Shown here one piece after another: positions 1-64,000 of a stretch of 64,000 nt of DNA (positions are counted from its first letter, which is position 1; every line of letters begins with the position of its first letter). Location of the stretch: NCBI GenBank assembly GCA_018267285.1, contig JAFDYU010000019.1, forward strand, positions 62,001 through 126,000, in the 5' to 3' direction. The position numbers and the translations under genes were made by a program. The notes below the pieces were generated by a model. The model was not told where the DNA came from. It ran no database searches and saw only the letters and a list, made by a program, of their open reading frames with translations. The DNA comes from Bacteroidota bacterium. GTDB taxonomy: Bacteria; Bacteroidota; Bacteroidia; Cytophagales; Cyclobacteriaceae.

Positions 1-557
1 TGAAAAAAGACGAGGCCGAAGATATGCACTTGTCTATGCAAACCATCAGCAAACGCAGCGCAGGCCTGATACGGTTCGTTAAAGAATTTAAAAATTTAAC
101 GCATGTGCCCAAACCGAAGCTGGTCGAGATCAAGGTGAAGGCTTTGCTCGAAGAACTGATAATGCTACACAAAAAAGAAATAACAGACCAGGCAATTTCT
201 ATCGAATCGAATATCCAGTCAGACGAACTACTATTGATGGCCGATAAAACCATGATCGAGCAGGTGCTTATCAATTTAATAAAGAACGCTATCCAGGCTT
301 TCGATAATCAGCAGGAAAGAAAAATCATTTTGTCGGCCTACACCAATGATGGGCACGTAACTATTTCGGTAAAAGACAACGGGAATGGGATTGACCCCGA
401 TGCGTTGGAAAAAATCTTCATCCCCTTCTTTACTACTAAGAAAACCGGATCGGGCATTGGCTTGAGTTTGTCGAGACAAATTATGCGGCAACATGGAGGC
501 CAAATTTCTGCTAAATCGATGCCGGGCGAAGGCACCGAGTTTATTCTTCGGTTTTAA
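1..557 (+). CDS. Sensor histidine kinase, C-terminal part (5' end outside window)
   Basis: This is the ATP-binding half of a two-component histidine kinase. The reading frame is open from the first bases of the window, so the sensor region and the phospho-accepting histidine lie upstream. About 185 residues are visible. They begin in what looks like the second helix of the dimerisation domain and continue into a HATPase_c domain with an N box (NLIKNAIQAF), a G1 box (DNGNGID) and a G2 box (GSGIGLSLSR). It ends with the usual strand after GEGTEF. A new transcription unit (acyl carrier protein) follows 49 bases later, so any partner response regulator must be upstream. The signal sensed cannot be inferred. 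Confidence 0.9.
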   Translation, partial: KKDEAEDMHLSMQTISKRSAGLIRFVKEFKNLTHVPKPKLVEIKVKALLEELIMLHKKEITDQAISIESNIQSDELLLMADKTMIEQVLINLIKNAIQAFDNQQERKIILSAYTNDGHVTISVKDNGNGIDPDALEKIFIPFFTTKKTGSGIGLSLSRQIMRQHGGQISAKSMPGEGTEFILRF

Positions 558-561
558 ACCT

Positions 562-593
562 TTTGGCGGGAAGCCCGAAAAGACTTAGTTTTG
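562..593 (+). promoter_or_regulatory. Bacteroidota-type promoter of the acyl carrier protein gene
   Basis: TTTG at 562-565 and TAGTTTTG at 586-593 are separated by 20 bases and fit the Bacteroidota -33/-7 consensus (TTTG, about 19, TAnnTTTG). The ATG is at 607, so the leader would be only a few bases long. It is read from sequence only. Confidence 0.55.
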
Positions 594-606
594 AAAAACT
601 TTCTCC

Positions 607-846
607 ATGCAAGACGTACAACAAAAAATCACCACCATTCTTACTGAAAAACTGGGCATCACTGCCTCAGAGATTACTATTGATGCAAGTTTTGTTAAGG
701 ATTTGGGAATCGATTCCCTAGACTATGCCGAGTTGGTGATGGAGTTTGAACAGACGTTCGATATCAAAATTCCCGATGACGATGCAGAGAAAATGCAAAC
801 CATCGGGCAGGCCGTAAACTACATCGAATCCAAACTCAAGAAATAG
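607..846 (+). CDS. acpP: Acyl carrier protein
   Basis: A 79-residue acidic protein of normal ACP length. The phosphopantetheine attachment motif is GIDSLDYAEL, with the modified serine at residue 37. It carries growing acyl chains in the cytoplasm for fatty acid synthesis, or for a secondary acyl pathway. It stands alone rather than next to fabF or fabD, so it could be an auxiliary ACP and not the only housekeeping copy. The family call is secure and the pathway is not. Its 3' end overlaps the convergent gene at 836-1219 by 11 bases. Confidence 0.9.
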   Translation: MQDVQQKITTILTEKLGITASEITIDASFVKDLGIDSLDYAELVMEFEQTFDIKIPDDDAEKMQTIGQAVNYIESKLKK

Positions 847-1219
847 TTTTATTGCCGCGGAAGCTGTCGGGGGCAAGGGCTTCTTTCGATAACTCAAAGT
901 AATTGCCAAACCGTTTCATTTTTTCTGCGTCTTTGGCTAAAAAGGGAGATTGATTTTCTCGATTGGAAAGAGGCGAGTGATACCAGCCGTTTTTGGTCTC
1001 ATTCCAAAAGACCAGGTATTTGTCCAATGAAATGAAAAGCACATCCATGTCATAAATTTCTTCGCCTTCTTTGTCGAGCAGCCCGGTGAATTGCAATAAG
1101 ATGTGATTTTTTTTAAGGAGTTCGCCTTTGCTGCACTCTATGCTGTTCAGGCGCATCAGTAATCTGTGCTCTTGGTCCCAAGCCTTAAACTTTATTTTTC
1201 GAGGCGTGAAATCTGACAT
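836..1219 (-). CDS. YopX-like domain protein
   Basis: A 127-residue protein. The start resembles the YopX family (KIKFKAWDQEHRLLM), as does the middle (LLQFTGLLDKEGEEIYDMDVLFI), where the phage proteins typically read QFTG-L-DK-G-EIYEGD. YopX domains are small and found mostly in phages and mobile elements; their function is unknown. Here the gene sits alone between housekeeping genes, with no phage genes nearby. It ends on the opposite strand inside the last codons of the ACP gene. The assignment rests on motif resemblance only. Confidence 0.55.
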   Translation of the reverse strand: MSDFTPRKIKFKAWDQEHRLLMRLNSIECSKGELLKKNHILLQFTGLLDKEGEEIYDMDVLFISLDKYLVFWNETKNGWYHSPLSNRENQSPFLAKDAEKMKRFGNYFELSKEALAPDSFRGNKTIS

Positions 1220-1319
1220 AACATTTTCGTTTGCTCGGTCTTTTAAATTAGGTTAGGTTTGAAATCGAATGACAAGTAAGCTCAAATCTTTGTCAACATC
1301 AAACTGCTAAGGCAATAAT

Positions 1320-2213
1320 ATGGGTGATAGGAGTGCTCTTTTTATCGTAAATAAATTTTCGGGTGGAAGCTACCGACCCGAAACAGAACTGCTCATTCGC
1401 GAACAATGCAAAAAGGCTGATATCGATTGCCGGATTGAGTTCACTCAAAAAATCGGTCATGCTACAGACTTAGCGCGTTTGGCTGTAGAGCAAAAAATAA
1501 ATTTAGTTTTTGCCGTGGGTGGCGATGGCACGGTAAACGAAACAGCTCAAGGGCTTTATGGTTCTACGGTGGCAATGGGCATATTGCCGAAAGGCTCAGG
1601 CAACGGACTGGCACGGCATCTGGGCATGCCTATGTCAATAAAAAAATCGGTTGAGATAATTCGTAAGCACCGCGAAGTTTTGATTGATGTTGTCAAGATC
1701 AATCAAATTCTTTCGGTGAATGTCTCCGGCATCGGTTTTGATGGCCACGTGGCAAATTTATTTGCTGCCGGAACTCAGCGTGGGCTGGTGGGCTATACCA
1801 AACTGGTGTTTAGTGAATTCAAAAAGTTTAAGCCGTTTGAAGCCTCAATAAAATTGAATGATAAAACTTTTGAAGTGAACCCGTTTATCATAGCACTTGC
1901 CAATGCATCGCAGTTTGGTAATAACGCTTGCGTTGCTCCACAAGCCTCTTTGTGCGATGGGTTGATGGATGTGTGTGTAATCCGAAAAATACCACTTGCT
2001 CATTTGGTTGGGTTTGGCAGAAAGCTGTTTACGCACAAGTTAGACCGCTCTCGTTTTGTAGATTTCTATAAAGCCAAACAAGTATCGGTTGAATTAAATA
2101 CACCGGTTGCCTTTCACGTTGATGGCGAGCCAATGGCTTCGAGCAAAAAGTTTGATATTGAATTGAAACCGGCTTCTCTAAAAATTCTGTCACCTTCAGA
2201 ATCCATTATTTAA
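1320..2213 (+). CDS. Diacylglycerol/lipid kinase family protein (YegS/DgkB type)
   Basis: A 297-residue soluble kinase of the DAGK catalytic family. Visible marks are the nucleotide-binding GGDGTVNE near residue 70, the substrate-loop signature LPKGSGNGLARHLG near residue 97, and a C-terminal beta-sandwich containing FHVDGEP. The family phosphorylates a lipid hydroxyl (diacylglycerol or a related lipid) with ATP at the inner membrane face and recycles or remodels membrane lipid. Length is normal. ATG at 1320 is the first in-frame start and gives the expected N-terminus. Exact substrate is not predictable. Confidence 0.85.
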   Translation: MGDRSALFIVNKFSGGSYRPETELLIREQCKKADIDCRIEFTQKIGHATDLARLAVEQKINLVFAVGGDGTVNETAQGLYGSTVAMGILPKGSGNGLARHLGMPMSIKKSVEIIRKHREVLIDVVKINQILSVNVSGIGFDGHVANLFAAGTQRGLVGYTKLVFSEFKKFKPFEASIKLNDKTFEVNPFIIALANASQFGNNACVAPQASLCDGLMDVCVIRKIPLAHLVGFGRKLFTHKLDRSRFVDFYKAKQVSVELNTPVAFHVDGEPMASSKKFDIELKPASLKILSPSESII

Positions 2214-2248
2214 TTAGGAAAAACATTCTTTTTTGTCACGTTAATTTT

Positions 2249-2283
2249 TTTGGCAACATTTTGGTTATGATCTGTTATCTTTG
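2249..2283 (+). promoter_or_regulatory. Promoter for a near-leaderless transcript
   Basis: TTTG at 2249-2252 and TATCTTTG at 2276-2283 are 23 bases apart. The -7 element ends 7 bases before the ATG at 2291, so transcription would start at or just before the start codon. This also argues against the TTG at 2261 as the start. Confidence 0.5.
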
Positions 2284-2290
2284 TAGCGAA

Positions 2291-2629
2291 ATGAAGAGCG
2301 CACAGCATACTATTAAATTGATATTCAGCTGTTTAATGACAACTGTTCTCTTCGTTTTCGTCATTTTTAGTAATGTGCCCGTCAAGTCATTGAATAAAAC
2401 TAAAACGATTTCAGGTACTGAAAAATCAGAACTCCCTTCAAAACCGGCAAGCCAGACTCAACCTGCAGAAGAACAAGAAGAACACGATGATGACCCTGAT
2501 TTTAAGATAAAAATTTCTGCTACCGAAGTTCAATGGATAGCTCCTCAAAAAGAGTCTTTTGCATTTTATTACGAAGACCTTCGGGCAAATTTTTTCATTG
2601 AATTAATACCTCCCCCTCCAAAACAATAA
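2291..2629 (+). CDS. Small membrane-anchored protein of unknown function
   Basis: A 112-residue protein I do not recognise. It has one N-terminal hydrophobic segment (about residues 8-27), then a polar Pro/Glu/Gln-rich linker with a run of acids (EEHDDDPDF). The C-terminal part is more ordered and ends in the proline-rich tail LIPPPPKQ. That layout suggests one membrane anchor with the rest in the periplasm. ATG at 2291 was chosen because a good -7 element lies directly before it; an upstream TTG at 2261 would place the promoter inside the gene. Its architecture resembles the small gene at 55271-55603. Confidence 0.6.
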   Translation: MKSAQHTIKLIFSCLMTTVLFVFVIFSNVPVKSLNKTKTISGTEKSELPSKPASQTQPAEEQEEHDDDPDFKIKISATEVQWIAPQKESFAFYYEDLRANFFIELIPPPPKQ

Positions 2630-2702
2630 GCCAGTCCAGATGTAAGAAATCTCTTTCAAATTACTTGAAGGAGTTTGTTTTATTTTTTAATCAACTGACT
2701 TT

Positions 2703-4211
2703 ATGAAATTTAGAAATTATTTGTCAACGGATTTCCGTTCGTCTATCATTGTCTTTCTTGTTGCGTTGCCCTTGTGCATGGGCATTGCCCTTGCCTCGGG
2801 TGCACCATTAGTATCCGGATTATTGGCCGGTGTAGTGGGTGGGGTAGTGGCAGGTTCGCTGAGCGGCTCATCGCTTAGTGTTAGCGGCCCGGCAGCCGGG
2901 CTTACTTCAATCGTTGCTGTTGCCATTATCGAATTGGGATCGTATCCGGCTTTTTTATTTTGCGTGGCGCTTGCCGGTGTTATTCAAATTGCGCTGGGCT
3001 ATGCCAAGGCCGGGTCGCTCGGCCATTTTTTCCCGGTTTCGGTGATTAAGGGTATGCTGGCCGGTATTGGATTGATTCTTATTTTAAAACAAATTCCACA
3101 TGCAGTAGGGTACGATGTAGATTTCGAAGGCGATGATAATTTTTTGCAGGCAGATGAACAAAATACGTTTTCAGAAATTCTGAACGCCTGGAATGCCCTC
3201 ACGCCCGGTGCCGTAGTAATTGCTACGGTGTCTATTTCGATTTTGTTGGTATGGAATCTGAAAAAATTACAACGTTTATCTTTTTTTAGAATTGTTCCGG
3301 CCGCGTTGGTTGTGGTTGTAGTGGGTACTTTACTCAACGTTTTTTTTAGATATTTTATAACCGACTTATCCGTTAGCGAAAAACACCTGGTATCGTTGCC
3401 GGACTCAGCAAGCCTGTCTTCGTTCTTTACTTTCCCTGATTTTTCGGTTTGGCTCAATCCTAAAATTTACACCACGGCTTTTACCATCGCAATCGTGGCA
3501 AGCATAGAAACTCTTTTGAATATTGAAGCTTGTGATAAATTGGACCCTCATCGGAGAACCACTCCACTTAACCGTGAGTTGAAGGCGCAAGGAACAGCCA
3601 ATCTGATTTCAGGCCTGATTGGCGGGCTACCCGTAACCTCGGTAATTGTGCGAAGTTCAACAAACGTCAACAATGGTGCAATGACGAAAGCGTCTGCCAT
3701 ATCTCATGGCGTTATCTTGTTGTTGATGGTCGTGTTATTTCCAACTCTATTACAGATGATTCCGCTTTCTTCCTTGGCGGCTATATTGATTGTGGTAGGT
3801 TTTAAACTCACTTCACCCGATCAATATAAGAGCATGTATAAAAAAGGAATGAGCCAGTTTTTGCCCTTTGTTGCTACGGTGGTGGCGGTTACGTTTACCA
3901 ATTTATTAAGCGGTGTGCTCATCGGGATTGTTGTTGCCATCTTTTTTATTCTCAGAACCAATTTTTACGATGCCATGCTGTTGGTGAATAATGGAAACGA
4001 TTTCTTGCTGAAGACAACTAAAGATGTTTCTTTTTTAAACAAAGCCAGCTTAAGGAATAAACTGCAAGGCATTCCGCCCAATTCTACGATAACTATTGAC
4101 GGCTCGCGTTCTAATTTTATCGATGCCGATATAAAAGAAACCATAGGTGATTTTATTTGGGAAGCACGGTCTAAAAATATTAAGGTAGAGTTAAAAAGAA
4201 TTTCAATTTAA
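2703..4211 (+). CDS. SulP family anion transporter, probably bicarbonate uptake
   Basis: A 502-residue inner-membrane protein. Its N-terminal core has many hydrophobic helices (about residues 10-410) and contains the SulP-like stretch FLVALPLCMGIALASGAP. A short C-terminal STAS-like domain follows (about residues 425-502). SulP proteins move sulfate, bicarbonate or dicarboxylates. The carbonic anhydrase gene begins 12 bases after the stop codon. That coupling points to bicarbonate: the transporter brings it in and the enzyme interconverts it with CO2 for carboxylation reactions. The substrate is inferred from context, not from residues. Confidence 0.85.
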   Translation: MKFRNYLSTDFRSSIIVFLVALPLCMGIALASGAPLVSGLLAGVVGGVVAGSLSGSSLSVSGPAAGLTSIVAVAIIELGSYPAFLFCVALAGVIQIALGYAKAGSLGHFFPVSVIKGMLAGIGLILILKQIPHAVGYDVDFEGDDNFLQADEQNTFSEILNAWNALTPGAVVIATVSISILLVWNLKKLQRLSFFRIVPAALVVVVVGTLLNVFFRYFITDLSVSEKHLVSLPDSASLSSFFTFPDFSVWLNPKIYTTAFTIAIVASIETLLNIEACDKLDPHRRTTPLNRELKAQGTANLISGLIGGLPVTSVIVRSSTNVNNGAMTKASAISHGVILLLMVVLFPTLLQMIPLSSLAAILIVVGFKLTSPDQYKSMYKKGMSQFLPFVATVVAVTFTNLLSGVLIGIVVAIFFILRTNFYDAMLLVNNGNDFLLKTTKDVSFLNKASLRNKLQGIPPNSTITIDGSRSNFIDADIKETIGDFIWEARSKNIKVELKRISI

Positions 4212-4223
4212 GTGACCCCAAAT

Positions 4224-4862
4224 ATGAACGATTCAAATAAAACGCACCAACAACTGCTCCTACAAAACAGAGCATGGGTGCAACAAAAAAACAAAGAAGA
4301 TAACGATTTCTTTAAACGGCTTTCGGAAACCCAAAAACCCGATTTCTTATGGATCGGCTGTGCCGACAGCCGCGTGTCGGCTAACGAAATAACCGGAACA
4401 CAACCGGGTGAAGTTTTTGTTCATCGAAACATTGCAAACATGGTGGTACATACCGACATGAACATGCTGAGTGTGCTCGACTATGCAGTAAATGTTTTAA
4501 AAGTTAGCCACGTAATAGTTTGCGGTCACTACGGTTGCGGAGGAGTGCTCGCAGCTATGAGCGATAAGCAAATTGGGTTGATCGATAATTGGATCAGGCA
4601 CATCAAAGACGTATATCGACTGCACCAAGCCAAACTGGACAGCATCAGTGATCTGAAAACCCGACAAAACAAGTTGGTTGAACTAAATGTTATAGAACAG
4701 GTACACGATCTGGCAAAAACATCAATTATTCAAAATGCCTGGACAGAAAGAGGCGGTCCGGTGATTCACGGTTGGGTATATGATGTTGCCAATGGCCTGC
4801 TTAAAGACTTGAACGTTTCGATGGACAGCAACGAAGACTTTCAGGCTATTTTCCCTATTTAA
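4224..4862 (+). CDS. can: Beta-class carbonic anhydrase (paralog 1)
   Basis: A 212-residue cytoplasmic zinc enzyme that interconverts CO2 and bicarbonate. Zinc ligands of the beta class are visible: Cys46 and Asp48 in CADSR, and His102 and Cys105 in CGHYGCGG; Arg50 completes the Asp-Arg pair. ATG at 4224 was preferred to an in-frame GTG at 4212 because it matches the N-terminus of the paralog at 7884. It is co-oriented with the SulP transporter and probably in one operon with it. Its stop codon overlaps that of the convergent RNase H gene by 4 bases. Confidence 0.93.
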   Translation: MNDSNKTHQQLLLQNRAWVQQKNKEDNDFFKRLSETQKPDFLWIGCADSRVSANEITGTQPGEVFVHRNIANMVVHTDMNMLSVLDYAVNVLKVSHVIVCGHYGCGGVLAAMSDKQIGLIDNWIRHIKDVYRLHQAKLDSISDLKTRQNKLVELNVIEQVHDLAKTSIIQNAWTERGGPVIHGWVYDVANGLLKDLNVSMDSNEDFQAIFPI

Positions 4863-5332
4863 AAGTGCTTGCTACTAACGGTTTTTTGTTTTTCGTATGC
4901 TTCATCAATTAAAAGTTTTTTTTGAGAGGCAGCTTCAACGGCCAGAAAATCGCAGCGTTCGTTTTCCGGGTGGCCTGCATGGCCTTTAATCCAAATAAAC
5001 TTTGGATTGAATTTTTGATGGAGCGGAATATACCGTAACCAAAGGTCGAGGTTGGCTTTGTCTTTAAAATTTTTCTTTTGCCAATTCCATAGCCAACCTT
5101 TTTCAATGGCTTCGACCACATATTTGGAATCGGAATAAATGGTAACGGGTATTCCGCTCTTTTTTATAGCTTCCAATCCCGCAATTACGGCAAGCAACTC
5201 CATGCGGTTGTTGGTGGTGAGGCGATATCCTTCCGACAATTCTTTAACTGCCTGATTAAATTTCAGAATGGTGCCATAACCACCCGGCCCCGGGTTTCCT
5301 TGGGCTGCTCCGTCCGTGTATATCCGGATCAT
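4859..5332 (-). CDS. rnhA: Ribonuclease HI
   Basis: A 157-residue enzyme that cuts the RNA strand of RNA-DNA hybrids during replication and R-loop removal. The active-site acids are present: Asp7 in YTDGAAQGNPGPGG, Glu45 in NNRMELLAV, Asp68 in YSDSKYV, plus the later KGHAGHPENERCD with the flexible-loop His and last Asp. Length is that of the E. coli enzyme. It follows marC on the minus strand with a 1-base stop/start overlap, so the two are probably co-transcribed and translationally coupled. Confidence 0.94.
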   Translation of the reverse strand: MIRIYTDGAAQGNPGPGGYGTILKFNQAVKELSEGYRLTTNNRMELLAVIAGLEAIKKSGIPVTIYSDSKYVVEAIEKGWLWNWQKKNFKDKANLDLWLRYIPLHQKFNPKFIWIKGHAGHPENERCDFLAVEAASQKKLLIDEAYEKQKTVSSKHF

Positions 5333-5901
5333 TATGTGGGAAACACATTCGACTTGACAATCTTCACACTTATGGCGAGCAGAATAACTCCAAAGACCCT
5401 GCGCAAAACCGAAAACCCCGACTTGCCCAATACGCGCTCAAGCCAGGAAGCCGAACGCAGCACAATGTAAACAAACACCAAGTTCAACAAAATACCGATG
5501 AGCACGTTCGTCTCTTCATACACGGCACGAAGCGAAAGGATTGTTGAAAGCGTGCCTGCTCCTGCAATTAACGGAAAAGCGAGCGGAACAACAGAACCTG
5601 ACCCTTTGGCTTCCGGATCGTCTTTTATTAAAGTAATGCCGAGTATCATTTCCATGGCAACCAAAAAGATAACGATAGCACCTGCCACGGCAAACGAAGC
5701 AACGTCAAGGCCAAATAAAGTAAGAATAGATTGCCCGAGGTACAGAAAGGCTACCATCAACCCCGCAGAAATGAGTGTTGCTTTTTCCGTGTGGATTCTC
5801 CCTTCGCGTTGTTTAATCAGAATAATAAACGGAACCGACCCGATGATATCGATTACCGAGAAAAGAATGAGTGTTACTGAAAATATTTCTTTTAAATCCA
5901 T
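5332..5901 (-). CDS. MarC family integral membrane protein
   Basis: A 189-residue, highly hydrophobic protein with about six membrane segments. Family marks include the opening VTLILFSVIDIIGSVPFII, with charged loops between segments. MarC proteins (UPF0056) are inner-membrane proteins of unresolved function; the old link to multiple antibiotic resistance has not held up. The gene directly precedes rnhA and overlaps it by one base. Confidence 0.85.
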   Translation of the reverse strand: MDLKEIFSVTLILFSVIDIIGSVPFIILIKQREGRIHTEKATLISAGLMVAFLYLGQSILTLFGLDVASFAVAGAIVIFLVAMEMILGITLIKDDPEAKGSGSVVPLAFPLIAGAGTLSTILSLRAVYEETNVLIGILLNLVFVYIVLRSASWLERVLGKSGFSVLRRVFGVILLAISVKIVKSNVFPT

Positions 5902-5935
5902 ATTATTCGTTGGCTTTTAGGTGAAATATATTAAT

Positions 5936-6361
5936 TCAAGACGATCGGCTTACCAAATAACCAAGTGCCATGGCATAACTTTCTAAACCAAAACCGGTTA
6001 TCAACCCTTTGCAGTTGGCGGTGATTATACTTTTGTGCCGGAATTCTTCGCGGGCATACACATTGCTGATGTGCACCTCGACCACCGGAGTTTTAATGGC
6101 TCCGATGGCATCGTGAATGGCAATAGAAGTATGGGTGTACGAGGCTGCGTTTAGCACGATGCCGTCAAACGAAAAACCGATCTCTTGTAGCTTAGAAACA
6201 ATTTCGCCCTCGACATTAGATTGAAAATAATGGAGCTCAACCGATGGAAACCGTTTTTTTAAATTCTCAAAATAAGTTTCAAAGTTTTCGTTGCCGTAAA
6301 TTTCCGGCTCGCGCTTGCCCAGTAAGTTGAGGTTTGGGCCGTTGATAATCTGTATTTTCAT
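5936..6361 (-). CDS. aroQ: Type II 3-dehydroquinate dehydratase
   Basis: A 141-residue enzyme of the shikimate pathway; it dehydrates 3-dehydroquinate to 3-dehydroshikimate. Type II signatures are visible: IINGPNLNLLGKREPEIYG with the catalytic Tyr, LNAASYTHTSIAIHDA with the active-site Asn, and VEVHISNVYAREEFRHKS with the catalytic His. ATG at 6361 is used; an in-frame TTG two codons earlier is unlikely. It is divergent from the Xer recombinase gene, with 53 bases between them. Confidence 0.94.
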   Translation of the reverse strand: MKIQIINGPNLNLLGKREPEIYGNENFETYFENLKKRFPSVELHYFQSNVEGEIVSKLQEIGFSFDGIVLNAASYTHTSIAIHDAIGAIKTPVVEVHISNVYAREEFRHKSIITANCKGLITGFGLESYAMALGYLVSRSS

Positions 6362-6414
6362 AATCAAGTTGTAATTTGCAAATTAACTGCGATAGTTAAC
6401 AAAGCTTTTATATT

Positions 6415-7314
6415 TTGAACTGGGATTTTTACATCAAAGGATTTGGTCAATACCTGAAATTAGAGCGTTCGCTTTCACAAAATTCTATCGAAGCCTATTT
6501 GCGAGACGTAGAAAAACTCAGACAGTTCACCGAACTGTCGAAGTTGAAAACGGACCCCCTGAAAATTTCCTCAAAAGAACTGCAAAAGTTTATTCATTAT
6601 GTGAACGAGTTGGGCATGAGTGCCTTTAGCCAGGCCCGGATACTGTCCGGCATCAAGGCATTCTATAAATATTTAGCATTTGAAGAGTTGATAGAAACCA
6701 ATCCGGCAACTTTGCTGGAAGGCCCGAAGCTAGGGCGAAAACTCCCCGATACACTTGAATACAACGACATTGTACGGCTGTTGGAGGTTATAGATCTTTC
6801 TACGCCCGAGGGAACGCGAAACCGTGCCATCCTCGAAGTGCTCTACAGCTCGGGACTCCGGGTGAGCGAGCTGGTAGAATTGCGGTTGTCTAACGTTTAT
6901 TTCGATATTGGATTTTTGCGCGTGGTGGGCAAGGGAAACAAAGAGCGTCTGGTGCCCATCGGCAAAGATGCTTTGAAGTTCTTGAAAATATATATTGATC
7001 AGGTGCGGATCCATAAAACCATAAAAAAGAATTTTGAAAATCATGCATTTCTAAACCGAAGAGGAGGCAAACTTACCCGTGTGATGGTCTTTATAATAAT
7101 AAAAAGACTGGCCGATTCGATCGGTTTGAAAAAAAACATAAGCCCGCACACATTCCGCCATTCTTTTGCCACACATTTAATTGAAGGAGGCGCAGATTTG
7201 CGTGCCGTACAAGAAATGCTGGGACATGAATCAATCACCACCACCGAAATTTATACCCACCTCGACCGCGATTATCTAAAACAAGTGGTGCAAGAATATC
7301 ACCCAAGAGCTTAA
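6415..7314 (+). CDS. xerD: Xer-type tyrosine recombinase
   Basis: A 299-residue site-specific recombinase of the type that resolves chromosome dimers at dif. The N-terminal SAM-like domain (residues 1-90) is typical (YLKLERSLSQNSIEAYLRDV). The catalytic domain carries Arg in SSGLRVSEL, Lys in GKGNKERLVP, HTFRHSFATHL with the His-x-x-Arg pair, and the terminal His/Tyr in LGHESITTTEIYTHLD. The start must be TTG at 6415, because the first ATG lies well inside the conserved N-terminal domain. No integrase partners or attachment repeats are seen nearby, so a housekeeping Xer is more likely than a mobile-element integrase. XerC versus XerD is not settled. Confidence 0.88.
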   Translation: MNWDFYIKGFGQYLKLERSLSQNSIEAYLRDVEKLRQFTELSKLKTDPLKISSKELQKFIHYVNELGMSAFSQARILSGIKAFYKYLAFEELIETNPATLLEGPKLGRKLPDTLEYNDIVRLLEVIDLSTPEGTRNRAILEVLYSSGLRVSELVELRLSNVYFDIGFLRVVGKGNKERLVPIGKDALKFLKIYIDQVRIHKTIKKNFENHAFLNRRGGKLTRVMVFIIIKRLADSIGLKKNISPHTFRHSFATHLIEGGADLRAVQEMLGHESITTTEIYTHLDRDYLKQVVQEYHPRA

Positions 7315-7344
7315 AGGCTGGCAAAAAAATATTATCTTTAAGGT

Positions 7345-7869
7345 ATGCGCTTAATATTATTTTTTCTGTTTTCGAGTCTGCTCCTCAAGTCGCAAGGAAT
7401 TAAGGTTGAGTACGACAAGAATAGCGACTTTTCGATTTATAAAAGTTTTTCTTTTGGCGAAAGCCAGGTGATCACACCGCCCGATCAAAAACAAGTTAGC
7501 GATGCCGTTATTGATAAATGGGTGAAGAATGCGGTAACGCGCGAACTTGAGCATAAGGGACTCAAACCGGTAAAAGAAGCCGCGGATTTGGTGGTGACGT
7601 ATGCCGTGGGCACCATGGCGCGCTCCGATATGGAGCCCATCGGCCCGCTCGGCCAAACCCCAGGCACTCCGGGCACAAATGCCACTTCGTGGTCAAGAAA
7701 TTATCAGCAGACCAGTTTGATCATCGATCTGAATAACAAAAGCAATTTTTTAGTGTGGCGCATCAATTCGTTTGCCGACATGGTGAGCAGCGATGCGGAA
7801 CGCACCATTGATTCTATTGTTGAGCGAGGGTTTAAGAAATTCGGAAAATCCGGCAAGAAGAAAAAATAA
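7345..7869 (+). CDS. DUF4136 family exported protein
   Basis: A 174-residue protein with an N-terminal hydrophobic signal (about residues 1-17). A DUF4136-like domain follows, recognisable from VEYDKNSDFSIYKSFSFG and the later VTYAVGT. In this family the domain is periplasmic or lipoprotein-attached and its function is unknown. The C-terminus is lysine-rich (KKFGKSGKKKK). TATCTTTA at 7333-7340, close to the -7 consensus, lies 5 bases before the ATG. A carbonic anhydrase gene starts 14 bases downstream. Confidence 0.7.
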   Translation: MRLILFFLFSSLLLKSQGIKVEYDKNSDFSIYKSFSFGESQVITPPDQKQVSDAVIDKWVKNAVTRELEHKGLKPVKEAADLVVTYAVGTMARSDMEPIGPLGQTPGTPGTNATSWSRNYQQTSLIIDLNNKSNFLVWRINSFADMVSSDAERTIDSIVERGFKKFGKSGKKKK

Positions 7870-7883
7870 TTTTTATTTAAGTA

Positions 7884-8528
7884 ATGAAGCATTTAGCAGC
7901 CTACCAAAAACTCCTTGCTCAAAATCAAGAATGGGTAAAAAAGAAAAACAACGAAGACAAAGATTTTTTCGAACGCCTGGTTAAACAACAAAACCCGGAG
8001 TTTTTATGGATTGGATGTTCGGATAGCCGAGTGCCGGCCAATCAGATCACCGGCACAGATCCGGGCGAAATTTTTGTGCACCGCAACATTGCCAATATGG
8101 TAGTGCATACCGATATGAATATGCTCAGCGTGTTGGATTATGCCGTAAATGTATTAGAAGTAAATCACGTGATTGTATGCGGGCATTACGGCTGTGGCGG
8201 TGTGCGGGCGGCTATGGGCAACCAACAATTTGGGCTCATCGACAACTGGATCAGGCACATAAAAAATGTGTACACCAAATACCAGGATGAACTGGACGGT
8301 ATAGCCGACAAAACCGAAAGAGAAAGAAAGTTTATCGAATACAATGTGATTGAACAGGTATTTGATTTGAGTACAACCTCGATTATTCAAAACGCATGGA
8401 CAAAACGAAACGGACCGTGGGTGCACGGTTGGGTTTACGACATCGCCAACGGAATTATCAAAGACTTAAAAGTATCGATGAACAATCAAAGAGAGTTGCC
8501 CGAGGTATATAAACTTAAACCACATTAA
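7884..8528 (+). CDS. can: Beta-class carbonic anhydrase (paralog 2)
   Basis: A 214-residue beta carbonic anhydrase, strongly similar over its whole length to the one at 4224-4862. Long identical stretches include the region around HRNIANMVVHTDMNMLSVLD. Zinc ligands Cys45, Asp47, His101 and Cys104 are all present, so both copies should be active. This copy is not next to a transporter. Differences cluster at the N-terminus, the loop after the second zinc motif, and the C-terminus. It looks like an old duplication within the lineage. Confidence 0.92.
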   Translation: MKHLAAYQKLLAQNQEWVKKKNNEDKDFFERLVKQQNPEFLWIGCSDSRVPANQITGTDPGEIFVHRNIANMVVHTDMNMLSVLDYAVNVLEVNHVIVCGHYGCGGVRAAMGNQQFGLIDNWIRHIKNVYTKYQDELDGIADKTERERKFIEYNVIEQVFDLSTTSIIQNAWTKRNGPWVHGWVYDIANGIIKDLKVSMNNQRELPEVYKLKPH

Positions 8529-8537
8529 CCAGTTTGG

Positions 8538-9122
8538 TTATCCAATTAGCTTTTTGTAAATCTCTAAGCACGTCCAGGCATCGGTAGCCGCATAGCTGAT
8601 TTGTTTCCCGTTGAGCTCAGAAGTTTCCCAGTTGCTGGTTTGTGCTGCTTTGGAAACACGAAAGCCGAGCAAAAGTCCGGTGAGTTTTTTTACCCCCTCA
8701 ATTTCGAGGCCTGCTTTTTTAGCGAGGTCAGAAAGTTCAACAACACCTTGAGGGACAAATGGTTTCAACCGCTGTAATGCTTTGATGTCATCGCGCAAAG
8801 CCACGCCTGCTTTTTGCACATCTTTATTTTCTAAAAAACCGATGATGGATGGATGCATCCCGGTCTTATTTATACGTATTAGAAACACCTGATCGGGTAA
8901 TGCAATCTGCATGAGCGCAACTTTGTTTTGATGGCCACGAACAAAAACAGGTTTCGTCTCGGTATCGAACCCAACTACGGAGTGTCTGTTGATTTCTTGG
9001 AAAGCGTTGGTGAGGTACTCCTCATCTTGAATTAAAACAATTTTTCCTTCGAAAGCCCGCAATGGCAGTTCATTGATTTCTTCGTTGGAGATGGTGGTTT
9101 TATGAAAATGATTTTTGTGCAT
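8538..9122 (-). CDS. RNase D-like 3'-5' exonuclease (DEDDy)
   Basis: A 194-residue single-domain exonuclease. The DEDDy motifs are in order: FDTETKP (Asp and Glu) near residue 35, LRDDIKAL near residue 108, and the Tyr-x3-Asp motif in YAATDAW near residue 178. There is no HRDC domain, so it is much shorter than E. coli RNase D and resembles the stand-alone exonuclease domain proteins common in Bacteroidota. Probable role is RNA 3' trimming or nucleic acid turnover; the substrate is not predictable. It lies 3 bases downstream of the saccharopine-dehydrogenase-like gene. Confidence 0.85.
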   Translation of the reverse strand: MHKNHFHKTTISNEEINELPLRAFEGKIVLIQDEEYLTNAFQEINRHSVVGFDTETKPVFVRGHQNKVALMQIALPDQVFLIRINKTGMHPSIIGFLENKDVQKAGVALRDDIKALQRLKPFVPQGVVELSDLAKKAGLEIEGVKKLTGLLLGFRVSKAAQTSNWETSELNGKQISYAATDAWTCLEIYKKLIG

Positions 9123-9125
9123 GAA

Positions 9126-10250
9126 TTAGTTTTCACTTACCCGGTAGATCACGCCTCGTTCCGCAAGGTAATTAATGATAAATTCGAAATTCGCATGTTG
9201 TTCGCCCAGGTATTCCGGTGGGCAAATTCCTTTGCGGTTAAATTTTCCATCTAACACTAAATGGGCCGCGGCTGTGCAGGTGTACCCCGTGGTGCGCGCC
9301 ATCGAAAGGGTGTTGGTTTTGGTTTCGGTCTGATCTAATAAGTTGTACTCGTAATTTTTTTTATTTCCGTTTTCTAATCCCTCAATACGAATACGCATCA
9401 CCGTAAATTCTTCTTCACCGGGTTTTAATTTCCATTTTGGAAAAAGAAGTTTTGCGGTGAGGTCTATTGGTTTTATTTTCATTCCCTTCACATCAATTTC
9501 TTCATACGAAAAAAATCCCGTTTCTCGGAGTACTCGTAAATACTCAATGCAACCCGGATAACGCAACGTTTTTTCAATCAGGTTAGGAATGTTCGGCATT
9601 GTTTTGATGAGCGTGCGCAGCCCATCCGAGTTCCACGACTCAAGTGTGCCGATGCCATCGAACCGGATAAGCTCCGGGTCGGAGAGCGCTTCTTTGATAA
9701 CGACCGAACTATTTTGCACGTAGCGAGCCGGACGAATATATTCTTCAATCACATCGATAGGGGAGAAGACCGCTTTATATTCATAAGGCCACTCCCGCAC
9801 TTTTGGCAGCCCACCCACCAGGCATTCGTACGAATGGATTTTCATTTTTTGGTTGTGGTATCCAAGAATAATGTTGCCCATGCCGGGCGCAACCCCGCAG
9901 TCGGTAACGATGGTAACATTTTTCTTCTTTGCAAGCTCATCAAGTTGAAAAGGGTCTTCGGGAAAAAAGGAAATATCAACCATGTTTTTGCCCGATTCAA
10001 TTACAGTCTTAGCAGTTTGAAATCCGAGAAATCCGGGCACAGCACCAATCACAAGGTCGAACGGTTGAATTGCTTCCGCTAAGCGATCAAGCTGTGTGAA
10101 ATCAATTTTTTGAGTTTTGATATTTGGTGCGGCTGCTTCGCGCAATGCCACTTCATTAAAATCGGCCGAGGTTACCTCGAAATTTTTTGCGAGGTCCATC
10201 GCCATCGCTTTACCAACAAGGCCTGCACCCAGTACAATTATTTTTTTCAT
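9126..10250 (-). CDS. Saccharopine dehydrogenase family protein
   Basis: A 374-residue NAD(P)-dependent oxidoreductase with an N-terminal Rossmann motif (IIVLGAGLVGKAMA) and the family segment VTDCGVAPGMGNIILGY. The C-terminal domain is the saccharopine-reductase type, with ARTTGYTCTAAAHLVLDGKF near the end. Family members act in lysine catabolism or in related reductive amine chemistry, including carboxynorspermidine formation. No neighbouring gene fixes the substrate. An RNase D-like gene follows after 3 bases, probably in the same transcript. Confidence 0.8.
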   Translation of the reverse strand: MKKIIVLGAGLVGKAMAMDLAKNFEVTSADFNEVALREAAAPNIKTQKIDFTQLDRLAEAIQPFDLVIGAVPGFLGFQTAKTVIESGKNMVDISFFPEDPFQLDELAKKKNVTIVTDCGVAPGMGNIILGYHNQKMKIHSYECLVGGLPKVREWPYEYKAVFSPIDVIEEYIRPARYVQNSSVVIKEALSDPELIRFDGIGTLESWNSDGLRTLIKTMPNIPNLIEKTLRYPGCIEYLRVLRETGFFSYEEIDVKGMKIKPIDLTAKLLFPKWKLKPGEEEFTVMRIRIEGLENGNKKNYEYNLLDQTETKTNTLSMARTTGYTCTAAAHLVLDGKFNRKGICPPEYLGEQHANFEFIINYLAERGVIYRVSEN

Positions 10251-10331
10251 AGCCTATCGTTAATCGTTATCGTTATTGGTTATTTGTAACTTGAAGAAGT
10301 TTTAAGAACTCAATCACAAATTGAAATACCG

Positions 10332-10838
10332 ATGAATCCTGCCAAGTTAATTGAAAAAGCAAAACATTCTAACTTTTATCTGTGGGTTTTAAATGTTGCG
10401 CTCAAGCAGATGATACCCTTCAACATTCCGCACGGGTTTGAAGTAACCCAACTGTCATCGAACGCCATAAAAACAAGGCTACCCTACAAGCGCAAAAATA
10501 AAAATCATGTTCGCGGGCTTCACGCTTGTGCGCTTGCCACATTGAGCGAGTTTACCACAGGCTTTTTGCTGATCAGCAGATTGGGCATGGACCGGTACAG
10601 GCTTATCCTCCAACGGCTTGAAGTGGATTATCATTATCAAGGCAAAATGGATGCGGTTGCAGAATTTTCGGCCAGCGAAGATTGGCTTACTCAAAACATT
10701 TATTTACCCCTTCAAACTCAGGAAGCCGTGGTGGTGCCTTGCGAGGTGAAAATAACCGATCTGAAAGGCAATATTTTAACTACGGCCGTAGCCCACTGGC
10801 AATTAAAAGATTGGAAAAAGGTGAAAACAAAGACTTGA
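10332..10838 (+). CDS. DUF4442 hotdog-fold protein (possible thioesterase)
   Basis: A 168-residue protein of the DUF4442 hotdog group, relatives of acyl-CoA thioesterases. Typical segments are HVRGLHACALATLSEFTTG on the central helix, and the later strand pattern VDYHYQGKMDAVAEFSA. The long central helix and following strands fit one hotdog domain. An acyl-thioester substrate is likely from the family, but neither activity nor specificity is shown by the sequence. Confidence 0.7.
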   Translation: MNPAKLIEKAKHSNFYLWVLNVALKQMIPFNIPHGFEVTQLSSNAIKTRLPYKRKNKNHVRGLHACALATLSEFTTGFLLISRLGMDRYRLILQRLEVDYHYQGKMDAVAEFSASEDWLTQNIYLPLQTQEAVVVPCEVKITDLKGNILTTAVAHWQLKDWKKVKTKT

Positions 10839-10882
10839 GAAGTTTTGTACTTTAAAGTAGCTTTATGGAATTTTAAATCTTT

Positions 10883-11347
10883 ATGCGTAGGATTGATCGC
10901 CTTTTGTCTGAATATGGCGAAAGCCACCAAAACGCCACCAATAAAACAATTCATTGGGTTTGCGTACCCCTTATTTTTTTTAGCATGGTTGGGTTGATTG
11001 CCTCCATACCGGCAAGCATTTTACAAGATCGTTTTGGAAGCTATGTAAATTGGGCATTTGTAACTTTGGTATTGGTGTTGATTTATTACAGGTCACTTTC
11101 GTTTTCGCTAACCATAGGCATGGGCTTGTTTGCAATCTTGTGCTTAGCATTGGTAAATGTTATTGCCGGCATTGCTACGTTGTGGTTGGTGAGCGTTGTG
11201 ATTTTTGCTCTGGCTTGGATCGGCCAATTTTATGGCCACAAAGTTGAGGGCAAGAAACCTTCTTTCTTTAAAGACCTTCAGTTTCTGCTCATCGGCCCCG
11301 CCTGGCTCATGCACTTCATCTATAAAAGAATTGGCATTCCGTATTGA
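10883..11347 (+). CDS. Mpo1-like (DUF962) membrane protein
   Basis: A 154-residue membrane protein matching the Mpo1/YGL010w family. The N-terminal signature is SEYGESHQNATNKTIHWVCVP, with two conserved histidines. After about four hydrophobic segments comes the second signature, GQFYGHKVEGKKPSF, with a third conserved histidine. Yeast Mpo1 is an Fe(II)-dependent dioxygenase that shortens 2-hydroxy fatty acids by one carbon. The bacterial role is presumed similar but unproven. The stop codon overlaps the probable start of the next gene. Confidence 0.8.
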   Translation: MRRIDRLLSEYGESHQNATNKTIHWVCVPLIFFSMVGLIASIPASILQDRFGSYVNWAFVTLVLVLIYYRSLSFSLTIGMGLFAILCLALVNVIAGIATLWLVSVVIFALAWIGQFYGHKVEGKKPSFFKDLQFLLIGPAWLMHFIYKRIGIPY

Positions 11348-12210
11348 CGGTGGGTGTGCCATTTTTATTTCATACCGAGCAATTCGTATATCGAAATAGC
11401 AATCTGCCTTTACAACATTTTCAGGTTGACGATCACTCTATTTATTTCGCTGCAACAGAAAATAAACTGATATCGCTAACCAAAAGCCCTTTTGGTGGTT
11501 TTGTTATACCCCAAGAAGAATTAGACCTTAATAAAATTAAACGACTGATTGAAAAAGCAGTTACCTACGCAACTGAAAATAACTTTAAATCAATAGAGAT
11601 AAGAAATTGCCCCGAAATATATTCGAGCAAGAAATTAATGGAAACTAACCAACTGCTTCTTTCGCTGGGCTGGGTTATCAAATATAAAGATACAACTCAG
11701 GTTTTGCTGTGTAACGAGCCATTTAAACCTGTACCTTCAAGAAAACGAAGGATTAATCAATGTGCTGCTTTGGGTTTTTTGTTTCAAGAGTTAAGTAAAA
11801 ATGATTTACCCGAAGCTTACGAATTATTTTTGCAAAGCAGAGCAAACAAGGGGTATCCGGTTACCATGCAGTTGCACGACTTAAATTCTGAATTTGAAAA
11901 ATTTCCCGATCATTACAAACTTTTTGCAGTTCGAGAAAAACAAAAAATGGTTGCGGCTGCTGTGACTGTTTTGGTGAATGAAGAGCTCCTTTATTATTTT
12001 TTTGCAGGCGATGACCTGTCTTACCGAAAACAGAGCCCGAGTTCATTTTTGATTTTTAATCTTTTTGAATGGGCTACAACAAATAATTTTAAATTGATCG
12101 ACTTGGGCATATCCACCGAAAACGGAGTGTTGAATAATGGATTGTACGATTTTAAGAAATCGTTTGGTGCGTTGGATTCGCCTAAGCTTACTTTCGAATT
12201 GAGTTTATGA
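11344..12210 (+). CDS. FemAB/GNAT-like acyltransferase family protein
   Basis: A 288-residue protein that I place, with moderate certainty, in the FemAB-like group (double GNAT fold). The support is the pattern of residues 80-240: the region around KSIEIRNCPEIYSS, the central FLQSRANKGYP, and the C-terminal VTVLVNEELLYYFFAGDDLSYR and LIDLGIST. These proteins transfer amino acids or acyl groups to cell-surface acceptors. The start is not ATG: TTG at 11344 overlaps the previous stop, and GTG at 11350 or 11356 are alternatives. The stop overlaps the next start (ATGA), so it is coupled to the glycosyltransferase. Confidence 0.65.
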   Translation: MTVGVPFLFHTEQFVYRNSNLPLQHFQVDDHSIYFAATENKLISLTKSPFGGFVIPQEELDLNKIKRLIEKAVTYATENNFKSIEIRNCPEIYSSKKLMETNQLLLSLGWVIKYKDTTQVLLCNEPFKPVPSRKRRINQCAALGFLFQELSKNDLPEAYELFLQSRANKGYPVTMQLHDLNSEFEKFPDHYKLFAVREKQKMVAAAVTVLVNEELLYYFFAGDDLSYRKQSPSSFLIFNLFEWATTNNFKLIDLGISTENGVLNNGLYDFKKSFGALDSPKLTFELSL

Positions 12211-13163
12211 GCAATCCCTTGGTAAGCGTAATCTGCCTGTGCTACAATCAAAAAAACTTTGTTGCCGAAGCTGTGGAGTCGGTACTTCATCAGACTTACA
12301 AAAATATTGAGCTAATTATTGTGGACGATGCCAGTACGGACGGGAGTCTATCGCTGATAAAAAAAATAGTTGAAGCTAATTCCAATATTCAATATTTGCT
12401 TGTTGAAACGAATGTAGGAAACTGCAAAGCGTTTAATGCAGGTTGGCGTATTGCCAAGGGCGAGTACATCGTTGATCTATCGGCCGATGACGTGATGCTC
12501 CCCGACCGGATTGAACAGCAAGTGAATTTTTTTCAACAACTCGATCCTTCGTATGGCGTGATCTTCACCGACTGCATTTATTTAGACGAACATGGAAACC
12601 CGTTTCGCAATCATTTTGATTATTTGATTTCAAAACGAATTATTCGGTCCATTCCAGAGGGAGATGTGTTTCAAAAAGTATTGACGAATTATTTTATTTC
12701 GGGTCCAACGATGCTTATCAAAAACGAGGTACTGAAAGTTTTAAACGGCTACGATGAGAATTTGTCGTATGAAGATTTTGACTTTTGGGTGCGTTCGTCT
12801 CGTATTTTTAAATATGGTTTCCTAAACGTTAAAACTACTCTGGTACGCAAAGCAAAACATTCTAAATCCACAGGGTGGTATCAAAGCGGTGATCCGCAAC
12901 TGCATTCTACGTATTTAATCTGTCGGAAAGCAATCGATCTTTGTAAAAATGAAGGAGATCGGAGCGCCTTAATCTGGCGGGTGGCATACGAATACCGACA
13001 ATCACTTTTTTCGAAAAATAAAACTGAAGCCAAATTGTTCGAATCGCTACTCCACGATTTGCAGGGCTGGAATTTGACTCATCAAATCTTGAAGGTAATC
13101 TCAAATATACCGCTGCCGTGGCCTCAGATACGGAAAAGATACCACCGGTTTTTTTACAATTAA
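12207..13163 (+). CDS. Family 2 glycosyltransferase
   Basis: A 318-residue GT-A fold glycosyltransferase. It opens with VSVICLCYNQKNFVAEAVESV and IIVDDASTDGS (nucleotide-sugar binding). The DXD-like metal motif is SADDVML near residue 94, and the acceptor-side region contains YEDFDFWVR. It probably transfers a sugar to a polysaccharide or lipid-linked acceptor at the inner membrane; donor and acceptor are not predictable. It overlaps the FemAB-like gene by 4 bases and abuts a convergent dioxygenase-like gene with no gap. Confidence 0.88.
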   Translation: MSNPLVSVICLCYNQKNFVAEAVESVLHQTYKNIELIIVDDASTDGSLSLIKKIVEANSNIQYLLVETNVGNCKAFNAGWRIAKGEYIVDLSADDVMLPDRIEQQVNFFQQLDPSYGVIFTDCIYLDEHGNPFRNHFDYLISKRIIRSIPEGDVFQKVLTNYFISGPTMLIKNEVLKVLNGYDENLSYEDFDFWVRSSRIFKYGFLNVKTTLVRKAKHSKSTGWYQSGDPQLHSTYLICRKAIDLCKNEGDRSALIWRVAYEYRQSLFSKNKTEAKLFESLLHDLQGWNLTHQILKVISNIPLPWPQIRKRYHRFFYN

Positions 13164-13970
13164 TTATTTTTTCCAAAGACGCACTTCCATAGATATTCGT
13201 GTTTCATCGCGATTCAGGTTTATAGCGCCACCGTGTATAAGGTAGGGCGAGAAAACCAACACTTGGTTTTCTGTTGGGTTTGGCCGCGCAATTTCAAACG
13301 AGCTGAGTATGTTGGTAACTGCTGGCACATTGAATTTTACTCTATGAATAATAGCTCCCTCTTTGGTGCGTTCAATCTTCGACTCGGCCCAGTGATGACT
13401 GCCGGGAATAATTGCCAACGATGAATTTTCATTGCTACCGGCAATAGGAATGTAGAGATTGATGCCGTCTGCATTTTCTTCTACCCACACATCGCGATGC
13501 AACGGGTTGTTGTCGGGTTGCCCCGGGCGTATCACTCTAAAATGAAAATACGATTGCTTGAACGTGGGGCTGAAAACCCGGAGCGCATGCCCACATATTT
13601 CGCTGATCCGTTCTTCTAAATGTTTTATGGACACCGGAAATTTTTCGGACGGAATTAATTTTGTTTTTTCCACCGCCTGATAGTGCAGGTTGGCGGCATC
13701 AGCTACCCGGTGATAGTGTTCAAGCTTAAAATCATTCCCAATTTTCAAACCCGCCTCTTCCCAAAGAGAAATCAGCAACTGTTTAACTCCCTGCTTGAAA
13801 TCATTAAAAATATTTTTTTCAAACAGATGTTCAATGGTGTAACCGATTTTGCCCCAACCTTTTCCGGCTGTTAAATCAATTCCGTGGTGAAGCAGCACCG
13901 TGTCATCTCCTGCTATGGTTTGGCCTTCTGCTTCGTAACTAACCTCCCGATTACCCAATTTGTATTTCAT
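13164..13970 (-). CDS. PhyH-like 2-oxoglutarate/Fe(II) oxygenase family protein
   Basis: A 268-residue protein. The double-stranded beta-helix iron site is visible as NPLHRDVWVE (His-x-Asp) and, near the end, LIHGGAINLNRDETRIS (distal His and the 2-oxoglutarate-binding Arg). IIPGSHHW is typical of the phytanoyl-CoA dioxygenase family. It should hydroxylate a small molecule or surface-glycan component. ATG at 13970 was chosen because the longer open frame would run into rsgA; this start leaves 7 bases after the rsgA stop. It converges with the glycosyltransferase with zero spacing. Confidence 0.8.
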   Translation of the reverse strand: MKYKLGNREVSYEAEGQTIAGDDTVLLHHGIDLTAGKGWGKIGYTIEHLFEKNIFNDFKQGVKQLLISLWEEAGLKIGNDFKLEHYHRVADAANLHYQAVEKTKLIPSEKFPVSIKHLEERISEICGHALRVFSPTFKQSYFHFRVIRPGQPDNNPLHRDVWVEENADGINLYIPIAGSNENSSLAIIPGSHHWAESKIERTKEGAIIHRVKFNVPAVTNILSSFEIARPNPTENQVLVFSPYLIHGGAINLNRDETRISMEVRLWKK

Positions 13971-13977
13971 GGGGCAA

Positions 13978-14886
13978 TTATTTCCGGTTGTCTTTTCCTT
14001 CCACCATAGAAACGTAATTATCAAATCGGCTAGCTAAAATTTTTCCGTTTGCAAGAGCAGCTCGAATGGCACAGCCCGGTTCGTGCAAATGCAGACATTT
14101 CGAACCAAATTTGCAGTGTAATCGCAACTCGCGCATCTCCGGAAAATAATCGGAGATTTCTTGCGGCTCCATATCCACCAATCCCCATTCCTTAATACCG
14201 GGGGTATCAATCACATGCGTTTCTGCATCAAGCGAAAACATTTCGGCAAAGGTGGTGGTATGTTTTCCTTTCTCTGAAAAATCTGAGATCTCGGACGTAG
14301 CCTGTTGAATGCCCGGTGATAATTGATTCAACAGAGTTGACTTGCCCACACCGGAATGCCCCGTAAGCAATGAGATTTTCCCAACAAGATATTTTTTTAA
14401 TCCTTCTACCTCCAGTTTTTTTAAGGCAGACATTAGGTGTACGGTTACTCCAATAGTTTCGTAGGCTGATTTAAGTTTACTAATTTCTTTTTTGTTGTCT
14501 TCGTCCAGCGTATCCATTTTGTTGAAGACGATAATCTGTGGGATGCGAAAAGCTTCTGCCGAAACCAAGAAGCGATCGATGAAACCCAACGAAGTGCGCG
14601 GCTGTTGAAGCGTGGCAATTAGGATGGCCTGATCTATGTTCGCGGCAACGATGCTGGAATGCCCCGTTTTTTTTACCGATTGCCTGGTGATGTGATTTTT
14701 CCTCGGAAGAATTTCGGTGATGGTGTTGGTTTCCGGATCGACCTCCACAAAATCGCCAACGGCCACCGGGTTGGTTTCTTTGATGCCCTCAAGACGTATT
14801 TTACCACGTATGCGGCATTCGTATTTTTTTTCCCCCACAAGCACATCGTACCAGGAACCGGTTGATTTGGTTACGGTGCCTTTCAT
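13978..14886 (-). CDS. rsgA: Small ribosomal subunit biogenesis GTPase RsgA
   Basis: A 302-residue circularly permuted GTPase that checks late 30S maturation. Order of parts: N-terminal OB fold (MKGTVTKSTGSWYDV), G4 motif FNKMD, then G1 GHSGVGKSTLLNQL, G3 DTPGIKEWG, and a C-terminal zinc-finger region with CKFGSKCLHLHEPGC. ATG at 14886 is used instead of an upstream GTG/ATG-like extension because it gives the standard OB-fold N-terminus and a 4-base ATGA overlap with waaA upstream. It is therefore probably translated from the same message as waaA. Confidence 0.94.
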   Translation of the reverse strand: MKGTVTKSTGSWYDVLVGEKKYECRIRGKIRLEGIKETNPVAVGDFVEVDPETNTITEILPRKNHITRQSVKKTGHSSIVAANIDQAILIATLQQPRTSLGFIDRFLVSAEAFRIPQIIVFNKMDTLDEDNKKEISKLKSAYETIGVTVHLMSALKKLEVEGLKKYLVGKISLLTGHSGVGKSTLLNQLSPGIQQATSEISDFSEKGKHTTTFAEMFSLDAETHVIDTPGIKEWGLVDMEPQEISDYFPEMRELRLHCKFGSKCLHLHEPGCAIRAALANGKILASRFDNYVSMVEGKDNRK

Positions 14887-16133
14887 GATTCGAGTAGGGG
14901 GCTGCAGTAGTCCATTATTTTTTTTGTGGCGCCCAGATTTTCTTCCACGTACGAGCGCGTTACCTCGCAAGCGAGAATAAAATTTTCAGGCCGTTCAATC
15001 ATCAGGTCGTATTTCGATTTCAGATCAGCATAACCGCTTACTTCAAATGCTCCACCGCGCATAATCAGCTCATTGGCCTCCTGGTATTTTTTGTAGTTAC
15101 GGTCGCCAAAAAAAACAGGTATGCCGTAGCAGGCAGCTTCTAAAATATTATGCAGGCCTTTGCCAAAAGCGCCACCCACAAAGGCAAATTCGCCATAACG
15201 GTAAAGTTGTGCCAACATACCGATGTTATCAACGATAAGCACATCAACATCCTCGGGTTTCTCCGGTTGTGCCGAAAAGCGAACGCATTTTACCTGTAAC
15301 GATTTTTCAATTTCAACAAGGAACGACTCTTTGATTTCATGCGGTGCGATTATGAATTTCAAGGAGCCTGCCTTTTCGTTGATAAAGGGGGCAAGCGCTT
15401 CCAGATCTTCGGGCCAGCAACTACCTACCACAAATACTCGCTGGTCGTCTTTAAATTTTTTAGCCAACGGAATTTCTTCGTTGCGTTTAATGATCTCGGC
15501 CACACGATCAAAACGAGTGTCACCGGATACCTGGGCCGAATTAATTCCAATGGAAGCCAATAATTTTTTTGTTTCCAGATTCTGTGTAAAGAAATAGTTG
15601 AAATTTTTTAACAAGTCGCGAAACAAGCTGCCGTAATTTTTAAAAAATATCTGATCGGGCCTGAGAATGCACGAGGCTGAGATAATGTGTGCCCCTGCTT
15701 TTTTTAAGTGGAGTGTATAGTAGTACCAAAATTCGTATTTGATAAAAATGGCAAGTGCAGGCTTTGCAATCTTCACAAATTTTCGTGCCTGCGAGGCCGT
15801 ATCCCAGGGCAAGTAGGTAACGTAATCGGCAAGCGCATAATCTTTTCGCATTTCGTAGCCGGAAGGCGAAAAGAAGGTAAGTAGAATTTTTATATCCGGA
15901 TATTTTTGTTTGATCAGTTCAATAATCGGTCGTCCTTGTTCAAACTCGCCCAGCGAGGCACAATGCACCCAAACCAATTTATTCTCTCCCCGGTTTTTAA
16001 GTTTTTGGTTTAGTTTGGCGAAAATTCTTGCCCGGCCAAGTACAAACTGTTTTGCCTTTGTGCTGAATATTGCAGCTACAATGTACCCGAGCCGCACTGC
16101 ATATATGCCTATGGAATAGAGTATTAATTTCAT
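14883..16133 (-). CDS. waaA: 3-deoxy-D-manno-octulosonic acid (Kdo) transferase
   Basis: A 416-residue GT-B fold enzyme that adds Kdo from CMP-Kdo to the lipid A precursor at the inner membrane. It starts with a membrane anchor (LILYSIGIYAVRLGYIVAAIF). The WaaA signature follows: WVHCASLGEFEQGRPIIE with the catalytic Glu, then FIKYEFWYY. The C-terminal half has VDVLIVDNIGMLAQLYRYGEFAFVGG and HNILEAACYGIPV. ATG at 16133 gives the usual N-terminus. It consumes the product of the Kdo genes at 34.8-37.4 kb. Confidence 0.93.
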   Translation of the reverse strand: MKLILYSIGIYAVRLGYIVAAIFSTKAKQFVLGRARIFAKLNQKLKNRGENKLVWVHCASLGEFEQGRPIIELIKQKYPDIKILLTFFSPSGYEMRKDYALADYVTYLPWDTASQARKFVKIAKPALAIFIKYEFWYYYTLHLKKAGAHIISASCILRPDQIFFKNYGSLFRDLLKNFNYFFTQNLETKKLLASIGINSAQVSGDTRFDRVAEIIKRNEEIPLAKKFKDDQRVFVVGSCWPEDLEALAPFINEKAGSLKFIIAPHEIKESFLVEIEKSLQVKCVRFSAQPEKPEDVDVLIVDNIGMLAQLYRYGEFAFVGGAFGKGLHNILEAACYGIPVFFGDRNYKKYQEANELIMRGGAFEVSGYADLKSKYDLMIERPENFILACEVTRSYVEENLGATKKIMDYCSPLLES

Positions 16134-16211
16134 GGAAAGGCAAAAATACCAAAAACACGTATGCAAATTTCCTTGACGTTCGATGTTTACCAAAATTGCT
16201 ATCTTGGTATG

Positions 16212-16219
16212 TATATTTG
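16212..16219 (+). promoter_or_regulatory. -7 element of the DUF6588-like gene
   Basis: TATATTTG fits TAnnTTTG and lies 18 bases before the ATG at 16238. The upstream element is weak (TTTA at 16186-16189, 22 bases away). Confidence 0.4.
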
Positions 16220-16237
16220 CAATAAACTAAACTACTT

Positions 16238-17263
16238 ATGAAAAAAGCGAACATTGGGTTACTATTCCTTTTCTTACTCAACGGCATGGTGGCGTTTGGT
16301 CAAAACGAATCGGACCTCAATAATTTTTTACAAGCTGAAAAAGATGACGCTTCTAAGCTGATTGGGGCTTACATCAGCCCTGTAATCAGGGGGATTTCGT
16401 ATGGCATGACCAACGGTTGGTACCACACCGGAAAAACCCATAAAAAATTGGGTATAGATTTGGGTGTGACTATTAGCGGAGTTATGATGCCCACCTCTGA
16501 CGAAACATTTGATCCAACAAAAATAGGTCTGTCTGCTAATACTATCCCTAACCAAACCTCAGCGCCAACAATCATAGGGGCGGAGACAAACTCTTCCTAT
16601 ACGGTTAGTCACAGCCCGCTTCCCCCAATTTCCATTAACGGCCCACAGGGTGTGGACTTGAAAGGCAAAGTTGGGAAGAACTGGGTGCCAGTGCCCATGA
16701 TTCAACTGGGCATAGGCCTGGTAAAAAATACCGATTTAAAAATACGATACGTACCGCAAACCAAAAGCGGAGACAGCCAGATAAAGATGTTGGGCTTTGG
16801 CCTGATGCACGATATCAAGCAATACCTTCCGGGCGTAAAAGCATTGCCCTTCGATCTTTCAGTGCTGGTAGCTTACAATTCGGTTTCCGGATATTCAGCC
16901 TTAACCAACACCGATCAGTCGAATGACGGAAAACCTTATTCTGCTAATGGTCAGGTAAACTATAAACTCAATTCGTGGGTGGCACAAGCGATTGTATCTA
17001 AAAAATTTTCTATCCTGACAGTTTACTTGGGACTTGGTTATGCTGCGGTAAGTTCTAATGTAAATATTAACGGTACGTTTACGTTAGATCCATACAATTT
17101 AGGTGTATCCATCACCGATCCACTCGCCATCAAGTACAACAACAATGGTGCTAAATTGACCACCGGATTGCGCATAAAACTTGGGCCGCTGTATTTCAAC
17201 GGAGATTACACCGTGCAAAAGTACAATTCACTCACCGTTGGTGTAGGCTTATCGGTTAGATAA
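16238..17263 (+). CDS. DUF6588-like outer-membrane beta-barrel protein
   Basis: A 341-residue exported protein with a clear signal peptide (cleavage likely after VAFGQ, residue 22). The rest alternates polar and hydrophobic residues, as in beta strands, and ends in an aromatic/hydrophobic strand (LTVGVGLSVR). Segments such as IRGISYGMTNGWYHTGKTHKKLGIDLGV and WVPVPMIQLGIGLVKNTDLKIRY are typical of a Bacteroidota family annotated DUF6588. It is probably an outer-membrane barrel of unknown cargo. Its stop abuts the convergent pirin gene with no gap. Confidence 0.7.
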   Translation: MKKANIGLLFLFLLNGMVAFGQNESDLNNFLQAEKDDASKLIGAYISPVIRGISYGMTNGWYHTGKTHKKLGIDLGVTISGVMMPTSDETFDPTKIGLSANTIPNQTSAPTIIGAETNSSYTVSHSPLPPISINGPQGVDLKGKVGKNWVPVPMIQLGIGLVKNTDLKIRYVPQTKSGDSQIKMLGFGLMHDIKQYLPGVKALPFDLSVLVAYNSVSGYSALTNTDQSNDGKPYSANGQVNYKLNSWVAQAIVSKKFSILTVYLGLGYAAVSSNVNINGTFTLDPYNLGVSITDPLAIKYNNNGAKLTTGLRIKLGPLYFNGDYTVQKYNSLTVGVGLSVR

Positions 17264-18151
17264 CTATTTCGTCTGAAACGGATATTGGGGAAGCGGGATA
17301 AATTCCGTTTCCCCTTTTATTTTTGGAAAAGTTTGGTTGAGCCAATCTTGCTTGGCCTTATCGATCAACGCTTTGTCTGACGACACAAAGTTCCAGTCGA
17401 TATATCGGTGCTCGGCAAACGGCTCGCCTCCAAAAATAAATACCGTGGTGTCGTCACCCATCTCGAATTCGCAGAGCTTGCTATCGCGTGCAATTAAAAT
17501 TTGTTTAGGGTTGTAGGTGTTGCCTTCGCTAAAAATAGTTCCTTTTAAAATGTACAAGCCACTTTCGCCAAACAACTCGTTGCCGATGTTTATCTTTTGT
17601 CGTTTGCCGCTTTTTATTTCGAGCAGATACAGGGGGCTGTAAACAGGAACAGCCGATTTTTTGCCCAAGGCTTCACCGGCAATCAACTTCATCTGTACAC
17701 CGTCCATTTCCCAAGTCGGGAGTTTATCTTCATCTACATGAGTAAATGAAGGTTTCATTTGTTCAAGTTCTTGGGGGAGGGCAACCCATATCTGCAAACC
17801 GTGCAGTATCATATCGGAGTTCTTCAGATGATCTGGAACGCGTTCGGAGTGAACAATTCCTTTGCCTGCCGTCATCCAGTTCACTGCTCCCGGTTTTATT
17901 TCAACTTCAGTTCCTTCGCTATCGCGGTGCATGATGCTTCCTTCGAAGAGATAGGTGAGCGTGGATAAGCCTATGTGCGGGTGAGCCGCAATATCGAGGT
18001 TCTTTTGTTCTTTAAGACCGATGGGCCCCATGTGGTCGATAAAAATAAACGGCCCCACCATCCGCTTTTCGCGAAAGGGTAGAAGGCGCCCCACCCTAAA
18101 ACTCCCGATGCTTACCGAGCGCTCTTCTACTATTAACTGAATGTTTGACAT
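17264..18151 (-). CDS. Pirin family protein (copy 1)
   Basis: A 295-residue bicupin. The N-terminal cupin has the pirin metal site (AAHPHIGLSTLTYLFEGSIMHRDS, then GIVHSERVP), so the His-His-His-Glu iron ligands are present. The C-terminal cupin and the Pirin_C segment (VFIFGGEPFAEHRYIDWNFVSS) are intact. Some bacterial pirins are quercetin 2,3-dioxygenases; others bind and modulate metabolic enzymes. The gene follows a second pirin gene by 4 bases, so the two are an operon. I cannot tell enzyme from regulator. Confidence 0.9.
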   Translation of the reverse strand: MSNIQLIVEERSVSIGSFRVGRLLPFREKRMVGPFIFIDHMGPIGLKEQKNLDIAAHPHIGLSTLTYLFEGSIMHRDSEGTEVEIKPGAVNWMTAGKGIVHSERVPDHLKNSDMILHGLQIWVALPQELEQMKPSFTHVDEDKLPTWEMDGVQMKLIAGEALGKKSAVPVYSPLYLLEIKSGKRQKINIGNELFGESGLYILKGTIFSEGNTYNPKQILIARDSKLCEFEMGDDTTVFIFGGEPFAEHRYIDWNFVSSDKALIDKAKQDWLNQTFPKIKGETEFIPLPQYPFQTK

Positions 18152-18155
18152 GGTA

Positions 18156-19028
18156 TTAGTCTTCTAGTACACCAAATTTTCCATTTTCAAAATCACCAAA
18201 GGCCTGAACCAATTCCGCCTGAGTGTTCATCACAAACGGGCCATAGGCCGCAATCGGTTCATTAATTGGTTCGCCACTTAACACCAATACAATGGAATCT
18301 TCATTTGCAATGATTTTAAAAGTTTCTCCATCATTTTTAAACAACGCGAACTGATTGGCGCGCGCGATGTCTTTATCGTTTATCATAACGCTTCCCTCAA
18401 TCACCACCAGAGCAGTATTGTAGTGCGATGGGAATGAAAATTCAACCTCGGCACCTTTATTTAATTTTGCATTTTGCAAATGCACGGGTGTAAAAGTGGA
18501 TGCAGTTCCTTTTACGTCTTTAAATTGGCCGGCAATCACTTCAACTACACCTTTGTTTTCTGGTAACGTGTATTTGCCGATTTGGCTATTTGTAATTTCC
18601 TGGTATTTCGGCTTCGACATTTTGTCTTTGGCCGGCAGGTTTACCCACAGTTGCACCATCTGAAAATCACCGCCTGCTTTGGCGAAGTTTTTCTCGTGAT
18701 ATTCTTTGTGTAAAATACCTGAGGCGGCTGTCATCCACTGCACATCACCTTCCCCAATTACGCCACTGTTTCCGGTGCTGTCGTGGTGTGCAACTTTGCC
18801 TTTGTAGGCAATTGTTACCGTTTCAAAACCACGGTGTGGATGTACGCCCACACCACGAGGTTTGTCGGTTGGCGGGAAATAAAATTTAGAATTGTAATCC
18901 ATCATAATAAATGGATTCATGCGCTGCATACCCAGCTGACCGGGGATATAGCTGTGTACTTTAAAGCCATCGCCCACAAAATGCGTAGGGCCTGGCGATA
19001 TTATCGTTTCAATATGCTTTGTTGCCAT
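18156..19028 (-). CDS. Pirin family protein (copy 2)
   Basis: A 290-residue bicupin distinct from its neighbour. The N-terminal metal site reads GVHPHRGFETVTIAYKGKVAHHDS, followed by GILHKEYH. The C-terminal part contains LVLSGEPINEPIAAYGPFVMNT, which is typical of the class. It is the first gene of the two-pirin unit. Identity to copy 1 is low, so these represent two pirin subfamilies and not a recent duplication. Confidence 0.9.
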   Translation of the reverse strand: MATKHIETIISPGPTHFVGDGFKVHSYIPGQLGMQRMNPFIMMDYNSKFYFPPTDKPRGVGVHPHRGFETVTIAYKGKVAHHDSTGNSGVIGEGDVQWMTAASGILHKEYHEKNFAKAGGDFQMVQLWVNLPAKDKMSKPKYQEITNSQIGKYTLPENKGVVEVIAGQFKDVKGTASTFTPVHLQNAKLNKGAEVEFSFPSHYNTALVVIEGSVMINDKDIARANQFALFKNDGETFKIIANEDSIVLVLSGEPINEPIAAYGPFVMNTQAELVQAFGDFENGKFGVLED

Positions 19029-19042
19029 AAATGTTCAAATTA

Positions 19043-19058
19043 TATGTTTAAACACATA
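19043..19058. promoter_or_regulatory. Palindromic site upstream of the pirin operon
   Basis: TATGT (19043-19047) and ACATA (19054-19058) flank TTAAAC. The site lies 14 bases before the pirin start codon and next to a TATAATTTG that resembles a -7 element with one extra base. Position and shape suggest a repressor operator; the protein is unknown. Confidence 0.35.
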
Positions 19059-19086
19059 ACTGGCAGACCGGGTAATTAGTTCCCTT

Positions 19087-19860
19087 TTACTTTCCGATGT
19101 AATTCGGTTTTCGTTTTTCCACAAACGCTTTCATCCCTTCTTTTTGGTCGGCAGAAGCAAACGTGAGGTAGAAATTTTTCCGCTCGAAGGCGAGGCCCTC
19201 ATCCAGTTGTGTTTCAAAAGATCGGTTCACGGCTTCTTTAGCCAACTGAACCGCAACGGGGCTCATTTGCGCAATTTCTTTGGCAAGTGTCAAGGCCTCG
19301 TGCAGATACATTTCCACAGGCACTACTTTGCAAACCAACCCGTAAAAGTGAGCCTCTTGTGCCGACAAAAACCTTCCGGTTAAAATCAGCTCCATGGCTT
19401 TTGCTTTGCCCAGTGCTTTCGTTAACCGTTGCGTGCCACCGGCACCGGGGATGGTACCGATTTTTATTTCGGGCTGACCGAACTTGGCCGACTCCGAGGC
19501 AACTATTGTATCGCACATCATGGAGAGTTCGCAACCACCACCGAGGGCAAAACCACTCACGGCAGCAACAATCGGTTTTTTGGTTTTGCGAATCATATCC
19601 CACGTGCTAAACTGATCTACTATAAGCATGTCCATGGCGGTAGCATCGGCCATCTGCTTAATATCTGCACCGGCTGCAAAAGCCTGGTCGTTTCCGGTGA
19701 GTACAATTACACGAACGTTATCATTTTTGTCGAGTGCTTGCAGTGCTTCCAGTAATTCCAACATCAACTGGCGGTTGAGTGCATTTAGTTCTTTGGGGCG
19801 ATTGAGTTCAACCAAGGCAACCCCGGGTTCTCTTTGTTCGGTAACTTTAATAAATTCCAT
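19087..19860 (-). CDS. Enoyl-CoA hydratase (crotonase family)
   Basis: A 257-residue crotonase-fold enzyme. The oxyanion-hole segments FAAGADIKQM and SGFALGGGCELSMMCD are present. So are the two catalytic-region glutamates, one in GGGCELSMM and the other in GQPEIKIGTIPGAGGTQRLTKALG. The likely reaction is hydration of trans-2-enoyl-CoA in fatty acid or amino acid breakdown. It stands alone, without other beta-oxidation genes. A strong inverted repeat overlaps its putative promoter, suggesting substrate-controlled repression. Confidence 0.9.
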   Translation of the reverse strand: MEFIKVTEQREPGVALVELNRPKELNALNRQLMLELLEALQALDKNDNVRVIVLTGNDQAFAAGADIKQMADATAMDMLIVDQFSTWDMIRKTKKPIVAAVSGFALGGGCELSMMCDTIVASESAKFGQPEIKIGTIPGAGGTQRLTKALGKAKAMELILTGRFLSAQEAHFYGLVCKVVPVEMYLHEALTLAKEIAQMSPVAVQLAKEAVNRSFETQLDEGLAFERKNFYLTFASADQKEGMKAFVEKRKPNYIGK

Positions 19861-19885
19861 GACGGTAACTATTTTTTTTGAATGA

Positions 19886-19913
19886 CAAAGCTAACCGATT
19901 TTTTAATCGGTTA
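19886..19913 (-). promoter_or_regulatory. Promoter with overlapping palindromic operator, enoyl-CoA hydratase gene
   Basis: On the minus strand TAGCTTTG (19893-19886) fits TAnnTTTG, 26 bases before the ATG. A perfect 9-base inverted repeat overlaps its upstream end: TAACCGATT (19892-19900) and AATCGGTTA (19905-19913), with a 4-base centre. A protein bound there would cover the space between the two promoter elements. It could instead be an RNA hairpin, but it has no U-run in the right place for a terminator. Confidence 0.45.
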
Positions 19914-19972
19914 AATATTTAAAAGTTAATCGTTATTTGTGAAGCGAAATTAAAATATTTGATGCAACGAAG

Positions 19973-19990
19973 TCAGGTTTCGATAAACTC
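19973..19990 (+). repeat. Copy of a dispersed intergenic repeat
   Basis: TCAGGTTTCGATAAACTC here is exactly the reverse complement of 45181-45198. It sits in the 222-base gap between the enoyl-CoA hydratase and phosphatase genes. Outside this core the copies differ. It is probably a member of a repeat family scattered in intergenic regions. Confidence 0.5.
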
Positions 19991-20082
19991 TCCGAAGGAG
20001 CCCTTTGGACAATCCGGCCATCCAAGCTATATAGTTTGCGTACCATCAGCTATTAACTATTTTCGATTAACTTTTACTCATT

Positions 20083-20544
20083 ATGAAAATTTTATTTGTT
20101 TGCCTGGGCAACATTTGCCGATCGCCATTGGCGGAAGCCGTTTTTAACGAAAAGGTTAGGTTGAAGGGTTTGCAGAATGAATTTCAAGCCGACTCGTGCG
20201 GCACGGGAAATTATCATGTAGGAGATGAGCCGGACCACCGCACCATAACATGCGCTGTAAAAAACAGAATACCGATCCATCACTCGGGGCGACAACTTAC
20301 CCGGGCGGATTTAGAAAATTTTGATTTAATCCTGGCTATGGATAGTTCTAACCGAGCAGATATTTTAAAACTTAGCGACCTCCATCATAAAACGAAAGTA
20401 AAATTGATGCGCGACTACGACCCCAACGGGAGTGGCGATGTGCCCGACCCGTACTATGGATCTGAAAAAAATTTTGATGAAGTTTTTAAGATACTCGACC
20501 GCTCCATAGATGGACTGATTACAGAATTGATTAAGTCGGTTTGA
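20083..20544 (+). CDS. Low molecular weight protein-tyrosine phosphatase
   Basis: A 153-residue phosphatase. The P-loop CLGNICRS (Cys7-x5-Arg13) and the acid loop with the general-acid Asp (DVPDPYYG, near residue 125) are both intact. The usual substrates are phosphotyrosines, often on polysaccharide-export kinases (Wzc type), but no such kinase is adjacent. Length is typical. A peptidase gene follows in the same direction with its own promoter-like sequence between. Confidence 0.92.
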   Translation: MKILFVCLGNICRSPLAEAVFNEKVRLKGLQNEFQADSCGTGNYHVGDEPDHRTITCAVKNRIPIHHSGRQLTRADLENFDLILAMDSSNRADILKLSDLHHKTKVKLMRDYDPNGSGDVPDPYYGSEKNFDEVFKILDRSIDGLITELIKSV

Positions 20545-20569
20545 ACTTGTATCTTAACATATATCTTTC
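20540..20569 (+). promoter_or_regulatory. Promoter-like sequence before the S9 peptidase gene
   Basis: TTTG at 20540-20543 and TATCTTTC at 20562-20569 are separated by 18 bases; the second differs from TAnnTTTG only at its last base. It lies at the end of the phosphatase gene, 14 bases before the peptidase ATG. Confidence 0.4.
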
Positions 20570-20582
20570 TTAAAAAAGTATC

Positions 20583-22574
20583 ATGAAAAATATTCTCACC
20601 GTTGCGGCATTTACAATTTGCACATTTGCATTTTCCCAAACGTCTTTTCTCCCTTCCGATGTTTACAAGATGAAGTCGGTTTCGGATCCGCAACCTTCGC
20701 CCGATGGTAAATGGGTTGCCTACGTGTTGTCCACACCCGATTCGGCTAAAGATAAATACGATACCGACATTTGGATGGTGAGCTGGGATGGAAACGAATC
20801 TGTGCGGTTAACCACAAGCCCCGATGGCGAAAATCACCCGCGCTGGTCGCCCGATGGAAAATACCTTACCTTCCTCTCGTCACGGTATGACACCAAGTCA
20901 TCGCAACTCTGGAGGATGGACAGACGTGGGGGAGAAGCCGAAAAAATTACGGATTTAAAGCACAGTATAAGCGATTATTTCTGGAGTCCCGATGCAAAAA
21001 AGATTTTACTGGTAATGCAAGATCAGGAATCGAGCGATGATGCCGAGAAAAAGAAAAAACCCAAACCCATTGTTATAGATCGCTATCATTTCAAATCCGA
21101 TGCCGAGGGCTACCTTGAGCGCAAACGCGATCACCTTTATTTGTTTGATGTAGAAACAAAAAAACTGGATACCCTCACCCAAGGAGACTTTGATGAAAAC
21201 AACCCGGCATGGTTACCCGACTCCAAAAAAATTGTGTTTGTGAGCAACCGAACAGCCGACCCCGACCGCAATGATAATTCCGACCTTTGGATTATTGACG
21301 CACAGAAAAATTCGAAACCAAAACAACTTACATATTGGAAAGGAGCGGATACAAGCCCGTCTGTTAGCTACGATGGAAAGTGGATAGCTTATTTGAAGTC
21401 GCAATCGGAGCAATTCAGTATTTACGATCAACCGCAAATTGCTTTAATCCCAATTGATGGTGGTGAGCCTAAAATCTTAAACCCGAAATTAGATCGCGAT
21501 GTTTCTGCACCACGGTGGTCTGGCGACAGCAAAACTATTTTTTCAATAGTAGTAGACGACAGGAGAAGTTACGTAGCTTCATTCGATTTTAATGGAAATA
21601 AGAAACAGATAACTACGGGTGATCGAATTTTTAATTCACTTATTCGAAGTAATGCTAATTGGGTAACTGTTTCGAGCGACCCACAAACGCCCAATGAAGT
21701 TTATGCGATTGAAAATGGAAGCCCGCGCAGGCTTACGCACACCCATGATTTTTTGAAAGCCAAAACCTTGGCTTCGGTTGAAGCTTTTAATTCAACAAGC
21801 AAAGATGGTACGGAGGTTGGCTCGCTATTATTCAAGCCTTACGAAAAACAAAACGATAAAAATCTTCCTTTAATTCTTTGGATACACGGTGGCCCTACTT
21901 CGCAGAACAGTTTTAGCTTTTACACTGATGCCCAGGTCTTCACATCGCAAGGCTACGCGGTGGCCTGTGTAAACTACAGAGGCAGCAATGGGCGAGGGCT
22001 TGCTTACAGCAACACAATTTCAGGCGATTGGGGAAATAAAGAAGTGATGGATTTGATAGGTGCCGTAGATCATTTGATAAAAATCGGTGTAGCCGACCCC
22101 AACCGTTTGGCAATTGGCGGCTGGAGCTATGGCGGGATTTTAACCGACTACGTTACCGCAACCGACTCACGGTTTAAAGCGGCAGCGAGTGGTGCAGGCA
22201 GTGCTTTACAACTTTCCATGTACGGCTCAGACCAGTATGTGCTTCAGTACGAAAATGAGTTGGGTGTACCTTGGAAAAACATAGACAAATGGATGAAAGT
22301 GTCTTACCCGTTTTTAAATATTGAAAAAATTAAAACACCTACACTGTACATGGTAGGCGAAAAAGATTTTAATGTTCCGGCTATTGGGGGAGAGCAAATG
22401 TATCAGGCTTTAAAATCGTTGGGCGTGCCCACCGAGTTCATTATTTATCCAAATCAACATCACGGAATTTCTGTGCCGAGCTACCAAATCGACCGCCTGA
22501 CCAGGTATGTAAATTGGTTTGGTAAGTATCTGAATTTACCTCAACTAAAAGAGAAGTTGCCCGTAAAAAAATAA
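20583..22574 (+). CDS. Exported S9 family prolyl oligopeptidase-type peptidase
   Basis: A 663-residue serine peptidase with a signal peptide (cleavage likely after TFAFS, residue 19). A beta-propeller with repeats such as SPDGKWVAYV and RWSPDGKYLTFLSSR spans about residues 30-380. The alpha/beta hydrolase domain has the nucleophile in GGWSYGG (about residue 517), the Asp in GEKDFNVP and the His in NQHHGI. It resembles acylaminoacyl-peptidase/dipeptidyl-peptidase types that trim peptides in the periplasm. Its end lies 10 bases from the convergent histidine kinase gene. Confidence 0.92.
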   Translation: MKNILTVAAFTICTFAFSQTSFLPSDVYKMKSVSDPQPSPDGKWVAYVLSTPDSAKDKYDTDIWMVSWDGNESVRLTTSPDGENHPRWSPDGKYLTFLSSRYDTKSSQLWRMDRRGGEAEKITDLKHSISDYFWSPDAKKILLVMQDQESSDDAEKKKKPKPIVIDRYHFKSDAEGYLERKRDHLYLFDVETKKLDTLTQGDFDENNPAWLPDSKKIVFVSNRTADPDRNDNSDLWIIDAQKNSKPKQLTYWKGADTSPSVSYDGKWIAYLKSQSEQFSIYDQPQIALIPIDGGEPKILNPKLDRDVSAPRWSGDSKTIFSIVVDDRRSYVASFDFNGNKKQITTGDRIFNSLIRSNANWVTVSSDPQTPNEVYAIENGSPRRLTHTHDFLKAKTLASVEAFNSTSKDGTEVGSLLFKPYEKQNDKNLPLILWIHGGPTSQNSFSFYTDAQVFTSQGYAVACVNYRGSNGRGLAYSNTISGDWGNKEVMDLIGAVDHLIKIGVADPNRLAIGGWSYGGILTDYVTATDSRFKAAASGAGSALQLSMYGSDQYVLQYENELGVPWKNIDKWMKVSYPFLNIEKIKTPTLYMVGEKDFNVPAIGGEQMYQALKSLGVPTEFIIYPNQHHGISVPSYQIDRLTRYVNWFGKYLNLPQLKEKLPVKK

Positions 22575-22584
22575 GATGGTTGTA

Positions 22585-23889
22585 TCAGGCCTTGGTCAGT
22601 TCGATTGCAAAAATAGAACCGCTGCCCTCGGGGCGTTCAAACCAAACGCTGCCCTTCATTATTTCCATGTATCGTTTAACAAGCGAAAGGCCGAGGCCGC
22701 TGGAGCTTTCGCCTCCGGTGGGTGCCACGCTAAGCTTGGAGAATTTTTTAAATAGCTTGGCCTCTTCTGCTGCAGGAACGCCCGGCCCGTGATCGCGAAC
22801 ACGTATTTGTACTTGCTGATCGGTTTCGGAAACCAAAACATGAATTTCTTTTCCTGAGGTTGAAAACTTGATGGCGTTTGAGATTAGATTCTCTAAAACC
22901 AATTTTAAATAGGTTAAGTTGGCGAGCGCTTCGCACGATTTGTTCAAGTCTACGGTTTTAATGGGAATGCCCTTGTTTTCTGCCGTGAACCTGAACGATT
23001 GCACAACTTCGTTGATTACCGATTGGAAATTGGTTGCCTTTAACAGTACACTGCCTACACTGTTTGTTGTTGCCATCTCCAACACTTGTTTTACAAGTAC
23101 TTGTGCATTGGCAGATGCGTTGGCAATCATCTCCACAATATTTTTAGAATCAGGCTCAATCGTTTCCCGTTCGAGCAGGTTGGCGAGCACCCCAATATTG
23201 GCCAAAGGATTTTTTAAGTCGTGTGCGAGTATCTCAATGATATGATCTTTATCTTCAATAAGCTTGGCTAACTCTATCGATTGTTTTTCGATGGTTACTT
23301 TCTGTTGCTCTACATCGCGCATAGCGGTTTGCATACTGTTTTCGAACGTGAAGGAAACCACCATAATGATGAGGAGCAACCCGGGTACAATGCTCAGGTA
23401 CCACATGGAGCGCATGGCCGGATTGTATTCTACCGGCAGGCTGATTCCGTTAAGTTCGATGATGCCGAAAGCCCACATCCACAACAACGAAAAGATGGTC
23501 CAGTAAAGGGCAGCGGTTTTTCCAATTATGAGTAAAGCGAGCAACGGAATAGCAATGATCCACGGATAAATGGCAGACCACATGCCGCCCGAAAACCACG
23601 TAAGAACAATTACGGTTATGGAGCCTATGGCATTGTAGGTAAAGCCGAGGATACGGAACGGAATTTTTGTTTTGCAGAGGAAAGGCAATGCAAAATACCC
23701 AACTACGTTGAAAAGGGTAAAGTATATTCCGCGTTCGTATTCAAAGAAAACACTCAACGCTACGTAAGACGTAGAAAAAATACTGGTAAGTAGGCTGGCC
23801 CTAACCAACAGCCTCGCCTTACGCAGTTCCGTAGCATTTTCAAAATATTTTTTATGGATAAACCAATCTACAAGACGCCCAATATTCAT
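22585..23889 (-). CDS. Membrane sensor histidine kinase (orphan)
   Basis: A 434-residue kinase. The N-terminal 190 residues hold about six membrane helices and no recognisable extracellular sensor. A short coiled coil (around VEQQKVTIEKQSIELAKL) leads to the H box EILAHDLKNPLANIG, with the phospho-accepting His near residue 225. The HATPase domain has NLISNAIKFS, RDHGPGVP and SSGLGLSLVKRY. No response regulator is encoded in this neighbourhood, so it probably signals to a distant partner. The multi-helix input domain suggests sensing within the membrane. Confidence 0.88.
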   Translation of the reverse strand: MNIGRLVDWFIHKKYFENATELRKARLLVRASLLTSIFSTSYVALSVFFEYERGIYFTLFNVVGYFALPFLCKTKIPFRILGFTYNAIGSITVIVLTWFSGGMWSAIYPWIIAIPLLALLIIGKTAALYWTIFSLLWMWAFGIIELNGISLPVEYNPAMRSMWYLSIVPGLLLIIMVVSFTFENSMQTAMRDVEQQKVTIEKQSIELAKLIEDKDHIIEILAHDLKNPLANIGVLANLLERETIEPDSKNIVEMIANASANAQVLVKQVLEMATTNSVGSVLLKATNFQSVINEVVQSFRFTAENKGIPIKTVDLNKSCEALANLTYLKLVLENLISNAIKFSTSGKEIHVLVSETDQQVQIRVRDHGPGVPAAEEAKLFKKFSKLSVAPTGGESSSGLGLSLVKRYMEIMKGSVWFERPEGSGSIFAIELTKA

Positions 23890-23905
23890 AAGCCAACAAG
23901 ATTAT

Positions 23906-24064
23906 TTAACGGGCTATGGTAAAAGCCAACCAAGCACTCGCAAATATCCAAATTCCTTCAACGATACCCAACAAAAGTGTCTTGCCAATTTTATGGTGTT
24001 CTAAATAATTCAGTATTCCCGGAAGGGAAAGTGAGATTAAGGCCTCGCATAGAATTACATAAAT
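23906..24064 (-). CDS. Possible small membrane protein without a standard start
   Basis: A minus-strand frame is open from 24079 down to the stop at 23908-23906, about 57 codons. The product would have two hydrophobic helices (around VILCEALISLSLPGIL and LLLGIVEGIWIFASAWLAF) joined by a charged turn (NYLEHHKIGKT). The amino acid make-up looks like genuine coding sequence and not chance. There is no ATG, GTG or TTG in frame; ATT at 24064-24062 is the best candidate. The frame overlaps the end of the M48 gene, so translation might depend on reinitiation or frameshifting there. It could also be a gene remnant. Confidence 0.35.
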   Translation of the reverse strand: MYVILCEALISLSLPGILNYLEHHKIGKTLLLGIVEGIWIFASAWLAFTIAR

Positions 24065-24065
24065 T

Positions 24066-25295
24066 TTAAGTAAGTGCTTTTAATCGGGAGAGCAAAGGCG
24101 GATGTGAGTAATGAAAGAAAACGTACCAAGGATGAGGGAATAAATTGCTGAGCGAATCTACCGAAAGCTTTTTCAGCGCAGCAGAAAGTGCCTGCCCGTT
24201 GTAATTTCCTTTTGCATAGGCATCGGCTTCAAACTCATTTTTTCGGCTTAACAGATTCATCAAAAGGCCGGTTACACCGGAGATGGGAGAGTAGAGAATG
24301 CCAAAGACGAGCAGGTTTAAATGGATGGCCTGCACGCTGCCCCCCAGCGCTAAAGATAGATTTTGATTGTAGATCAGCAAAGACAAAATGAACAGTGTAA
24401 AGAAAATTTGAATAACCGAAATAAGATAGCTCCACACGATATGTTTTTTCTTAAAATGCCCGACTTCGTGAGCCAGCACCGCCACCAACTCCGGAGTGGT
24501 GTGGTTTTCAATCAGCGTATCGTATAAAACAATTTTCTTTTTTTTGCCGATACCCGAAAAAAATGCATTGGCTTTTTTCGACCGCTTAGAACCATCCATT
24601 ACAAAAATATTGTCGAGTGGAAAATTCACTTTACGTGCAAAAGCTTCAATTTCGTTTTTGAGTTCACCCTCGTGCAGGGGCGTGAGTTTATTAAAAAGCG
24701 GCAAGATCAGTGTGGCGTAGAACATATTCATGAGCAGCACAAACCCTGCCGTAACCAAGCCAAACCAAACCCAAAACAGGGGGCCGATTTGGTTCACCAG
24801 AAAGATGAGCAAACACAACAACGCACCGCCAATAATTGCACCCATTACATAACCTTTGATTTTGTCCATGAAAAAAGTTTTCAATGTGGTTTTGTTGAAA
24901 CCGAATCGTTCTTCAATTACAAACGTGGAGTACAGTTGAAAAGGAAGATTTAGGAGGTCTGATGCAAATAGAATTAATCCAAAAAAAGCCAACGCCAGCA
25001 CAGCCGCATTTGAAACCAACGGGCGAATGAGTTGATCTACCCAGCCGAATCCACCCAAGAGCAACATTAGAAATGTGGCGATAAAACCTAAGCCGTTTGT
25101 TAAAAAGGAGAACCTGGTTTGTGTGTGCAAGTATTCCATCGAACGTTGGTATTTTTCGGGGTCGTAGAAATCGGCAACTTCACCGGGTATTTCTTTTTTA
25201 AAAGCTTTAAGATTAATAAAATCAAGCACCTCATTGAATAAATAAGAAACAACGGTAATGCCGATTATGATGATGAGAATGGTTTGGGGTGTCAT
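24066..25295 (-). CDS. M48 family membrane metallopeptidase (Ste24/CAAX protease 1-like)
   Basis: A 409-residue zinc protease of the Ste24 type, larger than HtpX. The N-terminal half has several membrane helices. The zinc site is LAHEVGHFKKKH (HExxH) near residue 270, and the third ligand is the Glu in NEFEADAYA near residue 347. The conserved end HPPLLSRLKAL is complete. Eukaryotic relatives process prenylated proteins; bacterial ones are thought to act in membrane-protein quality control. Length and motifs are intact. Confidence 0.92.
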   Translation of the reverse strand: MTPQTILIIIIGITVVSYLFNEVLDFINLKAFKKEIPGEVADFYDPEKYQRSMEYLHTQTRFSFLTNGLGFIATFLMLLLGGFGWVDQLIRPLVSNAAVLALAFFGLILFASDLLNLPFQLYSTFVIEERFGFNKTTLKTFFMDKIKGYVMGAIIGGALLCLLIFLVNQIGPLFWVWFGLVTAGFVLLMNMFYATLILPLFNKLTPLHEGELKNEIEAFARKVNFPLDNIFVMDGSKRSKKANAFFSGIGKKKKIVLYDTLIENHTTPELVAVLAHEVGHFKKKHIVWSYLISVIQIFFTLFILSLLIYNQNLSLALGGSVQAIHLNLLVFGILYSPISGVTGLLMNLLSRKNEFEADAYAKGNYNGQALSAALKKLSVDSLSNLFPHPWYVFFHYSHPPLLSRLKALT

Positions 25296-25315
25296 TTTAT
25301 TGATTAAAAAAAATA

Positions 25316-26650
25316 TTAACGTTTGGTTAATTTTTCGATGGCACGATTAGCACTATCAAAATAAAAAGACTCTACCGTCTTTTGAAAGTTATCGACAATT
25401 TCATCGTTACAAAGATTGCCAATGCTCCCTTCGTGGGTATGATGAATTTCCGTTGAATAGGTAAAGTTACCCTGTTCAATAGCAAGCCCTATTTTTTTGT
25501 ACGCATCGCGAAAAGGCATTCCACCCAGCACGAGCTTGTTCACTTCTTCCACGCTGAACAAAAATTTATATTTTTCGTCTTCAAGCAAGTGGTCTTTTAT
25601 TTTAATGTTAGACAACATCAGCGAAGCCATTTTTAAGCAACTTGTTAATGTGGCGAAGGCAGGAAAAATTTTTTCTTTCAATAATTGAAAATCGCGGTGG
25701 TAGCCCGAAGGTAAATTGCCGATGAGCAACGTAATTTCACCCGGCAGAGACTGAAGCGTATTGCATTTTGCACGGATCAGTTCAAATACATCAGGGTTTT
25801 TTTTGTGCGGCATAATGCTGCTGCCCGTAGTCAATTCATCGGGGAAAGAAATGAAATTGAAATTCTGATTTAAGAAAAGACAAACATCCATCGAAAGTTT
25901 GGACAGCGTGGCGGCCACATTCGCGATTGCCTGCGCAACTATTTTTTCTGTTTTTCCTCTGCCCATCTGCGCATAAACCACATTGTAGTTCAAGTCTTCA
26001 AAGCCGAGCAGCTCGGTGGTCATTTTGCGGTTGATGGGGAAAGAAGACCCATAGCCTGCTGCTGAGCCAAGTGGATTTTTGTTTACCACACGATAGGCCG
26101 CCTGAAGGGTTATCAAATCATCGGCCAGGCTTTCGGCATACGCGCCAAACCACAGACCAAACGAAGAGGGCATGGCAAGCTGCAAATGGGTATAGCCGGG
26201 CAGAAGCTTCTCTTTGTTTTCGTTGCTTTTTAAAATCAGCAGATCAAAAAACGATTTTATGGCAGAGGTGAGATTTTGAATTTCATGGCGAAGGAATAGT
26301 TTGATATCCACCAGCACCTGATCGTTCCGGCTTCGGCCACTGTGTATTTTTTTTCCGGTGTCGCCAAGTTTTCGGGTCAGCAGCAATTCCACCTGCGAGT
26401 GAATGTCTTCCACTCCATCCTCGATTTTAAAATTTCCGGATTCGATTTCCCGATAAATGTTTTTCAGCTCGGTACGTAAAACAGTGAAGTCCTCTTGGCT
26501 CATTAGGTTGATGGAGCTAAGCATTTGAATGTGCGCCAGCGAACCGAGTACATCGAAGCGTGCGAGGTGCAAATCCATTTCGAGATCGTTGCCCACCGTA
26601 AACTCACTAACCTCTGCCGAGGCGTCTTTGTTTTTTTGCCAGAGTTTCAT
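25316..26650 (-). CDS. argH: Argininosuccinate lyase
   Basis: A 444-residue member of the fumarase/aspartase superfamily that splits argininosuccinate to arginine and fumarate, the last step of the pathway. The superfamily signature is visible as GSSIMPHKKNPDVFELIRAK, with HSGRSRNDQV near residue 105 and the catalytic His region GYTHLQLAMPSSFG. It is the last gene of the minus-strand arginine operon and overlaps the preceding deacylase gene by 4 bases (ATGA). Confidence 0.95.
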   Translation of the reverse strand: MKLWQKNKDASAEVSEFTVGNDLEMDLHLARFDVLGSLAHIQMLSSINLMSQEDFTVLRTELKNIYREIESGNFKIEDGVEDIHSQVELLLTRKLGDTGKKIHSGRSRNDQVLVDIKLFLRHEIQNLTSAIKSFFDLLILKSNENKEKLLPGYTHLQLAMPSSFGLWFGAYAESLADDLITLQAAYRVVNKNPLGSAAGYGSSFPINRKMTTELLGFEDLNYNVVYAQMGRGKTEKIVAQAIANVAATLSKLSMDVCLFLNQNFNFISFPDELTTGSSIMPHKKNPDVFELIRAKCNTLQSLPGEITLLIGNLPSGYHRDFQLLKEKIFPAFATLTSCLKMASLMLSNIKIKDHLLEDEKYKFLFSVEEVNKLVLGGMPFRDAYKKIGLAIEQGNFTYSTEIHHTHEGSIGNLCNDEIVDNFQKTVESFYFDSANRAIEKLTKR

Positions 26651-27702
26651 AAACCTTCAATCAAGCGAATATACAATTCAATTCCCTTTTCAATTTCGCT
26701 GATGAAAATAAATTCATCTGCGCTGTGCGAGCGGGCCGAATCGCCCGGACCTATTTTTACCGAGGGCACCGGTATCAAGGCCTGATCGGAAGTGGTGGGC
26801 GAGCCGTACTGAGGCAGTGCTAATTTTTTTCCGGCCTTTACAAGCGGATGGCTTGCTTCGATGCCCGATGGACGAAGCCGCAGCGAACGCGGTGTTACTT
26901 CGCATTTCACGTTTTGCTTTACTTCGCTAAGCACGTCTTCGAGCGAATACGCATCGGTTACCCGGCAGTCAACCGTAAATTTGCATTCGGGAGGAACCTG
27001 GTTGTGTGCTTGCCCGGCATGAACTACAGTTACATTCATTTTCGTTCTCCCCAATACGGGAGACACTTTGGAAAATTGATGAGAACGGAACCATTCCATA
27101 TCGCGCATTGCCTCGTAGATGGCGTTCACCCCTTCTTCGCGCGCTGCGTGGCCGGCCTTTCCGCTGGCCACACAATCGAGAACCAATAATCCTTTTTCGG
27201 CAACAGCCATTTCCATTTTTGTAGGCTCTCCAACAATGGCACAATCAATTTTTGGAAGATCGTTCCAGATCAACTCAATTCCGCCTGTACCAGAAATTTC
27301 TTCTTCGGCTGTGGCAGCCACGATGATATTGTAATTGAGATTTTGTTTTTCGTAAAAATAAAAATAGGTGAGGAGTAGGGCCACCAACGGGCCACCCGCA
27401 TCGTTGCTTCCGAGCCCGAATAATTTTCCATCGATAATATCTGCGGAATAGGGATCGCGCGTATAGGCCGGATTTGGCCGCACGGTGTCGTGATGCGAAT
27501 TTAAAAGAAGCGTTGGCTTTGCCGGATTAAAAAATTTATTTATAGACCACACATTGTTGCCTTTGCGCTTACTTTCCATGCCGTGGTGTTTGAAGAAAAT
27601 TTCTAACAACGCGGCTGTCTTATCTTCTTCTTTGCTGAAAGAAGGAATGGTTATGAGTTGCTGAAGCAATTCAATGGCTATATGGCCGAGGTGCTCTTTC
27701 AT
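26647..27702 (-). CDS. argE: M20 family deacylase of the arginine pathway (ArgE-type)
   Basis: A 351-residue co-catalytic zinc hydrolase. Metal ligands are visible in LNSHHDTVRPN, GSNDAGGPLVAL, ATAEEEISGTGG (catalytic and ligand Glu) and VGEPTKMEMAVAEKGLL. It should remove the N-acyl group from the citrulline or ornithine intermediate. Since the carbamoyltransferase here is of the N-acylornithine type, the likely substrate is N-acyl- (probably succinyl-) citrulline rather than acetylornithine. It overlaps argB and argH by 4 bases each. Confidence 0.85.
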   Translation of the reverse strand: MKEHLGHIAIELLQQLITIPSFSKEEDKTAALLEIFFKHHGMESKRKGNNVWSINKFFNPAKPTLLLNSHHDTVRPNPAYTRDPYSADIIDGKLFGLGSNDAGGPLVALLLTYFYFYEKQNLNYNIIVAATAEEEISGTGGIELIWNDLPKIDCAIVGEPTKMEMAVAEKGLLVLDCVASGKAGHAAREEGVNAIYEAMRDMEWFRSHQFSKVSPVLGRTKMNVTVVHAGQAHNQVPPECKFTVDCRVTDAYSLEDVLSEVKQNVKCEVTPRSLRLRPSGIEASHPLVKAGKKLALPQYGSPTTSDQALIPVPSVKIGPGDSARSHSADEFIFISEIEKGIELYIRLIEGL

Positions 27703-28490
27703 TGAAGTGTGATTAAAGTGCCTTGAGTGGTATAGCCTGTGTTGGTGAGCAGGTGTGTATGGCTGCCAATCAACACTTCTTTAACCCCAGAGCGGATGGC
27801 GCTGAACGCATTTTCCAACTTGGGCAGAATTCCGTCATGCAATGCGCCTTCGCTCAAAAGTTTATTGTACAGGGCCTGGTTCAGGTTGGTGATGACGGAG
27901 TTCTCATCGGATATATTTCTTAGCACACCCGGTTTTTCAAAACAGAAAATTAAGCGGGTATCGAAGTGCTTGCTCAGGGCGATGGCGAGCACCGATGCAA
28001 TGGTATCGGCATTGGTGTTGAGCATTTCGCCCTGCGCATGTGTAAGCGGTGCAAAAACAGGAACTACATTTTGTTTTAAAAGAAAATAAAGGAACGATGA
28101 ATTGATATTTTCGGGTGCGATGTCGCCCACAAACCCATAATCAATTTTGCCCACTTCTCTTTTTACGGCTTTAATGAGATTGCCATCGGCACCAGTCACT
28201 CCAATGGCATTGCAGTGCAAGAATTGTAAGTGCGCGGTAATCTGCTTGTTGATGAGCCCGCCATAAACCATGGTTACGAGGTCTCGAGTTGGCTTATCGG
28301 TTATCCTGCGCCCATCAACATATTTCGATTCGATGCCGAGTTTATCTCCGATAGCCGTAGCGATTTTGCCACCGCCATGAATTAATATTTTTGGAGATTG
28401 GATGGAGGCAAAATCGTTTAGGAATTTCCCCAACGACTTTTCATCGTCCAACACATTGCCGCCAATTTTTATGATGTACAGTTTATTCAT
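27699..28490 (-). CDS. argB: N-acetyl/N-succinylglutamate kinase
   Basis: A 263-residue amino acid kinase. It phosphorylates the gamma-carboxyl of N-acylglutamate. Family marks are IKIGGNVLDDEK at the N-terminus, LIHGGGKIATAIG with the glycine-rich loop, VDGRRITDKPT, and the C-terminal TNADTIASVLA. No N-terminal arginine-sensing helix is present, so direct arginine feedback is not obvious. It lies in the middle of the arg operon. Confidence 0.92.
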   Translation of the reverse strand: MNKLYIIKIGGNVLDDEKSLGKFLNDFASIQSPKILIHGGGKIATAIGDKLGIESKYVDGRRITDKPTRDLVTMVYGGLINKQITAHLQFLHCNAIGVTGADGNLIKAVKREVGKIDYGFVGDIAPENINSSFLYFLLKQNVVPVFAPLTHAQGEMLNTNADTIASVLAIALSKHFDTRLIFCFEKPGVLRNISDENSVITNLNQALYNKLLSEGALHDGILPKLENAFSAIRSGVKEVLIGSHTHLLTNTGYTTQGTLITLQ

Positions 28491-28513
28491 TACGCTTGAT
28501 AACTAAGATTATT

Positions 28514-29470
28514 TTACTTCAACTCTTTTATTATTTCTTGCAAAACCGATTGAGCTGCCCACACCCGGTTGCCGGCTTGCTGTGTAACTAAACTTTGCGC
28601 ACCATCGAGCACTTCATTGCTTAGTTCGATATTTCTTCGCACGGGCAGACAGTGCATTATTTTTGCCTTTCTGGTTTCTTCTAATTTTGTTTGGGTCAAC
28701 ATCCAGTTCGGATCGCTGGTGTAAACTTTTCCGTAATCGTGGTAAGCACTCCAGTTTTTTACATACACAAAATCCGCATCTTTTAGTGCTTCTTTTTGAT
28801 CGTATAAAATAGCAGCACCATCGGTAAATTGTTTGTCGAGTTCATAATTCTCGGGATGTGTAATTACAAACTCGGCCTGCCCCCAGGCATTGATCCATTG
28901 GGCAAAGCTGTTGGCCACACATTGAGGCAATGCTTTAACGTGCGGTGCCCAGGTTAAAACTATTTTTGGTTTTCTTTTTTCCAGAAATGTTTCGGTGATG
29001 GTAATGAGGTCGGCTAGACTTTGTAGCGGATGAAGCGTAGCGCTTTCGAGGCTCACCACGGGCAGCCCGGAATATTTGATAAACTGCTGAAGGAAAAACT
29101 CACAGTAATCTTTGGCTTTGTCGTGCAGAGAAGGGAACGTGCGGATGCCAAGTATATCAAAATATTTTCCGAGCACGGGTGCAGCGTCTTTCACGTGCTC
29201 CACTGAAGTGCCGCTCATTATTACTTCCTCTTCAAACTCAAGAGCCCACCCTTCGCTACCCACGTTAAAGACGATTACTTCCATACCCAGATTTTTTGCA
29301 GCGAGTTGCGTGCTGATGCGCGTGCGCAAGCTTGGATTTAAAAAAAGTAAGCCCATCGTTTTATTTGCCCCTAGATGTTTGTCTTTAAATGGGTTTGCTT
29401 TGTAGGCCAACGCTTTTTCTATCAAGTCCGGGATGGAAGGAACATCAAATACAGAAGTAAATTTTTTCAT
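28514..29470 (-). CDS. argF': N-acylornithine (probably N-succinylornithine) carbamoyltransferase
   Basis: A 318-residue member of the aspartate/ornithine carbamoyltransferase superfamily. The carbamoyl-phosphate loop is FLNPSLRTRIST rather than the STRTR of ordinary ornithine enzymes, as in the acetyl/succinylornithine branch. HPLQSLADL and HCLPVRRN are also present. The residue before the conserved Glu-His (TSVEHV) is Val90. From memory of the published comparison, this position is Glu92 in the Xanthomonas acetylornithine enzyme and Pro90 in the Bacteroides succinylornithine enzyme, and small or hydrophobic residues favour succinyl. ATG at 29470 overlaps argD by 4 bases. Confidence 0.85.
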   Translation of the reverse strand: MKKFTSVFDVPSIPDLIEKALAYKANPFKDKHLGANKTMGLLFLNPSLRTRISTQLAAKNLGMEVIVFNVGSEGWALEFEEEVIMSGTSVEHVKDAAPVLGKYFDILGIRTFPSLHDKAKDYCEFFLQQFIKYSGLPVVSLESATLHPLQSLADLITITETFLEKRKPKIVLTWAPHVKALPQCVANSFAQWINAWGQAEFVITHPENYELDKQFTDGAAILYDQKEALKDADFVYVKNWSAYHDYGKVYTSDPNWMLTQTKLEETRKAKIMHCLPVRRNIELSNEVLDGAQSLVTQQAGNRVWAAQSVLQEIIKELK

Positions 29471-30603
29471 ACGTGTGCCCACTTATTAAATTCGACCGAT
29501 AACGCCTCGATTAGAATTTCGACTTCCGATTTTTTTAAAGCAAGCGAAGGTAGCAATCGCACGGTGTTTGGTTTGGCTTCACCGGTAAAAATATGGTGTT
29601 TGAAAAGCAAATCTTTGCGTAAAGAAGTTTGCGACTCGGGCAAATCGAAACCGATCATCAGCCCTGTGCCGCGCACATCTTTTACCATTTCAAATTTTTT
29701 CAATTCTGTTTTGCAAAAACTTCCTACAACAGATGCATTGGTCATCAGGTCTTCCTGTTCGATCACCTCCAGTACGGCAAGCGCTACCGCGCAAGCCAGA
29801 TAATTTCCGCCAAAAGTAGTGCCGAGCATTCCGCTCCAGGGTTTTATTGCCGGGTGGATCAGCACTCCGCCAATCGGGAAACCATTGCCCATGCCTTTGG
29901 CTGTTGTAATTAAATCGGGCTTTATGGCAGAATGCTGATGGGCGAAAAACTTGCCCGAACGTCCGTAGCCCGATTGTATCTCATCGAGGATTAACAGTGC
30001 GCCAACTTGTTGGCATTTTTTCGAAAGCAATTCCAGAAAATCATTCGTAGCAACATGGATTCCGCCTACGCCTTGAATTCCTTCCACAATTACCGCGGCC
30101 GCCTCCGAATCAATTTTTTCTTCTAATGGTTTTAACTCATTAAACGGCAAAAATTCTATTTGGTGGCCGGCATTAAAAGGGGCAACGATTTTTGGGTTAT
30201 CGGTGGCTGCCACCGCCCCCGATGTTCTTCCGTGAAACGCCCCGGTAAAGGCTATTATTTTTTTTCTGCCGGTTACAAAGGAAGCGAGCTTCAATGCGTT
30301 TTCATTGGCCTCCGCGCCTGAATTGCACAAGAACATCTGATAGTTGGTGTAGTCCGACACGTGCCCTATTTTTTCGGCAAGCTGCTCTTGCAACGAATTT
30401 TTTACACTGTTGGAGTAAAAAGAAATTTTATGGAGCTGATCTTTCAGCCGATCAACGTAATGCGGATGATTGTGCCCAATCGAAATCACCGCATGGCCAC
30501 CGTACAGATCTAAATATTTTTTTCCTTCCGTGTCCCACAGCCAGGAGCCTTCCGCTTTTACGGGCTCGATGGGGAAGAGCGGATAAACGTCAAAGAGTTT
30601 CAT
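29467..30603 (-). CDS. argD: N-acylornithine aminotransferase
   Basis: A 378-residue PLP-dependent class III aminotransferase that makes N-acylornithine from the semialdehyde. Marks are NSGAEANENALKLA, AFHGRTSGAVAAT, LLILDEIQSGYGRSGKFFAHQH and the PLP lysine in TTAKGMGNGFPIGG. Length is that of ArgD. It sits between proC (8-base gap) and argF' (4-base overlap) in the operon. Confidence 0.93.
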   Translation of the reverse strand: MKLFDVYPLFPIEPVKAEGSWLWDTEGKKYLDLYGGHAVISIGHNHPHYVDRLKDQLHKISFYSNSVKNSLQEQLAEKIGHVSDYTNYQMFLCNSGAEANENALKLASFVTGRKKIIAFTGAFHGRTSGAVAATDNPKIVAPFNAGHQIEFLPFNELKPLEEKIDSEAAAVIVEGIQGVGGIHVATNDFLELLSKKCQQVGALLILDEIQSGYGRSGKFFAHQHSAIKPDLITTAKGMGNGFPIGGVLIHPAIKPWSGMLGTTFGGNYLACAVALAVLEVIEQEDLMTNASVVGSFCKTELKKFEMVKDVRGTGLMIGFDLPESQTSLRKDLLFKHHIFTGEAKPNTVRLLPSLALKKSEVEILIEALSVEFNKWAHV

Positions 30604-30611
30604 TTCTGTCT

Positions 30612-31409
30612 TTACTTTTTTATTCCATTAATTTTTTCGAAAGAAGTCATGATCCCACGTATCAAAGCCGAACTTAGCCCTTGATGTTCCATTTCGTTTA
30701 GCCCCGCAATGGTGCAGCCTTCGGGGGTTGTTACTTTATCGATTTCAAGTTCGGGGTGCGATTCGCTGGAGAGCAAAAGAGTGGCCGCGCCTTGAGCCGT
30801 TTGTGCCGCCATCAGTTGGGCTTCTTCGGCATCGAAGCCCATTTGAATTCCGCCCTGAGTAGCAGCGCGCACATAGCGCATAAAAAAAGCAATACCGCTG
30901 GCCGCAAGCACGGTGGCTGCTTTCATCAGGCGTTCTTCAATAATCAGCGTTGTGCCCAGGCCGTCAAAAAGTCTTTTTACATCAGCCAGTTGTTTAGCAC
31001 TCGCGTCTTTTGAGCAGAGGCACGTCATCGATTGACCTATTGCAATCGCTGTGTTGGGCATGGCACGGATGATTGCGGTTTTCTTTTTCAGGTACGATGA
31101 AATTTCTTCGGTCGAAATTCCGGTGATGGTAGAAACCAAGACTTGCTTGCGGTGAACAGAAGAACCAACCTCTGACAAGACCGATGCAAGTTGCTTGGGC
31201 TGCACACAAAGAATAACCAATGAAGCGTTTTTTACTGCTTCGTTATTGTTGTTGTTCATTCGAAACCCTTCTTTCTTCAAATGGTTTATCTTCGAAAGAT
31301 TTCTGCGGGTGATTGTAATGTCTGTGGCTTTGGCAAGTTTAGATTTTACGAGGCCTAATGCTATGGCACTGCCCAGATTGCCGCCACCGATAATGGTAAT
31401 TTTTTTCAC
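30612..31409 (-). CDS. proC: Pyrroline-5-carboxylate reductase
   Basis: A 265-residue reductase that makes proline from pyrroline-5-carboxylate. The N-terminal nucleotide-binding motif is ITIIGGGNLGSAIALGL. The family signature is in the C-terminal dimer domain (residues around PEGCTIAGLNEME). Its place inside the arginine operon links the two glutamate-derived pathways; the semialdehyde or ornithine level may be shared. The spacing to argC is 1 base and to argD 8 bases, so it is certainly in the same transcript. Confidence 0.93.
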   Translation of the reverse strand: MKKITIIGGGNLGSAIALGLVKSKLAKATDITITRRNLSKINHLKKEGFRMNNNNNEAVKNASLVILCVQPKQLASVLSEVGSSVHRKQVLVSTITGISTEEISSYLKKKTAIIRAMPNTAIAIGQSMTCLCSKDASAKQLADVKRLFDGLGTTLIIEERLMKAATVLAASGIAFFMRYVRAATQGGIQMGFDAEEAQLMAAQTAQGAATLLLSSESHPELEIDKVTTPEGCTIAGLNEMEHQGLSSALIRGIMTSFEKINGIKK

Positions 31410-31410
31410 T

Positions 31411-32388
31411 TTAAAAACTTGTCGATTTTAATTTTAGTCCTGTTGTTTCTTCAAGGCCAAACATCAAATTCATATTTTGAACCGCTTGCCCGCTGGCGCC
31501 TTTCAATAAATTATCAAGGGCCGTGTGCACCACCAGTTTGTTGCCTTCTTTTTCAAGATGCACCAGACATTTGTTGGTGTTTACTACTTGTTTGAGATCA
31601 ATCGTAGAATCGGCCACGTGCGTAAAAGGATGTGTTGAATAGAAATCGCTATAGAGTTGGTTCAACTCCGAAAGCGATTTTTCCGATTCAACGATTGAAC
31701 TCACAAAAATGCCCCGTGTAAAATCTCCGCGCCACGGAATAAAATTTACATCCGATTGGTAATTTGGCTGAAGCGATTTCAAGGTTTGACTTATTTCGCT
31801 TAGGTGCTGATGCTTCAAAGTTTTGTATGCAGAGATGTTGTTGGCACGCCATGAAAAGTGCGTAGTGTCTTGCAGTTTCTGCCCCGCACCAGTTGAGCCG
31901 GTAATGCCGGTTGCATAGACTTCGCCCAGTAGGCCGGCCTTAGCAAGTGGCAATAAGCCTAATTGAATGGTTGTGGCAAAGCAGCCCGGGTTGGCGATGT
32001 TGTCGGCCATTTTAATTTTATCGCGCTGAAGTTCGGGTAGGCCATAAACAAAATTTCTTCCGGTTATCGAATCACCTAAACGAAAATCATTTCCAAGGTC
32101 GATAATCTTCGTTGTTGAGCGAAAAGTATTTTCTGTTAAAAATTTTTTACTCTCCCCATGGCTCATGCAGAGGAAGACCACATCAACCTCTTTATCGAAT
32201 GAAGAGGTGAATTTCAGTACTGTATCGCCTTGCAAGTCGGTGTGGACTTCGTGTAGAAATTTTCCTTCCTGGCTTCTGCTTTGTACAAAAGTTAATTCAA
32301 CGTTGGGGTGATGCAACAGCAAACGAACCGTTTCGCCACCGGTATAACCGGCACCGCCAATAATCCCTGCTCTGATTTTGTTTGCCAT
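31411..32388 (-). CDS. argC: N-acyl-gamma-glutamyl-phosphate reductase
   Basis: A 325-residue NADPH-dependent reductase. GIIGGAGYTGGETVRLL is the nucleotide-binding start, and the catalytic Cys lies in NPGCFATTIQLGLLPL near residue 133. GAGQKLQDTTHFSWR and HTALDNLLKGASGQAVQNMN are further ArgC marks. It converts the acyl phosphate to the semialdehyde used by ArgD. It is the third gene of the operon. Confidence 0.94.
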   Translation of the reverse strand: MANKIRAGIIGGAGYTGGETVRLLLHHPNVELTFVQSRSQEGKFLHEVHTDLQGDTVLKFTSSFDKEVDVVFLCMSHGESKKFLTENTFRSTTKIIDLGNDFRLGDSITGRNFVYGLPELQRDKIKMADNIANPGCFATTIQLGLLPLAKAGLLGEVYATGITGSTGAGQKLQDTTHFSWRANNISAYKTLKHQHLSEISQTLKSLQPNYQSDVNFIPWRGDFTRGIFVSSIVESEKSLSELNQLYSDFYSTHPFTHVADSTIDLKQVVNTNKCLVHLEKEGNKLVVHTALDNLLKGASGQAVQNMNLMFGLEETTGLKLKSTSF

Positions 32389-32402
32389 AATTTTTATGGA
32401 TG

Positions 32403-33611
32403 TTATTTTTTCTCTTCTACTACACTTTCCTTCACGCGGTGATAAATAGCCACTTGGTTTCCAAAAATTTTTGTAAAACCTTTTACGTCTTCCCCCGACC
32501 AGCCCAAATTCATTTCGCCATACTTACCAAACTTGGATGACATCAGATCAAACTTAGATTCGACACCATTGATTTGAAAGCGATAGGGGAAAAGCGTAAG
32601 CGAAACGTTGCCGGATACATTTTGCTGCGAATTGGTGAAGAATGATTCTACATCGCGCATCACCGGATCGAGGTATTGGCCTTCGTGCAACCAGTTTCCA
32701 TAAAATTGCGCAAGCTGATCTTTCCAGCTTAGTTGCCATTTGGTAAGCACATGTTTTTCTAATGCGTGATGGGCTTTAATAATCAATACAGGCGCAGCAG
32801 CTTCGAAACCAACGCGGCCTTTAATTCCGATAATCGTGTCGCCCACATGAATATCGCGGCCAATGCCGTAAGCCCCTGCTATTTCCTGAAGGTGCTGAAT
32901 TGCTTCAACCGGGTGCGAAAACTTTTTTCCATTTACCGAAATCAGCTCACCTTTTTCAAAACCAAGCAGCACATCTTCCCGGCTGTTTGTTTTGGTAACC
33001 TGAGTTGGCCATGCTTCTTCGGGCAACATGCCAAGCGAATTCAAAGTTTCTTTGCCGCCTACCGAAGTTCCCCAAATACCTTTGTTGATGGAGTATTTCG
33101 CTTTTTCAAAATTTATTTCAACCCCATTCTTTTTCAAGTATTCTATTTCGGCTTCGCGGCTTAATTTCTTATCACGTATAGGTGTGATGATTTCTACGCT
33201 GGGTGCAAGAACTTGAATGACCATGTCGAACCGAACCTGATCGTTGCCGGCCCCGGTGCTGCCGTGTGCCACCGCATCGGCCTTAATTTCGCGGGCGTAG
33301 TTGGCAGCCGCCAAGGCCTGCGACATGCGTTCGGCACTCACGCTGAGCGGGTACGTTGCATTTTTTAAGACGTTGCCAAAAACCAGGTACTTGATTACCT
33401 TATCGTAGTAGTTTTTTGTTTCGTCAATAGTCTTGTGCGACTTCGCACCGAGGCTCAGTGCCCGATGTTCAATTTCACCGATTTCTTTTTCTGAGAAGCC
33501 TCCGGTGTTTACGGTTAACGTGTGCACTTCATAACCCAGCTCTTGGGTGAGATATATGGCGCAGTAGGAGGTATCTAATCCTCCGCTAAAGGCCAGTACA
33601 ACTTTCTTCAT
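32403..33611 (-). CDS. argG: Argininosuccinate synthase
   Basis: A 402-residue ligase that joins citrulline and aspartate with ATP. The PP-loop AFSGGLDTSY is at residues 7-16, and AHGSTGAGNDQVRFD and KYSINKGIWGTSVGGKE follow. ATG at 33611 is chosen because it gives the standard MKKVVLAFSGG start; an upstream in-frame extension reaches back into the preceding gene and is not plausible. It lies 44 bases after the GNAT gene. Confidence 0.95.
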   Translation of the reverse strand: MKKVVLAFSGGLDTSYCAIYLTQELGYEVHTLTVNTGGFSEKEIGEIEHRALSLGAKSHKTIDETKNYYDKVIKYLVFGNVLKNATYPLSVSAERMSQALAAANYAREIKADAVAHGSTGAGNDQVRFDMVIQVLAPSVEIITPIRDKKLSREAEIEYLKKNGVEINFEKAKYSINKGIWGTSVGGKETLNSLGMLPEEAWPTQVTKTNSREDVLLGFEKGELISVNGKKFSHPVEAIQHLQEIAGAYGIGRDIHVGDTIIGIKGRVGFEAAAPVLIIKAHHALEKHVLTKWQLSWKDQLAQFYGNWLHEGQYLDPVMRDVESFFTNSQQNVSGNVSLTLFPYRFQINGVESKFDLMSSKFGKYGEMNLGWSGEDVKGFTKIFGNQVAIYHRVKESVVEEKK

Positions 33612-33655
33612 TGATAAAAATTGGAGTTTATATTTAGTTCGTGTAATAAAGGCGC

Positions 33656-34396
33656 CTACCAAAATAAAAATATATTGGACGTCCGTTTTTCTTCTCCCGC
33701 ATTTTTGCGCCAGCCCTTCAAGAGCATAAATTGTTTCAGGCGCATAAAGCGTTCGTAAATTTTGGAATAGACCGCAAACTCTTTTGCCTCGCGTGTAACG
33801 GGCATAGGATTAGCTTGAGCCAAGGCTGCTAAGTTGGTGGCTTCATCTTTAGCTTTTTCTACAGGATCGTACAACATGGCCGTGCACATACAGTTTTTAC
33901 GCTCCTTGCTTTTTAAAATTTCGTAGTTTACACAGCTCTGGCAGCCTTTCCAAAACTCTTCATCGGTGGTCAATTCAGAATACGTAACCGGTTCGTATCC
34001 GAGGTCTGAATTGATTTTCATTACCGCCAGCCCGGTTGTAAGTCCAAAAATTTTGGCATTGGGGTATTTTTTTCGCGACAGTTCGAATATTTTTTTCTTG
34101 ATGAGGGTGGCTACTCCGCTCTTGCGGAAAGGCGGTGAAACGATCAGCCCGCTGTTGGCTACAAATTTTTCATGCTCCCACGATTCGATGTAGCAAAAGC
34201 CTACCCACTCGCCCGATGGAGTTGTAGCCACTACGGCTTTGCCTTCCTCTATTTTCATTTTAACATATTCAGGCGAGCGCTTGGCAATGCCCGTACCGCG
34301 GGCTTTGGCCGACTCGGCCATTTCGTTGGTAATTGTTTCGGCAAAACGCACATCGGCAGCGGTGGCTTCCCGAACAATTAAATTACTATTGTTCAC
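33656..34396 (-). CDS. GNAT acyltransferase heading the arginine operon (candidate N-acylglutamate synthase)
   Basis: A 246-residue protein. A GNAT domain covers about residues 5-145, with the acyl-CoA-binding turn at PPFRKSGVATLIKKKI. It is followed by a cysteine cluster, Cys152-x2-Cys155-x13-Cys169-x-Cys171, that looks like a metal site, and a C-terminal helical region. No argA or argJ is seen in the operon, so this is the natural candidate for the first step, acylation of glutamate. The start is GTG at 34396; homologous N-termini (IVREATAADVRFAE) support it. Confidence 0.75.
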   Translation of the reverse strand: MNNSNLIVREATAADVRFAETITNEMAESAKARGTGIAKRSPEYVKMKIEEGKAVVATTPSGEWVGFCYIESWEHEKFVANSGLIVSPPFRKSGVATLIKKKIFELSRKKYPNAKIFGLTTGLAVMKINSDLGYEPVTYSELTTDEEFWKGCQSCVNYEILKSKERKNCMCTAMLYDPVEKAKDEATNLAALAQANPMPVTREAKEFAVYSKIYERFMRLKQFMLLKGWRKNAGEEKRTSNIFLFW

Positions 34397-34472
34397 AATG
34401 GATTTGATTTAGAATTAATAAAAAGTAAAAAAGCACAGACAGCGAAATGCCCTCGGCACCTCGCTTTTTCAT
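34386..34472 (-). CDS. Possible 28-codon leader peptide of the arg operon
   Basis: An ATG at 34472-34470 opens a 28-codon frame that ends with TAG at 34388-34386, just past the GTG start of the GNAT gene (34396), so the two overlap. The peptide would start MKKRGAEG and continue as a hydrophobic helix (SVLFYFLLIL). Its start codon lies in one hairpin of the leader RNA, and its body runs through a second hairpin. There is only one Arg codon, so classical arginine-codon attenuation is unlikely. It may be chance. Confidence 0.3.
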   Translation of the reverse strand: MKKRGAEGISLSVLFYFLLILNQIHCEQ

Positions 34473-34571
34473 TGAACCAATGATGGGGGTATCAGATTCG
34501 GATCCGCCTATGCGGACATCGGCCTGTGCTGACCGATAACGGGTAGGATTTGTTCAGCCTTGGTTGGCCGA
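34427..34571 (-). ncRNA. Structured RNA leader upstream of the arginine operon
   Basis: On the minus strand these stems form: UCGGCC/GGCUGA (34571-34566 with 34559-34554); AUCGGUC/GGCCGAU (34537-34531 with 34524-34518), whose loop AGCACA can also pair with UGUGCU at 34437-34432; UCCGC/GCGGA (34516-34512 with 34507-34503); CAUUG/CAAUG (34482-34478 with 34474-34470); and GCGAGGUGCC/GGCAUUUCGC (34464-34455 with 34451-34442). AGCACAG (34530-34524) pairs with CUGUGCU (34438-34432), which runs into six U (34432-34427). All four imperfect pairs in these stems are G-U on this strand but A-C on the other. It could be a riboswitch, an attenuator or a separate small RNA; I recognise no known class. Confidence 0.55.
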
Positions 34572-34677
34572 AAAAAGTGCTTGCCGAGAAACGACAGGCT
34601 TTTGGGTTTTTGAATTCTTTTTCCAATTCGCGTTAGTGGTTTTGAGTTAGATAAAAGGCATTCGTAATTTGTTTTCG

Positions 34678-34710
34678 CAAAATTAAGCGTTAAAATTTTA
34701 AATAAGTCAA
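34678..34710 (-). promoter_or_regulatory. Promoter of the arginine operon and its leader
   Basis: On the minus strand TTG (34710-34708) and TAATTTTG (34685-34678) are 22 bases apart and fit the Bacteroidota consensus. Transcription would begin near 34671, giving a leader of about 275 bases that contains the hairpins. The -33 element directly abuts the divergent kdsA -7 element. Confidence 0.5.
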
Positions 34711-34718
34711 TACCTTTG
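34711..34718 (+). promoter_or_regulatory. -7 element of the kdsA promoter
   Basis: TACCTTTG matches TAnnTTTG, 70 bases before the kdsA ATG. No convincing -33 element is present. It lies back to back with the arg promoter, so the two units probably compete or are co-regulated. Confidence 0.4.
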
Positions 34719-34733
34719 CTAAGTTTTTTATTT

Positions 34734-34765
34734 CCAACCTTTCGTCCGTTAGGCTGGCGTTTTTT
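34734..34765 (+). terminator. Hairpin plus U-run in the kdsA leader (possible attenuator)
   Basis: CCAACC (34734-34739) can pair with GGCTGG (34752-34757) with one A-C mismatch, and a run of six T (34760-34765) follows, 23 bases before the kdsA start. The stem is weak and the loop long, so this is a tentative call. Confidence 0.25.
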
Positions 34766-34788
34766 CGAAACTAAAAAATTGAGAAGTT

Positions 34789-35640
34789 ATGAATAAGAAA
34801 ATAGTAAGGGTAGGTAAAATTGAAGCCGGAGCTGATGAGCTTTTCCTGATCTCAGGCCCTTGTGTAATTGAAGAGGAAAAAATCATGATGCAAACGGCTG
34901 AGAAACTGAAAGAAGTTTCCGAACGCCTGAAAATCAACATTATCTACAAGTCGTCTTTTCAAAAGGACAACCGCAGCAGCCTGAAATATTACAATGGCCC
35001 CGGCCTTGACAAAGGCGTGAAGCTGCTGGCGAAAATCAAAGAACAGTTTGGGTTTCCGGTGCTCACGGATATTCATTACCCCGATCAGGCAGCCGCAGCC
35101 GCCCCGGTGGTAGATGTGCTCCAGATACCTGCTTATCTCTGTATGCAGACCTCGTTGATGGTAGCTGCTGCCAAGACAGGTCGTGTTGTTAATATCAAGC
35201 ATGGGCAGTTCCTTGCCCCTGACAACATGAAGCACCCTGTTACCAAATGCGTGGAGGCTGGTAATGATCAGATCATCCTTACCGAGCGCGGTTATACATT
35301 TGGTTACAACGACTTGATTGTTGACCCCCGTAGCTTTTATCACCTGAACAAAATTGGATACCCGGTGGTGTTTGATGTAACCCATGCTATCCGTAAGTAC
35401 GGAATCCCCAGTGCCGATGCCAAAGGTGGGGCAAGAGAATTTTTGCCCGTTCTGTCGCGTGCAGGCGTTGCTTCGGGCGTAGATGGGCTTTTCATTGAAA
35501 CTCACCCCGATCCCGAAAAAGCATTGTGCGATGCCGCCAGCCAGCTTTGTGTCTACGATCTCGAAGAGTTTATGAAACCCCTTCTCGAGCTTCACGCAGT
35601 TGAAGTTAAATACCGCCAAAGCGATGTGGTATTGAAATAA
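34789..35640 (+). CDS. kdsA: 3-deoxy-8-phosphooctulonate (Kdo-8-phosphate) synthase
   Basis: A 283-residue aldolase-type TIM barrel that condenses phosphoenolpyruvate with arabinose 5-phosphate. KdsA marks are ISGPCVIE, YKSSFQKDNRSS (PEP-binding lysines), VLTDIHYPDQ, KHGQFLAPDNM and DVTHAIRKYG. The segment ending FIETHPDPEKALCDA is typical. It is the first gene of a three-gene unit with the transaldolase-CBS fusion and the KdsC-like phosphatase. WaaA, encoded at 14883-16133, uses the final product. Confidence 0.95.
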   Translation: MNKKIVRVGKIEAGADELFLISGPCVIEEEKIMMQTAEKLKEVSERLKINIIYKSSFQKDNRSSLKYYNGPGLDKGVKLLAKIKEQFGFPVLTDIHYPDQAAAAAPVVDVLQIPAYLCMQTSLMVAAAKTGRVVNIKHGQFLAPDNMKHPVTKCVEAGNDQIILTERGYTFGYNDLIVDPRSFYHLNKIGYPVVFDVTHAIRKYGIPSADAKGGAREFLPVLSRAGVASGVDGLFIETHPDPEKALCDAASQLCVYDLEEFMKPLLELHAVEVKYRQSDVVLK

Positions 35641-35648
35641 CTCGTAGC

Positions 35649-35677
35649 TTGAAACTGAAAATCTAAGTTTACTTTTG
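35649..35677 (+). promoter_or_regulatory. Internal promoter before the transaldolase-CBS gene
   Basis: TTG at 35649-35651 and TACTTTTG at 35670-35677 are 18 bases apart in the 62-base gap after kdsA, 25 bases before the ATG at 35703. The fusion gene and phosphatase may therefore also be transcribed separately from kdsA. Confidence 0.45.
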
Positions 35678-35702
35678 TAAAACCTAAACAGCAAATTTTT
35701 AT

Positions 35703-36716
35703 ATGGAATTATACCTCGATTCTGCCGACCTCAAGGAAATTGAAGATGCCTTTCAACTGGGGTTTCTTACCGGTCTAACCACCACACCTACCTTTATGCA
35801 CCGGGGCGGTGTAACCGACATTGACGGGCTCATTGTAAAACTTTCGAAAATTGTACCCGTGCTTCAAATTGAAGCGTTGGGCGACACGGCAGCAGATGTG
35901 TTGAAGGAAGCGAAGCGTCAGCTGGATTTGGGATTAGATCCAAAGAAAACCGTTTTTAAAATCCCCGTTTCACTGGAAGGCGTTAAGGCCTGCAATCTTT
36001 TAAGAAGAGAAGGATTGTTGGTGAACGTTCACCTCATCTACACGTTGCAACAAGCTTACATGGCCATGCAAGCCGGGGCAAGTTACGTTTGCCCGTTGGT
36101 TGGCCGCCTGCAAGATCAGGGCCACGATGCCCTGGATTTGGTAGAGCAGTGCGTGTTTGCCGTTAATCATTATGGGTACGATACCAAAGTAATGTTTTCG
36201 TCCGTACGCAATGCCGAACATGTGCGCAACGCCCTTAACATTGGCGTGCATACCATCACCGTGCCGTGGAAGATTATGAAGGCATTGACGGAAAACAATT
36301 TCACCACGTTGGGCACACAGCAATTTATTGAGCACACACGCCTGATGACGGTGCGCGTAAAAGATGCCATTAACAAAGTTAACCCAATTGTTTCGGCCGA
36401 CACTTCCCTAACGGACGCCATTGTGAAAATGACCGAGTTCGGGTTTGGAGCGGTAACCGTAACCAACGGCAGCGGTCAGGTACTGGGCGTGTTTACCGAT
36501 GGCGACCTACGCAGAAAACTACAACAAGATGGCCGCAATGTGCTCGGGCAAAAAATGGGCGACTTTAAATACAATGCACCCGTTGCCGTAGATACTAATT
36601 CGTTGCTTACCGATGCGGCCGATATTTTTAAAAAATCGAAAGTAGATACCATTTTGGTGACCGAAAACGGAAAGCCTGCGGGCATGCTTGATATTCAGGA
36701 TCTGGAGGGAGACTAA
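35703..36716 (+). CDS. Transaldolase/F6P-aldolase-type barrel fused to a KdsD-like CBS pair
   Basis: A 337-residue two-part protein. Residues 1-215 are a TalC/FSA-type transaldolase: Asp6 in LYLDSAD, TGLTTTPT, Glu57, the Schiff-base Lys86 in FKIPVS, then GRLQDQGHDALDL with Arg135. Compared, from memory, with TalC, active-site positions differ: His110 where Thr is usual, Cys130 for Ser or Ala, Leu132 for the aromatic. Residues 228-337 are two CBS motifs; GVFTDGDLRR (262-271) matches the CBS signature of arabinose-5-phosphate isomerase KdsD. It sits between kdsA and a kdsC-like gene, where kdsD is expected. Inferred role: making or controlling arabinose 5-phosphate for Kdo. Confidence 0.85.
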   Translation: MELYLDSADLKEIEDAFQLGFLTGLTTTPTFMHRGGVTDIDGLIVKLSKIVPVLQIEALGDTAADVLKEAKRQLDLGLDPKKTVFKIPVSLEGVKACNLLRREGLLVNVHLIYTLQQAYMAMQAGASYVCPLVGRLQDQGHDALDLVEQCVFAVNHYGYDTKVMFSSVRNAEHVRNALNIGVHTITVPWKIMKALTENNFTTLGTQQFIEHTRLMTVRVKDAINKVNPIVSADTSLTDAIVKMTEFGFGAVTVTNGSGQVLGVFTDGDLRRKLQQDGRNVLGQKMGDFKYNAPVAVDTNSLLTDAADIFKKSKVDTILVTENGKPAGMLDIQDLEGD

Positions 36717-36721
36717 GCCTC

Positions 36722-37417
36722 ATGGACACTGAACTTATTTTTACAGAATTGGGCGGCAGATTTTGCCGCCCTTTTGCTGAATTCAAAGATCAACTCTCAA
36801 AAATCAAGGCTTATGTTTTTGATTGGGACGGGGTGTTCAACGATGGCGTAAAAACCGATCAGGGTGGAAGCCCTTTTAGCGAAGTAGATGCCATGGGCAC
36901 CAACATGCTTCGGTTTGGGCATTGGCTGAAGCACCGATCTCTCCCGACAGTAGCCGTAATTACGGGTGAAGAAAATCCTTCCGCCAGGTTTCTGGCTCAG
37001 CGCGAACACTATCATGCCGTTTATTTTAAATCGACCAATAAGTTGACGGCTTTCGATCATTTCTTAAAAACGAATAACCTTACTGCACACGAGGTTGCTT
37101 TTGTTTATGACGATGTACTGGATCTGGGTGTTGCAGAAAAATGCGGCCTGCGTTTTTTGGTAAAACACCGCGCTGCACCCTTATTTCAAAACTACGCCAC
37201 TAAAAATAGGGCAACGGATTACATCACCTCTTCCGACAACCATGCTGTGCGCGAAGTTTGCGAATTGATTTTAGGCACGAATGGAATTTTTAACGAAGCT
37301 ATTCACAAGAGAAGTCATTTTGATGAAGCGTATCAAAAATATCTTAACGAACGAAATCAGGTTGCCACAAAATCTTTTTTATTACAGGATGGGATCGTAA
37401 CCGAGAAGGTTTATTGA
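36722..37417 (+). CDS. KdsC-like HAD phosphatase
   Basis: A 231-residue HAD hydrolase. Nucleophile Asp34 and acid/base Asp36 lie in FDWDGVFNDG, the KdsC pattern. VYDDVLDLGVAEKCGL is the last acidic motif, and HAVREVCELIL matches the C-terminal helix of KdsC. It probably removes phosphate from Kdo-8-phosphate. It is longer than usual: about 30 extra residues before motif I and about 45 after the last motif. It starts 5 bases after the fusion gene. Its end overlaps a convergent permease gene by 7 bases. Confidence 0.78.
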   Translation: MDTELIFTELGGRFCRPFAEFKDQLSKIKAYVFDWDGVFNDGVKTDQGGSPFSEVDAMGTNMLRFGHWLKHRSLPTVAVITGEENPSARFLAQREHYHAVYFKSTNKLTAFDHFLKTNNLTAHEVAFVYDDVLDLGVAEKCGLRFLVKHRAAPLFQNYATKNRATDYITSSDNHAVREVCELILGTNGIFNEAIHKRSHFDEAYQKYLNERNQVATKSFLLQDGIVTEKVY

Positions 37418-38826
37418 TTTGCCTTTCTTTTAAAATAAAAATACAAAGGAATCCCCATCGCGGTAAGCGCAAGCCCAAACAACGAATTAATTAACGGAGT
37501 TGTGCCGTTCAGGTAATTGGAAATATCATTGTACAACGTGATACCCAGAAAAAACAGAGAGATCGCGATGAATGCAATGGGTACAAATGGGTATCCCCAT
37601 GTTTTGTAAGGACGTTTGGCATCCGGCATTTTTTTTCGAAGGACGAGTACACCCACCGCGCTGAGTGCATAAAAGACCCACGAAACAAAAATCAGCATAT
37701 CGGTTAGCATATCGAACGAGCCACTGAGAATGAGCAGCGAAGTCCAGACGGCATGAAGCACAAGCGCATTGCCCGGAGTTTTATACTTGCTGTGAACATT
37801 GCCGATCGTTTTAAAAAAAATTCTTTCCTGCGCCATGGCAAAAGTAACCCGTGCGGTAGCAAGCACATTTCCATTGGTGGCACCAAACGTAGATATCATT
37901 ACCATTAAAGCGATGAGAGCACCGGCACCAAAACCAAATGCACCGGAAGCGGCATCGGAGGCAACAAATGAAGATGAGGCAATGGCATTAATCGGCAGGG
38001 CATAGATGTACGCGAGATTTAATAATAAATAAACCACCACTACAATAAGCAGCCCCGCCAAGAGGCCAAGCGCAATATTTCGTTGAGGATTTTTAATTTC
38101 CCCAGCTACAAAAGTGATGTTATTCCATCCATCATAGCCCCAGAAAGCGCCCGAGGTTGCGGTAACAACGGCCAAGATCAGTGCCATTCCGGAATAAGGG
38201 CCGGGGTGGTTGAAATGTTCAAAAGTTCCTTTCCCGAACAAAAAAATACCGGCCACCAAAAATAGCATGGAGGCGATCTTCAGAAACGAAAAGAAAATCT
38301 GCACTCGATCGGCAGAATGTGTGCTTCGGTAGTTAACGAATGTGAGCAACCAAATCAACATAATGGTTAACGATTTTACCCCGATATTTTCTAATGGAAA
38401 AATTTTTCCAATGCCGGGTACATGTACATAAAACAGGAGTTCTGTTTCTTTTGGTAAGCGAGGCAGGCGAACAAAGTATTCTGTGTAAATAGAAAACACA
38501 TAAGCGATCGAAGCATTACCCGCAGTATTAAAAACAGCGAAGGCGGCCCAACCGTAGAGAAAGGCGATGAAGCTGCCGAACATTTTTTTGAAGAATATAT
38601 ATTGACCACCCGTCTCGGGCATCATGGCGGCAGCTTCGGCATTGGTAAGTGCACCAAGAAAAGTAATGCCTCCCGCAATGGCCCAAACTAAAACCAACAG
38701 CCAGGGCGAACCCAACTGCGAAGCCATCAATGCAGGCTTCATAAAAATAGCAGAGCCGATGATGCCGCCCACCACCAGCGAGATGGTGGAAGTAAGCCCC
38801 AGCGTGCGATTTAATTTTTCTGCCAT
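37411..38826 (-). CDS. APC superfamily amino acid permease
   Basis: A 471-residue inner-membrane transporter with about 12 hydrophobic helices. The first helix contains the unwound-helix motif GGIIGSAIF that binds the amino acid backbone. The later FWGYDGWNNITFVAGEIKNPQRN is typical of the LAT-like/SteT-like branch. Substrate is probably a neutral amino acid, by family; not determinable here. The gene is alone on the minus strand. Confidence 0.88.
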   Translation of the reverse strand: MAEKLNRTLGLTSTISLVVGGIIGSAIFMKPALMASQLGSPWLLVLVWAIAGGITFLGALTNAEAAAMMPETGGQYIFFKKMFGSFIAFLYGWAAFAVFNTAGNASIAYVFSIYTEYFVRLPRLPKETELLFYVHVPGIGKIFPLENIGVKSLTIMLIWLLTFVNYRSTHSADRVQIFFSFLKIASMLFLVAGIFLFGKGTFEHFNHPGPYSGMALILAVVTATSGAFWGYDGWNNITFVAGEIKNPQRNIALGLLAGLLIVVVVYLLLNLAYIYALPINAIASSSFVASDAASGAFGFGAGALIALMVMISTFGATNGNVLATARVTFAMAQERIFFKTIGNVHSKYKTPGNALVLHAVWTSLLILSGSFDMLTDMLIFVSWVFYALSAVGVLVLRKKMPDAKRPYKTWGYPFVPIAFIAISLFFLGITLYNDISNYLNGTTPLINSLFGLALTAMGIPLYFYFKRKANQ

Positions 38827-38911
38827 TTACAAGTTTAAAGATTTGGGTTTATACTTCAATATTTGCCAGCTCAATCATTTTGAGTATTTTAAGTACTTGA
38901 ATTTGTATTTT

Positions 38912-40030
38912 ATGAACCGTTTGCCAATCACCGCTATCTTCTTATTCACAGTATTTTGTATCAAAGCACAATCAATAAAAGAAGCAAATGATTTAATCGG
39001 AACGTATCAGTTTGAAAAAGCATTGGAAATTTTATCGCAGCTCAACGATACAACGGATATTCAAATCCCTCTGCAACGAGGTTTTTGTTACTCCAGACTC
39101 GGAAGTTTCAAGAAAGCCATTACAAGCTACTTAAGTGCTGTTGAAATGGATTCAACCAACCGCACTGCGTTGGTTCAGTTGGCACAACTGTATTCGCGAA
39201 ACATGGAGATTGAAAAATCAGAAAATTGCTATGAAAGATTGATCTCTATAGATTCTACAAACAGCTATTATTTTAAACAATATGCTTCCCTCGTGTCGGG
39301 AGTGAAGATGGACTCGTTGGCCATACAATTGTATTTAAAGGCTTTATCTCTCAACCCAAGAGATGTGGAATCGTACGCTGCATTGGGAAATTTATTATTG
39401 GAATCCGAACAGTATCCGTTACTGGATTCAATAGTTGGTCGGGCAGTAGACACCGACAGCACGGAATCTGTTTTTTTGTTATTGAAAGGAAAATCAGAAT
39501 TAGCCCAACACCAATACAAAAATGTGATTGCCACCGGAAATATTTTTTTAAGGTGGAATCAACCACAACCTGCTCTCGTTCGGTTACTCGGCATTGCCTA
39601 TTTCCAGATGGATGAGTATTCAAAAGCGATTGAGTGCATGAATTACCTCTTGATGTCGAACGTAAAAAGCGAATGGGTGTACTATTATCTTGGGGTTTCG
39701 TATCGAGAATTGGGCAATATACCTAAGTCGATTGAGATGATGACCAAAGCGATAGACGAAGGTATTACTGAAAACATCGGCACATACTATTCTCAATTGG
39801 CAAGAGCTTATGAAGACAATAAAGATTACAAAAATGCCATTCACTATTATCAGGCAGCCTACAAAAAATCGAAGTCAAAAATTTTACTGTACCATCTGGC
39901 TCGCAACTACGATATTTATTTCAAGGATAAATCATCGGCTATTGCCTATTACAAACGCTATCTCGCCTCGGACGATACCATCCGGTTGGCGAGAGAATTT
40001 TCAAAACGCAGGCTTGATGTGCTCGAATAA
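38912..40030 (+). CDS. Exported TPR-repeat protein
   Basis: A 372-residue protein with a signal peptide (MNRLPITAIFLFTVFCIKAQ). A solenoid of about nine tetratricopeptide-like repeats follows. These are recognisable from repeated patterns such as QRGFCYSRLGSFKKAITSYLSAVEMDSTN, YLKALSLNPRDVESYAALGNLL and YLGVSYRELGNIPKSIEMM. It is probably a periplasmic scaffold for protein-protein contacts. ATG at 38912 was chosen because it starts the signal peptide; the open frame upstream is antisense to the permease. Partner unknown. Confidence 0.85.
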   Translation: MNRLPITAIFLFTVFCIKAQSIKEANDLIGTYQFEKALEILSQLNDTTDIQIPLQRGFCYSRLGSFKKAITSYLSAVEMDSTNRTALVQLAQLYSRNMEIEKSENCYERLISIDSTNSYYFKQYASLVSGVKMDSLAIQLYLKALSLNPRDVESYAALGNLLLESEQYPLLDSIVGRAVDTDSTESVFLLLKGKSELAQHQYKNVIATGNIFLRWNQPQPALVRLLGIAYFQMDEYSKAIECMNYLLMSNVKSEWVYYYLGVSYRELGNIPKSIEMMTKAIDEGITENIGTYYSQLARAYEDNKDYKNAIHYYQAAYKKSKSKILLYHLARNYDIYFKDKSSAIAYYKRYLASDDTIRLAREFSKRRLDVLE

Positions 40031-40059
40031 TTTTTAAAAGGATCTTCTGCAATACACGA

Positions 40060-40485
40060 ATGGATGAAATTCATATAAATCGGTTGATGCAAAAAAGAGT
40101 TTATACGGTCAATAAAAAAGGTAAAGAAGTTATGATCGTAGATTACTCAGGCTGCCGCGAAGAGGAAATGATACAGATCGTTTTAGTGTTGAAAGATCGG
40201 CTGATAGCCGAAAACAAACATCGGCTGCTTCTTTCAATCTACGGTGAGGGAACCCGGATAACCACCAAGTTTATGGATTATGTGCGCGAAGGGACTCCGT
40301 CCGTTTTGCCGTTGCTCGATAAGCAGGCCATTGTTGGCCTTAATTTGGTGAAACGAATGATATTGAAAGGTTACAATTTTCTTTTTAAAAGAAATATTCG
40401 TGATTTTGATACCGTTGAAGAGGCCATTGATTTTTTGGTGAGCGATGAAACCACCGACCGCGATATACCTGACTATATGAACTAA
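40060..40485 (+). CDS. Conserved hypothetical protein, STAS/SpoIIAA-like size
   Basis: A 141-residue soluble protein. I do not recognise it firmly. The predicted order of strands and helices (VMIVDYSG, then REEEMIQIVLVLKDRL, then RLLLSIYGEGTR, then helices and DTVEEAIDFLV) resembles single-domain STAS/SpoIIAA-like proteins common in Bacteroidota. No enzymatic motif is visible. It starts 29 bases after the TPR gene and ends 20 bases before rlmN. Confidence 0.6.
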   Translation: MDEIHINRLMQKRVYTVNKKGKEVMIVDYSGCREEEMIQIVLVLKDRLIAENKHRLLLSIYGEGTRITTKFMDYVREGTPSVLPLLDKQAIVGLNLVKRMILKGYNFLFKRNIRDFDTVEEAIDFLVSDETTDRDIPDYMN

Positions 40486-40493
40486 CATCTTCT

Positions 40494-40501
40494 TACCTTT
40501 G
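40494..40501 (+). promoter_or_regulatory. -7 element directly before rlmN
   Basis: TACCTTTG fits TAnnTTTG and ends only 4 bases before the rlmN ATG at 40506, implying an essentially leaderless message. No clear -33 element is seen. Confidence 0.4.
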
Positions 40502-40505
40502 TGCG

Positions 40506-41555
40506 ATGTTAGCTGCAGAAACGCTTTCAAAGCGCGATATCCGAAAACTTAAGGCCGAAGAATTAAAGAAATTTTTCATCGATCATGGCGATAAACCTTT
40601 TCGTGCCACCCAGGTAGATGAATGGCTCTGGAAAAAATCAGCCAAGAGCTTCGATCAAATGACCAACCTTTCGGTAGCCACCCGTGCGTTGTTGAAAGAA
40701 CATTTTGTAATCAACCACATACACGTTGACAAGATGCAACGCAGTGCCGATGGCACTATAAAAAATGCCGTAAAGCTGCACGATGGATTAATTGTGGAGT
40801 CGGTGCTGATACCGGCTGAGAAAAGAATAACAGCTTGTGTGTCATCGCAGGTGGGCTGCTCGCTGGCGTGCAAGTTCTGTGCAACGGCAAAATTAAAACG
40901 GCAGCGCAACCTGAGTTCGGACGAAATTTACGATCAGGTGGTAGCCATTAAAGAACAAGCTGAATTGTTTTTTAACCGGCCACTTACCAACATCGTGTTC
41001 ATGGGCATGGGAGAGCCGTTGTTGAATTATAGCAATGTAACGGCTGCCATCGAAAAAATCACTTCGCAAAAAGGGCTGGGCATGGCTATGAAGCGGATAA
41101 CAGTTTCTACGGTTGGCATTGCCAAGATGATCGTTAAGATGGCTGATGATGATGTGAAATTTAATTTGGCCGTTTCCCTTCACGATGCCATTGACGAAAC
41201 GAGGTCATCGATCATGCCCATCAACGATTCCAACCCGCTTAGCGAGCTTGGAGCAGCCCTGCGATACTGGTACCAAAAAACAAAACGAAAAGTTACCTAC
41301 GAGTATGTGGTGTGGAAAGGAATCAACGATACCGAAGAGCACGTTCGAGCACTACTGAAATTCTGCAAAATTATCCCCTCTAAAGTAAACCTGATTGAGT
41401 ACAACCCCATTGGCGATGGCGAGTTCCGGCAGGCAGCCGATGAAGTATTGAATATGTACATGGATTTGCTAGAAAGAAACGGCATAACCACCCGAATACG
41501 CAAAAGCCGCGGGAAAGACATCGATGCGGCTTGCGGTCAGTTGGCCAATAAATAA
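40506..41555 (+). CDS. rlmN: Dual-specificity RNA methyltransferase RlmN (23S rRNA A2503, tRNA A37)
   Basis: A 349-residue radical-SAM methyltransferase. The iron-sulfur motif is CSLACKFCATAKL (Cys-x3-Cys-x2-Cys) near residue 120. The N-terminal RNA-binding region has FRATQVDEWLWKKSAKSFDQMTNL, and MGMGEPLLNY and VSLHDAIDETRSSIMP are RlmN marks. The C-terminal GKDIDAACGQLA contains the methyl-carrying cysteine. Complete length. Confidence 0.95.
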   Translation: MLAAETLSKRDIRKLKAEELKKFFIDHGDKPFRATQVDEWLWKKSAKSFDQMTNLSVATRALLKEHFVINHIHVDKMQRSADGTIKNAVKLHDGLIVESVLIPAEKRITACVSSQVGCSLACKFCATAKLKRQRNLSSDEIYDQVVAIKEQAELFFNRPLTNIVFMGMGEPLLNYSNVTAAIEKITSQKGLGMAMKRITVSTVGIAKMIVKMADDDVKFNLAVSLHDAIDETRSSIMPINDSNPLSELGAALRYWYQKTKRKVTYEYVVWKGINDTEEHVRALLKFCKIIPSKVNLIEYNPIGDGEFRQAADEVLNMYMDLLERNGITTRIRKSRGKDIDAACGQLANK

Positions 41556-41618
41556 GGCATAATTTTTGAAACTTTTTGGGATTTGAAATTCATCTGATAG
41601 GAGTATATTGCGCGATTG

Positions 41619-42326
41619 ATGAGGCGGAAGATTTTATTTTTTATAGTTGCGGTTGTTATTTGTTTTTCGGCTTCGGCTCAGAAACTGTTGAAAGGTATTG
41701 TGGTTGACTCGGCCACACTTAATGCCGTGCCAAGTGCCTCCGTGCGCATAAAAGGCGCAAACTGGGGTACGCTTACCGATGCCGGTGGTGTGTTTTTCAT
41801 TAAAGTGAAACCCACCGATACGCTTATTTTTTCCAGCGTGGGTTACTTTCGAACTGAGCTTCCGGTTTATGTGGATGACGAAGTGATGTTTGTACGACTG
41901 GTGCAAGACGTAACCCTGCTGAAAGAAGTTGTTGTAACCGGCCGACCCGAAGCCCAAAAAATTGAATCCCCAACCTTAAAATTGAAAAACAAATTCATGC
42001 CGTGGGGTGGGGCCGTACCGAGCGGTGGTGGTGCAGCCGTAAATCTTGATTTCTTTTCGAAACGCGAGCGCGAGAAACGTAAACTCGAAAAACTAAAATC
42101 AGAGCTTTCTAAAACACAAACTTATGTGGATATTGTTACAAACCCTGATGTAAAACAAGAACTGATGGATCGCTTTTCGCTGAGCGATACTACCTTTTAC
42201 AAAATACTTACTCACTTCAACGAACAACACATAGAGATCACACACTCCGGTAGTCAATCGTACATTCTCAATTCTTTATTTTCTTTTTTCGAAGCCGAAG
42301 TCAGGTTGAGGCGCTACCATCATTAA
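41619..42326 (+). CDS. Exported protein with a carboxypeptidase-like regulatory domain
   Basis: A 235-residue exported protein. A signal peptide (residues 1-19, ending in SASA) is followed by a beta-sandwich of the CarboxypepD_reg-like type (KGIVVDSATLNAVPSASVRIKG, then FSSVGY and LLKEVVVTG). This is the same domain that opens SusC/TonB-dependent receptors, but here there is no barrel. The second half is charged and helical (KREREKRKLEKLKSEL). It is probably periplasmic or outer-membrane attached; function unknown. ATG at 41619 is preferred to a TTG just before it. Confidence 0.75.
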   Translation: MRRKILFFIVAVVICFSASAQKLLKGIVVDSATLNAVPSASVRIKGANWGTLTDAGGVFFIKVKPTDTLIFSSVGYFRTELPVYVDDEVMFVRLVQDVTLLKEVVVTGRPEAQKIESPTLKLKNKFMPWGGAVPSGGGAAVNLDFFSKREREKRKLEKLKSELSKTQTYVDIVTNPDVKQELMDRFSLSDTTFYKILTHFNEQHIEITHSGSQSYILNSLFSFFEAEVRLRRYHH

Positions 42327-42365
42327 TTCGTTTTTTTTATTTCATCAAACCCGTAGCTTCGTAGC

Positions 42366-43046
42366 ATGGAGGAAAAACATTTTAAGTCATCGGATAAGGT
42401 GCGCGACTTTGTCATTGGTATGAGCGATGGGCTCACAGTTCCGTTTGCTCTGGCAGCGGGGCTGAGCGGAGCCGTAGACAACACCGGCATCATTGTAACA
42501 GCAGGTCTTGCAGAGATAGCAGCCGGCTCTATTGCCATGGGGTTGGGCGGATATTTGGCCGGCCGCACGGAGATCGAACACTACGATGCCGAAGAAAAAA
42601 GAGAGTACGAAGAAATTGAAAAGCTTCACGAAGTTGAAATTCGGGAAACTAAAGAAATATTTGCACAATACGGCCTCGATGAAAACCTTCAGGAAACCAT
42701 TGCCCGCGAAATGGCAAAAAAGCCTAAACAATGGGTTGATTTTATGATGCGGTTTGAACTGGGGTTGGAGCGACCCAACAAAAACCGAGCTCATGAAAGT
42801 GCATTCATTATTGGTGTTTCCTACATCATCGGAGGGCTGATTCCACTGAGCACGTACTTCACCACCGACTCGGTTACCCAAGGATTGGAAACCTCCATAA
42901 TCGTTACGCTGCTCTGTCTTGTTGTTTTTGGAATTGTGAAAAGCAAACTTACCGGCCAACCTTTATTAAAGGGTGCGTTGCGCGTAACTCTGGTTGGTGC
43001 TTTGGCTGCTGCGGCTGCATTCGGCATTGCAAAATTGATTGTTTGA
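42366..43046 (+). CDS. VIT1/CCC1 family iron or manganese transporter
   Basis: A 226-residue membrane protein. The first helix region has the family signature (DFVIGMSDGLTVPFALAAGLSG), followed by GLAEIAAGSIAMGLGGYLAGRTEIEHY. A charged cytoplasmic helical domain with many Glu residues comes next (about residues 75-125), then three more helices. Relatives export Fe(II)/Mn(II) or load it into vacuoles; in bacteria a detoxifying efflux role is likely. Confidence 0.88.
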   Translation: MEEKHFKSSDKVRDFVIGMSDGLTVPFALAAGLSGAVDNTGIIVTAGLAEIAAGSIAMGLGGYLAGRTEIEHYDAEEKREYEEIEKLHEVEIRETKEIFAQYGLDENLQETIAREMAKKPKQWVDFMMRFELGLERPNKNRAHESAFIIGVSYIIGGLIPLSTYFTTDSVTQGLETSIIVTLLCLVVFGIVKSKLTGQPLLKGALRVTLVGALAAAAAFGIAKLIV

Positions 43047-43052
43047 TTCGCA

Positions 43053-43553
43053 ATGAAGATTTCCATTATTGCAGCGGTTGCCCAAAACAGAACAATCGGA
43101 AAAGCCAACGACTTGCCCTGGCGATTGCCGGACGACATGAAATATTTTATGCAAACAACACAAGGCCATCATGTGGTGATGGGTCGTAAAAATTACCAAT
43201 CGCTTCCCGAAAAGTTTAAACCGCTCCCCAATCGTACGAATATTGTAATCAGCAGGCAAAAGAATTTCTCGGCTCAGGGATGCATCGTTGTGAACGACCT
43301 CCCAACGGCTGTGAGCCTTTCTAAACAAAATAACGAAACCGAATTGTTTATTATTGGCGGAGCGGAAATCTATTCTCTTGCTTTACCGATCACCGATAAA
43401 CTATTCCTTACCGAAATCAAAGCTGAAATTGAAGGAGACACATTTTTTCCTGCTTTTGAAAAAAATGCATGGCAGGAAATTTCGCGGGTGCATCATCCGG
43501 TTGATGCAAAGCATAGCTTTGAGTTTGACTTTGTAATTTATCAGCGAATGTAA
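43053..43553 (+). CDS. folA: Dihydrofolate reductase
   Basis: A 166-residue enzyme that regenerates tetrahydrofolate with NADPH. Marks are [29 protein letters not shown] (with the active-site acid), [14 protein letters not shown] and [12 protein letters not shown]. Length is normal. The next gene starts on the base after its stop codon, so translation is probably coupled. Confidence 0.94.
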
Positions 43554-44366
43554 ATGGCGTACATCAACAATAAAGTAATATGGGTAACGGGAGCTTCGAG
43601 CGGTATCGGTGAGGCACTCACCTACGAGCTCGCAAAAAAAGATAATGTCCGGCTCATTATTTCTTCCAGAAGAAAAGAAGAGTTGGAACGCGTGAAAGGA
43701 AATTGTCCGCAGTCTGCACAGGCAAACATTCGTATTTTGCCACTTGATCTTTCACAACAGGAAACGCTCAAACTTTCAACCGAAGCTGCAGTTCAGTTTT
43801 TTGGAACCGTAGATATTCTGATCAACAACGGAGGCATTGCGCAACGCAGCCTGGCTAAAGACACGTTGATTTCAGTTGATCGGCAGATTATGGAAGTTGA
43901 TTTCTTCGGCACAATCGCCTTGACAAAATTTTTGCTGCCACATTTTCTTGAAAAGAAATCGGGTCATTTTGTTACCGTAAGTAGCGTAATGGGATTAATC
44001 GGTACGCCTTACCGATCGGGCTATGCCGCTGCTAAACATGCCCTTCATGGATTTTTTGATTCGCTTCGCGCAGAACTTTGGAAAGAACACAAAACTATTT
44101 TTGTCACCTTGATTTGCCCCGGATGGGTTCGCACCAACGTAACCCTAAACGCGTTGGTAGGCGATGGGTCAACGCTAAATAAAATGGATCGAACCACAGA
44201 CCATGGATTATCGCCAAAAGTTTGTGCTGAAAAAATAATTAAAGCCATCGAACAACAGAAAAACGAAGTGTACATAGGTGGAGCAAAAGAAGTTTTTGCT
44301 GTTTATCTAAAACGATTTTTTCCGGCTTTGTTTGCCCGTGCCGTACGAAAATTAAGTGTGCGGTAA
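43554..44366 (+). CDS. Short-chain dehydrogenase/reductase
   Basis: A 270-residue classical SDR. The cofactor motif is VTGASSGIGEAL; INNGGIAQ replaces the common NNAG form. The catalytic Ser is in VTVSSVMG, and Tyr-x3-Lys is in SGYAAAKHAL. The active site is complete. The C-terminal part (KRFFPALFARAVRKL) resembles DHRS7-like SDRs that act on lipids or ketones. Substrate unknown. It directly abuts folA, but a role in folate metabolism is not implied. Confidence 0.88.
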   Translation: MAYINNKVIWVTGASSGIGEALTYELAKKDNVRLIISSRRKEELERVKGNCPQSAQANIRILPLDLSQQETLKLSTEAAVQFFGTVDILINNGGIAQRSLAKDTLISVDRQIMEVDFFGTIALTKFLLPHFLEKKSGHFVTVSSVMGLIGTPYRSGYAAAKHALHGFFDSLRAELWKEHKTIFVTLICPGWVRTNVTLNALVGDGSTLNKMDRTTDHGLSPKVCAEKIIKAIEQQKNEVYIGGAKEVFAVYLKRFFPALFARAVRKLSVR

Positions 44367-44416
44367 AACCGTTATTTTTTTGATTTGTATATTCGCAGCC
44401 ACAATAAAAATCAGAT

Positions 44417-45145
44417 ATGAAAAATATTTTTGTTTTAATACTACTGTTGAGCTCAGTGCTACTATCGGCTCAATCAAAAAAAGAATTGGAGGCTCAAATC
44501 AAAAATCTTCAAACCGAAATAGAAAATTTAAAAAAACCCAAAGAAATAGACTTGGGCGGCAAATATGCCAGAGCCGGTTACGGCATGGGAGTTTTGATCG
44601 CCAACAATATCCGATCGCAAGGAGGTGATTCACTCGATGTAGAAGCCATAGTAGCGGCCGTTCGAGATGTGTTTGCAAAAAACAATTTAAAGATTCAGCA
44701 GCAAGAATGTTTGCCCATTGTTCAGGAATTTATGAAGGAGGCGGCCGACCGTAAAAATAGTTTGGCAAAAGAAGAGGGGCAAAATTTTTTAGCGAACAAT
44801 AAAAAACAAGAAGGTGTAAAAGTAACGGCCAGTGGGTTACAGTATAAAGTAATTACCAGCGGCTCAGGAAAAACGCCTGCCGTTAGCAACAAGGTAACCG
44901 TTCACTACACGGGCAAACTTATAGACGGCACTGAGTTCGACAGCTCGGTTAAACGCGGAACGCCTGCGGAGTTTGGTTTGACGCAGGTTATCAGCGGCTG
45001 GACCGAAGTACTTCAGTTGATGAAAGAAGGCGATAAGTGGATGGTGTACATTCCGTACGATCTGGCCTATGGCGAACGAGGCAGGGTGCCCATTCCACCT
45101 TATGCCGCTTTGATTTTTGAGCTGGAACTAATTAAAGTGAATTAA
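44417..45145 (+). CDS. FKBP-type peptidyl-prolyl isomerase (FkpA/Mip-like), exported
   Basis: A 242-residue periplasmic folding factor. Signal peptide (residues 1-18, ending LLSAQ), a coiled coil (KKELEAQIKNLQTEIENLKK), an FKBP_N dimerisation region with a Gly/Tyr-rich stretch (ARAGYGMGVLIANNI), then one FKBP domain (about residues 140-242). The catalytic-pocket residues are present: VHYTG, FDSS, ISGWTEV and YDLAYG. It should be active. It is not part of the FKBP cluster at 60-63 kb. Confidence 0.92.
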   Translation: MKNIFVLILLLSSVLLSAQSKKELEAQIKNLQTEIENLKKPKEIDLGGKYARAGYGMGVLIANNIRSQGGDSLDVEAIVAAVRDVFAKNNLKIQQQECLPIVQEFMKEAADRKNSLAKEEGQNFLANNKKQEGVKVTASGLQYKVITSGSGKTPAVSNKVTVHYTGKLIDGTEFDSSVKRGTPAEFGLTQVISGWTEVLQLMKEGDKWMVYIPYDLAYGERGRVPIPPYAALIFELELIKVN

Positions 45146-45180
45146 GCTGACTTAACTGATGTATAGTTTGGTGTCAGGTT

Positions 45181-45198
45181 GAGTTTATCGAAACCTGA
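45181..45198 (-). repeat. Copy of a dispersed intergenic repeat
   Basis: This 18-base core is the exact reverse complement of 19973-19990. TCAGGTT (45174-45180) and AACCTGA (45192-45198) form a 7-base inverted repeat around it. Just downstream, CTTCGACATGCTCAGGCTGACCA has the look of a REP-type element. The gap 45146-45374 otherwise holds no gene that I can support. Confidence 0.5.
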
Positions 45199-45374
45199 TT
45201 TTGATGCTCGAAAACTCCTTCGACATGCTCAGGCTGACCAGTTGCGACATGTCCTGCGACACAATGTAGATAAAGAAACCCGTGGCGTTCACCATCCCTT
45301 AATTCGGAGACTACTTTTTTGTCTACCTTGGTGTCCATACCATGTTATCGACTGGGTATGTGCCTTTAGTAATT

Positions 45375-45761
45375 TTAACTAATGTCGGTCAATCTAATTA
45401 TTTTATCACCGTCAAACTCAAAAATAGATTTACCTGAAAGATTTAGCTCTTGTCCTTTTTTTAATCCATTAGGAAAATCCATTGCTGAAATCGCCCTGTA
45501 ACCAATTTCTATTTCACTGTGATTGTGCATGTGATTGAATGATTTAATTGTTTGAGTCCTCTCAGAAAAATATGCTTTTGCTTGTTCCGCTTGTTGTTTA
45601 ACCGCTGTCAAACCCACTAGTGACATATTTGTCTCACCGTTCTGAATGTTTTCAAAAATTATGTTGTCGTCAAAGTCAGCCACCATATTAGCTATATCAA
45701 ACCTATTGTAGCTATCAATATATTTTCTAATAATCATTTCCCTATTTGTGATATTCGTCAT
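45375..45761 (-). CDS. SnoaL/NTF2-like small protein
   Basis: A 128-residue protein of the nuclear-transport-factor-2/SnoaL fold. The pattern is an N-terminal helix (MIIRKYIDSYNRFDIANMVADF), then strands with DDNIIFENI and the C-terminal SGKSIFEFDGDKIIRLTDI. Such proteins are steroid-isomerase-like or carrier domains; no catalytic residues can be named here. Its base composition is clearly more AT-rich than its neighbours, and it lies in a short accessory segment beside a dispersed repeat. Recent acquisition is plausible. Confidence 0.8.
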   Translation of the reverse strand: MTNITNREMIIRKYIDSYNRFDIANMVADFDDNIIFENIQNGETNMSLVGLTAVKQQAEQAKAYFSERTQTIKSFNHMHNHSEIEIGYRAISAMDFPNGLKKGQELNLSGKSIFEFDGDKIIRLTDIS

Positions 45762-45784
45762 TTTTAATTAGTTGTTAAGGTAAT

Positions 45785-45928
45785 TTATGGTCTTGGATAA
45801 GTCTTCCTCAAATTGCCGACTTCTTGATATTGTTCGATACTCCAATGATAAATTACTTTTAAGTCCCCGGTGGCTAAGTCGTCATTGTCCCAGCCACATT
45901 TCCACCAACTGAATGGTTTGCGTAACAT
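45785..45928 (-). CDS. Small 47-codon ORF, possibly a gene remnant
   Basis: ATG at 45928 to TAA at 45787-45785 encodes 47 residues, rich in Trp and Asp and fully polar (around FSWWKCGWDNDDLATGDLK and SIEQYQEVGNLRKTYPRP). The composition looks protein-like. It may be a real small protein or the tail of a decayed gene. It lies between gltD and the SnoaL-like gene, both on the same strand. Confidence 0.35.
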   Translation of the reverse strand: MLRKPFSWWKCGWDNDDLATGDLKVIYHWSIEQYQEVGNLRKTYPRP

Positions 45929-45936
45929 CAAGTGGA

Positions 45937-47403
45937 TTAAATTATCGGAGGACTTAAAGTTAAAGCCCCTTTTTCTTTTTCAGCCAGCAAAGACGAACCC
46001 ATCAAATAGTCATCAATTGCCCGTGCTGCTTCGCGCCCCTCGCTGATCGCCCATACCACCAACGACTGCCCTCTGCGCGCATCGCCTGCTGCAAAGATTT
46101 TTTCGTTTGAAGTTTGATGGCGGTTGCATTTTATGTTCCCTCGGTCATCGTAGGCAACTTTTAAATTGTTGAGCAGACCCTGGTGTTGTGGGCTTAAAAA
46201 ACCCAGTGCCAACAACACCAACTCACAAGGAATATCGCGCTCACTTCCCGATATTTCTTTAAATGAAGCCTTGTTGGTTTCCCACTCGATCTCTGCCACC
46301 CGCAGCGACTTCACGTTTCCTTTTCCATCGCTAGTAAAAGCTTTGGTAACAATGGACCAATGGCGCTCACAACCTTCTTCGTGCGAAGTTGACGTGCGTA
46401 AAATCATGGGCCAATTGGGCCAGGGCGTGTTTTCGTTTCTTTCTTTTGGTGGTTTTGAAAGAATCTCGATTTGCGTAACCGAGCTTGCGCCTTGCCTATT
46501 GGAAGTACCCACGCAGTCGGAGCCGGTATCTCCGCCTCCTATAACAATTACATTTTTGTCGGTTGCCCAAATTTCTTTTTCATGAATTTCTTTACCGCTT
46601 ACCCTTCTGTTTTGCTGAGTAAGAAAATTCATGGCAAAGTGAATTCCGTTCAGCGATCTTCCTTCGATGGGCAAATCGCGGGGCACCGATGAACCACAAC
46701 AAAGAAGTACGGCATCGAAAGTTTCTGTCAAGGTCTCTGCAGAAAGGTCAGCGCCCACGTTGGTGTTGGTCATAAATTTTATTCCTTCTTCGGCCATCAA
46801 GCCAATTCTGCGATCAAGAATTTTTTTGCTGAGTTTAAAATCGGGTATGCCATACCGGAGAAGCCCTCCAATTTCGTCTGCTTTTTCGAAAACAGTAACA
46901 TCGTGGCCTACTGAATTTAATTGTGCTGCCGCGGCAAGCCCTGCGGGGCCCGAACCAATAATTGCAATTTTTTTTCCGGTACGATGTGCTGGAATGTTGG
47001 GTGAGATGTAACCTTCTTCAAAAGCTTTTTCAATAATCGTTTTTTCAATGTACTCGATCGTTACGGCAGGTTTGTTGATACCCAGCACACACGAAGCTTC
47101 GCAGGGGGCAGGGCAAATCCTTCCCGTGAATTCAGGGAAATTATTGGTGTGCGAAAGAATTTCGTAGGCGAGTTTCCAATTTTGTTGGTACACCGCATCG
47201 TTAAACTCCGGAATGATATTTCCCAGCGGGCATCCGTGATGGCAAAACGGAATACCACAGTCCATGCAGCGCGATGCTTGTTTTAGGGTGAGCGCAGCAT
47301 CTACCGATCCTTCTACCTCAAAATAATCTTTGATGCGTTCGCGCACTTCTCTTTTGGATGGCAGTTGCCGATTTACCTCAAGAAACCCCGATATTTTTCC
47401 CAT
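45937..47403 (-). CDS. gltD: Glutamate synthase small (beta) subunit
   Basis: A 488-residue NADPH-oxidising subunit. N-terminal cysteines for two 4Fe-4S clusters are visible (CMDCGIPFCHHGCPLGN and CPAPCEASC). Next come an FAD-binding fold (IIGSGPAGLAAAAQL) and an NADPH-binding fold (VIVIGGGDTGSDCVG). It feeds electrons to GltB for conversion of glutamine and 2-oxoglutarate into two glutamates. It lies 3 bases after gltB. The product, glutamate, feeds the arginine and proline genes upstream in this window. Confidence 0.95.
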   Translation of the reverse strand: MGKISGFLEVNRQLPSKREVRERIKDYFEVEGSVDAALTLKQASRCMDCGIPFCHHGCPLGNIIPEFNDAVYQQNWKLAYEILSHTNNFPEFTGRICPAPCEASCVLGINKPAVTIEYIEKTIIEKAFEEGYISPNIPAHRTGKKIAIIGSGPAGLAAAAQLNSVGHDVTVFEKADEIGGLLRYGIPDFKLSKKILDRRIGLMAEEGIKFMTNTNVGADLSAETLTETFDAVLLCCGSSVPRDLPIEGRSLNGIHFAMNFLTQQNRRVSGKEIHEKEIWATDKNVIVIGGGDTGSDCVGTSNRQGASSVTQIEILSKPPKERNENTPWPNWPMILRTSTSHEEGCERHWSIVTKAFTSDGKGNVKSLRVAEIEWETNKASFKEISGSERDIPCELVLLALGFLSPQHQGLLNNLKVAYDDRGNIKCNRHQTSNEKIFAAGDARRGQSLVVWAISEGREAARAIDDYLMGSSLLAEKEKGALTLSPPII

Positions 47404-47406
47404 GTT

Positions 47407-50400
47407 TTAAATAATGTTGGCTTTAATTTTTCTTTTTTCTATAACCGCCTTGTAGTCTACCGGCATCACCTTGATAAAATCATGAACCGACTTACTCCAG
47501 GAATTAAGAAGTTGTGCTGCGGTTTCACTTTTTGTGTAACCGATATGTTCTTCGATCATTGTTTTCAATAGTTCCAGATCGTCAGTATCTAACGTGTCGA
47601 GCAAAACCATTTCCATGTTACAATTTCTTACGAACGATTTATGGGCATCCCACACGTAGGCAACACCGCCACTCATGCCGGCTGCAAAGTTTCTTCCGGT
47701 TTCGCCCAATATCACAACAGTTCCTCCGGTCATGTATTCACAACCGTGGTCGCCTACGCCCTCTACCACCACCTTCACACCTGAATTACGAACAGCAAAC
47801 CGCTCGCCCGCCATGCCTTTGATGAATACCTTACCCGAAGTAGCACCGTATAAGGCAACGTTACCTACGATCATGTTTGTGGAAGCGTTGAATTTACTCT
47901 GGGCAGGCGGATATAAAATCAAGTTTGCGCCCGATAGACCCTTGCCAAAGTAATCGTTGGCATCGCCTTCAAGTTCGAAGGTCAACCCTTTTGCGGCAAA
48001 GGCGGCAAAGCTTTGACCCGCGGTGCCCTCGAACTTAAAGTGAATCGTATTTGCCGGAAGGCCTTCGGCTAAAAATAGTTTAGAAACCTCGTTCGAAAGC
48101 ATGGTGCCCGTAGCGCGGTCTTGGTTGGAAATAGGAAATACGGCCGAAACATTTTCTGCTTTTGTTAGTGCAGGCTCTGCAATCTGTAGGAGTTTCCGGT
48201 CGAGTACCGTTTCAATTCCGTGATCTTGTTCTTCCTGTTTGTAAAGCGGAGTATCTAAACTCATGGCCTCTTTGTGGAGGATGACGTTGAGATTCAGATT
48301 TTTGTATTTCCAATGAGCATCGGTATTTCTTACCTCGAGCCGATCGGTTTGGCCAACCATTTCGTTAACGGTGCGGAAACCTAGCTCGGCCATCACCTCG
48401 CGGAGTTCCTGAGCCAGAAAATGGAAAAGATTTACCACGTACTCAGGTTTACCGGTAAACAAAGCCCGCAGTTCTTTGTTTTGAGTAGCCACACCCACGG
48501 GGCAAGTGTTGAGATGACACTTGCGCATCATAATACACCCGGCAGTTACAAGGGCTGCGGTGGCCACGCCCCATTCTTCAGCACCAAGCAAGGCGGCAAT
48601 AGCCAAGTCGCGGCCGGTTCGTATTTGTCCATCGGTTTGAAGGGTTACCCTTCCACGTAGTTTATTGCGCACGAGCGTCTGGTGTGCTTCGGCCAACCCC
48701 AGTTCCCAAGGCAAGCCGGCATGGCGAATAGAACTCAGTGGCGAAGCACCCGTTCCTCCGTCATGCCCCGAAATCAAGATTACATCGGCATGAGCTTTGG
48801 CAACACCCGAAGCAATAGTTCCTACGCCTGCCTCCGAAACCAGCTTCACGTTGATGCGCGCTTTTTGATTGGCATTCTTTAAATCGAAGATAAGTTGGGC
48901 AAGATCTTCAATAGAATAAATATCGTGATGGGGTGGAGGTGAAATTAAGCCCACACCCGGTGTGGAATGGCGAACGCGGCCGATCCAATCGTCCACCTTG
49001 TGCCCGGGTAATTGCCCGCCTTCTCCGGGCTTGGCACCTTGAGCCATTTTTATTTGTAACTCACTTGCGTTGGTAAGATAATAGCTGGTTACCCCAAATC
49101 GGCCCGAGGCAACTTGCTTGATCGCAGAGTTCTCCCAATCGCCATTTTCTTTTTTATGAAAACGAATTTCGTCTTCACCACCTTCACCACTGTTGCTCTT
49201 TCCGCCAATGCGGTTCATGGCAATGGCCAGCGTGCTGTGTGCCTCGTACGAAATAGACCCAAAGGACATGGCGCCCGTTGCAAATCGTTTGAAGATGTTT
49301 TCAATCGGCTCTACTTCATCAATGGAAATGGATTGACTCCGTTTAAATTTTAATAAACTCCGTAAGGTGATTGCTTTCTCGCTTTGCGCGTTGATCAGCG
49401 CTGAATATTTCTTGAATACATCGTAGTTATTTGTTTGGGTGGAGTGCTGCAGCAAATGAATTGTTTGCGGGGTGAACAAGTGAGATTCCCCACTCATTTT
49501 CCATTGGTACACGCCCCCAACAGGCAAATAAGGTTGCAGGTTAGAAGTTTTCGGAAACGCCAGGCGGTGCTTAGCCAAAGCTTCGCGGGCAATATCATCT
49601 AAGGTTAAACCACCGATGCGTGAAACGGTGCCCGAGAAATACCGATCGATCACTTCGCTGCCGATACCCAATGCTTCAAATATTTGTGCGCCATGGTACG
49701 ACTGCAGCGTGCTGATACCCATCTTGCTCATGATCTTCAGCAATTCGCCCGCTACCGCTTTTTTGTAATTGTATATTGCCTTTTCTTCGGTAAGTCCTTC
49801 GCTGAGTTGGTTTTTCTTTTTAAGATCGTGGATCGTTTGGTAAACCAGATACGGGTTTATACCGGAGGCTCCGTAGCCAAGCAGGGTGGCGAAATGATGT
49901 GTTTCCCACACATCTCCGGCTTCTATCAATAGTCCAACTTTTCCGCGAATGCCCTTGCGTATTAGATCGTGGTGAACGGCAGCTACCGCAAGCAACGAGG
50001 GGATTTGGGTGTGCCCGCTGTCAAAACTCCGGTCCGATAAAATGATGATGGTGAACCCGTCTTCAACGGCATCGGTTACGTATTGGCAAACCCGGCTCAA
50101 CCCTTTTTCCAGAGCGCCCGCACTTCCATCTGCTTTAAAATAAGTGTAGATAGTTTTTGTTTGAAGATGGCGGTGGTCGATGTACCTGATTTTTTCAAGT
50201 TCAGCATTAGAAAGTACAGGTGTTGGCAGTTCAAGTGTTAGGCAGTGCTGTGGCGACTCCTCAAGCAAATTAAGTGAGCCCCCAACGTGCGATGCGAGCG
50301 ACATAATCATCCGCTCCCGAATCGGATCGATGGGCGGATTGGTGACCTGCGCAAAGAGCTGCTTGAAATAATTAGAGAAATGTTGTGCTTGTTGCGAGAG

Positions 50401-51924
50401 CACGGCCAGGGGAGTGTCGTTCCCCATTGAGCCGAGTGCTTCTTTTCCGGTTTCGCACATCTGGGCAACAATTATTCGCAAATCTTCGGATGTAATGCCA
50501 AAAGAAATTTGCCGTTTCAAAAAAGTGACCGGGTCGTATTTATGAAAACTTCCCCCCGGCTCGGGCAGGTCTTGTAACCGAACTTTATTTTCTTTTACCC
50601 ACTTCCCGTATGGCTGCAGGGTACATATTTTCTTTTTCAGCTCGTCATCGCTGATGATTCGTCCTTGCTCCATGTCGACCACAAACATTTTGCCCGGCTG
50701 CAGCCTGCCTTTGGAAACAACTTTTGCCGGATCGACATCGAGCACGCCTACTTCGCTGGCCATGATAACGGTGTCGTCATTGGTGACCACAAAACGCGAT
50801 GGCCGAAGTCCATTTCTGTCGAGTGTGGCCCCTACAATCTTTCCATCGGTAAACGTGATTGAAGCGGGGCCATCCCACGGCTCCATGATGTTGGCGTGGT
50901 ATTCATAAAAATCTTTCTTCTTGGGGTCCATGTTGTCGTTGCCATCCCAGGCTTCGGGAATCAGCATCATCATTACATGTGGCAAAGAACGCCCGGCATG
51001 AACCAACAACTCAATGGCATTATCGAGATTTGAAGAATCGGATTGAACCGGGTTGCACACCGGAAGAATCATGTCCAACTCTTCGCGACTGAAATACTTT
51101 GACGAAAAAAAAGCCTCTTTCGACTTCAACCAATTGATATTTCCTTTAACCGTATTTATTTCGCCATTATGAGCGATGAACCGAAAAGGCTGGGCAAGCC
51201 GCCAGGACGGAAACGTGTTGGTAGAAAACCGTGAATGAATAACCGCTAACGCAGAAGTGACATCTTCGTTTTCAAGATCCGCAAAATAAGGACGTAGCTG
51301 ATGAGACGTGAGCATGCCCTTGTAGGCGATAGTTTTGTATGATAGCGATGAAAAATAGAATTGGTTGTCAACGCCTTTAACCAGGTCTGTTATTAGCTTA
51401 GTGGTATATTTTCTGAGGATGAAAAGCTTCCGCTCAAAATCATCGGCCGGTTGGGTGGAATCCGTTTTCTGTACAAAAATCTGCTCCATCACCGGCTCGG
51501 TGTTTATGGCCGATTCGCCCACCTCATTATTGAACACAGGCATTGCACGGTAACCCAAGAGCTTCATTTTCATTTTTTTCACCTGGCGATTGAGCACCGT
51601 GCGGCATTCTTCACGCACGTTTGGGTCGCGAGGAAAAAACACGAGGCCTACTCCATATTCGCCAAAAGCAGGCAGCTTGAATCCAAGTTTGCTGCACTCG
51701 GTTAAAAAGAATTCATGAGGAATTTGAATGAGGATGCCGGCTCCATCACCCGTATTGGGTTCACAGCCACACGCGCCACGGTGGCTCATGCGCTCCAGCA
51801 TGGTGAGCGCGTCTGTAACTAGTTGATGCGACTTTCTGCCTTTAATGTTGGCCACGAACCCCACTCCGCATGAGTCGTGTTCGAAGGCGGGGTGATACAA
51901 TCCGCTTTGTTGTTGCTCTTTCAA
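47407..51924 (-). CDS. gltB: Glutamate synthase large (alpha) subunit
   Basis: A 1505-residue enzyme. An N-terminal class II amidotransferase domain has the nucleophile Cys19 in HDSCGVGFVA; residues before it form a propeptide. The central FMN domain has the 3Fe-4S cluster cysteines around CIMMRKCHLNTCPVG, and the C-terminal beta-helix domain has repeated Gly-rich strands. The start is TTG at 51924: a stop codon lies only 12 bases upstream in frame, no ATG is in frame, and the conserved N-terminus begins immediately. The one other ATG nearby is out of frame. Confidence 0.95.
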   Translation of the reverse strand: MKEQQQSGLYHPAFEHDSCGVGFVANIKGRKSHQLVTDALTMLERMSHRGACGCEPNTGDGAGILIQIPHEFFLTECSKLGFKLPAFGEYGVGLVFFPRDPNVREECRTVLNRQVKKMKMKLLGYRAMPVFNNEVGESAINTEPVMEQIFVQKTDSTQPADDFERKLFILRKYTTKLITDLVKGVDNQFYFSSLSYKTIAYKGMLTSHQLRPYFADLENEDVTSALAVIHSRFSTNTFPSWRLAQPFRFIAHNGEINTVKGNINWLKSKEAFFSSKYFSREELDMILPVCNPVQSDSSNLDNAIELLVHAGRSLPHVMMMLIPEAWDGNDNMDPKKKDFYEYHANIMEPWDGPASITFTDGKIVGATLDRNGLRPSRFVVTNDDTVIMASEVGVLDVDPAKVVSKGRLQPGKMFVVDMEQGRIISDDELKKKICTLQPYGKWVKENKVRLQDLPEPGGSFHKYDPVTFLKRQISFGITSEDLRIIVAQMCETGKEALGSMGNDTPLAVLSQQAQHFSNYFKQLFAQVTNPPIDPIRERMIMSLASHVGGSLNLLEESPQHCLTLELPTPVLSNAELEKIRYIDHRHLQTKTIYTYFKADGSAGALEKGLSRVCQYVTDAVEDGFTIIILSDRSFDSGHTQIPSLLAVAAVHHDLIRKGIRGKVGLLIEAGDVWETHHFATLLGYGASGINPYLVYQTIHDLKKKNQLSEGLTEEKAIYNYKKAVAGELLKIMSKMGISTLQSYHGAQIFEALGIGSEVIDRYFSGTVSRIGGLTLDDIAREALAKHRLAFPKTSNLQPYLPVGGVYQWKMSGESHLFTPQTIHLLQHSTQTNNYDVFKKYSALINAQSEKAITLRSLLKFKRSQSISIDEVEPIENIFKRFATGAMSFGSISYEAHSTLAIAMNRIGGKSNSGEGGEDEIRFHKKENGDWENSAIKQVASGRFGVTSYYLTNASELQIKMAQGAKPGEGGQLPGHKVDDWIGRVRHSTPGVGLISPPPHHDIYSIEDLAQLIFDLKNANQKARINVKLVSEAGVGTIASGVAKAHADVILISGHDGGTGASPLSSIRHAGLPWELGLAEAHQTLVRNKLRGRVTLQTDGQIRTGRDLAIAALLGAEEWGVATAALVTAGCIMMRKCHLNTCPVGVATQNKELRALFTGKPEYVVNLFHFLAQELREVMAELGFRTVNEMVGQTDRLEVRNTDAHWKYKNLNLNVILHKEAMSLDTPLYKQEEQDHGIETVLDRKLLQIAEPALTKAENVSAVFPISNQDRATGTMLSNEVSKLFLAEGLPANTIHFKFEGTAGQSFAAFAAKGLTFELEGDANDYFGKGLSGANLILYPPAQSKFNASTNMIVGNVALYGATSGKVFIKGMAGERFAVRNSGVKVVVEGVGDHGCEYMTGGTVVILGETGRNFAAGMSGGVAYVWDAHKSFVRNCNMEMVLLDTLDTDDLELLKTMIEEHIGYTKSETAAQLLNSWSKSVHDFIKVMPVDYKAVIEKRKIKANII

Positions 51925-52083
51925 ATTTAGTTGTCATAAAAAGGTGAGCAATAAAAATAGGTGATGAAAAATGTAAAAAGAAAAATGTGAACAAAAAATA
52001 ATAAATATTTTAGCCACCCAAACTAACAGTCATTAGCGAAATCGTTTGTTAGTCTATCGGTTTAGTCGCTTTAATTTTTTTGT

Positions 52084-52114
52084 AAAAAAAAACAGGCAGG
52101 ATTTCTCCTGCCTG
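52084..52114 (-). terminator. Rho-independent terminator of secDF
   Basis: On the minus strand a perfect 9-base stem, CAGGCAGGA/TCCTGCCTG (arms 52106-52114 and 52093-52101), encloses a GAAA tetraloop (52102-52105). It is followed by nine U (52092-52084). It lies 25 bases after the secDF stop and separates that gene from gltB. It is the clearest intrinsic terminator in the window. Confidence 0.85.
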
Positions 52115-52139
52115 CGAGTTATTCTTTTATGTAACGTTG

Positions 52140-55100
52140 TTAAGCAATAACCTTGGATTGGGATTTTTCTTCCTTGGCGTATTCTCTATCGAAGTCGAGC
52201 ACGATGGGAGATGCAATGAAGATGGAAGAATAGGTACCTATCAACATACCCACCACCAACGCAAACGAGAAACCTCTCAATACTTCTCCTCCAAAAATGA
52301 GGAGCACGATCACCACTATCAAAACAGTGCCGGAGGTGATGAGTGTACGGCTGAGGGTACTGTTAATGGCATCGTTGAAAACTTTTGCATGATTATGGTT
52401 AGCCCCGAAACTCAGATACTCCCGGATTCGGTCGAAAATGATTACCGTATCGTTGATGGAGTAACCAATGATGGTTAAAATGGCAGCTACAAAAATCTGG
52501 TCGATCTCAAACGAAAGCCCAAAAGCGTGGGCAATGCCAAATGCGGCAATTACAAATAGTGCATCGTGGGCGGTGGCAACAATAGCTCCGGTGCTGAACT
52601 GCCACTTTTTAAAACGGATCAGGATATAAACAAAAATCACAATGAGGGAGTAGATGCTGGCCTTGAAAGCCGAAGATTTGATGTCTTCGGCAATAGTGGC
52701 ATCTACTTTTAGCGACTTGCCGATGGTGAAATGATCGTTATCGAGTTGAGCATCGTTTTCCGAGTGCTTGATGCCGCTAAATTTCTCGATGGCTTCAATC
52801 AGTGCGGTTCTTACTTTTTCGTCTGCATTATCAGAGGGGTCATCTATCAGGTAAGAGGTAGTTACCTGCATCACATCGTTGCTGCCGTAGTTTTTTACTT
52901 CGGTACTCGAGTTTTTGAAACTCTCGCTCAACGCTACCTTCATGTCTGTTGCCACAACCGGCTTGCTGAAGGCTACCACATACGAGCGCCCACCTTTGAA
53001 GTCGACACCCATATTCAATCCCTGAATGGCAATAAGTATGAATCCGATAACCATTATCGATCCGGAGAATGCGTAGGCTTTATAGCGGTTGCCAATAAAG
53101 TTGAATTCTCCGCGCTTCCGAACGAGCGCAGCCAAAGGCGATTCAAACGATACGTTCGCATCGTCTCCTTTGCGAGTCATAAATTCAATAATCACACGTG
53201 AGATGTAAACAGCAGAAAAGAAGGAAGTGACAATACCGATCATCAAAACGATGGCAAAACCTTTTAAGGGGCCTTGTCCAAATACAAAAAGGAATGCGCC
53301 CGTCATGAACGTAGTAAAGTTCGAGTCGAAGATGGTGGTAAATGCACGTTCGTATCCTTTTTTAATAGCATCGCGAAGTTTGCGCCCCATTTTCAATTCT
53401 TCTTTCACTCGCTCGTAAATCACCACGTTGGCATCAACCGCCATAGCCATAGTGAGCACAATACCTGCAATGCCCGGCAGGGTGAGGGCGGCATTAAGTT
53501 GAGCTAAAATTCCAAGGATGAAGAAAATATTGAAAAGCAGCGCAAGATTGGCTACCCATCCGCCTTTCGAGTAATAGGTAATCATAAAGATTACAATCAA
53601 GGCAAGACCACAAGCCATAGAAACGAGGCCTTGGCTTTGTGCGGTTTGCCCTAACGATGATCCAACAATGGCTTGTTCAACAATTCTTGTAGGTGCAGGA
53701 AGCGATCCGGCTTTAAGCACTAGGGCCAAATCCTTGGCTTCTTCGGTAGTGAAATTGCCTGTAATTTGCGAGTTCCCATTTGGAATTTCGCCTTGCACGG
53801 TTGGCGCGGTGTAAACGTAGTTGTCAAGAACGATAGCCACACGACCTTGTTGCGGTGATTTGGCGGCTTCGGCAGCGGTAATTTTCGCCCAGGCACGCGC
53901 GCCACTTGCATTCATCGTCATACTTACCGAAGGACGCGCAAACTGATCGAAGTCTGAGCGGGCGTCCGTAATCACTTCTCCGGTGAGCAGCGGTCGGCCG
54001 CTGCGTCCCAGGTTCACAAAATTTAAATGAATGTCATCCACTCCTTTGGTGATGTCGGGGTTCGACTTTACATCCCAAAAGAAGCCTATGCTACGAGGCA
54101 GAAGAGCCCGAACATCTTCACGTTTGAAAATACTATTGATGGTAGCCGTGTCTTTGGTAGAATACAAAAACGCACCGGGCTGTGTGCTCAGCGAAAGGAG
54201 CGGAGAGGAGGTTGCGGAGCGCAAAGAGTCAAGCGATGATTTGGTACTGTCTGTACCGGTTTTTGCTAATTGTTTTTCAAGGGCAGATTTAATTGTGTCT
54301 GTTTTTACTACTGGGCTGGAGGGTACGTCTTCGATTTTGGCTTCTGTCTTTGCTACGGCTTTTTTGGCGTTTTGCTCCCTCAGCAATAATTGATTTATCG
54401 CCATTAACGATTGACTAAGCTGAGGGTCATACGTTTCCACAACTTCCCAAAACTCAAGGCGTGCAACTCCCTGTAAGAGCTTGCGCACACGCTGTGGGTT
54501 GTCGGCACCCGGAATTTCAATTTGAATACGGTTGGAACCTTGAAGCCGCTGAATGTTGGGTTGGGAAGTTCCAAACTGGTCGATACGTGTTTTTAAAATT
54601 GTAAAAGAACGATCGATAGCATCTTTAATTTCTTTGCCTAAAAACTTCATTACGGCATCATCGCTGTCGGTAAGTTTTACTTTGTCTTTATTGGCCGTGG
54701 AGGTGAAAAGCGAAGCCAACGTACGGTCCGGATTTGCTTCTTTAAACGATTTGTAGAAAAGTTGTAAAAGATTTCCGTTCGTGGCTTTTTCTTGTTGTAT
54801 TGCTTTTTGCAGCGCAGCAATAAACGCGGGGTCCTGATTATTTCCGCTTAAACCACGGATAATATCTGCAGGAGAAATTTCAAGCACCACGTGCATGCCA
54901 CCCTGCAAGTCGAGTCCAAGACTTAATTCGTTGTCTTTAACATCTTTGTACGTGTACTCCATCCCAAAAATGTTGTAAACCGGTTTGTTCCAGAGCGAGT
55001 CGAGATATCGTTGTTTTTTATCGAGGTCGATCGAACCGTTTTTGTCGGTTGCTTGTGCGATGGCATCTTGCTGCACATTTCTGCTCACCAGTGTAAACGA

Positions 55101-55166
55101 CAGATAATACAGACACAGGGCTGTAATCACTATCGTGAGCACCACCACTACTCCTTTGTTTTGCAT
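52140..55166 (-). CDS. secDF: Protein translocase subunit SecDF (fusion)
   Basis: A 1008-residue inner-membrane protein uniting SecD and SecF. It uses the proton gradient to help pull proteins through the Sec channel on the periplasmic side. SecD part: LGLDLQGGMHVVLEI, the large P1 domain, then helices with AMAVDANVVIYERVKEE. SecF part: GVDFKGGRSYVV, then GYSINDTVIIFDRIRE. The fused form is usual in Bacteroidota. The periplasmic domain holds a low-complexity Lys/Ser/Thr stretch near residues 270-320. Confidence 0.95.
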   Translation of the reverse strand: MQNKGVVVVLTIVITALCLYYLSFTLVSRNVQQDAIAQATDKNGSIDLDKKQRYLDSLWNKPVYNIFGMEYTYKDVKDNELSLGLDLQGGMHVVLEISPADIIRGLSGNNQDPAFIAALQKAIQQEKATNGNLLQLFYKSFKEANPDRTLASLFTSTANKDKVKLTDSDDAVMKFLGKEIKDAIDRSFTILKTRIDQFGTSQPNIQRLQGSNRIQIEIPGADNPQRVRKLLQGVARLEFWEVVETYDPQLSQSLMAINQLLLREQNAKKAVAKTEAKIEDVPSSPVVKTDTIKSALEKQLAKTGTDSTKSSLDSLRSATSSPLLSLSTQPGAFLYSTKDTATINSIFKREDVRALLPRSIGFFWDVKSNPDITKGVDDIHLNFVNLGRSGRPLLTGEVITDARSDFDQFARPSVSMTMNASGARAWAKITAAEAAKSPQQGRVAIVLDNYVYTAPTVQGEIPNGNSQITGNFTTEEAKDLALVLKAGSLPAPTRIVEQAIVGSSLGQTAQSQGLVSMACGLALIVIFMITYYSKGGWVANLALLFNIFFILGILAQLNAALTLPGIAGIVLTMAMAVDANVVIYERVKEELKMGRKLRDAIKKGYERAFTTIFDSNFTTFMTGAFLFVFGQGPLKGFAIVLMIGIVTSFFSAVYISRVIIEFMTRKGDDANVSFESPLAALVRKRGEFNFIGNRYKAYAFSGSIMVIGFILIAIQGLNMGVDFKGGRSYVVAFSKPVVATDMKVALSESFKNSSTEVKNYGSNDVMQVTTSYLIDDPSDNADEKVRTALIEAIEKFSGIKHSENDAQLDNDHFTIGKSLKVDATIAEDIKSSAFKASIYSLIVIFVYILIRFKKWQFSTGAIVATAHDALFVIAAFGIAHAFGLSFEIDQIFVAAILTIIGYSINDTVIIFDRIREYLSFGANHNHAKVFNDAINSTLSRTLITSGTVLIVVIVLLIFGGEVLRGFSFALVVGMLIGTYSSIFIASPIVLDFDREYAKEEKSQSKVIA

Positions 55167-55270
55167 AACTACTTAATTTGAAATTTGAGGATAATTATTT
55201 GAAAATTTTGAAATACGAATAGTCGATCGTTTCTACGATTAACCATGAACGAACAACGGATAACTAATAT

Positions 55271-55603
55271 TTAGGGGGCGTTGGGCGAGATGATAACCCG
55301 GAACAGTGTTTTTAAAAACTTGATTGTTGTCTTTTGAACAAAAACAAGCTTTTCATTTTTATTGGATGAATCGCTGATTTCTTCAAGAAGAGAGGATTGT
55401 TGTTGTTGATTCAATTCAACCGACTGGCCTTGAGCCGTTACATCGGAGGGGGCGTGGATTGTAACTTCTTTTTTGTCTTTTGATTTTCCAGCCTTGGCTT
55501 TAGTTAAATCTGCTTGATAGAAAGAATGCGAAAGCAAAATCACTGCTACCGTGCAGACACCCGCAGCCACCAGAATAAACCGTTGAAGTGATTTTAGTTT
55601 CAT
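55271..55603 (-). CDS. Small membrane-anchored protein of unknown function
   Basis: A 110-residue protein I do not recognise. One N-terminal hydrophobic segment (about residues 8-28), then a Lys- and Gln-rich polar linker (including SVELNQQQQSSLLEE), then a C-terminal amphipathic segment ending LFRVIISPNAP. ATG at 55603 was chosen over an upstream CTG/GTG extension because the promoter lies directly before it. It shows the same design as the small protein at 2291-2629, with a similar promoter arrangement. It is downstream of gcvP's 3' region and upstream of secDF's terminus on other transcripts. Confidence 0.55.
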   Translation of the reverse strand: MKLKSLQRFILVAAGVCTVAVILLSHSFYQADLTKAKAGKSKDKKEVTIHAPSDVTAQGQSVELNQQQQSSLLEEISDSSNKNEKLVFVQKTTIKFLKTLFRVIISPNAP

Positions 55604-55612
55604 TGGAAGGCA

Positions 55613-55642
55613 CAAAAGTAAGGATTAGAATGGATTTTACAA
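55613..55642 (-). promoter_or_regulatory. Consensus promoter for a near-leaderless transcript
   Basis: On the minus strand TTG (55642-55640), a spacer of 19 bases, then TACTTTTG (55620-55613). This is an ideal Bacteroidota promoter. The ATG is at 55603, so the leader is only a few bases. Confidence 0.6.
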
Positions 55643-55693
55643 TATGCCAATGGCCGTACAAAGTGCATTGCCATTGGCTATTGAAAACTGAAT

Positions 55694-58582
55694 TTAAGCC
55701 GTAGCTTCTTCTTTGGTATATAGTTCTATCGGCAGGCAACTGCACACTAAATTTCTGTCGCCATGCGCGTTGTCCACCCGGCTTACGGATGGCCAAAATT
55801 TACCTTCTTTCACGAAAGCCAACGGGTAAGCAGCCTTCTGCCTGCTGTACGGCAAAGACCAATTGTCGGCTGTGATAACCGCGGCCGTGTGTGGCGCGTT
55901 TTTCAATACATTATTCATTTTGTCGGCTTGGCCTTCTTCCACTTCGCGAATTTCTTTTCTTATTTCGATAAGGGTATCGACAAATCGATCCAGTTCTTCT
56001 TTGGGTTCGCTCTCGGTGGGCTCGATCATCAGCGTGCCGGCAACCGGAAAAGAAACCGTGGGCGCATGAAAACCGTAATCCATCAATCGCTTGGCAATAT
56101 CTTCTACTTCAATTCCCGATTTTTTAAAGTCGCGGCAATCCACAATCATTTCGTGAGCGCACCGTCCGTTGGCTCCGGTATATAAAATTTTGTAATGCCC
56201 GCTCAATCGTTCTTTAATATAATTGGCGTTGAGTATGGCGAGTTTTGTTGCGTTGGTTAAGCCTTCGCCTCCCATCATGGCAATGTATGCGTACGAAATA
56301 GCGAGGATACTTGCGCTTCCGTACGGAGCGGCCGATACCGCGTGAATGGCTTTTTCGCCTCCGGTTTTTACCACCGGATGGCCGGGTAAGAAGGGTTTCA
56401 ATTTATCGTTCACACAAATCGGGCCCATGCCCGGGCCACCACCACCGTGGGGAATGCAAAATGTTTTATGGAGGTTGAGGTGGCAAACATCGGCACCAAT
56501 ATTGGCTGGCGATGTTAAGCCTACTTGTGCGTTCATATTCGCACCATCCATATACACAAGCCCACCGTTTTTATGAATGGTCTCGCAAATGTCAACAATC
56601 GATTCTTCAAACACTCCGTGTGTTGACGGATACGTTACCATCAAACAAGAAAGATCGGCTTGGTGTTGCTCTGCTTTTGCTTTAAGGTCTGCAACATCAA
56701 TTTTTCCTTCGGCATCCGATTTCACCACCACCACGTTCATGCCCGCCATTACTGCGCTGGCCGGATTCGTGCCGTGTGCCGATGCGGGTATCAATGCCAC
56801 GTTTCTTTTTCCCTCGCCCCGGCTTTCATGATAGGCACGAATAGTGAGAAGGCCTGCGTATTCACCTTGCGCACCGCTGTTGGGTTGCAAGGAAACGCCC
56901 GTGAAACCGGTAATTTCTTTCAACCAGTTTTCCAGGTTGGTAATCAGTTCTTGATAGCCTTCCGTTTGATTGCTTGGCGCGAACGGATGCATTTGGCCGA
57001 GCTCAGGCCAGGTTACCGGTATCATTTCGGTGGTTGCATTCAGTTTCATGGTGCACGAACCGAGAGAGATCATAGAATGCACCATCGAAAGGTCTTTGTT
57101 TTCCAAACGCTTGATGTAGCGCAACATCTCATGTTCGGAGTGATGCGAGTTGAAAACCGGGTGGGTTAGTACCTGCGATTGCCGTATGAGTGACGAAGGC
57201 CAGCTTAGTTCGAACATACCATTTTGGTCATTCTGATTGGTAGAACTCTTTCCGCATGCTTGGGCAAAAACCGATAAAATATTTTTTACATCGCTATGCG
57301 AAGTAGTTTCATCCACCGAAATTCCGATTGTGCCATCGCCAAAGTAACGGAAGTTCATTCTGTTGTTTTCGGCAAGCGTCTTTAGTTTTGAAGAATCGGC
57401 TCCAGAAATTTTCAGCGTATCGAAATAATTTTCATTTTGTTGCTTCAATCCCAATGCTTCAACCCCAGCCGATAGCATTTTGGTGAGCCCGTGAATTCTT
57501 CCGGCAATTTTTTTCAAACCTTCCGGGCCGTGATAGACGGCATACATACTGGCCATTACCGAAAGCAGGACTTGTGCCGTACAAATATTGGAAGTTGCTT
57601 TTTCCCTACGAATGTGTTGCTCGCGTGTTTGGAGTGCCATGCGATAAGCCGGGTTTCCGCTTGCGTCAACGGAAACACCGATGATGCGGCCCGGCATTTG
57701 GCGCTTGAACTCATCTTTTGTGGCGAAGAAAGCTGCGTGCGGCCCGCCAAAGCCCATGGGCACGCCAAACCGCTGCGATGAACCCACCACCACATCGGCA
57801 CCCATTTCTCCGGGCGATTTAAGGAGCAACAAACTCATTAAATCGGCACCGACTACAACAAAAATATTTTTTTCGTGTGCCGCAGCAATAAACGATGAGT
57901 AATCTTTAACCGCCCCGTTGTTGTCGGGGTTTTGAAGATATACTCCAAACAAAGTATCGTCTGTAATATCTACTTTAGAAATATTGCCAATCACCAATTC
58001 CACCTCCAGGGGTGCCGATCTTGTTTTTAAAAGATCAATGACCTGCGGAAAAACATTTTCATCTACAAAAAATTTGCTTGCATTTTTTTTCACGGGCTTG
58101 CGCGAAGCTAATAGTAGATGCAATGCTTCGGCTGCTGCGGTTGCTTCGTCCAGCAGCGAAGCGTTGGCAATTTCCATCCCGCACAAATCCATGATTAGGG
58201 TTTGGTAATTGATCAGCGCCTCCATGCGGCCTTGAGCAATTTCGGCTTGATAAGGTGTATAAGCCGTGTACCATCCGGGGTTTTCTAAAATGTTTCTTAA
58301 AATAACCCCCGGTGTTATGCAGTTGTAGTAGCCCGTGCCGATGTACGATTTGAAGATTTTATTTTTGGATACGCTACTTTTAAATCCATTGAGAAAATCA
58401 TACTCAGATTGTGCGGCCGGCAGATTCAATGGCTTCTTCAGGCGAATGGCCGAGGGTATGGTTTGGCCGATAAGTTCGTCTACCGATTTTGCATTTACGG
58501 TTTTCAGCATCGCGGCAATCTGATTTGCATCCGGTGCATTGTGGCGGCTTTCAAATTTTTCGGAGTAGGCAGGGTCTATCAT
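55694..58582 (-). CDS. gcvP: Glycine dehydrogenase (decarboxylating), P protein
   Basis: A 962-residue PLP enzyme of the glycine cleavage system. It decarboxylates glycine and passes the aminomethyl group to the lipoyl H protein. Both halves are fused. The C-terminal half has the PLP lysine in [22 protein letters not shown]. The N-terminal half has [33 protein letters not shown]. No gcvT or gcvH is next to it. Length is complete. Confidence 0.95.
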
Positions 58583-58593
58583 TCGTTTATCTT

Positions 58594-58666
58594 TTCGTTG
58601 ATGGTTGATGGTTGTTCGTTATTGGTTAAAGGTTCGATTAACGATCAACCAACAACTAACAACGAA
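58594..58666. repeat. Imperfect inverted repeat between ndk and gcvP
   Basis: Two 28-base arms (58594-58621 and 58639-58666) match at 24 of 28 positions and enclose 17 bases. The arms are GTT-rich and built from short motifs such as CGTTATTGGTTA (58617-58628), which also occurs at 10271-10282. It has no U-run. It looks like an intergenic repeat family, not a classical terminator. Confidence 0.5.
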
Positions 58667-58671
58667 TTATT

Positions 58672-59091
58672 CTATAATCGTTCAAATTGTGAAAAGAAGA
58701 AACTTCCTTCAATCTCCGCATTGGCATCCGAGTCTGAGCCATGAATAGCGTTGGCGTCAATGGATTTTGCAAATAAAGCACGGATGGTTCCCTCGGCAGC
58801 TTTTTTGGGGTCGGTGGCGCCAATCAGTTTCCTGAAATCTTCAACGGCATTTTCTTTTTCTAAAATCATGGGTACAATGGCACCGCTGCTCATGTAGGTA
58901 CAAAGTTCACCGTAAAAAGGTCTTTCTTTATGGATTTCGTAAAATTTACCCGCAAGCTCTGTGCTTAGCCTTGTCTTTTTCATTGCAATAATGCGGAAAC
59001 CTGCTTCTTCGATCATCTTGGTGATTGCACCGGTATTGCCTGCACCCACGGCATCAGGCTTAATCATAGTAAACGTTCTGTTGGTAGCCAT
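58672..59091 (-). CDS. ndk: Nucleoside diphosphate kinase
   Basis: A 139-residue enzyme that exchanges the gamma phosphate between NTPs and NDPs. The start [17 protein letters not shown] and the active-site His in [15 protein letters not shown] are intact. ATG at 59091 is used since an upstream extension lacks homology. TACTTTTG on the minus strand at 59129-59122 is a plausible -7 element. Confidence 0.94.
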
Positions 59092-59121
59092 TAGTAATTG
59101 GTTAGAATTGATATTTGGCCG

Positions 59122-59129
59122 CAAAAGTA
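59122..59129 (-). promoter_or_regulatory. -7 element of ndk
   Basis: TACTTTTG on the minus strand fits TAnnTTTG, 30 bases before the ndk ATG. No -33 element has ideal spacing. Confidence 0.35.
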
Positions 59130-59207
59130 TCAAAAGGATTACAAATTACTTATTACAAAGATCAGATTTCCCTACTCTTAAATTTGACATCAATCTGGAA
59201 CTTAAAT

Positions 59208-59237
59208 TTTGAATCTGTGATAGTAGCGTTATTTTTG
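59208..59237 (+). promoter_or_regulatory. Promoter of the nrnA-like gene
   Basis: TTTG at 59208-59211, 18 bases, TATTTTTG at 59230-59237; the ATG follows at 59248. Good Bacteroidota-type match; probably drives the run of same-strand genes to the window end. Confidence 0.5.
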
Positions 59238-59247
59238 CCCTCTTCTC

Positions 59248-60270
59248 ATGAAAGATTTGTCTGAATTAAAGTCCTTGCTTGCAGCACCGAAACGGGTGGC
59301 TATTGTTATGCACTTTAAACCCGATGCCGATGCCCTGGGTTCTTCACTGGGTCTTGCGGGTTTCTTAAAAAAGAAAGGCCACCAGGTTGAGGTGGTTTCC
59401 CCGAGCGATTTTCCCGAATTTCTTTCCTGGATGAAAGGTTCGGAAAACGTAACAGCCCTTTCAAAGAAATCGAATGAGCCCTTTGCCAAAGCTTCAAAAA
59501 TATTTGCCGAAGCCGACATTATTTTCTGTTTAGACTTTTCCAGCTTAGGTAGGATAAAGGAATTAGGCGAGGAAGTAAAAAAATCCGGTGCCGTAAAAGT
59601 GATGGTCGATCACCACCTGGAGCCCGAGGATTTTGCCGATTTCAGAAAATGGGATGTAACGGCAGCTTCCACCGCTCAATTGGTATTTGAATTTATTGAG
59701 GAGATAGGTGAAAAAAATTTGATCGACAGTTCAATAGCCGATTGCCTGTACGCAGGCTTGATGACCGACACGGGCAGTTTCAGGCACAACAACACTACCG
59801 CGCGCGAGTTTAGGGTGGCGCAAGAGGTGGTTGCCCTGGGTGCGAATCCAAGCGAAGTTGCCCGGCTTGTTTACGACACGAATTCGCTCTCGCGCCTGAG
59901 GCTCATTGGGTTTGCATTAAGCCAGCGCCTTACCGTGCTGCCCGAATTTTGTGTAGCGTACATCGCCCTTTCGCAAGAAGATTTAAAAAAACTGGACGCA
60001 CAGACGGGCGATACCGAAGGGCTGGTTAACTACGGGCTGTCGATAAAAGGTGTCCAAATGGCAGTTTTGATGTACGACCGAGGCGAAGAAATCAAAATTT
60101 CTTTCCGATCTTTGGGGGCTTTTTCAGTGAACGACTTTGCCCGTAAGCACTTTGAAGGCGGGGGGCACAGTAATGCTGCAGGCGGATCGTCTAAACAAAA
60201 CCTGAAGCAGACACTTGAAAAGTTTTTATCACTACTGCCTGAATATAAAGAACGATTAATCAACAACTAA
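59248..60270 (+). CDS. DHH family nanoRNase/pAp phosphatase (NrnA-like)
   Basis: A 340-residue DHH-DHHA1 phosphoesterase. It degrades 2-5 base RNA or DNA fragments and often hydrolyses 3'-phosphoadenosine 5'-phosphate. Metal motifs in order: MHFKPDADALGSSLG, CLDFSSLG, VDHHLEPEDF and MTDTGSFRHNNTTA. The DHHA1 substrate-binding motif is GGGHSNAAGG near the end. It starts a run of same-strand genes with short gaps. Confidence 0.92.
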   Translation: MKDLSELKSLLAAPKRVAIVMHFKPDADALGSSLGLAGFLKKKGHQVEVVSPSDFPEFLSWMKGSENVTALSKKSNEPFAKASKIFAEADIIFCLDFSSLGRIKELGEEVKKSGAVKVMVDHHLEPEDFADFRKWDVTAASTAQLVFEFIEEIGEKNLIDSSIADCLYAGLMTDTGSFRHNNTTAREFRVAQEVVALGANPSEVARLVYDTNSLSRLRLIGFALSQRLTVLPEFCVAYIALSQEDLKKLDAQTGDTEGLVNYGLSIKGVQMAVLMYDRGEEIKISFRSLGAFSVNDFARKHFEGGGHSNAAGGSSKQNLKQTLEKFLSLLPEYKERLINN

Positions 60271-60286
60271 CCATTTCAATTTACTC

Positions 60287-61210
60287 ATGAAAAATTCATT
60301 GTTTGTTTTTCTGTCATTATTAATCATATCGGTTTCATGCTCCAATCAACGCGAAACGGCTTCCGGTCAAAAATTCACCGTTATCAAAAAAGGCGATGGT
60401 AAGGAAGTGGATAAAAATAAAATACTGGTGCTTAGTTTTTTGATGAAAGATTCGAAAGACTCGGTTTGGAACGACTCGAAAAAAACCGGGTATCCGTGGC
60501 TGGTGCAGAAGAAAGCTATTGCAAAAGAGCAAGGCAAACTTTTTGAAGTGATTACCATGCTTACCCAAGGCGATAGCGCCACCTTCAGCATGTCGGCTGT
60601 AGATTTTTTTGTAAACTCCTTTCATCAGATAATCCCTCCAAAAGTTGATTCTGCTTCGTTGTTCACGTTTTATTTTTCGTTGAACAATGCACTCGACAGT
60701 GGCGAACAGGTACAAAAATTTCAGGAAGCACTGGTGGCCAAGCAGAATGAAAAAATGCAGAAGCAGCTGCAAGAGCAGTTGGGCAAAGACACGATTGCCA
60801 TTGATGATTATCTGAAAGAGAAAAATATTGTTGCTCTAAAAACGAAATCCGGATTGCGGTATGTGGTGACCAAGCCCGGTGCAGGTGCGATGGCAAAAGC
60901 CGGGCAGACGGTAAAGGTGGACTATGCCGGACATGTGTTGAATGGAAAATATTTCGACACCAGCATTGAATCGGTAGCCAAAAAAGAAAACCTTCATCAA
61001 GAGGGCAGAACATATTCTCCGTATGAATTTGTGCTCGGTCGTGGAGGGGTAATCCGCGGGTGGGATGAAGTATTGCAGTTGATGAACAAAGGAGAGAAAA
61101 TAACCGTGTACATCCCTTCTCCGTTAGGCTACGGCAGCATGAGGCGCAGCGATGTGATTGTAGAGAATTCTATTTTGGTCTTTGATATGGAATTGATGAA
61201 CGTGAAGTGA
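60287..61210 (+). CDS. FKBP-type peptidyl-prolyl isomerase lipoprotein
   Basis: A 307-residue lipoprotein; the lipobox is ISVSC (Cys near residue 19). An N-terminal half (about residues 25-145) looks like a degenerate FKBP-type fold. A helix with EALVAKQNEKMQKQLQEQL links it to a complete C-terminal FKBP domain: VDYAG, KYFDTS, GVIRGWDEV, PLGYGS and LVFDMEL carry the usual pocket residues. It should be active in the periplasm or at the outer membrane. It recalls the gliding lipoprotein GldI, but that is only a family-level resemblance. Its stop overlaps the next start. Confidence 0.87.
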   Translation: MKNSLFVFLSLLIISVSCSNQRETASGQKFTVIKKGDGKEVDKNKILVLSFLMKDSKDSVWNDSKKTGYPWLVQKKAIAKEQGKLFEVITMLTQGDSATFSMSAVDFFVNSFHQIIPPKVDSASLFTFYFSLNNALDSGEQVQKFQEALVAKQNEKMQKQLQEQLGKDTIAIDDYLKEKNIVALKTKSGLRYVVTKPGAGAMAKAGQTVKVDYAGHVLNGKYFDTSIESVAKKENLHQEGRTYSPYEFVLGRGGVIRGWDEVLQLMNKGEKITVYIPSPLGYGSMRRSDVIVENSILVFDMELMNVK

Positions 61211-62073
61211 TGAAAAACACCTTACTCTTAATTATTGTACTTGCCGGCCTGTTTATCTCTTGTGCCCGGCATTTGGATAACCCTGCATTCACCCAATATC
61301 AATTAGACACGGCCAGTATTAGCTCCTACATCCGGAAAAATAATATCATTGCTACAAAACTCAACTCAGGAGTTTGGTTTGCGGTAGATTCCGCAACCGT
61401 GGGCACAAGGGCTACATTTACTGATTCTGTGATGGTAACCTATAAAATGAAACTGCTACCAAATGAAACCGTGGTAGACGAATCTTCCAACATAGTAACC
61501 TTTGGACTTGCCAACCTGATTGGAGGCATACAACTGGCAATGCCTTATTATCAATTAGGCAGCAAGGGCAGGATTTTTATTCCTTCTTACTACGGTTATC
61601 AGGATGTTTCTATGGGAAGCATCCCGGCAAACTCCAATCTGATTTTTGAATTTAAACTGTCGGGTATAAAAGATTATAAATTGACTTCGGACATTTCTTC
61701 TATCGATAATTATATTAAAAATAATTCTTTTACAAATGTAATTTCAGATCCAAGTGGCCTTCGTTACAAGGTTGACTCTGTCGGCTCCGGATCACTAATT
61801 CCGATGTTGTCGGATTCGGTAATTGTCAATTATTCCTTGTCGCTGCTGAGTGGAGAAGTAGTTCAACCATTCACCAAACAGCCTATAAAATATTTACTTG
61901 AAGATCAGGTTTTAGCCTGGAAAATAGGGTTGCCGGAAGTGCCCGAGGGGAGTTATGTTACATTATTTGTTCCTTCGAGCCTTGGGTTTGGCTCGGGTGT
62001 GGTGGGGAACAATGGCGCCAGATATGCTAACCTAATTTACCATATTAAACTGTTGAAAGTTAACCGACATTAA
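61210..62073 (+). CDS. FKBP-like lipoprotein with two degenerate domains (copy 1)
   Basis: A 287-residue lipoprotein (lipobox LFISC). It contains two FKBP-like domains (about residues 35-150 and 155-287). Each keeps the framework (VTYKMKLLPNETVVDES and GSKGRIFIPSYYGYQ; then VNYSLSLLSGEVV and GSYVTLFVPSSLGFGSG). The key GW of the pocket is replaced (GGIQLAMPY in domain 1), so activity is doubtful. ATG at 61210 overlaps the previous stop by one base (TGATG); a GTG start one codon earlier is less likely. Confidence 0.8.
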   Translation: MKNTLLLIIVLAGLFISCARHLDNPAFTQYQLDTASISSYIRKNNIIATKLNSGVWFAVDSATVGTRATFTDSVMVTYKMKLLPNETVVDESSNIVTFGLANLIGGIQLAMPYYQLGSKGRIFIPSYYGYQDVSMGSIPANSNLIFEFKLSGIKDYKLTSDISSIDNYIKNNSFTNVISDPSGLRYKVDSVGSGSLIPMLSDSVIVNYSLSLLSGEVVQPFTKQPIKYLLEDQVLAWKIGLPEVPEGSYVTLFVPSSLGFGSGVVGNNGARYANLIYHIKLLKVNRH

Positions 62074-62095
62074 CACCGCGATTGAGGAACAGCTA

Positions 62096-62995
62096 ATGAG
62101 ATTTGATTTTACAAACCGAATTTCACCAATCCTCTTGTCTGTGGGCTTACTATTAGGAGCATGCCAGAGCGATAGCCTCATCAGCTCCAAGGCTCAGTTT
62201 AAAATAGACACTACTTCAATAGGTTCATTTTTACAACAGCAAGGGATCGCTGCCACAAAAATACAGGAAGGGATGTGGTTTATTATCGACTCCGCGGCAC
62301 TCGGTGTTTATCCGGTGCCATCAGACTCTGTAACGTTTTCGTACACGGCACAACTGATCCCCTCGCTTTCTTTGATTGATTCGGCAACCGAAACGGAGTT
62401 GCTCTCCACCATCATTGCCGGGTGGCAACTGGGGCTGGCGCGGTTTCCCTCCGGTAGCAAAGGTAGGCTGTTTGTTCCTTCGGGTTTGGCGTTTGGCACA
62501 TCGGCACATCGGGGCATTCCACCCAACTCAAATTTAATTTACAACGTAAAATCGTTTCGGGTGGTGCCGGTTACCGGAGATCACCTCGCAACGGATATGC
62601 AAACCATAGCCGGCTACATCAGCAGCATTTCAGATTCTTTGGTTGCCAAAAAGATTAAAGTGGTCAACGATGGTTCGGATATACTGTATGCTTTGGTTGA
62701 CAGTGCAGCTACGCTGGGCAACAAACCTACGCTGGATGACTCGGTTCAGGTTACGTACAATGTGAGATACCTTAAAGCGGATACAATATTCTATACAGCC
62801 ACTTCAAAACTTCTATTAAAAGATCAAAACACATCCTGGAAGATTACACTTCCAAAAATACGCGAAGGCTATCAGTTTACCATGTACGTACCCTCGGGCT
62901 ATGCGTATGGAAATCTGGCCACTTCTTTAGGTGGTGTAAAAATACCTGCCAATTCCAATCTGCAGTACCAAATTATACTCACTAAAGTTTACTGA
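62096..62995 (+). CDS. FKBP-like lipoprotein with two degenerate domains (copy 2)
   Basis: A 299-residue lipoprotein (lipobox LLGAC). It has the same two-domain plan as its upstream neighbour. Shared patterns are SIGSFLQQQGIAATKIQEGMWFIIDSA against SISSYIRKNNIIATKLNSGVWFAVDSA, and GSKGRLFVPSGLAFGTS against GSKGRIFIPSYYGYQ. The aromatic/Asp pair of active FKBPs is missing (LIDS instead of FDS). These two genes are a tandem duplication that has diverged. The stop overlaps the rdgB start by one base. Confidence 0.8.
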   Translation: MRFDFTNRISPILLSVGLLLGACQSDSLISSKAQFKIDTTSIGSFLQQQGIAATKIQEGMWFIIDSAALGVYPVPSDSVTFSYTAQLIPSLSLIDSATETELLSTIIAGWQLGLARFPSGSKGRLFVPSGLAFGTSAHRGIPPNSNLIYNVKSFRVVPVTGDHLATDMQTIAGYISSISDSLVAKKIKVVNDGSDILYALVDSAATLGNKPTLDDSVQVTYNVRYLKADTIFYTATSKLLLKDQNTSWKITLPKIREGYQFTMYVPSGYAYGNLATSLGGVKIPANSNLQYQIILTKVY

Positions 62996-63576
62996 TGAAA
63001 CTTTGTTTCGCCACCAACAATACACACAAGCTTGATGAGGTGAGTAGCCTGCTTGGTGTGAAAATGGGATTGCTCAGCTTGAAAGACATCGGATGCACGG
63101 AGGAGCTCGAAGAAAGCACCGGAACCATCAGCGGTAACTCCCGGCAAAAAGCGGAATATGTTTTTAAGAAATACAAGGTGAGTTGTTTTGCAGACGACTC
63201 GGGTTTGGAAGTGGAAGCGCTTAACGGAGCACCCGGGGTTGACTCAGCTATCTATGCCGGCCCACAGCGAAGCCACGAGGACAATATTAATTTGTTACTG
63301 AAAAACCTTGCCGGAGTTATTAATCGAAAAGCCAGATTCATCACCATTATTACACTTGTTACGCCCGGTTTAGTTAAGCAGTTTAAAGGTACAGTTGAAG
63401 GGGAAATCCTTCATGCGAAAACAGGCAGTGCCGGTTTTGGTTACGATCCTGTTTTTAAACCCAACGGCTTTTCGAAAACGCTTGCACAAATGACGATGGA
63501 TGAAAAAAATAAAATCAGCCATCGTGCCCGAGCGATGACTGAACTGATAAATTTTTTAACTTCCCATCCGATTTGA
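62995..63576 (+). CDS. rdgB: Non-canonical purine NTP pyrophosphatase (RdgB/HAM1 family)
   Basis: A 193-residue enzyme that removes ITP, dITP and XTP from the nucleotide pool. Marks are ATNNTHKLDEV at the start, FADDSGLEVEALNGAPGVDSA with the catalytic acid, SAGFGYDPVF and KNKISHRARA. Length is standard. It overlaps the FKBP-like gene by one base. Confidence 0.94.
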   Translation: MKLCFATNNTHKLDEVSSLLGVKMGLLSLKDIGCTEELEESTGTISGNSRQKAEYVFKKYKVSCFADDSGLEVEALNGAPGVDSAIYAGPQRSHEDNINLLLKNLAGVINRKARFITIITLVTPGLVKQFKGTVEGEILHAKTGSAGFGYDPVFKPNGFSKTLAQMTMDEKNKISHRARAMTELINFLTSHPI

Positions 63577-63578
63577 GC

Positions 63579-64000
63579 ATGAAGAAACCTTTTACCATCG
63601 GGATAACGGGCGGGAGCGGATCGGGCAAGACCTTTTTCTTGCAGGGGCTTTCCACTCATTTCAAACCAAGTGAAATGTGTCTGATTTCGCAAGACAACTA
63701 TTACAAACCCCGCGATCAGCAGCCGATTGATGAAAATGGAGTTAAGAATTTCGACCTCCCCGTTTCTATCGACCGCGAAACTTTTCTAAAGGATTTATTG
63801 CTCTTGAAATCCGGTCAGAATGTAATTAAAAAAGAATACACCTTTAACAACCCTTCGGCCACCCCCAAACAACTGGAGTTTAAAACAGCTCCCATTCTTA
63901 TTGTGGAAGGCTTGTTTGTTCAGTACTTCGAAGAGATTGCCAACGAGTTGGATTTAAAAATTTTTATTGAGGCAAAAGACCACATCAAGTTGGGCAGGCG
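63579..64000 (+). CDS. udk: Uridine kinase, N-terminal part (3' end outside window)
   Basis: The first 140 residues of a uridine kinase that starts at ATG 63579, two bases after the rdgB stop. The P-loop is GITGGSGSGKTFF; ISQDNYYKPRDQQ and NFDLPVSID are nucleoside-binding elements; ILIVEGLFV is the Walker B region. It phosphorylates uridine and cytidine in pyrimidine salvage. The frame is open to the last base of the window. Confidence 0.9.
   Translation, partial: MKKPFTIGITGGSGSGKTFFLQGLSTHFKPSEMCLISQDNYYKPRDQQPIDENGVKNFDLPVSIDRETFLKDLLLLKSGQNVIKKEYTFNNPSATPKQLEFKTAPILIVEGLFVQYFEEIANELDLKIFIEAKDHIKLGR

Follow-up and report, generated by a model that had tools for sequence, protein, structure and literature searches.

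A transaldolase-CBS fusion as the likely replacement for KdsD in Kdo gene clusters of Bacteroidota

Three tightly spaced genes on the forward strand were examined in the 64,000-nucleotide stretch of Bacteroidota DNA analysed here (the window). The first, kdsA (34789..35640), encodes a 3-deoxy-8-phosphooctulonate (KDO8P) synthase that scores above the TIGR01362 cut-off (337 vs 314 bits) and belongs, in a tree of KdsA sequences, to a deep subclass denoted KdsA'. It is followed by a gene for a 337-residue protein (35703..36716), in which Pfam and a 21-sequence alignment recognize a transaldolase/FSA barrel fused to a CBS pair, and then by a gene for a divergent KdsC-like HAD phosphatase (36722..37417). 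A preliminary description of this DNA had placed a TalC/FSA barrel with a CBS pair between kdsA and a phosphatase, and both the coordinates and Pfam confirm this: TAL_FSA (PF00923) matches residues 3-202 of the fusion (E 1.5e-33; 116.9 bits vs a cut-off of 27) and CBS (PF00571) matches two stretches (E 1.5e-15). Lys86, His110, Cys130 and Leu132 stand at the positions given in that description, and its GVFTDGDLRR motif is present in the translation. One scan returned at least 549 related stretches, and the fusion is not a product of chance, since the entire two-domain protein recurs across many genomes, with 56-95% identity among the matches listed (a diverged group at 37-41% excluded).

The label "kdsC-like" holds for the phosphatase in one respect, in that it is the best KdsC candidate genome-wide, the sole other match reaching 18.9 bits inside a 679-residue frame; its own resemblance to KdsC is nevertheless weak, its scores being 61 bits for PRK09484 (cut-off 208) and 48 bits for TIGR01670 (cut-off 107). 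Judging from these profile matches, it is probably the Kdo-8-phosphate phosphatase.

The barrel of the fusion (residues ~1-212; 35703..36341) keeps the Schiff-base residues of TalC. An AF2 model (pLDDT 86.5), in which the relative placement of the domains is uncertain given a pTM of 0.60, produced Foldseek matches to the TalC structures 3r8r and 3s0c. Asp6, Glu57, Lys86, Asn108, Arg135, Ser167 and Arg169 are conserved as in TalC, the TalC phosphate ligands are retained, and the Schiff-base lysine with its acid partners (Lys86, Asp6, Glu57) is present in all 119 distinct fusions. This set was derived from 150 sequences, cleared beforehand of fragments and stop-containing rows, by reduction to 124 non-identical ones and removal of five diverged ones; it is biased to close relatives, because the 80 named loci in it are the best 80 of at least 549. 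At four positions (N28T, T110H, S130C and F132L) the fusion residue was found in 119/119 fusions, whereas the ordinary residue was found in 10/10 TalC comparators, picked by hand from a genome-scan list. The donor-pocket Asn and Ser/Ala are replaced by Thr28 and Cys130, and the catalytic-water Thr and Phe/Tyr by His110 and Leu132. The residues earlier called unusual are real and fixed in every fusion compared. The fusion also scores below the cut-off of the TalC/FSA equivalog TIGR00875 (150.7 vs 245.95 bits). According to PMC13259622, Asn28, Thr109 and Tyr131 matter in FSA; as these important residues are changed, ordinary FSA chemistry should not be assumed for the fusion.

The CBS pair (residues ~219-334; 36342..36713) resembles that of KdsD. 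Among the CBS families in NCBIfam, kpsF (TIGR00393) was the top-scoring one, its match covering residues 215-328, the CBS part only, at 63.2 bits against a cut-off of 203.7; Pfam gave no match to a SIS domain in the fusion protein. The closest sequence in the PDB was the CBS pair of an arabinose 5-phosphate (A5P) isomerase, 4o9k (E 2.1e-13), followed by an unrelated CBS protein, 9e6q, and in a family-profile search 4o9k was matched at 1.1e-20, with the next two CBS matches also being A5P isomerases. By these comparisons the pair is of KdsD type, though another, short CBS protein encoded in the window's genome scores no lower than many KpsF CBS pairs. The pair is probably the control domain of the fusion, and it may derive from KdsD and retain the control function it had there. 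KdsD is feedback-controlled by CMP-Kdo, and by analogy one might guess at similar CMP-Kdo feedback on the fusion.

A normal KdsD elsewhere in the same genome would speak against a replacement of that enzyme, as the preliminary description recognized. No KdsD/KpsF was found in the window's genome, whose assembly is 97.7% complete. Several SIS proteins encoded there were considered as candidates: a 193-residue protein that might have been a hidden single-domain KdsD is GmhA, one of 266 residues is MurQ, and a 612-residue frame with two SIS domains was taken as GlmS. KdsB is present above its cut-off, and an ordinary TalC is encoded elsewhere in the genome (G000:C2).

Across genomes, the fusion and KpsF are distributed in a complementary manner. 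The class sample of 376 genomes holds 291 with KdsA, among which 67 have the fusion only, 220 KpsF only, 2 both and 2 neither; for the 121 KdsA-positive genomes among the 148 of the order sample, the corresponding numbers are 51, 67, 2 and 1. Mutual exclusion between the fusion and SIS-type KdsD, proposed earlier as a check, is thus strongly borne out. Fisher tests gave 2e-31 (376 class genomes), 6e-61 (291 KdsA-positive) and 8e-19 (148 order genomes), but these values presuppose independence of the genomes, an assumption that does not hold, and a better measure is provided by the KdsA tree and by the 12 families that, counted from the sample tables, hold both states (fusion; KpsF).

Overall, the fusion occurs in 126/506 sampled genomes, five diverged ones included. 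The class table, with 75 fusions in all, also counts these 37-41% relatives (G193, G227, G255, G282 and G305), which have Arg or Ser at the Lys86 site and no KdsA match and lie outside the 119-sequence set; leaving them out takes one (G282) from the three class genomes with both sources. An ordinary fusion with no KdsA match was found in G225, KpsF in 6 of the 85 KdsA-negative class genomes, and KdsA with neither source in G372 and G467. Both sources occur in five KdsA-positive genomes, four of which carry two kdsA types (G069, G427, G096, with a contamination of 7%, and Chryseolinea serpens, where the types are distinguished by score only), while the fifth, G364, has one kdsA.

In the KdsA tree, KdsA' goes with the fusion. 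Exceptions are G286, with the fusion and both kdsA types, and G253, with the fusion and two KdsA matches, neither of which has KpsF, and G120, with KdsA' and KpsF and no fusion. In G029 and G059, kdsA' adjoins the HAD gene, the fusion is absent there, and KpsF lies elsewhere in the genome; their KdsA' clusters with that of the fusion-bearing G010 (support 99/89), which is of the same family, the genera being related. That related genera share kdsA' while one has the fusion and the other KpsF argues that both proteins supply A5P.

The gene neighbourhood extends to kdsB, with kdsA, fusion, phosphatase and kdsB in a row in some named genomes and kdsB within the stretch examined in 25/80 named loci (the best 80 of at least 549). 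Among the kdsB-bearing loci is the complete chromosome of Chitinophagaceae LGM1, which has four SIS matches, none of them KdsD. Between kdsA and the fusion, some relatives carry, as read by eye, a secreted or outer-membrane-type protein, a PIN/antitoxin-like pair or a four-helix protein. No recurrent neighbour fitting a glycolaldehyde-producing enzyme was seen among the gap genes of the named loci, which were clustered and read by eye, or among the neighbours listed for the loci in the sampled genomes, most of them likewise judged by eye, and this counts against the role proposed below. A KDPG-aldolase-like gene, also recognized by eye, adjoins the fusion in a single instance, G054 (L072).

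In most Gram-negative bacteria, Kdo joins lipid A to the remainder of the lipopolysaccharide; its entry point is taken to be KdsD. We consider it likely that the fusion replaces KdsD as the source of A5P, by Lys86 chemistry. In a Kdo pathway without KdsD, it would be a non-orthologous replacement supplying A5P to KdsA, with a transaldolase-fold Schiff-base barrel standing where the SIS isomerase domain was, Lys86 forming a Schiff base with C1 of an aldose to give A5P, and the CBS pair probably acting as control domain. That the fusion is another source of A5P, as put forward in the preliminary description, is supported by the exclusion with KpsF and by the swap case of G029 and G059; that it acts as an aldolase would be a further step.

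A5P is fructose 6-phosphate minus the C1 hydroxymethyl, with identical stereocentres and an identical distance from Schiff carbon to phosphate. The likeliest chemistry, though only tentatively preferred, is aldol addition of glycolaldehyde and glyceraldehyde 3-phosphate, followed in rank by epimerisation through the same enamine and then isomerisation. FSA enzymes are reported to form A5P from glycolaldehyde and glyceraldehyde 3-phosphate (PMC6298115, PMC9947464). A ribose-5-phosphate 2-epimerase suits the evidence about as well as aldol addition, even if we hold it doubtful as the actual reaction. Lys86 would form an imine at C1 and C2 would be reconfigured, possibly by deprotonation or by opening and reclosure of the C2-C3 bond with the other configuration re-formed, His110 being an added acid-base, such that A5P would arise without free glycolaldehyde. 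We know of no transaldolase-fold enzyme that acts as an epimerase, which weighs against this route; it would, on the other hand, require no glycolaldehyde pool, and all four changes, His110 among them, are invariant in 119/119 fusions. FSA already goes via an enamine beside the imine (PMC13259622), and TalB F178Y, supplied with glycolaldehyde and glyceraldehyde 3-phosphate, is said to yield both ribose 5-phosphate and A5P (PMC9947464). A fuller scenario, which we find possible but would not favour, is that of a transaldolase-fold 2-epimerase turning ribose 5-phosphate directly into A5P by way of a Schiff base at C1; its CBS pair, taken over from KdsD, would sense the end product CMP-Kdo, and the enzyme would have changed places with KdsD repeatedly, in either direction, across Bacteroidota.

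A ribulose-5-phosphate isomerase on the transaldolase barrel would directly substitute the function of KdsD, catalysing the very reaction of that enzyme on a different fold, and fits the additional active-site histidine, with Lys86, His110 and Glu57 resembling the Lys/His/Glu set of the triosephosphate isomerase active site. We think it improbable, because a Schiff base at C2 of a ketose cannot yield an aldose, so that Lys86 and Asp6, invariant in 119/119, would need a changed role, and because the phosphate of ribulose 5-phosphate is one carbon nearer than in fructose 6-phosphate. The divergence of both KdsA' and the phosphatase might instead suggest a cluster for another ulosonic acid, in which the fusion would feed a different aldose phosphate to KdsA'. 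This is more improbable still, as KdsA' lies above the KDO8P synthase cut-off, KdsB lies above its own in the window's genome and adjoins the cluster in some relatives, and the KdsA'-HAD pair of G029/G059 coexists with KpsF and not with the fusion. Hardly credible is an ordinary transaldolase or FSA adjoining kdsA by accident: the shared Pfam family and the retained Lys86, Asp6, Glu57 and phosphate ligands are outweighed by the separate TalC of the window's genome, the four fixed active-site changes, the near-perfect exclusion with KpsF, and the neighbourhood of kdsA, the HAD gene and, in relatives, kdsB.

In the literature searched, which took in a minority of subscription-journal papers, we found no account that ascribes a part in Kdo synthesis to a transaldolase-CBS fusion. 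That many Bacteroidota without the usual enzyme carry the fusion points to an undescribed route to a cell-envelope building block. If the fusion indeed replaces KdsD, the first step towards Kdo may be overlooked or wrongly labelled when pathways are reconstructed for many Bacteroidota, and the transaldolase family would gain a reaction or role new to it. For synthetic glycolaldehyde pathways, PMC9947464 names as one option an A5P aldolase with very high affinity, and the fusion could serve such pathways as a natural A5P-forming catalyst.

Compared with known systems, the fusion shares with KdsD/KpsF/GutQ (TIGR00393) the same kind of CBS pair with a near-identical motif and a place in the Kdo pathway, with complementary distribution, but it has no SIS domain, and its catalytic barrel, in which a lysine forms the Schiff base, is unrelated. 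From TalC/FSA (PF00923, TIGR00875), whose fold, barrel length and seven conserved residues listed above it shares, it differs in its Thr28, His110, Cys130 and Leu132, in the extra CBS pair and in its score below the TIGR00875 cut-off. FsaA and TalB F178Y, used as A5P aldolases, turn glycolaldehyde and glyceraldehyde 3-phosphate into A5P on this same fold; as presented in PMC6298115 and PMC9947464, they do so in engineered pathways, with no tie to Kdo and without a CBS pair.

The three-gene Kdo cluster occupies 34789-37417 on the forward strand, and coordinates and domain matches bear out the preliminary description, which placed a transaldolase-CBS fusion between kdsA and a kdsC-like gene. The kdsA product scored 337 bits against a TIGR01362 cut-off of 314, and a domain search found a barrel of the TAL_FSA family and a pair of CBS stretches in the fusion protein (35703-36716, 337 aa); the residues singled out in that description, Lys86, His110, Cys130 and Leu132, all occur at these positions. 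The top Foldseek matches of an AlphaFold2 model of the fusion, built with 21 family members as input, were TalC-type transaldolases, and given its scores (mean pLDDT 86.5, pTM 0.60) the predicted relative placement of the two domains is uncertain. The HAD phosphatase gene (36722-37417, forward strand) encodes a protein with a weak KdsC match (61 bits, far under the cut-off of 208) that is longer than KdsC models at both ends, and perhaps represents a KdsC subclass without earlier description. Elsewhere in the window, a putative arginine biosynthesis cluster was read by eye on the reverse strand (25316-33662), with putative argH, argB, a carbamoyltransferase of the acetyl- or succinylornithine kind, an aminotransferase, argC and argG.

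A normal KdsD elsewhere in the same genome (3.33 Mb, 25 contigs, 97.7% complete) had been named as evidence against replacement, and none was found by SIS and kpsF searches. The SIS-domain search returned four places, namely two domains of one 612-aa frame (putative GlmS), MurQ and GmhA, and the kpsF model gave no match above its cut-off, its top match being the fusion's own CBS pair. KdsB scored above its cut-off; the KdsC search gave nothing above cut-off, its best candidate being the cluster HAD gene and its other match, of 18.9 bits, lying within a 679-aa frame. The genome thus holds candidate genes for all steps to CMP-Kdo but A5P (arabinose 5-phosphate) supply, and the fusion sits among them. 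An ordinary TalC is encoded at another locus (G000:C2:73515-74147).

The mutual exclusion of fusion and SIS-type KdsD (KpsF) proposed as a check proved near-complete in two samples totalling 506 genomes, with an overlap of 18. In the order sample (n=148; fusion called above 300 bits, KpsF above its cut-off), 55 genomes carried the fusion, 71 KpsF, 24 neither, and two both (G069 and G096, the latter with 7% contamination). Among the 121 KdsA-bearing genomes of this sample, 51 had the fusion only, 67 KpsF only, two both and one neither (G133, in which a contig ends at kdsA). The class sample (n=376, each at least 90% complete; E-value limits of 1e-60 for the fusion and 1e-35 for KpsF) contained the fusion in 75 genomes, KpsF in 228 (203 above cut-off), neither in 76, and both in 3, against 45 expected under independence. 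Its 291 KdsA-bearing genomes comprised 67 with the fusion only, 220 with KpsF only, two with both (G364, G427) and two with neither (G372, G467); in the 85 KdsA-negative genomes, fusion matches occurred in 6 (5 of the diverged kind) and KpsF in 6, with G282 in both groups. Both states were found within 12 families (f1, f4, f5, f9, f11, f19, f20, f26, f32, f55, f57 and f71), and the switch therefore happened many times. Replacement of KdsD by the fusion is strongly supported at the level of genome sequence.

Scanning 84,980 genomes, we found at least 549 stretches related to the fusion and analysed the best 80, some of them interrupted by contig ends. Among these 80, kdsA ended at most 400 bases upstream in 44, the HAD gene started at most 500 bases downstream in 55, both held in 36, and kdsB lay in the fusion-bearing stretch in 25, including those of Chitinophagaceae LGM1 (L139) and IBVUCB1 (L137). 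The complete LGM1 genome had no KdsD among its four SIS matches, which were two domains of a 618-aa frame (putative GlmS), a phosphoglucose/phosphomannose isomerase and a GmhA-like protein (204 bits; cut-off 209). In some relatives (among loci L132-L189), a gene for a putative secreted or outer-membrane-type protein (~220 aa), a PIN/antitoxin-like pair or a four-helix protein was seen by eye between kdsA and the fusion.

The fusion also pairs with a particular kind of KdsA. A tree of 59 KdsA rows was divided in two by a long branch (length 1.23, support 100/100). On one side, KdsA', fusion genomes contributed 35 rows, KpsF genomes 3 and both-source genomes 2; the other, canonical side held 15 rows of KpsF genomes, together with second copies from both-source genomes (3) and from the fusion genome G286 (1). 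G069, G096 and G427 each carry one kdsA per type, as, by score alone, does Chryseolinea serpens, which has the fusion, a full KpsF and two kdsA (387 and 336 bits). Strict pairing has exceptions: G286 (both kdsA types) and G253 (two KdsA matches) have the fusion only, G120 (4% contamination) has kdsA' and KpsF without the fusion, and a single kdsA accompanies both sources in G364 (3% contamination). In G069, kdsA adjoins kpsF, next to genes for an export ABC transporter of the Wzm/Wzt type. In loci L062 and L069 (genomes G069 and G016; Wzm/Wzt type in L062, similar genes in L069), canonical kdsA and kpsF are found by such a transporter pair, an arrangement that resembles a capsule or O-antigen locus, and because of this neighbourhood a second Kdo source may serve surface polysaccharide.

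Family f11 argues most tellingly for equivalence of fusion and KpsF. Two of its genomes, G029 and G059, have a kdsA' 79-80% identical to that of the window and adjoining the HAD gene (and, in G029, kdsB), with KpsF at another locus; a genome-wide transaldolase search of both gave barrel-length matches only, and no fusion. A third, G010, has the fusion and lacks KpsF, and its kdsA' groups with theirs (support 99/89). In one genus, then, KpsF supplies KdsA' and the phosphatase, and in another the fusion presumably does so, an argument for A5P delivery by both.

In sequence, the CBS part came closest to 4o9k, the CBS pair of an arabinose 5-phosphate isomerase; the next two CBS matches were likewise A5P isomerases in a family-profile search, and the runner-up was an unrelated CBS protein in a single-sequence search. 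Two short CBS-pair frames of the window's genome (L006 and L007, on G000:C12 and G000:C24; 143 and 182 aa) reached 65 and 54 bits with the profile of the fusion's CBS part, within the range of KpsF CBS pairs (43 to 78), and for this reason we rate descent of the CBS pair from KdsD only as likely. By analogy with KdsD, it probably senses an end product.

Diverged relatives, 37-41% identical, occur in five f24 genomes (L190:5413-6411 and L191-L194; genomes G305, G193, G255, G227 and G282), in which a KdsA search gave no match. They keep the barrel and CBS pair, have Arg (4) or Ser (1) in place of Lys86 and have lost most active-site residues; the protein appears to be a sensor without catalytic activity. 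In L190, genes for a PafA-type phosphatase and an M61 peptidase precede the relative, and a similar pair lies upstream in all five loci.

Across 119 distinct full-length fusions, Asp6, Thr28, Glu57, Lys86, Asn108, His110, Cys130, Leu132, Arg135, Ser167 and Arg169 were invariant. All 10 ordinary TalC proteins compared, from the same order, had Asn, Thr, Ser and Phe at positions 28, 110, 130 and 132 and were identical to the fusions at the other seven, at a mean overall identity of 34% (40 of the 119 fusions used).

A5P is fructose 6-phosphate minus the C1 hydroxymethyl group, with three matching stereocentres and the phosphate-bearing carbon likewise four bonds from the Schiff carbon. We infer A5P formation as the fusion's reaction, and tentatively regard a dedicated A5P aldolase as a serious possibility, one that requires a sufficient source of glycolaldehyde. 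Epimerisation of ribose 5-phosphate at C2 through the same enamine, with His110 as an added acid-base, would make glycolaldehyde unnecessary, and we consider it only a little less likely; a KdsD-like ketose-aldose isomerisation through a C2 Schiff base is chemically improbable. Ordinary FSA, with the canonical residues, is reported to form A5P from glycolaldehyde and glyceraldehyde 3-phosphate (PMC6298115, PMC9947464), so the four fixed changes suggest that the fusion either excludes dihydroxyacetone or catalyses another reaction. In the open-access literature, we found no published description of a transaldolase-CBS fusion in Kdo synthesis.

In E. coli FSA, Asn28 and Ala129 reportedly lie at the donor and the catalytic water is held by Gln59, Thr109 and Tyr131 (PMC13259622). 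The residue changes in the fusion fall at these donor and water positions; therefore, compared with TalC and FSA, the fusion keeps Lys86 and the phosphate site, whereas its donor pocket and water site have been rebuilt (Thr28, His110, Cys130 and Leu132).
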